This document shows, in pieces, positions 1 to 34,352 of a DNA stretch of 34,352 nucleotides (positions within the stretch are counted from its first letter, which is position 1; the number at the start of each line of letters is the position of its first letter). The position numbers were made by a program, and so were the translations under genes. Source of the DNA: Acidobacteriota bacterium (GTDB lineage: Bacteria > Acidobacteriota > Terriglobia > Bryobacterales > Bryobacteraceae); the NCBI GenBank assembly GCA_025354525.1, contig JANXMS010000112.1, forward strand, positions 1 through 34,352, in the 5' to 3' direction. The notes below the pieces were generated by a model. It did not search any database. It worked only from the letters and a program-made list of their open reading frames with translations, and had not been told where the DNA came from.

Positions 1-310
1 CAACTGATACCGGGGGATCGTCGCAGGGGAAGCAGTTCGGGACAGGAATAATCTGGGTGGCCGCAACCGTCACCGGGGGATCGTCGCAGGGGAAGCAGTT
101 CGGGACAGGAATGATCTGGGTGGCCGCAACTGTCACCGGAGGATCGTCGCAGGGGAAGCAGTTCGGCACAGGAATAATCTGCGTGGTCGCAACCGTCACC
201 GGAGGATCGTCGCAGGGGAAGCAGTTCGGGACAGGGATAATCTGCGTGGTCGCAACTGATACCGGGGGATCGTCGCAGGGGAAGCAGTTCGGGACAGGAA
301 TGATGTTCTG
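1..310. repeat. 63-bp tandem repeat, five copies, coding
   Basis: The core GATCGTCGCAGGGGAAGCAG begins at 16, 79, 142, 205 and 268, an exact 63-base period. Copies differ by a few substitutions (for example gtggccgcaac versus gtggtcgcaac). The period is a multiple of three and keeps the minus-strand frame, so copy number can change without breaking the gene. Confidence 0.9.
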
Positions 311-370
311 CGAGTTGGCCGCAGCGGCACCAAGGATTAGAAGGACGGCGGAGAGAAAGAAGTTCTTCAT
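1..370 (-). CDS. Secreted cysteine-containing tandem-repeat protein (5' part; runs off the window)
   Basis: Reading the minus strand from ATG at 370-368 gives a signal peptide (MKNFFLSAVLLILGAAAANS), then Q-N and five copies of a 21-residue unit with core IIPVPNCFPCDDPPV followed by SVATTQ or TVAATQ. Every unit has one C-F-P-C pair, a D-D-P-P turn and several prolines. The frame is open to base 1, so the C-terminus lies outside the window. A purine-rich AAAGGAAA about 11 bases upstream is a plausible ribosome binding site. I do not recognise the family. Regular Cys-x-x-Cys spacing in an exported protein could mean disulfide cross-links or metal binding, but that is inference. The longer-looking frame on the opposite strand is a by-product of the repeat. 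Confidence 0.75.
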   Translation of the reverse strand, partial: MKNFFLSAVLLILGAAAANSQNIIPVPNCFPCDDPPVSVATTQIIPVPNCFPCDDPPVTVATTQIIPVPNCFPCDDPPVTVAATQIIPVPNCFPCDDPPVTVAATQIIPVPNCFPCDDPPVSV

Positions 371-795
371 GGTCGTGGAGTTTCCTTTATTGTTGGGTTC
401 GATTTGGTTGATGATTGCGAAGAACGATCCACTAGATCCGTCCTCTTAAAGGATTGCGCCAGTCGCCCACTTGGGAGAGCCTCATGTACGGCCAAACCTC
501 AAGTGTGAGTACTGATAGTACTGGGCCTATTTCGTGATCAAGAGCACTATTAGTAGTCTTGATGGATGTTGGCTGCACCACAGATAGAATAATTGCGTTG
601 TGTAGGCAGTGTAGCCGGGATAGGACGCCTAGCCGAAAAGCTCTAGACTCTTTCGGAATCTGGAACAGTGCCAAGCAGCAATTTGGAAGGGCTCACTTAA
701 GGTCATTCCCGCCCCGAACTCTACGAATTTGAATTGCCGGATTTCGTGCTAAACGAATTGAAATGGTGTAGACTGAGGTCGAGGTTAGCGAGCCT
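371..795. other. Intergenic region with no recognised gene
   Basis: This stretch separates the minus-strand repeat protein from the plus-strand gene at 796, so it should carry divergent promoters. It is more AT-rich than its surroundings. The short frames in it show no family motif and no convincing ribosome binding site. I found no tRNA-like fold, no clean terminator and no long inverted repeat. Confidence 0.5.
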
Positions 796-1254
796 ATGCG
801 TATCGCCCGGCCCAAGAGGTTGCTTGAACGTGACGCCAGAGAGGATCTGTGGCTCCACACCCTCTCCCAAATTCCGACACTATTCGGGAAACTCCAATAT
901 CTGGCCTCCTTGCGTGATCCAAACACAGGGTATTACGAGCATCATGGACTATCGCTGGTCTTCGGCGAGAAAGAGGCCACGAAGGCCATGCGGCAAAACC
1001 ACAAGCTTAGCTTCGCCGAATGGCTCTCTTTCGGGTTGGCAGATCAGCAAGCCGACCTTGAGGAGTATCTCATCAGCCTCCGTAGTCCCTTGCATGAGAT
1101 TCTAGCTTCGTGGGACCTCCTCGAACCGTGGAAACTCTATATGCCGCATGGAGTTATGCCATCCGAAAAGGCACTCTACGCCGCCGACATGCGGACGATC
1201 TGCCGAGTCCTCACCCAGCGGTCCGCCGCCGCCGCCCCTGATCCAGTCGCATAG
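796..1254 (+). CDS. Hypothetical protein, convergent partner of the XRE-S24 regulator
   Basis: A 152-residue soluble protein with no signal peptide or membrane segment. It is rich in aromatic residues and leucine, with motifs such as YLASLRDPNTGYYEHHGL near residue 40 and FAEWLSF near residue 75. Composition looks like genuine coding sequence, apart from a low-complexity alanine tail. From memory, similar small proteins sit beside XRE regulators in Acidobacteria, but I cannot name a function. Its last 44 bases overlap the 3' end of the convergent regulator. ATG at 796 follows GAGG-type purines at about 781. Confidence 0.6.
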   Translation: MRIARPKRLLERDAREDLWLHTLSQIPTLFGKLQYLASLRDPNTGYYEHHGLSLVFGEKEATKAMRQNHKLSFAEWLSFGLADQQADLEEYLISLRSPLHEILASWDLLEPWKLYMPHGVMPSEKALYAADMRTICRVLTQRSAAAAPDPVA

Positions 1255-2048
1255 CTACACCAGTCACCTGGCCCACTACGTCGATCTCGTCCGGATAAAC
1301 AAACACCTGCGGATTGCACATCGAAGCCGGATGCGGCTGGAGCATCAGCCGATTCCCGTCTAAATTGCACCACCCACACGCGTACCCCTCGCGGTGCTCC
1401 AAAAAATAGATGGGTCTATCAAATTCGTTCGTCCATCCTGATGTAACGATCTTCCGTTTCGTTTCGTCGATCAGCAACAGCGATCCGGGCTGTAAGAGCG
1501 GATACATGGACCAGTCTTCGGTACCCACAAAGGCGTACCGATGCGTCTTTAAGTCCAATCCGTGCAACAACATCAATGGGAGTTTCCCCCAACGCTGAAT
1601 CATTCGGCTCAAGTAGGTGGTCTTCGTTAGGTCAAGACCAGGATCCAGCGCGAGGGGCAGCAAAACCTCGCCATAGTTGTGGGGTTGGAAATGAATCGCG
1701 TGAGTTTTCTCAAGCTCAATCGATGCGGCGTCCGCCGGCAAATGCGATAGGTCAACTCCATACCACTGCAAGACTTCGAGAATGTCCAGCCGGTAGACGG
1801 TGCAGAGGGTATACAGCCGAAACACCGTTGGAACAGTGCCTTTGTTTTCAATATCAGAGAGTCGGGACAGCGCGACAATGAACTCATCGTTTTGATGGCG
1901 TTCCGCAATGCGTAGGCTGGCATCTTTCGACGTCTCGGTAGCGCAGATTTAGCCGCTCCCGGACACGCTTCAACTTTTGTCCCGCTTCGTCCATCACTTG
2001 GCCAGATCCCGGCGGTCCGGGAGAAGCCCGCATCGGACGGTTGGACAT
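1211..2048 (-). pseudogene. XRE-family regulator with S24/LexA-like C-terminal domain, single-base frameshift
   Basis: From ATG at 2048 the frame reads GQKLKRVRERLNLRYRDVE, the start of an XRE helix-turn-helix. It then leaves frame at an AAA run (1925-1927 on plus). One base later the minus-strand frame continues as DASLRIAERHQNDEFIVAL, then SRLSDIENKGTVP, down to the stop at 1211-1213. Removing one A gives a continuous protein of about 278 residues. The C-terminal half contains DWSMYPLLQPGSLLLID, matching the S24/LexA fold around the catalytic serine. The matching lysine is not evident (YACGWCNLDGNRLML), so self-cleavage is doubtful. The shift is either a real mutation or a sequencing error. 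A -10-like TATACT lies at 2102-2097 and a 20-bp palindrome lies upstream. The extra base falls in a short homopolymer and the rest is well preserved, so any decay is recent. Confidence 0.8.
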
Positions 2049-2387
2049 ATCACTTTCACCTTGGACTCACATTTTGCCTTCGACAAAACTATCCGGAGTA
2101 TATCAGCGGAGCGCCCAAGATGGAATCAAAAAAATGCGATTCTGTTCTGAATTCAGAACAGCCCTTCTAGAAATTTGTCTTTTTCCCCGGCGACACTCCA
2201 TCCCTGATTTTCGCAAAACCCTCGGAACCCTTAAAGTATAGTCCACCATCGAGACGCTGCCTAGTACTTTTAGGCAAAGGGTTTACCACTTTTCAACGTC
2301 ACCCGGCATCATATATTCTAGAAAGCATTAGGGAACCAATTTGTTCCAGTTGTGGAAATCGAAACCTGCGTTTCGGGGGGGGCAAAT
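2049..2387. other. Divergent promoter region between the XRE-S24 regulator and ubiX
   Basis: AT-rich non-coding DNA. On the minus strand TATACT (2102-2097) is a good -10 for the regulator, with no clear -35 at the right distance (TTGATT at 2129-2124 is 21 bases away). On the plus strand TATAGT (2237-2242) and TATATT (2312-2317) are possible -10 boxes for ubiX, neither with a convincing -35. A perfect palindrome lies at 2142-2161. The short frame at 2041-2241 has no supporting features. Confidence 0.5.
2142..2161. promoter_or_regulatory. Perfect 20-bp palindrome, candidate operator
   Basis: CTGTTCTGAATTCAGAACAG equals its own reverse complement over all 20 bases. It lies 94 bases upstream of the XRE-S24 start and about 40 bases upstream of its -10 box, and also upstream of ubiX. 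Dimeric XRE and LexA-like proteins bind such dyads, so autoregulation is the simplest reading. It does not match the E. coli LexA box because the CTGT/ACAG arms are 12 apart rather than 8. A terminator is less likely because no gene ends into it. Confidence 0.6.
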
Positions 2388-2957
2388 ATGAGAGTTATCG
2401 TGGGCATCACCGGAGCCAGCGGTGCCGTCCTGGGATATCGCCTGCTCGAAAAGCTGCGCGAAGCCGATGGAGTCGAAACCCACTTGGTCATGACCCGCTC
2501 AGGGGAAAGGACGGCGTGGCTCGAAATGGGACTGCGCGTAGCCGCCTTTCGGGACCTCGCTCACTACGCCCACCCGATCGAAGAGATCGGTGCCACTCTT
2601 GCCAGTGGCAGCTTTCAAACCCACGGCATGGTCGTCGCCCCGTGTTCAATCCACTCCATGTCCGCCATCGCTCACGGGATCACAGACAATCTTTTGTCCC
2701 GCGCCGCCGACGTCGTGCTGAAAGAACGGCGCAGGCTTGTGCTCATGGTCCGCGAAATGCCATTTCATCTTGGCCACCTCCGCACCATGACCGCCCTCGC
2801 CGAAATGGGCGCTATTATCGCTCCTCCCATCCCCGGCTTTTATGGCAATCCCCAAACCGCCATGGATTTAGTGGATCATTGTGTGGAACGGGTCATTGAT
2901 CTACTCGGTATTCCAAATCCAGGAGCCAAACGTTGGGACGGAAGCACCACTCGATAG
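2388..2957 (+). CDS. ubiX: Flavin prenyltransferase UbiX
   Basis: A 189-residue protein of the UbiX/Pad1 flavoprotein family, which attaches dimethylallyl to FMN to make the prenyl-FMN cofactor of UbiD decarboxylases. Visible features are N-terminal MRVIVGITGASGAVLGYRLL with the Rossmann-like GASGA loop, the central VVAPCSIHSMSAIAHG segment that lines the flavin site, RRLVLMVREMPFHLGHLR, and the C-terminal AMDLVDHCVERVIDLLGI helix. ATG at 2388 is preferred over the in-frame GTG at 2352 because it begins the conserved strand and follows eight consecutive G (2375-2382). The 3' end overlaps pheA by 25 bases, suggesting coupled translation. No ubiD is in the window. Confidence 0.93.
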   Translation: MRVIVGITGASGAVLGYRLLEKLREADGVETHLVMTRSGERTAWLEMGLRVAAFRDLAHYAHPIEEIGATLASGSFQTHGMVVAPCSIHSMSAIAHGITDNLLSRAADVVLKERRRLVLMVREMPFHLGHLRTMTALAEMGAIIAPPIPGFYGNPQTAMDLVDHCVERVIDLLGIPNPGAKRWDGSTTR

Positions 2958-3793
2958 TAAAGCCCGTCAGGGCGGCATTTCAAGGCGAACGCGGTGCCTT
3001 CAGCGAAGAAGCCGCCAAGCTCCTCCTCGGCCCGGCGGTCGAGGTGGTTCCCTGCCCCCGCTTCCAACTCGTCTTCGAGCGGCTCGCCGCCGGCGAGGTC
3101 GATCACGCCGTCGTCCCGATCGAAAACACCCTCCACGGTTCGATACACGAAAATTACGACCATCTCCTGAATTTTCACCTGCCCATCATCGGCGAGGTTA
3201 ATCTGCGTATCGTCCACAATCTGATCGCCGCTCCCGAGATGACTTACGCCAAAGTAAGCAAGGTGTATTCTCACCAGGTGGCCCTCAACCAGTGCCTCCA
3301 ATTCTTCGCCGACCGGCCCCACATCGAACGCGAAATCCACTACGACACCGCCGGTAGCGTCAAAATGTTGATGGAAACCCACCAACCCGGCGCTGCCGCC
3401 ATCGCCTCCTCCTTAGCCGCCCAATTCTATGGAGCCAAAATTCTGAAGCGGTCTATTGAAGATGATCGCCGCAACTTCACTCGCTTCTTCCTCCTGGCAG
3501 GCCCCGGCAATGCCGCACCCGCCACACCCACTCGGGAATGGAAAACATCCATCGCCTTTACGATACGCAATGCGCCCGGTGCCCTTTTTCGGGCCATGTC
3601 GGCCTTCGCTCTCCGCGATATCAGCCTTACCAAAATCGAATCCCGCCCGCTCCGTGGCAAACCATGGGAGTATTTATTCTATGTCGATTTTTTAGGTCGT
3701 GCCGACAACCCGGCCTCACAACGAGCGTTAAACCATCTGCAGGAGTTTACCGACGATTTTCATTTGCTAGGAAGTTATCCCAAAAGTCTTTAG
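2933..3793 (+). CDS. pheA: Prephenate dehydratase
   Basis: A 286-residue monofunctional P-protein that converts prephenate to phenylpyruvate in phenylalanine synthesis. The N-terminal catalytic domain has AAFQGERGAFSEEAA and VVPIENTLHGSI. The family TRF motif (NFTRFFLL) lies at about residue 183. A C-terminal ACT domain (residues 205-280) has GALFRAMSAFALRDISLTKI and the phenylalanine-binding ESRP at about 236, so feedback inhibition is expected. There is no chorismate mutase domain. The start is TTG at 2933, inside the end of ubiX. A later start would cut into the first strand at AAFQGERG. Confidence 0.93.
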   Translation: MGRKHHSIVKPVRAAFQGERGAFSEEAAKLLLGPAVEVVPCPRFQLVFERLAAGEVDHAVVPIENTLHGSIHENYDHLLNFHLPIIGEVNLRIVHNLIAAPEMTYAKVSKVYSHQVALNQCLQFFADRPHIEREIHYDTAGSVKMLMETHQPGAAAIASSLAAQFYGAKILKRSIEDDRRNFTRFFLLAGPGNAAPATPTREWKTSIAFTIRNAPGALFRAMSAFALRDISLTKIESRPLRGKPWEYLFYVDFLGRADNPASQRALNHLQEFTDDFHLLGSYPKSL

Positions 3794-3814
3794 TCGACCG
3801 TGGAGACCATTCCG

Positions 3815-4756
3815 ATGAATCATCCCGTTGAGGACTGCATTATCATCGGCGCAGGGCTGTCAGGGCTAGCTGCTGCAAAATCGTTGGACGCGGCGGGACT
3901 CAACGTCCTGGTGCTCGATAAAGGTCGGCGCCCCGGCGGTCGCATGGCCTCTCGTGAAGTTGAGGGCGCGATGTTCGATTACGGGGCCCAGTTTCTATCG
4001 GCTCGAGACCAGGATTTCCGCCGCCTCATTAATGGATTCCTTGGAACGGCTCGCGTCATCCCTTGGTTTGAAAGAGCGACAGAAATCTACTACTGCTCGC
4101 CGCTCGGGATGAACGCGATTCCGGAGTTCCTGGCCGCCTCCTTGCGGGTCGAATGTGGCGTCACCGTCAGCGTCGTTCGGCGAGACGGTAAAGTGTGGCG
4201 CGTCATCGCTCAGGACGGCACCGTCTATACCAGCGAAGCAGTGATCGTCACAGCGCCCCTGCCCCAATCCTTGGGCTTGGTCGAAATCCCTTCCGATATT
4301 CGCAGCGCCCTCAACGCCATCGAATACCATCGTTGCATCGCCATTCTCGCCGTCCTTGATGGGCCCTCCGCCATCCCCGAACCGGGTTTTCTGCGGCTAT
4401 CCGAAGAGCCGCTACAGACACTGGCCGACAACCGCCTCAAAGGACTCGATAGCGAGTCAGTCGGCGTGACAATTCTCGCCAGTCCCGTATTCAGTCTCGC
4501 GCATTGGGACACCCCTGAAGCAGAAGTCGCTCGGCTCTTGATCGCCGCCGCCGATCCCTACTTGGGCTCGGGCGTCAGCCATTGGCGCTACCACCGCTGG
4601 CGCTACTCCCAGCCGATCCAAACTTATCCCGAGCGCTTCTACGGGCTTGACCAGACACCTCCCCTCGCCCTCGCCGGCGACGCCTTTGGCGGTCCACGCG
4701 TCGAGGGCGCCTTTCTATCCGGTCACGCCGCTGCTAACTGGTTACTTACAAAGTAA
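3815..4756 (+). CDS. Renalase-like FAD-dependent oxidoreductase
   Basis: A 313-residue flavoprotein. The dinucleotide-binding motif IIGAGLSGLAAAKSL lies near the N-terminus, followed by VLDKGRRPGGRMASRE and the FDYGAQFLSARD segment typical of renalase and related amine oxidases. The C-terminal PPLALAGDAFGGPRVEGAF closes the FAD site, and the end (SGHAAANWLL) is normal, so the gene is complete. ATG at 3815 follows GGAG at 3802-3805. An upstream in-frame GTG at 3800 is less likely. It sits 21 bases after pheA on the same strand, perhaps in one transcript. Bacterial renalases oxidise alpha- or 6-dihydro-NAD(P), but the substrate here is unknown. Confidence 0.85.
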   Translation: MNHPVEDCIIIGAGLSGLAAAKSLDAAGLNVLVLDKGRRPGGRMASREVEGAMFDYGAQFLSARDQDFRRLINGFLGTARVIPWFERATEIYYCSPLGMNAIPEFLAASLRVECGVTVSVVRRDGKVWRVIAQDGTVYTSEAVIVTAPLPQSLGLVEIPSDIRSALNAIEYHRCIAILAVLDGPSAIPEPGFLRLSEEPLQTLADNRLKGLDSESVGVTILASPVFSLAHWDTPEAEVARLLIAAADPYLGSGVSHWRYHRWRYSQPIQTYPERFYGLDQTPPLALAGDAFGGPRVEGAFLSGHAAANWLLTK

Positions 4757-4757
4757 C

Positions 4758-6407
4758 TTACTCAATAATCGCCAAGCTGGCGACGGTACGCGGCCCCATC
4801 CGGAGTTCATTCACCATCACCCCGGCCGGATCAACTTCCAGCAAACGTCGGCCCGTGTAATCGCTAATCAGCAGATTCCCATTCGCGAATTGAGCCAAGC
4901 CGGAAGCCCAACCCAATTTAATGTCGTTCTTCGCTCCGCCAATCGAGCGAACCACCACTCCCTGAGGATTCACGATCAGCACCTCGCCCGGATCGGAAAG
5001 GCTCAGCAACGTATTCCCATCGGCCAAACGAAGCGCTTGGTACAGCTTCCGTTGATCGCCTTCCTTCGCCTGCCACTCCCACACAATCTTGCCCTCTTTG
5101 CTCACTTCGATCACCTTCGCCACCGCCTCCACGCAGATCAGCGTCGTCCCTGCCGCCGTACGCCGCACGTTCCGCATCCGCATGTTCGCCAAATCGTCCG
5201 AACTATAATTCCAAACTCGATTACCGCCTCGATCGACCTCGATCACCCGACCCGCCTTGGCATCGCCGATCACCGTATTCCCATTCGGCAAGCGCTGCGC
5301 CGCCAGTGGATGCTCCAAGCCCTCGCAACATTCCCAAACCCGCTTGCCGAAAGCGTCTACCTCGTAAACCTTCTTTTCCGGAGCAAACGTGTATAAAATA
5401 TTTCCTCCCGGCAGGGGCTGAGCATCATGTCCCCGACCATTCGGAACCCGCAAATATTCCTTACCGCTCGGCCAATCCATCACCACGACTTCTCCTTTCA
5501 TTCCGTGGTCAGAGATCAGAATCCGCCGCTGCGGGATGCTCGGCTTCAAGTACTTGTCGAACCATTCGAACAGCCGTTTTTCAGCCTGCTCGGCGTCGGC
5601 CCCTTTGAACCCGTGGCCTGCGCCCTGCATAGTAACGAGTTCATGCGTCGCCCCAGCCGCCTTCATCCGTTCGTCCAGCCACTGGCTCTGTTCATAGGCC
5701 ACATACGTATCCTTAGTCCCGTGCACGGTCAGCGTCGGAGCCGCCATCGGATTTACGTAATACAGCGGGCTCGCCACTAAATGCTGCTTTCGGTTGTGCG
5801 CCAAATCGTTGCCGATCCACTGCGGCAAAACGTCCTTGGCGTCGACACTGGCGTCGTAGGATTTCGTGAAATCGGTTGGACCATAAAAGTTAACAACGGC
5901 CTGCACCTGGCTCGATTGGTCAAGGTTTGGCCCCGAACCGTCAAAAGCATTCAATTGGCCGGTCAACCCCAGCATCAGCACCAGATGGCCACCCGCCGAA
6001 CCTCCCGTGGCCCCAATACGATCCGGGTCTAAGTTGTACTTCCTGGCGTTTGCACGCAGGAAGCGAACGGCCGCCTTCGCGTCTTCCACCGCCGCCGGGA
6101 ACTGATTGCGCGGCGACAGCCGATAGGACGCCGTCGCGGCAACGTAACCCTGCTGAGCCAGCTTAATGCACAGCTTGTGATAACTAGCCCTGGACCCGGC
6201 CCGAAAGCCGCCGCCGTGGATTGCGAGCACCGCCGGGTGCGGGCCCCCTGTCTTGGGCCGAAAAATGTCCATGGCGATCGGCCCTCCGACGCGAGAGTAC
6301 TCGACATCGAAATGGAGGGCCACGTCATCGGGCACCGCTGGGGCCATCGGCTTGGAGGGCTGCGCCAGGGCAACCAGCGCGAAAAGAGAAGAAAGTGCAA
6401 AGCGCAT
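4758..6407 (-). CDS. Secreted alpha/beta-hydrolase (esterase) fused to a beta-propeller domain
   Basis: A 549-residue protein with a signal peptide (MRFALSSLFALVALAQPSKP). Residues about 25-295 form a carboxylesterase/acyl-peptidase-like hydrolase. The oxyanion motif HGGGFRAGS, nucleophile elbow GGSAGGH, a likely acid in HGTKDTYV and the histidine in GAGHGFKG give a full catalytic triad. Residues about 300-549 are repeats of the type RVIEVDRGGNRVWNYS and LADGNTLLSLSDPGEVLIV, a PQQ/NHL-like propeller. The frame is open upstream to 6593, but that part is the decayed MGMT gene, so ATG at 6407, which starts the signal peptide, is chosen. It is convergent with the flavoprotein, one base apart. The propeller may hold the substrate or another protein (inference). 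Confidence 0.85.
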   Translation of the reverse strand: MRFALSSLFALVALAQPSKPMAPAVPDDVALHFDVEYSRVGGPIAMDIFRPKTGGPHPAVLAIHGGGFRAGSRASYHKLCIKLAQQGYVAATASYRLSPRNQFPAAVEDAKAAVRFLRANARKYNLDPDRIGATGGSAGGHLVLMLGLTGQLNAFDGSGPNLDQSSQVQAVVNFYGPTDFTKSYDASVDAKDVLPQWIGNDLAHNRKQHLVASPLYYVNPMAAPTLTVHGTKDTYVAYEQSQWLDERMKAAGATHELVTMQGAGHGFKGADAEQAEKRLFEWFDKYLKPSIPQRRILISDHGMKGEVVVMDWPSGKEYLRVPNGRGHDAQPLPGGNILYTFAPEKKVYEVDAFGKRVWECCEGLEHPLAAQRLPNGNTVIGDAKAGRVIEVDRGGNRVWNYSSDDLANMRMRNVRRTAAGTTLICVEAVAKVIEVSKEGKIVWEWQAKEGDQRKLYQALRLADGNTLLSLSDPGEVLIVNPQGVVVRSIGGAKNDIKLGWASGLAQFANGNLLISDYTGRRLLEVDPAGVMVNELRMGPRTVASLAIIE

Positions 6408-6421
6408 GAGTTCGCACGATA

Positions 6422-6880
6422 TCACAAGCCGGCCGAGCGCTCCTGATCCAACAGCGTTCGCTTCCGATCCAATCCCCAGCGGTAGTCGCCCAACTCGCCA
6501 GACCCTCGAATCACCCGATGGCAAGGAATCACTTGCGCTACCCGGTTGCGCTACCGCGCGAGCGGCCTTCGGCCGGCCAATGCTCTTAGCCACCCGTTGG
6601 TAGCTTTGTGTTTCGCCACTCGGAATACCCTACAAATACCGTTAGACTCGGCGTTGAAAGGCTGTTCCGGCCACGTCCAACGGCAGAGATCCAAACGGCT
6701 GGTCACTAACCAGGTAAGCCCGCGGAGCCTCTCGCGAAGCAATCAACTCAGCCGACCATTCCGTTGATGTCGGCCTTCGGATACTCACTCCGCAGGTGTT
6801 CGGGCGTGGCTTCAAACGGTAAGTAGCAGAGCCCCCAACAGCAACGGGCCCAGCGGTGTATCGAGCGTCACCTCAGTGAT
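6422..6880 (-). pseudogene. ogt: Decayed methylated-DNA-protein cysteine methyltransferase (Ogt/MGMT type)
   Basis: Successive frames on the minus strand give the family in order: ITEVTLDTPLGPLLLGA (from 6880), CYLPFEATPEHLRSEYPKAD, then QPFGSLPLDVAGTAFQRRV, a TAA, RYL, a TAG, then GIPSGETQSYQRVAKSIG and RPKAARAV. A small deletion shifts frame to RNRVAQVIPCHRVIRGSG (active-site Cys in PCHRV, plus 6509-6526), and finally GDYRWGLDRKRTLLDQE, ending at TGA 6424-6422. Intact relatives repair O6-alkylguanine by transferring the alkyl group to that Cys. At least two nonsense codons, a short deletion and frameshifts make it dead. It ends 14 bases before the esterase start, so the two may once have been co-transcribed. 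Confidence 0.85.
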
Positions 6881-6943
6881 CGCGGCTCCGCGCCCTCCCT
6901 GCCGAACCTGCGCCCGTGTCATTCAGAGTCGCTTGTCGGCGCA

Positions 6944-7381
6944 CTCGTACAGGCGCGAACTCAGGGCGGGTCATTTTTCTACGGCGTCGAGACAATCCGG
7001 ATCTATTGCTCCCCGACGTGCCCGTCGCGGCACCCAAACCGGGAAAATGTCGTGTTTTTCGATTCGGCGGAGGAAGCGGCCGCCGCAGGATTTCGGCCCC
7101 GTAAGCGCTGCCAGGCGATCGACGAGATTTGCCGTCGATCCGGGAGAACGCGGCCGAATCGATCTCGCTAGAGGCGCTGGGCCGGATGGCCGGATGGAGC
7201 CCAGCGCATCTGCCACGTAAGTTCAAGGCAAGTGTTGGTGTTTCGCCGAAACAATTTTAGGAAACCATTCGTATGCAGCTATTCAAGACGACCGTGCGGC
7301 AGAGCGACGCGGTGACTCCGGCGATAAACGATGCCGGGTTTGATCGTTTGCCAACGTTCCCGCGGCGTCATGGAAAATCAC
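6944..7381 (+). pseudogene. ada: Decayed AdaA-like regulator (Ada N-terminal zinc domain plus AraC HTH)
   Basis: Plus-strand frames give LVQARTQGGSFFYGVETIRI, then YCSPTCPSRHPNRENVVFFD and SAEEAAAAGFRPRKRCQA. This is the Ada methylphosphotriester domain, which senses methylated DNA through a Zn-bound Cys. Three of the expected zinc cysteines remain; the first of the RPCKRC pair is Arg here. After a frameshift the AraC-type helix-turn-helix follows: SLEALGRMAGWSPAHLPRKF, GVSPKQF, TAG at 7258-7260, then ETIRMQLFKTTVRQS and TPAINDAGFDRLPTF. The methyltransferase domain is not fused behind it but lies on the opposite strand, divergent. The 3' end runs into the convergent oxygenase remnant and is probably truncated. 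Three defects argue against function. Confidence 0.82.
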
Positions 7382-7975
7382 CCCCAAAGTGAATCGCTTA
7401 CCCGACCCTACCGGGCTCACGCCGTGCCGGATGTTCACCCGGTGATATCGGGCCGCCCCACGTCGCGGACAATATCGGTTTGCGAAAACAATCCCTTCTC
7501 GCTTGGGCCAGTGACTGCGTTCTTGGCCGCTGACGACAACTCGCCGTAGAGATCCTGAGGCCGACAGTTGTGGTGGCCCGGGCCATAATGCAAAAGCAAC
7601 GGCGTAGGCCGACATTGGCCAGCCTTGTGGCACGCGGACAGAAACTCATCCAACGTCGGCAGATAAGACGAACGGCAGCCGCAGCATCTCGTTCCATTTC
7701 GTGGGCCAACGGCACCAGTTCGGCATAAAGCCGCCGGGGCAGGCGATCCACCGTCGCGAGTAGCGGATAGGCGAAGTCTCGATACTTCCCTCGGTTAACC
7801 CGATTTCAACACATAATCGATTTTGGCCCGAAATAGGTCTTCGACGGCATAAACCGCCTGGAGATCGACGCATTCGCTGGCCTTCAGAAGCGAACCCGCG
7901 GTAACCCAGCCTTGCAAAGCGACCAGATCGAGCACGAAAAACTTAGTTTTAAGGGAGATTGCGAGCGAAAATATC
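7364..7975 (-). pseudogene. Decayed 2OG-Fe(II) oxygenase (prolyl-4-hydroxylase-like, COG3826 type)
   Basis: Minus-strand frames give, in order, [62 protein letters not shown], then [39 protein letters not shown], and in a third frame [19 protein letters not shown] and GVIFHDAA. The NCxxQDLYGE and YRV..RHGVS..RSG..HTLG motifs are hallmarks of this oxygenase family. The usual iron-binding H-x-D (HQDLYG) is RQD here, and most of the core between the two motifs is out of frame. From memory, such genes often sit next to ada, which fits the two neighbouring remnants. The boundaries are approximate, and the 3' end overlaps the adaA remnant. Confidence 0.8.
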
Positions 7976-8017
7976 CCAATATTGCGATCCCATCCTTGCT
8001 TCCTAACTCAGTGCCCG

Positions 8018-8046
8018 TTGACACCTAGAAGTTGGTCCCCTATACT
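8018..8046 (+). promoter_or_regulatory. Consensus sigma-70-type promoter for rpsA
   Basis: TTGACA at 8018-8023, a 17-base spacer, and TATACT at 8041-8046. This is the best housekeeping promoter in the window. The start of transcription would be near 8053, giving a leader of about 115 bases before the rpsA ATG. Confidence 0.8.
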
Positions 8047-8062
8047 TCAGAAGTAGCTGATC

Positions 8063-8088
8063 CCCAACGCTTTATCGATTTCGTTGGG
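8063..8088 (+). promoter_or_regulatory. Hairpin in the rpsA leader
   Basis: CCCAACG (8063-8069) can pair with CGTTGGG (8082-8088) across a 12-base loop, about ten bases into the predicted transcript. In E. coli S1 represses its own leader, which is structured. An analogous role here is inference. Confidence 0.45.
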
Positions 8089-8168
8089 ATATTTTCAAAC
8101 TCGGCAGGCTGGTTGGCGCTGTTCCAAGGGATGGCACACTGTCTCCACGCTGCGCCCGGAGAGATGGC

Positions 8169-10016
8169 ATGGCCTTTAACCCCGACAGTCCAATACCTAA
8201 CGAACCGGTTCCTGGTTCCGAATCCCGTCCAGGCCCTGGGCCTGCCACGACCTCAGATCTTCCAGGCCTTCCGCTCCCGGAAGTGGAAGTAGAAGAGGAA
8301 GAGACCTTCTCGATGGAAGATGTTCTCGCCAATGAGTCGCTCGAAGACTACGGCGATTTCTCGATTCCAACGGGTGGCGAAGTCTTACAAGGCTACGTCG
8401 TCAAGGTCACCGCCAACGAAGTTCTCGTAGATATCGGGGCCAAGTCGGAAGGCGCGGTACCCATCTCCCAGATTCCCACCGTTGACGGTAAAGTCACCCT
8501 CAAGCCTGGTGACACGCTCGAAGTGACTGTCGAGCGGGGTCAGCTAACTCCCGAAGGCTATGTCGTGCTCTCGCACCACAAGGCGTCGAACTCAAAGGCC
8601 TGGGATGCGCTCGAAGCCGCCCTCAACGCCAGTCAGGTAATCACGGGTAAAGTAACTGGACGGACGAAAGGCGGCCTGATGGTCGATGTCGGCGTCGAAG
8701 CGTTTATGCCCGGCTCTCAAGTTGATGTTCGCCCCGTGTACAACGTCGAAGCATTCGTCGGCCAAGATATTCCGGTCCGCGTCGTCAAACTCAATCGCCG
8801 TCGCGGAAACGTTGTCGTATCGCGCAAAATGGCGATCGAAGAAGACGTTATCGCCAAAAAGTCAGTCCTGCTCGATCAAGTCCACGAAGGCGGCGACATC
8901 CGCGGCATCGTTAAGAATCTCACTGAGTACGGTGCCTTCATAGATCTCGGCGGTATCGATGGTCTTCTTCACGTCAGCGACATGAGCCACGGACGGGTCA
9001 CCCATCCGAGTGAAGTTGTCCAGGTCGGCCAGGAACTCTCACTCCGCGTCTTGAAGTTTGATCGCGATAAAGAACGTATCTCTCTCGGCCTGAAGCAGAT
9101 GCTTCCGGACCCGTGGGAAACCGTCGTCGCCCGCTACCAACCCGGCACCAAAGTGCTCGGTCGAGTCGTCAGTGTAACCGACTACGGATCCTTCGTCGAA
9201 CTCGAAGCTGGCGTCGAAGGCCTGATCCATATCTCCGAAATGACGTGGTCGCGCCGCATGCGTCACCCGTCGAAAGTCGTTAAACCCGGCGATCCCGTCG
9301 AAAGCGTGGTCCTCGAAGTGAAGTCCCGCGAGCGCCGCATTTCGCTCGGCATTAAACAACTCGAAGCGGATCCCTGGACCACTGTCGCCGAACGCTACGC
9401 GATCGGCAGCGTCGTCGAAGGCCGCGTCCGCAAGCTCTCCGAATTCGGGGCGTTCATCGAGATCGAAGAAGGGATTGACGGCCTAGTGCACGTCTCTGAC
9501 CTCTCCTGGACCAAGCACGTAAAACACCCGTCCGACCTCCTCAAGAAAGGTCAAATCGTCCAAGCCGTTATCTTGCAAATCGACGCCCCTACCCGACGCC
9601 TTTCGCTCGGCATGAAGCAGCTACAGCCCGATGCCTGGGAAAGCTTCTTCCAGACGCATCAAGTTGGCGATCTTGTGAAGGGCAAGGTTTGTCGCGCCTC
9701 CACGTTTGGCATGTTCGTTGAAGTCGCGCCCGGTGTTGAGGCCCTCTGCCACAACTCGGAAGTGCCCGGCTTCCAACGCGGCCAGGATGGCAAATCGCCG
9801 GCTCTCCCCGTCAATGAAGAGTTCTCATTCAAGATCATTCGCCTGAATGTGGCCGAAAAGAAGATCGGACTCAGTCTGAAAGCAGCCGCTGAAGACGAAG
9901 AAAAATCCCGTTTGGCCGACTATCAGAAACAGGCTGCGGCGGCCACGACCACCATTGAAGAGGCGCTACGGAGTAATGAAGCCGCCCCCCCCCCCACGAC
10001 CGAGAGTGGCGAGTAG
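8169..10016 (+). CDS. rpsA: 30S ribosomal protein S1
   Basis: A 615-residue protein that helps the 30S subunit bind mRNA. After an acidic, proline-rich N-terminal extension of about 65 residues come six S1 (OB-fold) domains beginning near residues 70, 155, 240, 325, 410 and 495. Domains 3 to 5 are the best conserved (TEYGAFIDLGGIDGLLHVSD, DYGSFVELEAGVEGLIHISE, EFGAFIEIEEGIDGLVHVSD). The C-terminus is a short charged and alanine tail. ATG at 8169 follows GGAGA at 8159-8163. It is followed by an HU/IHF gene, the same order as rpsA-ihfB in E. coli. An 11-C run (9985-9995) lies near the 3' end, where slippage would change only the last few residues. Confidence 0.95.
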   Translation: MAFNPDSPIPNEPVPGSESRPGPGPATTSDLPGLPLPEVEVEEEETFSMEDVLANESLEDYGDFSIPTGGEVLQGYVVKVTANEVLVDIGAKSEGAVPISQIPTVDGKVTLKPGDTLEVTVERGQLTPEGYVVLSHHKASNSKAWDALEAALNASQVITGKVTGRTKGGLMVDVGVEAFMPGSQVDVRPVYNVEAFVGQDIPVRVVKLNRRRGNVVVSRKMAIEEDVIAKKSVLLDQVHEGGDIRGIVKNLTEYGAFIDLGGIDGLLHVSDMSHGRVTHPSEVVQVGQELSLRVLKFDRDKERISLGLKQMLPDPWETVVARYQPGTKVLGRVVSVTDYGSFVELEAGVEGLIHISEMTWSRRMRHPSKVVKPGDPVESVVLEVKSRERRISLGIKQLEADPWTTVAERYAIGSVVEGRVRKLSEFGAFIEIEEGIDGLVHVSDLSWTKHVKHPSDLLKKGQIVQAVILQIDAPTRRLSLGMKQLQPDAWESFFQTHQVGDLVKGKVCRASTFGMFVEVAPGVEALCHNSEVPGFQRGQDGKSPALPVNEEFSFKIIRLNVAEKKIGLSLKAAAEDEEKSRLADYQKQAAAATTTIEEALRSNEAAPPPTTESGE

Positions 10017-10040
10017 CCCCGCAGGAGACCTTCGAATACT

Positions 10041-10355
10041 ATGGCAATGACGAAAGCAGACTTAATCGAAGAGGTGTCCAAGGTTGTGGATATGACCCGG
10101 AAGGATTCCGAGGTCATCGTTGAGGCCATCTTCGATAGCGTAGTGCGCAGCTTGCGGCAAGGGGACAAGATCGAGATCCGGGGCTTCGGTAGTTTCCGAA
10201 CTCGTCAACGCCAACCCCGCATCGGTCGCAATCCCAAGACCGGTGCCCGAGTCGACGTCCCGGCCAAACGTATCCCGTTTTTCAAGCCTTCCAAAGAGTT
10301 GAAGGACATCGTCAACGGCAATGAAAGTTCGGAAAACATCGATACGGACAACTAG
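10041..10355 (+). CDS. HU/IHF-family DNA-binding protein
   Basis: A 104-residue nucleoid protein. It has the classical start MTKADLIEEVSKVV, the GDKIEIRGFGSF strand region, the DNA-minor-groove arm GRNPKTGARVDVPAKRI with the intercalating proline, and the C-terminal helix FKPSKELKDIVN. It begins 24 bases after rpsA with AGGAG upstream (10022-10026), so it is probably co-transcribed from the rpsA promoter. The rpsA linkage resembles ihfB, but HU and IHF subunits cannot be separated reliably by eye. The acidic tail (ESSENIDTDN) is slightly longer than usual. Confidence 0.93.
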   Translation: MAMTKADLIEEVSKVVDMTRKDSEVIVEAIFDSVVRSLRQGDKIEIRGFGSFRTRQRQPRIGRNPKTGARVDVPAKRIPFFKPSKELKDIVNGNESSENIDTDN

Positions 10356-10357
10356 CA

Positions 10358-10855
10358 ATGGATCGGCTTTGGAGCCCCTGGCGCTACCGATATGCGACCC
10401 AGGGCAAGCCCGCCGATGCGGGTGCGTGCATCTTCTGTGACAAAGCCAAGCAAAACGACGAGGCAGCTAATCTCGTTCTCCATCGAGGCGTCACCTGCTA
10501 CGCGCTCCTCAACTTGTATCCATACTCGACCGGTCACCTGCTCATCGTGCCCTATCAGCACGTCGACTCCCTCGCGTCGGCCAGCCCAGAGGCCGCCGCA
10601 GAGATGATGAGTTTGGCCCGGGTGGCTGAAACCGCCTTGCGGACCGTATATAACCCCGGCGGCATCAACCTCGGCATGAACCTGGGGGAATGCGCCGGCG
10701 CGGGCGTGGCCGGGCACATCCATCTGCATGTCTTGCCTCGCTGGTTCGGTGACGCCAACTTCCTCTCCGTCGTCGGCGAAACCCGCGTCCTGCTCGAAGA
10801 ACTACCGGTCACCTGGAGGCGCCTCCGCGAGGCGTTCGCCGCTATTTCTTCTTAA
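10358..10855 (+). CDS. HIT-family hydrolase
   Basis: A 165-residue member of the histidine triad superfamily, nucleotide hydrolases or transferases that act on substrates such as ApnA. It has CIFCDKAKQNDE (with the Cys pair often seen in this subgroup), the LNLYPYSTGHLLIVPYQHV segment, and the catalytic triad GHIHLHVLPRW near residue 125. It starts two bases after the HU gene, so the two are probably translated together, with rpsA upstream. The last 14 bases overlap the convergent TPR gene. Substrate cannot be assigned. Confidence 0.9.
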   Translation: MDRLWSPWRYRYATQGKPADAGACIFCDKAKQNDEAANLVLHRGVTCYALLNLYPYSTGHLLIVPYQHVDSLASASPEAAAEMMSLARVAETALRTVYNPGGINLGMNLGECAGAGVAGHIHLHVLPRWFGDANFLSVVGETRVLLEELPVTWRRLREAFAAISS

Positions 10856-11744
10856 CCCCGCAGGCCCCGCGCGCCAGATCCGTTTCGGCACCGATCAACC
10901 CAAAAGCGCTCCAGTTCTCTTCTAGCGTGATGCGCTTCATGAGTTCGCACGCTCGTTCAGATTGCCCTTCCTGCCGCTGGAATACCGCCACTCCATACGC
11001 CGCCGTCGCAAAACTGTTCCCCACCGCCGGCCCCTCTATCGTCTGCGCTTCACTCCGCAGACCCTTGTAGAAAAGCAACACCCGGTGATAAGCGGTGTTC
11101 TCTTTCACGTTCATTTTGTCTGTGATCCGGTCGAGCAACTGCCGAGCCTCCGCTGTCTTCCCGGCTCGGCGCAGCGCCCGATACGTCCAATCGGTAAGCG
11201 CCACCCGCGAATCGTCATCCAGCGCATAGCAAGCCCGCCAATCCGCCGGTAGACCGTGCAAAAACGGCGGGTTCGGCTTGTCCGCCATCGACAGACAACG
11301 CGTGTACTCGCGCGCCGCATGGTTGTAGTCCCCGCGCAAAAAATACGCGAGGCCCAAGTGGTAAGCCACATCAAAACTCGATGGCGCGAGCGTCGACGCT
11401 GCCTTCAAATCCACCAGCGCTGCATCGAACCGACGAATCGACAAAAGCCGATGGCCGCGAAACCGCGGGAACCGAACGTCGTCAGGATAAGTCTGCATGC
11501 CGCGCGTATAAATCGGTATGGAGTCGGCAAACCGCAAGAACTGATCTCGGGCCCGCGCCGCCCCCAAAATCAGATCCGCCTTGTCTCCTCCCTGGCTCAG
11601 GTCCAGATCCGCCTTCGCCACCACTCCGGTTGGATCAGGGCGGGCAAAATAGGCCTTCCCAAGCGGTGAATACACCTCCGGATCGGTCCGTTGGGCCCAT
11701 AAGGACCCCACGCAAATCAAAATGCTCAGGCAGGTCCCCTTCAT
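10842..11744 (-). CDS. Secreted TPR-repeat protein
   Basis: A 300-residue protein with a signal peptide (MKGTCLSILICVGSLWAQ). Helical TPR-like pairs follow from about residue 60 to 260, for example FDAALVDLKAASTLAPSSFD and VAYHLGLAYFLRGDYNHAAR. TPR proteins are scaffolds; the partner is unknown. The gene is divergent from the membrane glycosyltransferase at 11825 and convergent with the HIT gene. Confidence 0.8.
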   Translation of the reverse strand: MKGTCLSILICVGSLWAQRTDPEVYSPLGKAYFARPDPTGVVAKADLDLSQGGDKADLILGAARARDQFLRFADSIPIYTRGMQTYPDDVRFPRFRGHRLLSIRRFDAALVDLKAASTLAPSSFDVAYHLGLAYFLRGDYNHAAREYTRCLSMADKPNPPFLHGLPADWRACYALDDDSRVALTDWTYRALRRAGKTAEARQLLDRITDKMNVKENTAYHRVLLFYKGLRSEAQTIEGPAVGNSFATAAYGVAVFQRQEGQSERACELMKRITLEENWSAFGLIGAETDLARGACGVKKK

Positions 11745-11824
11745 TGTCTCATTTGACTTTAACCTACTGCGGTACTGGGATGTGCTTTAATGAAGGCAAA
11801 GTTTTTTGCGGTAACGGGATTCTA

Positions 11825-13084
11825 ATGGGATTGCATTCGTTCGCTCTTAGGCGCTACGCGTGGCTGTGGCCGCTGCTCGCGTTACTTTGTGCCGCCACCT
11901 ATTGGCGAACTCTTAGCTTGCCCCTCATCAGCGACGACTACCTGCAGATCGAGCTCGGTCGTAAGTACGGAGCCTTCTCCCACTGGCCGGATCTCGCCGC
12001 CGACGTGCTCTACCGCTGTCGCGCTACCTCCATAGTGCTCACCCATTGGACCGAGTACTGGTTCGGCACCGACCCATTCTGGTTCAATGTTTCGAGCCTC
12101 CTCCTCCATTTTGGTAACTGCTCCCTGGTGTTTTTGCTAGGCTTTTGGCGGCCTTTAGGCTTTGCCATCTCTGTCCCGGCGGCGTGCATCTTCGCCTTTC
12201 TACAGCGCCCTCACGAGGCTGTAGTCTGGTACGCCGCTCTACCCGAACTCCTTGTCTTCACCTTCACCGTGGCCGCCCTAATCGCTTGGATTCTCCACTG
12301 CAACACCATGGAGTGGCGCTGGTTTGGCCTTTCGATGGCCGCCTTCCTCCTCGCTCTCCTTTCGAAGGAATCAGCCGTCGTCTTCGTGCCCCTCGCCCTC
12401 CTTGTTGCCGGATGGAAACCAAAGCTTTGGTGGCGCATAACCCCGGCCCTAGGCCTCTCCGTTCTGTATTTTTTCGCTATCCACGCAGACCGGCAAACGC
12501 ACCTTCATTTCAACGATGGAACGTTTTCCCTCTCCGCCCCGTTCTGGTCCGCCGAATTGAGAACCATCGGTCGCCTCCTCGGCTTTTGGGGCACCGTCGC
12601 ACTCCTCATCCTGGCAGCTTGGCACCGCAGTTGGAAGCTAATCGGCCTTTGCATTCTATGGATGGCCATCACGCTTCTGCCCTATAGCTTCCTCACCTAC
12701 CAAGGCCTCGCCCCCAGCCGCCACGCCTACATGGCCGCCGTCGGCATGGCCTTCTTACTCGCAATGGCGTGGCTAACGCTTTGCGAACGCTTCCCCCAAC
12801 GCCAGGGAATCGCCCTCGCCGTCGCCGCGCTATGCATTCTGCAGCAAACCTCCTACGTATCAACCTATAAGCACGGCCAGTTCGTCCAACGGGCGATGCC
12901 GACCGAACGGCTTCTATCAGCCACTGTCGGCTACTCCGGTCCCGTCCAACTTAATTGCTTCCCGTATCCGCTCGAAGTGGCTGAATTAGCTCTTAAGTTG
13001 CGAACTGGAAAGCGGGTCTGGTTGGCCGCGGACGGCGACCCAACGGAACCCCGCGTCGTCGACTACTGCCTCGCTATGAATTAG
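11825..13084 (+). CDS. Polytopic membrane protein, dolichyl-phosphate-mannosyltransferase-like (GT39/TMTC type)
   Basis: A 419-residue integral membrane protein with about nine to eleven hydrophobic segments. After the first segment (WLWPLLALLCAATYWRTL) the loop SLPLISDDYLQI carries the acidic pair typical of GT-C glycosyltransferases. Other loops hold RPHEAVVWYAALPE and SKESAVVFVPLA, seen in PMT/TMTC-like proteins, and the C-terminal part faces outside. The reading frame is open to 11381, but that region is antisense to the TPR gene. ATG at 11825 precedes the first membrane segment. No strong ribosome binding site is visible, and an upstream ATG near 11780 is possible. Donor and acceptor are unknown. 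Confidence 0.7.
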   Translation: MGLHSFALRRYAWLWPLLALLCAATYWRTLSLPLISDDYLQIELGRKYGAFSHWPDLAADVLYRCRATSIVLTHWTEYWFGTDPFWFNVSSLLLHFGNCSLVFLLGFWRPLGFAISVPAACIFAFLQRPHEAVVWYAALPELLVFTFTVAALIAWILHCNTMEWRWFGLSMAAFLLALLSKESAVVFVPLALLVAGWKPKLWWRITPALGLSVLYFFAIHADRQTHLHFNDGTFSLSAPFWSAELRTIGRLLGFWGTVALLILAAWHRSWKLIGLCILWMAITLLPYSFLTYQGLAPSRHAYMAAVGMAFLLAMAWLTLCERFPQRQGIALAVAALCILQQTSYVSTYKHGQFVQRAMPTERLLSATVGYSGPVQLNCFPYPLEVAELALKLRTGKRVWLAADGDPTEPRVVDYCLAMN

Positions 13085-14240
13085 GCCGCTTATAGGCACT
13101 CTCCAAGTACCGCTTCGACTCCTTCCCCGCATCCGACTCCGGAGCACCCTTCACCGCCTCGGCATACGCCGCCCGTGCCTGGGCGCGCTTCCCCGTCACG
13201 TCGTACGACTGCCCCATCCGCATCCACGCGTTCATCCCCGTGTTCACGTCCACCTCCCCCGCCGCCGCCGTCACCTTCGCTAAGTTCTCGAGCGCCCCCG
13301 TATAGTCCCGATACCAGAACAGCAAGTTCCCCCGCGCATACTGGATCTTCCCCGTCGGCAAACTCTTCAGACCCGGAGCCCCCTGCCGCTTCAACTCGTC
13401 CATCCGCGCCAGCACCCCCAACGCTTCCTCTTTGTTCCCCAAATCCCCATACATCTGCACCAGCTCCAGTCGATAAAGGTAGTTGCGCGGAAACAGCCGA
13501 ATTAGCTCCAGCAACAACGGCACCGCCTTTTCGGCGTGGCGATCCCGCCGATAAGCCACCGCCAGCGCAATCATCGCGTCCACCTTGTTCTTATCGCCCT
13601 TCGCGGCCACTAACTCCACCATCCTTAGACCCCCTTCCCGATCTCCCCGAAACCCGATCAAAAATCCGAGCACTTTCCAAGTAAACGGCAAACTCCCCAC
13701 AATGTAGTCGTGCACCCCCTGCACCAAGAACGCATCAATCCGGCTCGGATCCGCCTGCGTCACCTGCAGCTGCAACTTTCGAGCCAGCGTAAACTCCTTC
13801 AGCGACTCCCGCCACATCTTCCGAATCAAAAAGTTGTAATTGGCCCGCAATCCATGCGCCACTCCCAAAAAGTACACCGCATCCAAATCCTTCGGATTGA
13901 GAGCAATCCGCGCCTCGCTCAAAGCAATCGCCCGATCAATCGAATCGTCAAACCGCTTCTGTTCCGCCGGCGTCGCCACAATCTTGCCCCGCTGCAAAAA
14001 CGGATTATTCCCTGTCACGAGCTCACTCTCCAGTGCCCCCGCTCGATCCATCTCCCGGTATAGAATGGCCTGCGCCAAGTGGTTGTAACCCGCGGGCTCA
14101 CCCGGACGCTCCGCGATTTCCTTTTCAAAGATGGCGATCGCCGGTTCATATTCCAAATTGTAAAAATGGTCGAAACCCTTGCTCACCGTTTGCGCCCCAA
14201 GCGCCGCGGGAACCAAAATCGCCAGCCAAAGTAAGTTCAT
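13074..14240 (-). CDS. Secreted TPR-repeat protein
   Basis: A 388-residue protein with a signal peptide (MNLLWLAILVPAALGAQ) and TPR-like helical repeats throughout, for example YEPAIAIFEKEIAERPGEPA near the start and YRLELVQMYGDLGNKEEALG in the second half. ATG at 14240 shares ATGA with the queG stop, so translation is coupled to queG. The longer frame to 14354 lies within queG. Its 3' end overlaps the convergent glycosyltransferase by 11 bases. A link with queuosine is not implied. Confidence 0.82.
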   Translation of the reverse strand: MNLLWLAILVPAALGAQTVSKGFDHFYNLEYEPAIAIFEKEIAERPGEPAGYNHLAQAILYREMDRAGALESELVTGNNPFLQRGKIVATPAEQKRFDDSIDRAIALSEARIALNPKDLDAVYFLGVAHGLRANYNFLIRKMWRESLKEFTLARKLQLQVTQADPSRIDAFLVQGVHDYIVGSLPFTWKVLGFLIGFRGDREGGLRMVELVAAKGDKNKVDAMIALAVAYRRDRHAEKAVPLLLELIRLFPRNYLYRLELVQMYGDLGNKEEALGVLARMDELKRQGAPGLKSLPTGKIQYARGNLLFWYRDYTGALENLAKVTAAAGEVDVNTGMNAWMRMGQSYDVTGKRAQARAAYAEAVKGAPESDAGKESKRYLESAYKRPNS

Positions 14241-15241
14241 AGTTGCTGCAAAGCCCACCGGGCATGTTCTTCGATCACTATATCGCCCCCCGCCGCCAAC
14301 CGTTCCAGCGGCTCCCGAAATCGCGCCAACCCCGCGTTCCCCATTGCGATGCACACGTTCCGTAAAAAGCCCTGGTATCGGATTCGCTCCACCGGCGTAC
14401 CGGCAAACAGAGCAGAAAACTCGTCCCGACTCAAAGCCGCCAACATCTCCAGCGGCGGGTTAATCATCGCCCCGTCCTTCTCCACCGCCGCCGCCCGCCG
14501 ATTCCACGGACAAACATCCTGACATATGTCACAGCCAAATAACTGCCGACCCATGGGCCCCCGCAACTCCTCGGGAACCGTCCCCTTCAACTCGATGTTC
14601 AAGTAAGCAATGCACAGCCGCGCATCCAATTCCAAACCGTCGAGAGCCGCCGTAGGGCACGCATCGATACACCTCGTACACGTGCCACACCGGTCCGCCG
14701 GGGTCCCGTCCGCCTCCAACTCGAGCGACCAGATCACCTCCCCCAAAAAGAACCACGACCCCTGCCCCTGATTGATTAAACAGGTGTTCTTCCCAATCCA
14801 ACCCAGCCCCGCCAAACGCGCTAGCGACCGCTCCAGCACCGGCGCCGTATCCACGCAGATCTTGTACTCAAAATCCGCGCGATCCGCCAGCACCGCCACC
14901 ACCCGCTCCAACCCAGCCCGTAAAGTCCGATGGTAGTCCTCGCCCCACGCGTACCGCGATATCCAGCCCCGCTCCGCCTCACTGAACGAAGTCGAATAAG
15001 GCACCGGCGAGTTGTACAACTGCCCCACCACCAACACGCTCCGCGCCGACGGCAGCAGCGTCCGCACGTCCCCTCGTTTGTCCGCCCGATGATCGGTCAA
15101 ATACCCCATCCGCCCCGCCAACCCCCGCTCCGCCCAGCTCATATACTTCGCATGGTCCCCATACGGCCCCACCGGCGCAATCCCCGCCAAGGCGAAGCCA
15201 CACTCCGCCGCCACCCGCTTCACCATCGCCCCGTCGATCAT
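14237..15241 (-). CDS. queG: Epoxyqueuosine reductase
   Basis: A 334-residue cobalamin and iron-sulfur enzyme that reduces epoxyqueuosine to queuosine in tRNA, the last step of the pathway. Two ferredoxin-like cysteine sets are present: CGTCTRCIDACP (residues 185-196) and FGCDICQDVCP (235-245). The cobalamin-region CVDTAPVLER has the conserved Asp at 131, and GWIGKNTCLI matches the family. A short C-terminal HEAT-like segment follows. Start and stop both overlap neighbours by ATGA, making a three-gene operon with two secreted proteins. No other queuosine gene and no preQ1 riboswitch is nearby. Confidence 0.95.
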   Translation of the reverse strand: MIDGAMVKRVAAECGFALAGIAPVGPYGDHAKYMSWAERGLAGRMGYLTDHRADKRGDVRTLLPSARSVLVVGQLYNSPVPYSTSFSEAERGWISRYAWGEDYHRTLRAGLERVVAVLADRADFEYKICVDTAPVLERSLARLAGLGWIGKNTCLINQGQGSWFFLGEVIWSLELEADGTPADRCGTCTRCIDACPTAALDGLELDARLCIAYLNIELKGTVPEELRGPMGRQLFGCDICQDVCPWNRRAAAVEKDGAMINPPLEMLAALSRDEFSALFAGTPVERIRYQGFLRNVCIAMGNAGLARFREPLERLAAGGDIVIEEHARWALQQL

Positions 15242-16728
15242 TGCGCCTTAACGTCCACCGCCTTCGTCTCCCGCTCCTCCACCTTTACCGCCACTCCGCC
15301 ATCGGCCAACGACACCAAGAAAGTGTCGTCCATCCAAGCCCCCGCCTCCGCCTTGGTAAATGCATAAACCTGATAGCTCCCCGGAGCCACCCCCGTCATC
15401 TCGTACCGCCCTTCACTATCGGCCTCCACAGCCTTGTACCGGCTCTGCCGCAGCGGCTGATCCGTCGTCGGCACGAGCGCCACCACCGCCCCCGGCGTCG
15501 TCTTGCCCGTCACCTTCCCGCCCTGCATCGAAACCACCCACGTCGTCTCCACCGTCTGCCCCGCCGCCCCGCTCAAGTCCAACGTCGCCTCCTGCTCCGC
15601 AATCTTCACCGCCTTCAGATACGCCCCCGTCGGCAAGCCATGCAGCTTTGGCGTATAGCGCCCCGCCGCCAACGGACCAATTTCAAACTTGCCCTCGGCG
15701 TCCACCCGCCCCACCCCGCCCCCACCAATCACATCCTCGGCCGACTCAATCGCCACTCCCAGGCCGCTCCACTTCACCTCGCCTTCCCCATCCACCCGCA
15801 TCCTGCCGCTTAACTGCACACCCGGCAGCAGTGTCACCACTAAGTCATCCACATCCCGCCGAACATCAAGCAACCTCCGCGCCTGAATTTTCCGTCGGTC
15901 ATACATCGTAGTACTCACCAAGTCATACAAGCCTGGCGAAACTCCATTCATCGCGAACCTCCCGCTCCCATGCTGCACCGGCGTCGAGATCGCATGGCCA
16001 CCCCGCGAGTAAATCGAAACGCTCAAATCATCTAACGGTGTGTTCGTCAACCCATTCAACACCCGACCCGCAATCCGAAAGCCCGACACCGGACGCAACG
16101 CGATGTTGAACCCGCTTTGCTCCTGACCCGCTGCCAACAAAACCAGCGTCGCCTTTTCTGGCTCCGTCATCGATGGGTAAAAAGTCGACGGATACTGAAT
16201 CGTCTCGCCCGGCACCCGTGGCGCATCGGCTCGCACGAAATACCGGTCTTGCTGCAAACCAAACAACCGGTACTGCCCCCGATCATCAGTGACTGAATTC
16301 AGAACCTGCACCAGTTCGCGCCGTCCATTCAAATAGGCCCGCCGGAACAAGGTCACCTGCACCCCGGCCACCGGCTCGCCCGCCTCATCGTTCACCGTCC
16401 CGCTAATCGAACCTCCCGGCCAAAGCTTAACCGGCGGCACCGTCACCCCGCGCCCGGCCGTCATCTCCACCGCCGGAGCCAACCCCGCATCCGGAAAGAA
16501 GCCCTGCCTTGCCGTCTGCACCCGATACCGCCCCGGCTTCACCCCAACAAACCGGAACCGACCTGTCGCATCCGTCACCATCGGAGCTACCGGACTCACC
16601 CCCACCAAGTGCACACTCACGCGCCGCAGCGGCACACCGCTCAGCGCGTTCACCACCGTCCCCTCCACCACTAGAGGATCCTGCGCCCACGTCAGTCCAG
16701 CCAAACTAAGAAAAAGTAGGAATCGCAC
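15238..16728 (-). CDS. Secreted protein with repeated carboxypeptidase-regulatory-like (Ig-fold) domains
   Basis: A 496-residue protein with a signal peptide (GTG start; MRFLLFLSLAGLTWAQ). It contains about five beta-sandwich repeats of the CarboxypepD_reg/transthyretin type. Landmarks are VEGTVVNALSGVPLRRVSV, the TDATGRFRFVGVKPGRYRV turn near residue 55, SGTVNDEAGEPVAGVQVTL near 110, and a last EGRYEMTGVAPGSYQVYAF near 450. There is no peptidase domain. These domains are common in secreted and outer-membrane-associated acidobacterial proteins, but the binding partner is unknown. It is the first gene of the queG operon and is divergent from the amidoligase operon, only 30 bases away. Confidence 0.85.
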   Translation of the reverse strand: MRFLLFLSLAGLTWAQDPLVVEGTVVNALSGVPLRRVSVHLVGVSPVAPMVTDATGRFRFVGVKPGRYRVQTARQGFFPDAGLAPAVEMTAGRGVTVPPVKLWPGGSISGTVNDEAGEPVAGVQVTLFRRAYLNGRRELVQVLNSVTDDRGQYRLFGLQQDRYFVRADAPRVPGETIQYPSTFYPSMTEPEKATLVLLAAGQEQSGFNIALRPVSGFRIAGRVLNGLTNTPLDDLSVSIYSRGGHAISTPVQHGSGRFAMNGVSPGLYDLVSTTMYDRRKIQARRLLDVRRDVDDLVVTLLPGVQLSGRMRVDGEGEVKWSGLGVAIESAEDVIGGGGVGRVDAEGKFEIGPLAAGRYTPKLHGLPTGAYLKAVKIAEQEATLDLSGAAGQTVETTWVVSMQGGKVTGKTTPGAVVALVPTTDQPLRQSRYKAVEADSEGRYEMTGVAPGSYQVYAFTKAEAGAWMDDTFLVSLADGGVAVKVEERETKAVDVKAQ

Positions 16729-16746
16729 GCTCTTTCATCCTACCGC

Positions 16747-16752
16747 TACAAT
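16747..16752 (+). promoter_or_regulatory. Possible -10 box of the amidoligase operon
   Basis: TACAAT ends six bases before the TTG start of the esterase gene, the spacing expected for a leaderless transcript. No -35 is visible 17 bases upstream and no ribosome binding site is present, which fits a leaderless start but does not prove it. Confidence 0.35.
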
Positions 16753-16758
16753 AAAAAC

Positions 16759-17472
16759 TTGCACCGCGAATCGCTCAAATGGTTTAGTCCTTCCCTCCAG
16801 CGGGAGATGGAAATGCTCATCTTCGGATCCGGAGGGCAGCCGCTCCTCGTCTTCCCCACTTCCATGGGCCGCTTCTTCGACTACGAACAGCGCGACATGA
16901 TCGCCGCCGCCGCCGGTGCCTACGAAGCCGGCGTCATCCAAGCCTTCTGTGTCGATAGCGTCGACTCCGAATCCTGGTACAACAAAGGCGTCCACCCCCG
17001 TGATCGCGTCCTCCGCCACGGCCAATACGAAGAATACCTTCTCCGCGAAGTTCTTCCGTTTATTCAAAAACGCAACCCGGCCCCCAAAGTCTTCCCCACC
17101 GGCTGCAGCTTCGGCGGTTTCCACGCCGCCAACTTCGCCCTTCGCCACCCGGACCATTGCAACGGCTTCTCCAGCTTCGGCGGAGCCTTCGACATTCACC
17201 AATTTGTCGACGGCTACTACGACGACAATGTCTATTTCAACTGCCCCCCGGATTTCCTCCCCAACCTCTCCGACCCCCGCGCGCTCAATCTCATGCGGCG
17301 TATGAAAATCGTCCTCGCCGCCGGAGAAGCCGATTTCTGTCGGCCGGAAAACGACCGCCTCAGCCGCATCCTCCATGCCAAACAAATCCCCCATACCCTC
17401 GACATCTGGGGCGACGGTGCCGGCCACGATTGGCCCGAGTGGCACGGCATGACTACCAAGTTTTTCGGCTAA
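16759..17472 (+). CDS. Esterase-like alpha/beta-hydrolase (COG4947 type), first gene of the amidoligase operon
   Basis: A 237-residue cytosolic protein without signal peptide. It has the nucleophile elbow GCSFGGFHA (Ser about 117), a likely acid in AGEADFCRPEND and a C-terminal histidine in GDGAGHDWPEW, so a catalytic triad is plausible. The opening WFSPSLQREMEMLIFGSGG matches the start of this family, so TTG at 16759 is favoured over ATG at 16807. It is followed after 10 bases by an ATP-grasp ligase and heads a six-gene run. It may release or load an ester or thioester intermediate, or clip a product (inference). Family members are usually annotated only as putative esterases. Confidence 0.8.
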   Translation: MHRESLKWFSPSLQREMEMLIFGSGGQPLLVFPTSMGRFFDYEQRDMIAAAAGAYEAGVIQAFCVDSVDSESWYNKGVHPRDRVLRHGQYEEYLLREVLPFIQKRNPAPKVFPTGCSFGGFHAANFALRHPDHCNGFSSFGGAFDIHQFVDGYYDDNVYFNCPPDFLPNLSDPRALNLMRRMKIVLAAGEADFCRPENDRLSRILHAKQIPHTLDIWGDGAGHDWPEWHGMTTKFFG

Positions 17473-17482
17473 ACTTTAGTCC

Positions 17483-18433
17483 ATGAAGCGAATAGGAATG
17501 AAGCGCATCGGAATTCTGTACGGCATGGAGACCACGTTTCCCCCCGCCCTCGTTGACCACATCAACGCTCGCGCCATCCCCGGTGTCGTCGCCGAGCACG
17601 TCAAAATCGGCGCGTTCAAAATGGCGGAGTCCTCAGGCTACGACGTCATTGTCGACCGCATCTCCCACGACATCCCCTTCTACCGCGCCTGGCTTAAAAA
17701 CGAGGCCCTCTGCGGGGCCCGCATCATCAACAACCCCTTCTGGTGGTCCGCCGACGACAAGTTCTTCAACTACGCCCTCGCCTCAAAAATGGGCGTAGCC
17801 ACCCCGCGCACCGTCATGCTCCCCCACAAGAGCCACCCCGAAGGAACCACCGCCCAGTCGATGCGCAATCTCCTATACCCGCTCAATTGGGAAGAGGTCT
17901 TCGCATACATCGGCTTCCCCGCCTTCCTCAAACCGCACTTGGGCGGCGGCTGGAAGTCCGTCTACAAGGTCGACAACCCCCAGGAACTCTACGACGCCTA
18001 CAACGAAACCGGCACCCTCGGCATGGTCCTACAATCGGAAGTCAACTTCGTCGAATACTTCCGCTGCTACGTCATCGGCCAGGAGAAGGTGCGCATCATG
18101 CCCTATGACCCCCGCCGCGCTCCCGCGCACCGCTACGTCCTCGACCCGCCCGCCTACGACCCCGCCCTCCTCGCCCGCGTCGAAGCCGACGCCCTCAAGC
18201 TCTGCCGAGCCCTCGGCTACGACCTCAACACCGTCGAATTTGCCGTCGAAAACGGCATCCCCTACGCCATCGATTTCCTCAATCCAGCCCCCGACGCCGA
18301 CGTCAACTCCGTCGGCCAGGAAAACTTTGATTGGGTCATCAGCGCCGTCGCCGATCTCGCCATCAAACGCGCCCTCGACGACGCAAACCCCAACGTCGAC
18401 TATCGCTGGAACCGCTACCTCGCCGGAGCCTAA
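17483..18433 (+). CDS. ATP-grasp ligase (RimK/D-Ala-D-Ala ligase-like)
   Basis: A protein of 311 to 316 residues. ATP-grasp enzymes activate a carboxylate as acyl phosphate and join it to an amine or thiol. Visible parts are the N-terminal pre-ATP domain, the loop FPAFLKPHLGGGWKSVYKV (lysine and glycine-rich loop), VEYFRCYVIGQEKVRIMPYD, and the metal-binding end VEFAVENGIPYAIDFLNPAP with acidic and Asn ligands. The N-terminus has a 15-bp near-duplication (17483-17512) that encodes MKRIG twice, so either ATG 17483 or ATG 17498 may be used. It lies between the esterase and the GCS2 ligase with gaps of 10 and 6 bases. Confidence 0.85.
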   Translation: MKRIGMKRIGILYGMETTFPPALVDHINARAIPGVVAEHVKIGAFKMAESSGYDVIVDRISHDIPFYRAWLKNEALCGARIINNPFWWSADDKFFNYALASKMGVATPRTVMLPHKSHPEGTTAQSMRNLLYPLNWEEVFAYIGFPAFLKPHLGGGWKSVYKVDNPQELYDAYNETGTLGMVLQSEVNFVEYFRCYVIGQEKVRIMPYDPRRAPAHRYVLDPPAYDPALLARVEADALKLCRALGYDLNTVEFAVENGIPYAIDFLNPAPDADVNSVGQENFDWVISAVADLAIKRALDDANPNVDYRWNRYLAGA

Positions 18434-18439
18434 CGCAAC

Positions 18440-19579
18440 ATGAAGCCCGCCCTTTCCATCGGCATCGAAGAAGAGTTCCAAACCATCGACCCCGAAACCC
18501 GCGATCTCCGCTCGCATATCGAAAGCGAACTCTACAACGAAGGCCGCCTCATCCTCCGTGAACGCGTTAAGCAAGAGATGCACCAGTCCGTCTTCGAAGT
18601 CGGCACCTCCATCTGCGCCAACATGCAGGAAGCCGAACACGAAGTCAAACTCATCCGCGCCAACATGGTCCACTTGGCGAGCAAAAACGGCCTCCTTCTC
18701 GCCGCCTCCGCCACCCATCCCTTCGCTGACTGGCGCGACCAAAGCATCCATCCCGACGCCCGATACGAAACCATCGTCGAGGATATGCAAATCGTCGCCC
18801 GCGCCAATCTCATCTTCGGCCTCCACGTCCACATCGGCATCGCCGACCTCGAAACCGCCATCCACATCATGAACGCGGCTCGCTACTTCCTGCCGCACAT
18901 CCTCGCCCTTTCCACCAACTCCCCCTTCTGGCGCGGCATGAACACCGGCCTCAAAAGCTACCGCTGCAAAGTCTTCGACAAGTTCCCTCGCACCAACATC
19001 CCGGACTACTTCTCCAGCGCCCAGGAGTACCAAAGCTACGTCGCCCTTCTCGTCTCCACCGGCTGCATCGACAATGCCAAAAAAATCTGGTGGGACATCC
19101 GCCCCCATCCCGTCTTCCCTACTCTCGAATTCCGCATCTGCGACCTCCCCCTCCGCGCCGACGAAACCCTCGCCATCGCCGCTCTGATCCAAGCAACCGT
19201 CGCCAAACTCTACCAGCTTCACTCCCGCAACCAGACCTTCCGCCTCTACCGCCAAGGCCTCATGATGGAGAACAAATGGCGCGCCCTCCGCTACGGCATC
19301 GACGGTAAACTCATAGATTTCGGCAAGGGCATCGAGGTCCCCTTCAAAGACCTCATGTATGAGTACCTCGAACTCATCGACGATGTCGTTGACGAACTCG
19401 GCTCCCGTCACTACATCAACTACATCCACACCATCCTGGCCAATGGCACCGGCGCCGACCGCCAACTCCGCGTCTGGAACCAAACCCAGGACTTCGTCAA
19501 AGTCGTCGATTTCATCGTCGACGAAACCAAAGCCAACGTCGGTGAACCCGGCCCCCTCGAGTTCAAAAGCGCGTCTTAA
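18440..19579 (+). CDS. Carboxylate-amine ligase, glutamate-cysteine ligase type 2 (GCS2/YbdK) family
   Basis: A 379-residue enzyme of the glutamine-synthetase-like ligase fold. It has the N-terminal acidic motif GIEEEFQTID (residues 8-17), the GLHVHIGI strand near 128, and TLEFRICDLPLRADE near 232, matching the metal and substrate residues of YbdK/EgtA-like proteins. Family members ligate the gamma-carboxyl of glutamate (or another acid) to an amine such as cysteine using ATP. Which substrate this one uses cannot be read. ATG at 18440 is six bases after the ATP-grasp stop. The next gene follows one base after its stop. Confidence 0.87.
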   Translation: MKPALSIGIEEEFQTIDPETRDLRSHIESELYNEGRLILRERVKQEMHQSVFEVGTSICANMQEAEHEVKLIRANMVHLASKNGLLLAASATHPFADWRDQSIHPDARYETIVEDMQIVARANLIFGLHVHIGIADLETAIHIMNAARYFLPHILALSTNSPFWRGMNTGLKSYRCKVFDKFPRTNIPDYFSSAQEYQSYVALLVSTGCIDNAKKIWWDIRPHPVFPTLEFRICDLPLRADETLAIAALIQATVAKLYQLHSRNQTFRLYRQGLMMENKWRALRYGIDGKLIDFGKGIEVPFKDLMYEYLELIDDVVDELGSRHYINYIHTILANGTGADRQLRVWNQTQDFVKVVDFIVDETKANVGEPGPLEFKSAS

Positions 19580-19580
19580 A

Positions 19581-20597
19581 ATGCCACTTCCTCTTCACTT
19601 CGATCCCGCCCTCAGCCAAGGTGCCCGCAACGCCGTCCGCACCTGTCTCCGCATTGAAGCCAGCCACCGAGTCACCGTCATCACCGATCACGAATCGGCT
19701 GAAATCGCCGCCGCCATCGCCGCCGAACTCACCGCCATTGACGTTGATTTCCGCGTCTGGATCCTTGAAGAAGAAGGGGCCCGGCCTCTCATTGACATGC
19801 CCCCCGTCGTCCTCAACGACCTCGAAACCGCCGACGTCTCCATCTTCTGCGCCCAAGCCCAAATCGGCGAACTCCGCTCCCGCATGCAGATGACCGAAAT
19901 CGTCAACCGCCGCTTCATCAAGCATGCCCACATGGTGAATATCACCAAGGAAATCATGCTCCACGGCATGCGCGCTGATTACGACGCCGTCGACCGCCTC
20001 AGCCTCAAACTCCTCGAAATGGCCACGAAAGCCAGGCAGGTCACCGCCACCACCCCGGCCGGCACCCGCATCGTCGCCGACCTCTCGCCCGGCTACCAGT
20101 GGCTCAAAACCTCCGGCATCATCAGCGCTAAGACCTGGGGCAATCTCCCCGGCGGCGAGGTCTGGACCACCCCCGGGGAAGTCAACGGCGTCTACGTCGT
20201 CGATGGCGTCGTCGGCGACTATCTCTGCGCCAAGTACGGCGACCTCCAAGCCACCCCGCTCACGATCACCGTCGTCGCCACCCGCCTCCATTCGGTCTCC
20301 TGCGCGAACAAAGAACTCGAACGCGAATTCTGGGAATACACCCACACCGATGAGAACAGCGACCGCGTCGGCGAGTTCGCCATCGGCACCAACATCGGCG
20401 TCCACGACGTCATCGGCAACATCCTCCAAGACGAAAAACTCCCCGGCATGCACATCGCCTTCGGCCACCCCTACGGCGACCACACCGGAGCCCAATGGAC
20501 CTCGAAAACCCACATCGACGTCGTCGGGCGCAAGTTTGATATCTGGCTCGACGACATCCAAATCATGCGGGCCGGAGAGTTCCTGGTGACTGCGTGA
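19581..20597 (+). CDS. M29-family (aminopeptidase T/AmpS-like) metallopeptidase
   Basis: A 338-residue protein. The C-terminal half has the M29 metal-site pattern: a glutamate in VGEFAIGTN, HIAFGHPYGDHTG, and the final KTHIDVVGRKFDIWLD. These supply Glu, His and Asp ligands for two metal ions. The N-terminal half is the smaller substrate-gating domain. ATG at 19581 immediately follows the ligase stop. The end shares GTGA with the next gene. Within an operon of peptide-bond-forming enzymes, a dedicated aminopeptidase could trim or recycle the product, or may have lost peptidase activity and act on another amide (inference). Confidence 0.8.
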   Translation: MPLPLHFDPALSQGARNAVRTCLRIEASHRVTVITDHESAEIAAAIAAELTAIDVDFRVWILEEEGARPLIDMPPVVLNDLETADVSIFCAQAQIGELRSRMQMTEIVNRRFIKHAHMVNITKEIMLHGMRADYDAVDRLSLKLLEMATKARQVTATTPAGTRIVADLSPGYQWLKTSGIISAKTWGNLPGGEVWTTPGEVNGVYVVDGVVGDYLCAKYGDLQATPLTITVVATRLHSVSCANKELEREFWEYTHTDENSDRVGEFAIGTNIGVHDVIGNILQDEKLPGMHIAFGHPYGDHTGAQWTSKTHIDVVGRKFDIWLDDIQIMRAGEFLVTA

Positions 20598-21763
20598 TCA
20601 AGGCTGCTCGTAAAGCCTTCAATCAAAATTGGCGACCGGCCGACTACACCCGCTTGTTAGACCGCCTCACCGACGCCTGCGGCGAGCCCATCCCCTTCCG
20701 CATCTGCGAAACGCCCTGCTTCCTCCGCACCTCGCTCGTCAACAAACTCATCACTTCCGGCGCTGATCTCATCCGCCAACTCGCTGAAAGCCCTGACTAC
20801 CGCGCCGCCTCGGAAGCCGCCATTCCGCCGCTCTACCGCGTCCCGAACGAACCCCATCAACCTCTCTTCACCCAGGTCGATTTCGGCCTCGTCCGAAACG
20901 CCGCAGGCAAAGCCGAACCCAAGCTTGTCGAGATCCAGGGCTTCCCTTCCCTCTACGCTTTCCATGCCGTTCTATCCGCCGCATATGACCACCCCGGATT
21001 CTGGCGCTATCATCCCGCGCCGCTGAGTCCCGCTGGGTATTGGGATCTCCTGGGCCAAACGATTGTCGGCGACCACCATCCCGAAAACGTCGTACTTTTA
21101 GAGATAGACCCCACCCACCAAAAAACCCGCTGCGACTTCGTCATGACGGAAGACGAATTTGAAGTCGCGACCGTCTGCATCACCCACCTGCATCGCAAAG
21201 GCAACAAGCTCTTCTATGAGCGCAACGGTCAAATCATTCCCATCCACCGCATCTACAACCGCACCATCGTCGACGAACTCGAACGCCGCCAAATCAACGC
21301 CCCCTTCGACTGGCGCGACGAACTCGACGTCGAATGGGCCGGCCATCCCAACCACTATTTCCGCTTCAGCAAGTTCTCCCTCCCCTTCCTCCGCCACGCT
21401 TCGGTCCCCCAAACTTTCTTCCTCGATCGCGTTTCCCCGCTCCCCGCCGACCTCGACCGTTGGGTGCTTAAACCCCTCTTCTCCTTCGCTGGCCTAGGCG
21501 TCCGCGTCGGCCCCACGCGGGCCGAAATCGAAGCCATTCCGACCGCCGAACGAAGCCAATGGATTCTGCAGGAACGCTGCGATTTCCATCCATTCTTTGA
21601 GACCCCCGCCGGCCCCACCAAAGCCGAAATCCGCGTCATGTTCATCGGTCAAAAAGCCGTCGGCCTGCTCGTTAGAATGGGCCGAGGAGCGATGATGGGG
21701 GTAGACCAGAACAAGGGCCAGGAATGGGTCGGCGCCTCCTCCGCGCTATGGCCCGACGAGTAA
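20594..21763 (+). CDS. Second ATP-grasp-like ligase
   Basis: A 389-residue protein that starts at GTG overlapping the M29 stop by four bases. Its ATP-grasp signature is in the C-terminal third: WVLKPLFSFAGLGVRVGPTR (Lys plus glycine-rich loop), WILQERCDFHPFF, then KAEIRVMFIGQKAVGLLVRM and MGVDQNKGQEWVGAS with acidic and Asn residues. The N-terminal half (VEIQGFPSLYAFHAVL) resembles glutathionylspermidine-synthase-like or other uncharacterised ATP-grasps only weakly. It is not a paralogue of the first ATP-grasp by eye, so the two likely catalyse different couplings. Confidence 0.7.
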   Translation: MIKAARKAFNQNWRPADYTRLLDRLTDACGEPIPFRICETPCFLRTSLVNKLITSGADLIRQLAESPDYRAASEAAIPPLYRVPNEPHQPLFTQVDFGLVRNAAGKAEPKLVEIQGFPSLYAFHAVLSAAYDHPGFWRYHPAPLSPAGYWDLLGQTIVGDHHPENVVLLEIDPTHQKTRCDFVMTEDEFEVATVCITHLHRKGNKLFYERNGQIIPIHRIYNRTIVDELERRQINAPFDWRDELDVEWAGHPNHYFRFSKFSLPFLRHASVPQTFFLDRVSPLPADLDRWVLKPLFSFAGLGVRVGPTRAEIEAIPTAERSQWILQERCDFHPFFETPAGPTKAEIRVMFIGQKAVGLLVRMGRGAMMGVDQNKGQEWVGASSALWPDE

Positions 21764-21766
21764 CCA

Positions 21767-22612
21767 GTGGAAACCCTCGAATCCAGAATCAAGACCGTCC
21801 TGCCGCCTCAGTATCAGGATTGCTACGAAGCCGTTCAGCCCGTCTCCATGGGCTCCGTCGGCCTTAAGTACGGCCCTGACGGCCAGGTAGCCTGGAATGA
21901 AATATGGGGATCGTTCTGCGACCTCGCCATGGCCGGCGGCCCGCCTCACAAAGGCACCCTTCTCCTCCCCGGAACCGAATCAGATCCTAAGGTAGTGGCC
22001 GAAATCTGTCGCGGCATCCGAATGGTGACCGGCCTGACGGCCGATGAATCTCCGACCCCGGGCTGGGTCCGCGTCGGTTGCGAAACCTCTACGATGGCCG
22101 ACTGGCTCTGCCGCGCCATCAACATGGAAAACGTCTCCGCCCGCTGCGAAGACTCCATCCTCGAACTCCCCGCCGGCCCCGCCTATCGCCTAGAAAAAGA
22201 GATCAAGAACGTCATCACCGTTATCGCGAAAACCTGCCACTACTGGGTCGAGCACATGTGGACTTCCCAACAGCGGGAAATCGCCACGCTCTTCAAAAAG
22301 CTATCCGAAGACTTCCCCCTCCTCCAGCCTATTCCTGGTGACGGCTCCGTCATCTCCGCGGCAATCCACCAAGCCACGGGCATGCAATCGACTAACCACC
22401 ACTACCCCGGCTGGCTAGGCTTCACCTGCCCCGACGTCCCCACGGCCATCTGGATGATGCGAGCCCTCGTCGTCAGCAACGTTCTCGCCCGCCGCGAGGA
22501 CACCGCCCTATTCGTCCCCGTCCATCCCAATTCCGCAGCCGTCAGCAACACGGTCGTTCAGATTCACGCCCTCGCCCGGGATCACTTCGCGAAGCTTCAA
22601 TTACAAAGTTAG
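21767..22612 (+). CDS. Protein of unknown function with a two-fold internal repeat, last gene of the operon
   Basis: A 281-residue soluble protein starting at GTG three bases after the ATP-grasp stop. I do not recognise the family. Residues about 85-160 and 200-275 are clearly related: IRMVTGL...PTPGWVRVGC...DWLCRA...NVSARCED...LPAGPAY against IHQATGM...YPGWLGFTC...IWMMRALVV..VLARREDTALFVPVHPN. Shared positions are the P-G-W, a Cys three to four residues later, W..RA, N-V-x-AR-x-ED and a proline turn. It may therefore be a fold duplication with two equivalent sites, or a pseudo-dimer. The duplicated DNA just downstream copies its second half. Confidence 0.75.
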   Translation: METLESRIKTVLPPQYQDCYEAVQPVSMGSVGLKYGPDGQVAWNEIWGSFCDLAMAGGPPHKGTLLLPGTESDPKVVAEICRGIRMVTGLTADESPTPGWVRVGCETSTMADWLCRAINMENVSARCEDSILELPAGPAYRLEKEIKNVITVIAKTCHYWVEHMWTSQQREIATLFKKLSEDFPLLQPIPGDGSVISAAIHQATGMQSTNHHYPGWLGFTCPDVPTAIWMMRALVVSNVLARREDTALFVPVHPNSAAVSNTVVQIHALARDHFAKLQLQS

Positions 22613-22861
22613 GCGTGGGAGCCGAAACGATCCGCTTTAGGACCCATTCACCAAAGCCATCCACCAAGCCACGGGCCTGCAATCGACTAATCACCACTAT
22701 AGGCTTCAACTGCCCCGACGTCCCCACGGCCATCTGGATGATGCGAGCCCTCGTCGTCAGCAACGTCCTCGCCCGCCGCGAGGACACCGCCCTATTCGTC
22801 CCCGTCCATCCCAACTCCGAAGCCGTCAGCAACACGGTCGTTCAGATTCACTGCCTCGCCC
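22364..22861 (+). repeat. Tandem partial duplication of the operon's last gene
   Basis: Bases 22364-22577 (second repeat domain of the upstream gene) reappear at 22659-22861 with few substitutions. The second copy lacks 11 bases after CACTA (around 22700), so its frame differs. It follows the true stop at 22612 and has no credible start, so it is probably not translated. The near-identity over about 200 bases shows that the duplication is recent. Confidence 0.9.
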
Positions 22862-22867
22862 TCCAAT

Positions 22868-24163
22868 CTATAACCGAACGAGCTCCTTAAATTCGGCATC
22901 GTTTGCAAAGACTTCGAGGTCGTTATCCTCTTGGCCGACATTGAGTAGCTGGTTGAACCGAGACTTCCAACCGGGTTCGGCCTGAATCGCCGCCTTCATG
23001 GCCTCTAAAGTTTTCTGCCGAACGTTCTGGAACCCCTCTTCATCCTGTGGTTGAGAACGCTTTAGCCACGCCGCCTTCTGGCCGTAACCGCACGCCAAAT
23101 TCACTAAAACACTTCCGGAAGGCTTGCCGCCACTGACGGCCAGATACTCCTCCGCCGCCGCGATCGCTCGCCGAAATCCTTCTGGAGCCGGTTGGTACAA
23201 CCAGGAATACGAAAGGGAGTTGTAGATCTTTTCTCGGAGGTCAAGATCGCCATCAGACTTCGCGAGCTTGGCCGCCTCTTCCAAAACGTTGAGCATCTCA
23301 GATCGAGGTTTGCCTGCGCGCAACAAGGACATCGCGTACTCAAAACGATTCCGCGCGCTCTGAGGCGTTAACTTTACTGCCCGCTCGAATCCCTCGACTG
23401 CGGAAGTGACTTCGCCGGTTAGCAATTGGGCCCGCGACCAACGCGCTACCGCCGTTGGATCGTCATTCAGACTCTCCAGGGTGATGGACTTAGCATCCTC
23501 CGCGGCCCGCTTCACTTCTATCGACGCATCCGCGGTTGCCACACCGCCCTGCTGCCCAATTTCCACTGCATCCAATGCGGGGGGCAGTGTCCCAGTCGCT
23601 GCCTGATCGCTCTGTCGAAACAGTGGACTCAAAACAATTCGAGTGCCTAAAAAGCCGACTAGAAATCCGCAGCAAACCGAGAAAAGCACAATCGCGACCG
23701 CCAGTGATCGATTCGTTTGAGGGGCATTGGATCCCACCATCATATCCGCCATCGCGGCCAGATTCGGCCCCAATTGCTTCAGTTCGATTAATCCCAGAGC
23801 CACGATCCCGGATGTCAGCCAATCGGAAACCCGCTCCAGATTCGTGTTGATTCCTAACTGGTAACTATACGGTTTCCCCGCCACCGAGGAACCGCCCACA
23901 CCCGCCGCCACACTCCCCGCCGGCGGCGCACCTTGCCCGCCAGACATCACCCGAGGCAAGCTGAAAAGGAATCCAACTAAAACTCCAGCGAGTAAGTACC
24001 CGAACATCCAAAGCAATGCCTCGCCTCGCCATCCGTCTGCCGACCAGAGAACGGTTATGATCCCCAACAGCACGACAATCCCGAAACTCAGAAACAAAGA
24101 TGTCGTGATTCGATTGAACGCATCGGGCATCTTGTCAACCGTCCCACTAGCTCGCATCGGCAT
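22868..24163 (-). CDS. Membrane protein with C-terminal TPR-like region
   Basis: A 431-residue protein. Two hydrophobic segments lie at about 20-45 and 50-72 (LFLSFGIVVLLGIITVLW; LLWMFGYLLAGVLVGFLFSL), then a loop with YSYQLGINTNLERVSDWLTS, a further hydrophobic pair, and a cytoplasmic or periplasmic TPR-like half from about 225 (VARWSRAQLLTGEVTSAVEG). The N-x-N-L-E-R-V-S-D-W-L-T pattern occurs in other TM-plus-helical-repeat proteins of unknown role. ATG at 24163 follows GGAGA at 24175-24171. It is convergent with the amidoligase operon, so a functional link is possible but unproven. Confidence 0.75.
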   Translation of the reverse strand: MPMRASGTVDKMPDAFNRITTSLFLSFGIVVLLGIITVLWSADGWRGEALLWMFGYLLAGVLVGFLFSLPRVMSGGQGAPPAGSVAAGVGGSSVAGKPYSYQLGINTNLERVSDWLTSGIVALGLIELKQLGPNLAAMADMMVGSNAPQTNRSLAVAIVLFSVCCGFLVGFLGTRIVLSPLFRQSDQAATGTLPPALDAVEIGQQGGVATADASIEVKRAAEDAKSITLESLNDDPTAVARWSRAQLLTGEVTSAVEGFERAVKLTPQSARNRFEYAMSLLRAGKPRSEMLNVLEEAAKLAKSDGDLDLREKIYNSLSYSWLYQPAPEGFRRAIAAAEEYLAVSGGKPSGSVLVNLACGYGQKAAWLKRSQPQDEEGFQNVRQKTLEAMKAAIQAEPGWKSRFNQLLNVGQEDNDLEVFANDAEFKELVRL

Positions 24164-24252
24164 TGATCGCTCTCCGTGTGAATAACTTAGCGACAGTATA
24201 TCTGATGTCGAAGCTGTCCGCTCCGCTCGCTAGAATCCAGTAATGAGCGTCC

Positions 24253-24600
24253 TCACCCCCGCGCTTCGCCCTCATCCAACACCCGCCGCACCGCCTCCCA
24301 AATCGCCCTCGACCCTTCCCCAATCGGGCTTAGCCTCACGTCCGCCTTCCCCCGCCCCCCTCCTCTCCTACCCCGCATCGATCTCCACCAGATCATGCAC
24401 CAGCAGCATCTTGATGACTCGGACCAAATCCACGCTTTCATTGCCGTGCTCGACCAACGCGACCGCCATCAAAATAATGTGCCAACAGTGCTCGGCGGCA
24501 TTTTCATATCGCCCCAACTCCTCCCGCGATGCGGGAGTCGCGTTCGTCGCAAAATCTGCTGCAACTTGTCGACCTCAAGAACAAAAGTGAGCTGTTGTTC
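24253..24600 (-). pseudogene. Decayed HD-domain phosphohydrolase (YfbR-like)
   Basis: Minus-strand pieces give [20 protein letters not shown], then in another frame [34 protein letters not shown] and [13 protein letters not shown], followed by TAG. A third piece, RAIWEAVRRVLDEGEARG, ends at 24253. The order matches HD-domain nucleotidases, including the H..HD metal-binding set (AEHCWH and VHDLVE). A frameshift between the first two pieces and the stop after EIDAG show that it is not functional. No promoter or start is clear upstream (24601-24795 shows nothing recognisable). Confidence 0.7.
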
Positions 24601-24795
24601 CCACCGCGGCGGTGAAAGGGAGTGAAAACCTGCATTCGGTTTTCCTTGCTTTCCATGGCCCGCCATTTCCACGGTCGACCTCGACGGCCGAATGTACTTG
24701 CTCCGTTATCGGCGGGGGAGCGTAGCCGCCGCTTCTACCCACGTGCAACAGCGAAGAACCTTTAAAACTCAATGCATGAGAAAGTTAATTGATCC

Positions 24796-25656
24796 ATGTT
24801 CATGACAAAGAACAAAGGTACGCCCAGAAACGGAGCACGAACGGAAGATCGGCGAAGAGCAATCCACGGGATGATCGAACGTCATGGGCTGGTAGTGATC
24901 TCAGAGCTATCGCGCCACTTCCAAATCTGGGCCGTTCCCGCGCGGGCGGATATCAACGAGCTGGAAAAATGGAATCTCCTGGTTCGTTCCCTTGGCGGAC
25001 CGATCCGCAAACATGATCCTTCAGCCGACGCGCCGTCGGAGGTCAAGGAGTCGCAACACCACGAAGAAAAAGTGAAGATCGGCGAGGTGTCCGCGGCGCG
25101 GGTCCGCGAAGGTCAGACCGTGTTGCTCGACTCGGGGACGACGACACTCGAAGTAGCCCGTGCTCTTCGGCGACAGAAACTTGGGAGAGTGACGGTGATC
25201 ACAAATTCGTTGACCATCGCTTGGGAATTGAGTTCGGTGCCGGAGGTAGGGCCGTCGACGCCTGATATTCTCAAAGCGGAACTAAACGCGACCATGATCC
25301 GCTCGGCGCGCGAAGTTACCGTAGTTACAGATTCGAGTAAGATTGGCCGATCAAGTCTGTCGACGATCGCGCCGTACTTGATTAGCGGGTTTCGGGATCA
25401 TTCGCCTCCCGATTTGGGCCAGTTTCCTAGCGTTTTTGGAATTTGTGCCGCAGAGACCCCCTCACCATCATGCCACAGGCGTCGCGCGACGCTACGGAAA
25501 CGATTGATTTTATTGAACCGGAGGCCGCTAATCAATTACATCGCGCCTATGGCGAGCGTGAACCGAGTCATCACCGCTAGCGGGATTTCGGTTTCGCACA
25601 AACACCTTTTGGAAAGTAAGGGAGCCGAGGTGATCGTGGTCGGAGAGGCCGAGTGA
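24796..25656 (+). pseudogene. Decayed DeoR/GlpR-type regulator with internal deletion and MITE insertion
   Basis: An open frame of 286 codons, but not an intact regulator. The N-terminus is a degenerate DeoR helix-turn-helix (RRRAIHGMIERHGLVVISEL ... LEKWNLLVRSLGG; the usual VSxVTIRxD is VPARADI). It continues as LLDSGTTTLEVARALRR and VTVITNSLTIAWEL. Then the sugar-phosphate-binding core of roughly 65 residues is missing, and PSTPDILKAELNATMIRSA follows. The next block VTVVTDSSKIGRSSLSTIAP is split from MASVNRVITASG by a 174-base insertion that keeps frame. Intact family members bind DNA and a phosphosugar effector; the deletion removes most of that site. The end shares GTGA with the following gene. 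Confidence 0.75.
25374..25539. mobile_element. 166-bp miniature inverted-repeat element, IS66-like ends
   Basis: The element begins GTACTTGATTAGCGG and ends with the reverse complement of GTAATTGATTAGCGG, 15-bp terminal inverted repeats with one mismatch. It is flanked by a direct repeat ATCGCGCC (25366-25373 and 25540-25547), an 8-bp target duplication. GTAA termini plus 8-bp duplications are typical of IS66-family elements. It is too short to encode a transposase. Removing it restores the normal DeoR junction TIAP-MASVN. Confidence 0.82.
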
Positions 25657-27296
25657 TCAACCGGGTGCAAGCCGCCTGGACATTGGCCGTGAGCCTTTGT
25701 GTGTGGCGGTTGGCGGGTATGGCCGGGGCACCACCGATTCTGATGGAGGACGTTAGTCGGCGGGCCGGCATCGACTTTGTGCTGCGGAACGGCGCGGCGG
25801 GCGAGTGGAGACAGATCGAAACGATGGTGGCCGGAGTGATCGCCTTCGACGCGGATGGCGACCAGCTCACGGACCTGTACTTTGTCAATGGCGCGTCCGG
25901 GTCCGCCCTGCAAAAGGACTTACCGAGAGACGGAAACCGGCTCTATCGGAACAGCGGAGACGGGACGTTTTCGGACGTCACGGCGGCCGCCGGCTTGACC
26001 GGCGAGGGCTTCGGGATCGGCGGTGCGGCGGCGGATTTCGATAACGACGGAGACCAGGATTTGTTCGTGGCTGGGGTCGGACGGAACTTCCTGTACCGAA
26101 ACCGGGGTGACGGGACGTTTGAAGACGCCACGGCCAAGACGGGGTTGGCGAACGGAAAAGGATGGGCCGTTTCGGCCGGCTGGTTTGACTATGACGCCGA
26201 CGGGTATTTGGATCTTTTCGTCGTGAATTACGTAGCTTGGCACCCCGGCGCGGATCCGCCCTGCAAGACGGGTGGCGTAAGAACGTACTGCCATCCCCGG
26301 CACTATGCGGGGCTGCCGAATCAGTTGTATCGGAACAATGGGGACGGGACGTTTCGCGATGTTTCCGCCACTTCGGGAATCGGCGCGGCCATTGGGAAAG
26401 GAATGGGACTCGCGTTTCTGGACTTCAATGGCGACGGGCGCTTGGACGTGTTTGTGGCCAACGATGCCGTGCCAAATTTTCTCTTTCGGAATGAGGGGGA
26501 GGGTCGATTTCTCGAGGTCGGAATGCAGGCGGGCGTGGGGCTGAATGAGGACGGTCGCGCGCTGAGTTCGATGGGGGCGGATGCTCGGGATGTGAACAAC
26601 GATGGGCGGGAGGATCTGTGGCTGACCGCGAATGCGAACGAGACGTTTCCGCTCTTTCTGAATCTGGGGCGTGGATTGTTTGGCGATGAGACGTATTCGA
26701 GTACCATCGGGCGGGCGACAATGGCGTTTACGGGTTGGAGCAATGGGATCTTTGACCTGAACAACGATGGACGGAAAGATTTGTTTGCAGCTTGCGGTTC
26801 GATTGACTCCAATACAGAAGCGTTTTCCCATCGAACGTCGAGGCAGGCAAATCGGATATTTGTGAACCAGGGTGGGGGGATATTTACAGCGGCGAGCGCG
26901 GGGCCGGGCGAGGCGATGCATCGGGGGGCGGCGTTTGCGGATTTTGACGGGGATGGCAAAGTGGACGTCGCGGTGACGCGGATTGGAGAGCCAGCGTTGC
27001 TCCTGCGGAATGCTTCGAAAGCGACGGGGCATTGGCTGGGCATCCGCTTGCGCGGTCGGAAGGCGAATCGGGACGGGCTGGGAGCGATGATTCGCGTCCG
27101 GGGAGCCTCAGGCGCGAACCAGTGGAACCGCGTAACTACGGCGGTCGGCTACGGATCGTCTAGCGATCGGGTGGCGCACTTTGGAATGGGAGCGGATGCA
27201 CGGGCCGAGGAGATAGAAATTCAGTGGCCCGGCGGAGCGAAGCAAATGCTCAGGGACGTCGCGGTGGACCGGGTGTTAGACGTGGAGCAGCGTTAG
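25653..27296 (+). CDS. Secreted FG-GAP/VCBS repeat protein with ASPIC/UnbV C-terminal domain (CRTAC1 type)
   Basis: A 547-residue protein starting at GTG that overlaps the previous stop. After a signal-like N-terminus (AAWTLAVSLCVWRLAGMAGA), repeated calcium-binding FG-GAP blades follow: DADGDQLTDLYFVNG, FDNDGDQDLFVAG, FDYDADGYLDLFVVN, FNGDGRLDVFVAND, DVNNDGREDLWLTA, DLNNDGRKDLFAA, DFDGDGKVDVAVTR. These predict a seven-bladed propeller. The last 90 residues (HWLGIRLRGRKANRDGLGAM, AVGYGSSSDRVAHFGMG, EIEIQWPGGAKQ) match ASPIC/UnbV. The family is common in secreted proteins of Acidobacteria; exact role unknown. Codons favour G over C, unlike most plus-strand genes here. Confidence 0.88.
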   Translation: MINRVQAAWTLAVSLCVWRLAGMAGAPPILMEDVSRRAGIDFVLRNGAAGEWRQIETMVAGVIAFDADGDQLTDLYFVNGASGSALQKDLPRDGNRLYRNSGDGTFSDVTAAAGLTGEGFGIGGAAADFDNDGDQDLFVAGVGRNFLYRNRGDGTFEDATAKTGLANGKGWAVSAGWFDYDADGYLDLFVVNYVAWHPGADPPCKTGGVRTYCHPRHYAGLPNQLYRNNGDGTFRDVSATSGIGAAIGKGMGLAFLDFNGDGRLDVFVANDAVPNFLFRNEGEGRFLEVGMQAGVGLNEDGRALSSMGADARDVNNDGREDLWLTANANETFPLFLNLGRGLFGDETYSSTIGRATMAFTGWSNGIFDLNNDGRKDLFAACGSIDSNTEAFSHRTSRQANRIFVNQGGGIFTAASAGPGEAMHRGAAFADFDGDGKVDVAVTRIGEPALLLRNASKATGHWLGIRLRGRKANRDGLGAMIRVRGASGANQWNRVTTAVGYGSSSDRVAHFGMGADARAEEIEIQWPGGAKQMLRDVAVDRVLDVEQR

Positions 27297-28063
27297 GGCT
27301 GCTTCCGGCGAAATGCCAGTTCACCGAGGCGGAGTTCGCGAGCAGCCTCGGCGTCGCGGCCGAGTCGCTGGTAGGCTCTGGCGAGAAGGAAATGGGCGTT
27401 GGAATCGGCAGGATTGCGACGGGCTGCCTGTTCGAGGTGCTGGGCGGCGGGTTCAAGCTTGCCTTGTTGCAGGAGCACACGGCCGAGTTCGAGATAAGCG
27501 CGCGGAGAGGCACTATCGGATCGGGCGGCTTGGGTAAGGACGGCGGCGGCTTCCGGCAGTCGACCTTGGCGGAAGAGAAAGGCTCCGAGATCGACGCGGG
27601 CGTCGTCCATCCCTGACGGGCCCATCGCGACGGCGCGGAGAAGGTGCTGCTCGGCCTCTGCGTCGCGGCCGAGGGCGAGATAATTTAGGCCGGCGGCACG
27701 ATGGACGCGAGCCGAGGGCGCAGCCGCAAGCGCAAGATCAAAGGCTTCGCGGGCCGGTTCGTACTGCGCCAGAGCGTGGCGGTTGCGGGCCAGATAGTAG
27801 CAGCTGTCGACCGGTGGTTTCTCAAGCGTGCACGCGCGGAGCAGGGCGGGTTCAGCTTCGAGGAGACGGTTGCCGGAAACCCGCGCCAAGCCGAGAAGAC
27901 GCCAGGCTTGGGCGTCGGATGGGGATTGCGCAACGGCGCGGACAAACTCGGCTTCGGCTTCGGCGGCGCTCCCGTCGGCCAGGAGCAACTGGCCCCGTTC
28001 CAGCGCCGACTGGGCGGGCATGAGGCCGACGGTGAGGAGGAGCGTCAAGAACAGCCGAGCCAT
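27293..28063 (-). CDS. Secreted TPR-repeat protein
   Basis: A 256-residue protein with a signal peptide (MARLFLTLLLTVGLMPAQS) and about six TPR repeats, for example LGAFLFRQGRLPEAAAVLTQ and LGRVLLQQGKLEPAAQHLEQ. The start is uncertain between ATG 28063 and ATG 28072. The former begins the signal peptide and has GGGGA just upstream. It is convergent with the FG-GAP gene, the stop codons overlapping by four bases, and divergent from the NHL gene. Confidence 0.82.
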   Translation of the reverse strand: MARLFLTLLLTVGLMPAQSALERGQLLLADGSAAEAEAEFVRAVAQSPSDAQAWRLLGLARVSGNRLLEAEPALLRACTLEKPPVDSCYYLARNRHALAQYEPAREAFDLALAAAPSARVHRAAGLNYLALGRDAEAEQHLLRAVAMGPSGMDDARVDLGAFLFRQGRLPEAAAVLTQAARSDSASPRAYLELGRVLLQQGKLEPAAQHLEQAARRNPADSNAHFLLARAYQRLGRDAEAARELRLGELAFRRKQP

Positions 28064-28119
28064 GGTCCCCATCTTATAGCCGTTGGACCGTGATATTCTT
28101 CCCACCGCAGGCTTCCCCG

Positions 28120-29079
28120 ATGAAAACCCTTTTTCCGCTTTACCTTTTTGCTTTCGTTGCCGGAGCGCAATCGCCCCCCAACCCGCCTACGGTCGAAGAG
28201 GCGGAGAAGCTGACGGCGTTGATCCGGAGTTCACCGAAGTTGCCTTGGAGCGCCTCGCCGCTCGCGATTCAGGCCAAGACGACGGAGTGGAACACGGACT
28301 ATATCTCGTCCGTGGCGGCGGGGCGGAACGGCGAAACGTATCTGCTGCATCGGAACTTAGGCGAAGATGCCGTGGTCGTAATTGATGGCAAAGGGAAGTT
28401 GTTGCGGTCGTGGGGAAAGGGGATGTTTACGATTCCCCACAGCATACGCATGGACCCAGAGGGAAACGTGTGGACTGTGGATTCAGGCAGTTCGGTGGTG
28501 CTGAAGTTTTCTCCGCAAGGCAAACTGCTGCTGCGGATTGAGGTGGGCGAGTTGCCGGAAGGGGCGAGGGGCGCGCGGGGAACGGCGGATATCGCCTTTG
28601 GCCCCGGTGGGCGGCTGTTTATCGCCGATGGGTATCGGAATGCCAGGGTCCTGGAGTATGACTCGGCCGGCAAACGAGTGCGCCAGTGGGGGACGGCGGG
28701 GACAGGTCCAGGGCAGTTCAATCTCCCCCACGGAATCGCCTTGCGCGACGGGGTGATCTACGTGGCAGACCGGCAAAACGGGAGGATTCAACGGTTCGAT
28801 CTAACCGGCAAGTATCTTGGCGACTGGACCCATTTGGGGAAGACTTTCTCGATTACGGCGGCACCGGACGGAAACCTGTGGATTGGGACCCACGCGCGGA
28901 ACGTGATCAATGAAGCACCGGGCTGGCTCGTGAACGTGGACCGAAAGTCGGGGAACGTCCTCGGCTATGTCGAATCTCCCGGCCTGCATTCGGTCGACGC
29001 GGTTCGGAAGGGAGAGGTCCTCTCCGATCCGGGCCGCGGCAATTTGAATCGGGTGCTCTGGCACCGTCCGGCCAACTAG
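28120..29079 (+). CDS. Secreted NHL-repeat beta-propeller protein
   Basis: A 319-residue protein with a signal peptide (MKTLFPLYLFAFVAGAQSPP). NHL repeats follow, for example HSIRMDPEGNVWTVDSGSSV, DIAFGPGGRLFIADGYRNAR and LPHGIALRDGVIYVADRQNG, with R-V-L-E-Y-D-like strands between them, resembling the lyase-type six-bladed propellers of PAM/NHL proteins. Zinc and catalytic residues cannot be assigned by eye, so no enzyme call is made. ATG at 28120 is preferred over the frame start at 28090 because it begins the signal peptide. Confidence 0.83.
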   Translation: MKTLFPLYLFAFVAGAQSPPNPPTVEEAEKLTALIRSSPKLPWSASPLAIQAKTTEWNTDYISSVAAGRNGETYLLHRNLGEDAVVVIDGKGKLLRSWGKGMFTIPHSIRMDPEGNVWTVDSGSSVVLKFSPQGKLLLRIEVGELPEGARGARGTADIAFGPGGRLFIADGYRNARVLEYDSAGKRVRQWGTAGTGPGQFNLPHGIALRDGVIYVADRQNGRIQRFDLTGKYLGDWTHLGKTFSITAAPDGNLWIGTHARNVINEAPGWLVNVDRKSGNVLGYVESPGLHSVDAVRKGEVLSDPGRGNLNRVLWHRPAN

Positions 29080-29529
29080 CACGAACCGGTGGGAGTGGGA
29101 GTACTCTTCTTCGGAGCGCGGGGCTACTGGATGGGCTCGCCGAGGAGGAACGCCATTTGGTGGGCCAGCGCAGCGTTCCGCTCTAAACTTTCGCCGTTGC
29201 GATAGAGATTTCAGGCGTGGCGGGCGGGCAGCAAGTGGCCCGCGGTGTCGGCCTTCATCCACCAGTTCCCGGCCTCCGCGGCGCGAGCGGGAAACCACCA
29301 GCGACTTTGCGCTCCCGGAGACCGTCGTCGGCCAACCGCCTTCGGGCGAAGGGCGGCCGTGGAGCGAATGGGTTCGTCTTTGTCCTGATTGAACTTGGAA
29401 TCAAGCGGCATAGGCCAGGCCGTAAGGCGGCTGGTGTGATCGGCGGCCAAGTTGGTGGCGTTGGCGCAAGACGCCTACTCACCGTCCTCTTCGCCACCCC
29501 CTTAGCCATCTCCGCCCCAGACTGATACG
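29080..29529. other. Intergenic region, possibly holding a decayed minus-strand gene
   Basis: No intact gene. Reading minus, a stretch gives ADHTSRLTAWPMPLDSKFNQ, then NWWMKADTAGHLLPARHA, a TGA, and NLYRNGESLERNAALAHQMA. The frame looks coding-like but is interrupted, and I cannot name a family. The plus-strand base bias changes from G-rich to C-rich in this region (about 29.45 kb). Confidence 0.3.
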
Positions 29530-31086
29530 ATGTCGCCCATGCGCATCGGCCTTCTTCTTCTCTTCGCGACCCTCGCCTCCGCCCAACCCAAACCCGTCAT
29601 CGGTCTCGGCGGCATCGTCCACGAAACGAACACCTTCAACCCAAAGAAGACAACTCTCGCCGATTTCTCCACCGGCATCGGAGGTGCCGACGGAACCCTC
29701 CGCGGCCAGGATCTCATCACCAATTCCATCAAGGCCAACAACACCACCGCCGGCTTCATCCACGGAGCCAACCAATACGGCTTGACCCTCTACCCCACCC
29801 TGGTTGCCGGCCCCCAAACCCTCGGCACCGTTCTCGATTCCGCCTTCGAAACCCTGACAAAGGAGCTCATAGACCGCCTCCGCCAAGCCCCTAAGCTCGA
29901 TGGCATTCTCCTCTTCCTCCACGGCACCATGGTCACTGAAAGCTATCCCCACGCCGACGCCGAAGTCGTCCGCCGCGTCCGCCAAGCCTTCGGCAGCGAC
30001 ATCCCCATCGTCGTCGTCCATGACTTCCACGCCAACATCTCCGAAGAAATCGTCAAACTAACCACCGTCCTCCTCGGCTACAAAGAATGCCCCCATCTCG
30101 ACGCCCGCGACGCCGGCGTCCACGCCGCCCGCATCATGGCCGACATCGTCTCCGGCAAAGTCAAACCCGTCCAGGTTCTCGTCAAGCCCCCGATGCTCCT
30201 GAACATTCTCTTTCATAACACCTATGCCGCCCCCCTCAAGCCCATCACTGACGCCAGCAAGTTACTCGAAAAGAGTCCGAAGATACTTGCCGCCACTGTC
30301 GCCGGCGGCTATCAATACGCCGACATCCCCGCCATGGGCCCCAGCGTCGTCGTCGTTACAGACAACGACCCCGCCCTCGCCAAACGTGAAGCCGAACGCC
30401 TCGGAGCCATGCTCTGGGGGATCCGCGATCAACTCCAACTGAGGGCCCCGAACGCCGCCGAAGCAGTGCGCTTAGCCATGACCAACGGCCAATGGCCCGT
30501 AGCCCTGATGGACGCCGGAGATAACATCGGCGGAGGATCCGCCGGCGACAGCACCTTTGTCCTTGCCGAACTAATGAAGCAGAAAGCCGAAGGCTGGGTT
30601 GTCGTCATCTCCGATCCGTCCGCCGTCCAAGCCGCCATCCGTTCCGGAGTCGGCAGCGCTTTTGACATGCCGGTCGGCGGCAAAACCGACAACCTCCATG
30701 GCGATTCCATCCGAGTCAAAGGTCGAGTCAAAGGCATCCACGACGGCCGCTTCGTTGAAACCGCCGTCCGCCACGGAGGCGGCCGTTACTGGGACATGGG
30801 AGTCTCGGTGGTCATTGAGGTGGAGGGTTCCACCCCCGACATGCCCAACTTACTCTTACTCACGCCCAAGCGAATCATCCCCTTCAGCCTGAATCAATTG
30901 ATCAGCGTCGGCATCTACCCCGAGCGAATGAAGATCCTGGTCGCCAAAGGAACCATCGCCCCACGAGCCGCTTACGAGGGCGTAGCGGCCAAAATCATTG
31001 AAGTCGACTCCGGCGGGGTAACCGCGGTCAACCCCGCCCGTTTCGACTATAAACACATTCGCCCAAACCTATTCGGAGTGAAGTAA
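29530..31086 (+). CDS. M81-family metallopeptidase (MlrC-like)
   Basis: A 518-residue protein of the microcystinase C family, zinc enzymes that cleave linear microcystin fragments in sphingomonads; most members have unknown substrates. Visible motifs are GLGGIVHETNTFNPKKTTLA (metal His), LDGILLFLHGTMVTESYPHADA, VVVHDFHANIS, ALMDAGDNIGGGSAGDSTF and the C-terminal TAVNPARFDYKHIRPNLF. An N-terminal signal peptide (MRIGLLLLFATLASAQ) is present if translation starts at the inner ATG (29539); ATG 29530 is nine bases earlier. Neither has a good ribosome binding site. It is followed by two S41-like peptidase genes, suggesting a peptide-degradation locus. Confidence 0.85.
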   Translation: MSPMRIGLLLLFATLASAQPKPVIGLGGIVHETNTFNPKKTTLADFSTGIGGADGTLRGQDLITNSIKANNTTAGFIHGANQYGLTLYPTLVAGPQTLGTVLDSAFETLTKELIDRLRQAPKLDGILLFLHGTMVTESYPHADAEVVRRVRQAFGSDIPIVVVHDFHANISEEIVKLTTVLLGYKECPHLDARDAGVHAARIMADIVSGKVKPVQVLVKPPMLLNILFHNTYAAPLKPITDASKLLEKSPKILAATVAGGYQYADIPAMGPSVVVVTDNDPALAKREAERLGAMLWGIRDQLQLRAPNAAEAVRLAMTNGQWPVALMDAGDNIGGGSAGDSTFVLAELMKQKAEGWVVVISDPSAVQAAIRSGVGSAFDMPVGGKTDNLHGDSIRVKGRVKGIHDGRFVETAVRHGGGRYWDMGVSVVIEVEGSTPDMPNLLLLTPKRIIPFSLNQLISVGIYPERMKILVAKGTIAPRAAYEGVAAKIIEVDSGGVTAVNPARFDYKHIRPNLFGVK

Positions 31087-31095
31087 ACTCTTACG

Positions 31096-32766
31096 ATGAT
31101 CTTGCGCCTGCTCTTCTTATCCGTAGCCATCCCCACGGCGTGCCTCGGGCAACTGACGACCGAACAGCGCCTCTTCGATTTCGACTACCTCGCTGCCCGG
31201 CTCGCCGTCTCCTATGCGCCCTACGAATGGAAACGCGAGTTCGTTAAATTCGACCACTACGACACAGCTCCGTGGCGCGAACGCATCCGCAATGCCAAGT
31301 CGGATCTCGAGTTCTACGAAATATCCCACGAATACATCGCCGCCCTCAAAGACACCCACACAACTCTCTACATCCCTTCCGACTTCTACGCTTACATCAA
31401 CCTATCTGTCGATATTTTCGACGAAAAATATCTCATCGAATCCATCAGTCGAACCAGCCTCCCGATCGCCACTTATCCCTTCGCCGTCGGCGACGAAATC
31501 GTAACCATCGACGGCAAGACACCCGCTGAGCTTACCGCCTGGATCAGTAAATTCATCTCCTCCGGCAACCCGCGCGCCACCCTGCGATTGGCCGCCGACT
31601 ATCTCTTTTACCGCCCACAATATAACCTCCCGCGCGCCCACGAACTCCCCGCCGTCGCGTCGGTTCAGATTCGCCGCCGTTCCGGCACCGTCGAAACATT
31701 TGAGATTCCTTGGACCAAACGCGGAGTTCCCCTCACCGACTCAAGCCCGCTGCCCCCTCTCCTTCTCTCCAGCAAATCCCGCGCCATGGCCGCCCCCACC
31801 GCCGACCAACTCCTCCGCAGATTTCAAACCAAAAAAGCCCCGCGCGTGCCCTAACGCCTCCTCGGCTTTGGCGAACGCAATCCCATCTTCACCCTCCCTC
31901 CAGGCTTCGTCCGCCGCCTCGGTTCCCTCAATTTTCACTTCCACTTCTCCGGAACTTATCAGTCCGGCGGCAAACGCATCGGCTATCTCCGCTTCCCGGA
32001 TTTCGATCCGCCAACGTTCGGTGCCTACTTCGAACTGGCAACCGAAATCGCCTTTCTGAAAGCCAACACCGACGGCCTCGTCATCGATATCACCCGCAAC
32101 GCCGGTGGCATCTGCTATGGCCAAGACGCCCTCCAACTCATCATTCCGAAATCGTTCCGCGGAGCCACCGATGAAATCCGCCCTAGCCTCTCCGATCTCC
32201 AACACTATGAGTTTCTGAAAAGTAACCCGTTTCGCGATCTCGAGCAGTGGCAAGTCAATCTGTTGACCTCGGTTTATCAGCAACTCGCCCAAGCCTATAG
32301 TGAAAACCGCGGCCGCACCGGCCCCCTCCCCGTCTGCTCGGAGACGATCGATGTCGAACCCCTCCGCAATCGAGATGGTTCGCTAACCGCCTACGACAAG
32401 CCCATCGTCCTCCTCACTGACGAGTTCACCATCTCCTGGGGCGATACCTTCGCCCAAATCTTCGCCGACTCCAAACGCGGCCCGCTCTTCGGCCTGCGAA
32501 CCAACGGTGCTGGCGGCTCAGTCCTCTGGGGCGAAGGCGGCCCCTACACCGAAAGCTCCCTGAGTTACACCACTTCGCTGGGCGTCCGCGCCGCTCCCGT
32601 CGCCGCGCCCGGCTACCCAGTCACCGCTTACTACGAAAATGTCGGCATCCATCCCGACATCCCCTACGACATGATGACCGAAGAAAACCTCCGCAATGGC
32701 TACCGACCCTACGTCGAAGCCTTCACCCAAGCCATCCTCGCCGAGATCAACAAGGCGGGCAACTAA
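31096..32766 (+). pseudogene. S41-like secreted serine peptidase, interrupted by one in-frame stop
   Basis: Translation from ATG 31096 gives a signal peptide (MILRLLFLSVAIPTACLGQL), a PDZ-like region and family sequence up to KKAPRVP. TAA at 31852-31854 follows, and the same frame continues without shift as RLLGFGERNPIFTLPPG to 32766 (LAEINKAGN). Ignoring that stop, the protein has 556 residues and its C-terminal half has the S41/tricorn-like core, with the predicted catalytic serine in TDEFTISWGDTF and the downstream FGLRTNGAGGS. It is a paralogue of the next gene (shared YAPYEWK, DTHT and SENR.RTGPLP). One nonsense mutation suggests recent loss; a sequencing error is possible. It begins nine bases after the M81 gene. 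Confidence 0.85.
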
Positions 32767-32767
32767 C

Positions 32768-34237
32768 ATGCGCATTCTCTTCCTCTTCGCCGCCCTCGCC
32801 CTTCCTCTAGCCGCTCAGTTGACCCCGGATCAACGCGCCTTCGAAATACAGGCCCTGGCGGCCACCTATGCCCGAAACTACGCGCCTTACGAATGGAAAA
32901 AGCAGCTCTATAACTTCGACCTATTCGACCTCCGCCCCTGGGTCGCTCGTGCCCGCGCCGCTAAGGATGACATCGAGTTTTTCGAAATCGCATCCGAATA
33001 CGTCGCCAGCCTCCGCGACACCCACACCTCTTACCGAATCCCTTCCACCTTCGTCGCCTCCACCGGCCTGCATGCCGACCTCTATGACGGCAAAGTAGTC
33101 ATCGATTCCATCAATCGCACCCTACTTCCCTTAGCCCGTTTCCCCTTCCAAATCGGCGATGAAATTATCTCGGCCGACGGTCGCACCGCCGAAGAGCTCG
33201 TAACTTACTATCAGAAGTTTTCTTACTCCGGAAATGAGCGCTCCGGACGTCGCCTCGCCGCCCTCCGCCTTGTCTCTCGCGCCCAATCCACCATCCCCCG
33301 CGCCCCCGAAGTCGGCGACAGCCTCGTCTTGGTTCTAAAACGCCAATCCCTCGGCACCGAAGAAACGTTCACCATTCCCTGGAGTAAGTCCGGCGAGCCG
33401 GTCGGGAAACTCGGACCCGTGCCCTCCCCTCGCGCCACCGAACCTCTGCTCGACGAAACGCCCAACTATCTCCTCCCCCTCCAACAGCTCGCCAATGAGT
33501 CCGTCCCCGCCGACGAAGCACAAGACGTTCTCAACTACGGTTCCTCCGTTCAGGTTTGGGCTTGGCCTGCCGCTTCCCGTTACGTCGCGCGACCCTCCAA
33601 CTTCTTCCGCGTCGGTGTCTTCGAAACCGAAGGCCTCCGCATCGCCTACATCCGCATCCCCAACTTCTCCCCCTTCAGTCAAGCGCTGGCGTTGGCCGAT
33701 CTGGAGTCCCACCTTCGATTCTTCAACGACAACTCGGACGGCCTCATCATCGACGTCATGCGGAACACCGGCGGCAGCGCCTGTTACAACGAGGAGGTCC
33801 AGCGCCGCCTCATCCCTTACAACTTTCGCGGCCTCGGCCGTGAGATTCGCGCCAACCGAAGCTGGCTCAACAGCTTCTCCTTCTCCTATGAATCCGCCCG
33901 CGCTAACAACGCCGAAACCTGGGTCATCCAAACCTACGAAACCCTCCTCACCGAAATGAAACTCGCCTTCTCAGAAAACCGCGCCCGTACCGGCCCGCTC
34001 CCCATCTGCTCGCCCAGCCTCGACCGCATCCCCGCGGCGGTCACTTACAACAAACCGCTCATGGTGATAACCGACGAGTTCTCCACCTCCGCTGGCGATG
34101 GCTTCCCCGCCGCCCTCCAAGACGCCCGCCGCGGCCCTATCTTCGGTTACCGCACCAACGGTGCCGGCGGCAGCGTGCTGAACTTCTTTACCGGGCTCTA
34201 CTCGGAAGCATCCACTGAGGTGGACCCCATTGGCTAG
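32768..34237 (+). pseudogene. S41-like secreted serine peptidase, 3' end cut off by an insertion sequence
   Basis: ATG at 32768 starts a signal peptide (MRILFLFAALALPLAAQLTP). Homology to the preceding gene then runs along its whole length to the predicted catalytic serine (TDEFSTSAGDGF) and GYRTNGAGGSVLNFF. At about 34215 the similarity stops, the last codons (GGTGGACCCC onward) come from the insertion element, and a TAG follows. Roughly 65 C-terminal residues present in the paralogue (GIHPDIPYDMM and beyond) are missing. The catalytic core is kept, but the lost part includes a conserved stretch, so function is doubtful. It starts one base after the previous stop, so the two are in one transcription unit with M81. 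Confidence 0.8.
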
Positions 34238-34352
34238 ACACGAAAGTAAGTGAGTCTTAAGTGTATCGAGGGGCTGATTACCGAGACCAGGATGACACAG
34301 TTGGTCACGATTAGGTAAACTGTTTTCCACCTGAGTGGAGGATAGGGCAACG
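34216..34352 (+). mobile_element. Left end of an insertion sequence, probably IS3 family
   Basis: From about 34216 the sequence TGAGGTGGACCCCATTGGCT starts where peptidase homology ends. TG at the tip, a run of C and a GACA-type block (CTAGACAC) resemble IS3-family (IS150-like) terminal repeats. About 130 bases of leader follow with no large frame, ending in GGAGGATAGGG, a strong ribosome binding site that would precede an orfA start just beyond the window. The family call rests only on the end and remains tentative. Confidence 0.55.

Follow-up and report, generated by a model that had tools for sequence, protein, structure and literature searches.

Operons linking amidoligases of the ATP-grasp and glutamine-synthetase-like types to unrelated peptidases were reportedly predicted by Iyer and colleagues in 2009, and the locus described here shares this association of ligases with a peptidase. 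Another parallel is the route to glutathionylspermidine and trypanothione (GshA, GshB and GspS plus amidase), in which amide ligases likewise act in sequence, the final ATP-grasp having the fold predicted below for P5, and in which a hydrolase likewise reverses the bond formation. In the case of trypanothione, synthesis and hydrolysis are performed by separate domains (PMC2784880). Cp1B, the ATP-grasp enzyme of the fungal E-64 pathway, starts from trans-epoxysuccinate, and its acyl-phosphate residues lie in Arg-x-Asp and Glu-x-Asn motifs (PMC12568646). For the present gene set we found no description among the listed titles and openings of abstracts of open-licence papers.

The window, that is the whole stretch of DNA analysed, comprises 34,352 nt of contig JANXMS010000112.1 (assembly GCA_025354525.1) from an Acidobacteriota bacterium (Bryobacteraceae). 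The original prediction had described an operon of six plus-strand genes, separated by 10, 6, 1, −4 and 3 bases in ORF coordinates, and all coordinates and spacings were reproduced (Table 1). The start of P5 overlaps the end of P4 by 4 bases, and the ATG of P4 at 19581 is internal to a longer listed ORF. The P2 reading frame opens with a repeated MKRIG motif and its relatives align from the second copy, at 17498, which is probably the real start; in the P2 alignment the window sequence was entered from this position and the starts of the relatives were picked by script.

Table 1. Features of the P1–P6 region of the window
Feature	Coordinates	Strand	Remarks
P1 esterase, alpha/beta-hydrolase, PF00756-like	16759..17472	+	237 aa, TTG start
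P2 ATP-grasp ligase 1	17498..18433	+	distant RimK/Ddl/biotin-carboxylase relative; ORF from 17483
P3 GCS2/YbdK-type carboxylate-amine ligase	18440..19579	+	NF010039
P4 M29-type metallopeptidase	19581..20597	+	six conserved putative metal ligands
P5 ATP-grasp ligase 2, glutathione-synthetase/GspS/YgiC fold	20594..21763	+	predicted fold
P6 duplicated alpha/beta protein, no known family	21767..22612	+	outside conserved cassette
Partial copy of P6 3′ part	22656..22861	+	90.8% identity with gaps to 22361–22577

Conservation and co-occurrence of P1 to P5

Gene order was expected to hold across relatives, and for P1–P5 it does. Within the family, 10 genomes retain the order. Among the loci of the 80 best-matching P2 relatives, 27, Opitutia and Ignavibacteria included, have all five genes in order on one strand, against 2 in which order or strand is broken, so that conservation of the P1–P5 order is far beyond chance; these counts are of rows rather than species, some contigs (e.g. 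L057 and L100) having been reached twice. Two near-identical P2 loci were removed in the order and distance computation (44 to 42), and the distance correlations among P1–P5 of 0.83–0.90, computed for these five genes alone, may only mirror species descent.

Occurrence across genomes is patchy. P2 is present in 109 of 396 sampled genomes, a count that excludes the 132 of 241 P2-matching genomes with E above 1e-90, and it is accompanied by P3 in 88 and by P5 in 45 of the 396. Members do occur on their own to some extent (P2 without P3, P4 or P5 in 18/109 P2 genomes, P3 without other members in 35/123 P3 genomes, and P6 elsewhere), yet the order of P1–P5 is kept. In the table of 396 genomes P4 is almost confined to those bearing P5; the exceptions are G205 and G408, in which P2 and P3 are present and P5 is absent, and G081, in which P4 is accompanied by P2 only, while G211, with P5 as the sole companion, was tallied with P5. 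Conversely, 16 genomes carry P2, P3 and P5 without P4. Fetched stretches were available for 12 of these, and a GATase-like gene was seen in 5 and none within the stretch in 7. The hydrolase of the cassette is not constant. Two loci with P1 and P2 only (L059 and L132) were considered as a separate system and set aside, since P1 has lost its triad there and P2 its glycine loop; they are read as decaying remnants.

From these sequence comparisons, we propose with moderate confidence that P1–P5 constitute a cytoplasmic, NRPS-independent route to a small peptide-like metabolite, in which P3 and P2 would make the product, P5 would extend or cap it and P4 would hydrolyse it. The gene set, its order, its co-inheritance and the conserved catalytic residues are read from the sequences and the fold of P5 is predicted by a model, whereas the succession of reactions, the substrates, the roles of the hydrolase and of P1 and the cytoplasmic setting are inferred. 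The idea of a small pathway dedicated to an amide or peptide is supported in that three ligases with conserved active sites are co-inherited, in many cases together with a hydrolase; beside them, neither a carrier or NRPS gene nor a precursor-peptide gene of wide conservation was recognised. The earlier interpretation is thus upheld in part; the tight run of six ORFs is real in this window and the conserved unit is P1–P5.

Ligases, esterase and hydrolases

The GCS2 and M29 assignments of the original prediction reached the respective cut-offs, and the predicted COG4947-type esterase just reached that of PF00756. P3 scored 230.1 bits against PF04107 (cut-off 21) and 527.4 bits against NF010039 (cut-off 371), and no other protein of this genome matches PF04107. 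Among its 13 conserved Glu/His/Arg columns, which were taken from the first alignment, 12 are kept in 87/87 sequences and W217 in 86/87. P2 has no library family above cut-off, but its call as an ATP-grasp is upheld by significant superfamily matches of its profile to solved enzymes, namely biotin carboxylase and D-Ala-D-Ala ligase (E 1.4e-6), and residues K88, K145, E247, D259 and N262 are each present in 124/124 sequences. The ligase active sites are intact rather than degenerate in the conserved columns of P2, P3 and P5, with the reservation that most columns were selected as invariant in the first alignments, so that conservation is partly by choice, and that incomplete proteins were removed before counting. 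P3 and P2 would form the first two amide bonds, as a pair resembling GshA and GshB and composed of different enzymes, the likeliest product being a gamma-glutamyl dipeptide to which a third residue is then added. The gamma-glutamyl nature of the product is a guess drawn from the GCS2 family.

The second ATP-grasp, previously noted as unrelated-looking, could be specified further: its predicted model gives a full-length structural match to the glutathione-synthetase/YgiC fold. No library family was above cut-off for P5, and membership of the PF03738 glutathionylspermidine synthase family was rejected (16.1 bits, cut-off 29.3). A sequence search of the PDB returned two primase chains, taken for chance, and a sub-threshold match to YgiC (E 1.4); identity to the E. 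coli peptidylpolyamine synthetases YgiC and YjfC is 15–16%. By motif reading, Asp96 (67/67) and Glu113 (66/67) would correspond to residues of Cp1B, whereas two of the four named acyl-phosphate residues, the Arg and the Asn, appear to be replaced: position 94 is Gln in 47/67 sequences and position 115 is Gln in 67/67. P5 would activate the free carboxylate of the peptide as an acyl phosphate and add a further amine or amino acid.

It could be argued that P2 and P3 build on the tail of a protein or peptide, with P5 extending the tag and P4 removing it. The best NCBIfam match of P2 is indeed the RimK family (TIGR00768), although at 23.7 bits, far below the cut-off of 143.4, P2 was rejected as a member, and sets of ligases with peptidases that serve in tagging are a familiar idea, as in the 2009 operons mentioned above. 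However, no target-protein gene was recognised among the recurrent neighbour clusters, read by eye, and the predicted fold of P5 is that of small-molecule ligases. We therefore regard tagging as improbable.

P1 is a borderline member of the PF00756 esterases (22.0 bits against a cut-off of 22 for the window protein; 30.5 and 39 in two relatives). Its catalytic triad, which we take from position to be Ser117-Asp192-His223, is kept in 75/78, 72/78 and 76/78 sequences of the wide alignment, respectively, and P1 may be a serine esterase whose substrate is an ester or a thioester of the product. Among the 12 matches to its profile, an S-formylglutathione hydrolase ranks ninth, weakly (E 2.8e-4) and behind other esterases. 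Such a match might be expected if the product were a low-molecular-weight thiol, that is a glutathione analogue synthesised by the three ligases, P3 being the Cys ligase, and if P1 were an esterase of S-acyl thiols. The presence of GCS2 together with a glutathione-synthetase fold, and the absence of a TIGR01380 GshB match in the genome, are in keeping with this. On the other hand, a BshC relative is encoded in the genome, so bacillithiol is likely made and a glutathione-like thiol hardly needed; no thiol-using enzyme was recognised among the recurrent neighbours, and the patchiness of P2 also argues against a thiol, which we consider quite unlikely.

P4 scored 44.3 bits against PF02073 (M29; cut-off 27). 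Its putative metal ligands are E193, E265, E285, H291, H311 and D313, in the M29 order of Glu, Glu, Glu, His, His, Asp; four of the columns are kept in 67/67 sequences and two in 66/67 plus one gap, and four of the ligands align with AmpS (1zjc). A NicX-type dioxygenase of M29 fold was rejected, since E193 is kept where NicX has Phe. In the proposed route P4 would cut an amide bond in the product, either to trim or to recycle it, much like the amidase domain of trypanothione synthetase-amidase, and in some other lineages a class-I-GATase-like cysteine protein would fill its slot and role, although such a protein could instead feed ammonia to a ligase. At L131, P5 is joined in frame to Peptidase_M3, with the P5 part stopping at model position 365/396 and deviating at E113, D227, K260, E345 and R361. 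This was given little weight as a peptidase swap by fusion, decay or artefact being possible on a single MAG contig.

Alternatively, P1 and P4 might degrade acquired esters and peptides, the ligases rebuilding or conjugating the fragments. Such salvage or detoxification would explain two esterases (P1 and the divergent P0, found in 21/79 P1 loci) beside a peptidase, and we counted in its favour that no transporter was recognised among the recurrent neighbour clusters, as originally observed for the window. Three ligases nevertheless fit synthesis better, as does the near-confinement of P4 to P5 genomes, and salvage seems unlikely.

The neighbourhood and the comparison with glutathionylspermidine synthesis

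Neighbour clusters were judged by eye after rough gene calling, and no carrier or NRPS was recognised beside the cassette loci, in line with the original prediction. ATP-grasp ligases and peptidases are generally known to co-occur in RiPP clusters of the graspetide type, in which a ribosomal precursor is modified, and three loci (L096, L103 and L127) share a similar stretch of 30–49 codons in the gap preceding P5. Against such a pathway, the gaps of >70 bases and the 800-base flanks of 56 loci contain no widely recurrent short ORF, and the gaps in the window are at most 10 bases, which makes it very improbable. Recurring matches in the upstream flanks are P0 and its other frames, and those downstream, each limited to 3–5 loci, are regulators, kinases or an aldo/keto reductase.

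The preferred route of sequential amide ligation thus invites comparison with glutathionylspermidine synthesis, from which it differs in that P3 is a GCS2 enzyme, the genome has no TIGR01380 GshB match, P5 falls under the PF03738 cut-off and an M29 or GATase-like protein takes the place of the GspSA amidase domain as hydrolase. Tentatively, and with considerable doubt, Acidobacteriota, Ignavibacteria, Bacteroidota and Opitutia may have in this cassette an independently assembled analogue of the glutathione-to-glutathionylspermidine route: a GCS2 enzyme and a new ATP-grasp family would make a short peptide, a new family of glutathione-synthetase fold would cap it and swappable hydrolases (M29 or a GATase-like cysteine protein) would release it, the product being a novel peptide-amide. 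If so, different enzymes would have been assembled to the same plan. P2 and P5 represent two ligase families unnamed in the libraries searched, the fold of one of them being strongly predicted. The set of two to three ligases, common in Acidobacteriota and present in other phyla, points to an undescribed soil-bacterial metabolite. Named carriers suitable for tests are Bryocella elongata (L105), with the complete cassette, and Arcicella rosea (L151), with the GATase-like protein.

P6, a separate gene behind the cassette

Of 61 relatives compared, some of them incomplete draft genomes, 15 have P6, and 12 of these lack P2. Both genes are found only in G000, G006 and G014, and in G014 they lie on different contigs. 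None of 10 fetched stretches of 8–12 kb around P6 contains P1–P5, nor was a recurrent neighbour gene recognised in them. A six-gene unit was accordingly rejected: P6 is a separate gene that stands behind P5 by happenstance here. Its description as an internally repeated protein without a family was confirmed, as no known family was found in the libraries searched and the model (pLDDT 79) has two similar alpha/beta repeats. Foldseek gave no match to this model at E <= 0.001, the weak matches being mostly PLP enzymes with a TM of about 0.2. The partial 3′ copy of P6 also matches at the protein level.

Gene order and the limits of the unit

An ORF check of the window (contig C476; whole genome 7.3 Mb in 633 contigs) exactly reproduced the six plus-strand frames and intergenic gaps described in the original prediction. 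In family profile searches, P3 was a clear GCS2 ligase (PF04107, 230 bits; NF010039, 527 bits against a cut-off of 371) and the only PF04107 match in the genome, P4 was a clear M29 metallopeptidase (44 bits against a cut-off of 27), and the esterase P1 scored right at the PF00756 cut-off. No family exceeded its cut-off for the ATP-grasp ligases P2 and P5, and the duplicated alpha/beta protein P6 matched none.

Coordinates of features in the window and in one related locus
Feature	Location	Positions	Remarks
P1-P6	window	16759-22612	six plus-strand ORFs
Partial copy of P6 3' part	window	22656-22861	90.8% identity, gaps included
M81-family (MlrC-like) protein	window	29530-31086	PF07364, 280 bits
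Ribosomal protein S1-like	window	8169-10016	615 aa; six S1 domain matches
P5-like part fused in frame to Peptidase_M3 (oligopeptidase F)	L131 (Ignavibacteriae MAG contig)	1241-4198	P5 C-terminus and several conserved residues gone

Ten same-family loci outside this genome (L049-L058) carry P1-P2-P3-P4-P5 on one strand and in the same order. Their gaps do not exceed 87 bases, apart from a 1.3 kb interval separating P4 from P5 in L056. A contig scan with P2 gave at least 573 relatives, from which the best 80 were kept, so that the sample leans to close relatives. Among these 80 loci, 27 carry the complete ordered cassette, 10 P2 alone, 8 P1-P2 and 33 other ordered subsets; order or strand is broken in two (L147 and L114). 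Contig ends cut many of the loci; where P2 is preceded by 3 kb or more and followed by 7.5 kb or more of sequence (42 loci), we found P1 in 28, P3 in 30, P4 in 27 and P5 in 24. The complete cassette also occurs in Opitutia (L140) and Ignavibacteriales (L149), and P1-P2-P3-P5 without P4 in L139, L142, L151 and L153. P1 is often inverted in deeper Acidobacteriota (L187, L188, L190, L194, L195). The five-gene amide-ligase cassette is real and conserved.

The proposed six-gene operon holds for P1-P5 as a conserved unit, as the ten same-family loci show, but not for P6, since P1-P5 were absent from all ten P6 loci fetched. No recognisable neighbour gene was common to those ten loci. When 61 related genomes were searched (E <= 0.001), P6 matched in 15, P5 in 14 and P2 in 16; P2 was present in three of the 15 P6 genomes (G000, G006, G014), on a separate contig from P6 in G014. 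In the window P6 starts about 10 residues later than in eight of nine aligned relatives, whose starts were script-picked. Judging from the sequences, P6 was probably brought behind P5 recently.

In 21 of the 79 P1 loci, among them Opitutia L140, Arcicella L151, L113 and L105, a conserved second PF00756 esterase gene, P0, lies upstream of P1 and is transcribed divergently from it across a gap of 51-549 bases; searches with three P0 sequences found none in the window. L059 and L132 have P1 and P2 only, with the P1 catalytic Ser/Asp/His lost and the P2 glycine loop changed, and appear from sequence to be remnants of a decaying cassette. An aldo/keto reductase gene (the L084 copy alone was scanned) follows P4 in L084, L113, L114, L117, L128 and L135, in some cases between P4 and P5.

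Co-inheritance in Acidobacteriota

Across one set of 396 Acidobacteriota genomes, P2 was found in 109 (E below 1e-90; 241 at E <= 0.001), P3 in 123 (E <= 1e-100), P4 in 31 (E <= 1e-60) and P5 in 48 (E <= 1e-20). The combinations were P2+P3 in 43 genomes, P3 only in 35, all four in 27, P2 only in 18, P2+P3+P5 in 16, others in 8 and none in 249. P5 occurs almost only alongside P2 (45/48) and P4 almost only alongside P5 (28/31), while P2 is accompanied by P3 in 88/109, all counts being uncorrected for kinship. Where a genome has both P2 and P5 (45 cases), the two genes lie within 15 kb in 26, farther apart on one contig in 9 and on different contigs in 10; their association is consequently not only one of physical linkage, although assembly breaks may account for some of the ten.

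In 12 genomes hand-chosen through the P2-scan loci, P5 was present in 11, already within the locus in eight and elsewhere in three (those of L121, L144 and L136); the search found none in the genome of L150. A close P4 was found in four of the 12 and a distant M29 protein in a further four. Over 42 loci (35 where P4 is involved), distance correlations among P1-P5 were 0.83-0.90, with neither a housekeeping control nor a correction for kinship. In 21 Acidobacteriota genomes (e.g. G298, G378, G428), longer open frames of 415-484 aa encode distantly P2-like proteins (E 1e-41 to 1e-53) that possibly represent a sister system; in G298 a P3 homologue is found roughly 2.3 kb away from one of them.

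Active sites and the P4 slot

Wide alignments were made after dropping incomplete proteins; counts are of rows, some from the same contig, at columns mostly picked as invariant in first alignments. K88, K145, E247, D259 and N262 of P2 were kept in 124/124, twelve P3 columns in 87/87 (W217 in 86/87), and K293 and R347 of P5 in 67/67 (E345 in 66/67). With these columns conserved, the degeneracy of ligase sites that would have spoken against the predicted pathway does not hold. The P1 triad was retained at Ser117 in 75/78, Asp192 in 72/78 and His223 in 76/78. Six putative metal ligands of P4, which we take to be those of M29 enzymes, were kept in 66-67/67; three glutamates and one histidine align with aminopeptidase AmpS, whereas the dioxygenase NicX shares the fold but has Phe in place of E193.

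The P4 place adjoining P3 is filled by a protein of about 290-360 residues in L060, L189, L190, L191 and L195 (Acidobacteriota), L151 (Arcicella rosea) and L150, where the copy ends at the contig end. P4 is absent from all seven loci. The seven proteins align and have Cys-His-Ser and His-Pro-Glu in common; the Arcicella protein matches PF00117 GATase (25.7 against a cut-off of 22.8), and two Acidobacteriota copies scanned matched no Pfam family. Stretches fetched from 12 of the 16 genomes with P2+P3+P5 and no P4 contained a GATase-like gene in five and none in seven. The change would fit replacement of one amide hydrolase by another; a GATase in this place could also be read as supplying ammonia.

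A candidate small-peptide pathway

The most widespread pairing is that of P3 with P2, which are read as the core. In the simplest pathway these two would join amino acids into a short peptide by way of acyl phosphates. P5 would then couple the carboxylate of this peptide to an amine or a further amino acid, and the product would be cut by P4 or by the protein that replaces it. The predicted small amide or peptide pathway is retained as a candidate for P1-P5, a conserved ligase cassette with its tested site columns kept, and loses P6 as a member; we consider the chances that P1-P5 form a small-peptide pathway to be about even.

The proposed route has the layout of glutathionylspermidine metabolism, with its paired synthetase and amidase. 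A synthetase is likewise paired with an amidase in trypanothione metabolism, as described in PMC2784880. The likeness is one of plan, not membership, because P2 scores far below the RimK family cut-off and P5 below that of PF03738. The window's genome encodes a BshC relative and gave no match to GshB, so the product need not be a thiol. The titles and abstract openings searched held no description of the P1-P5 gene set. Across 56 loci, neither the gaps over 70 bases nor the 800-base flanks showed a widely conserved short ORF in favour of the rival reading, a RiPP made from a ribosomal precursor. A stretch of 30-49 codons in the gap before P5 is alike in three loci (L096, L103 and L127).
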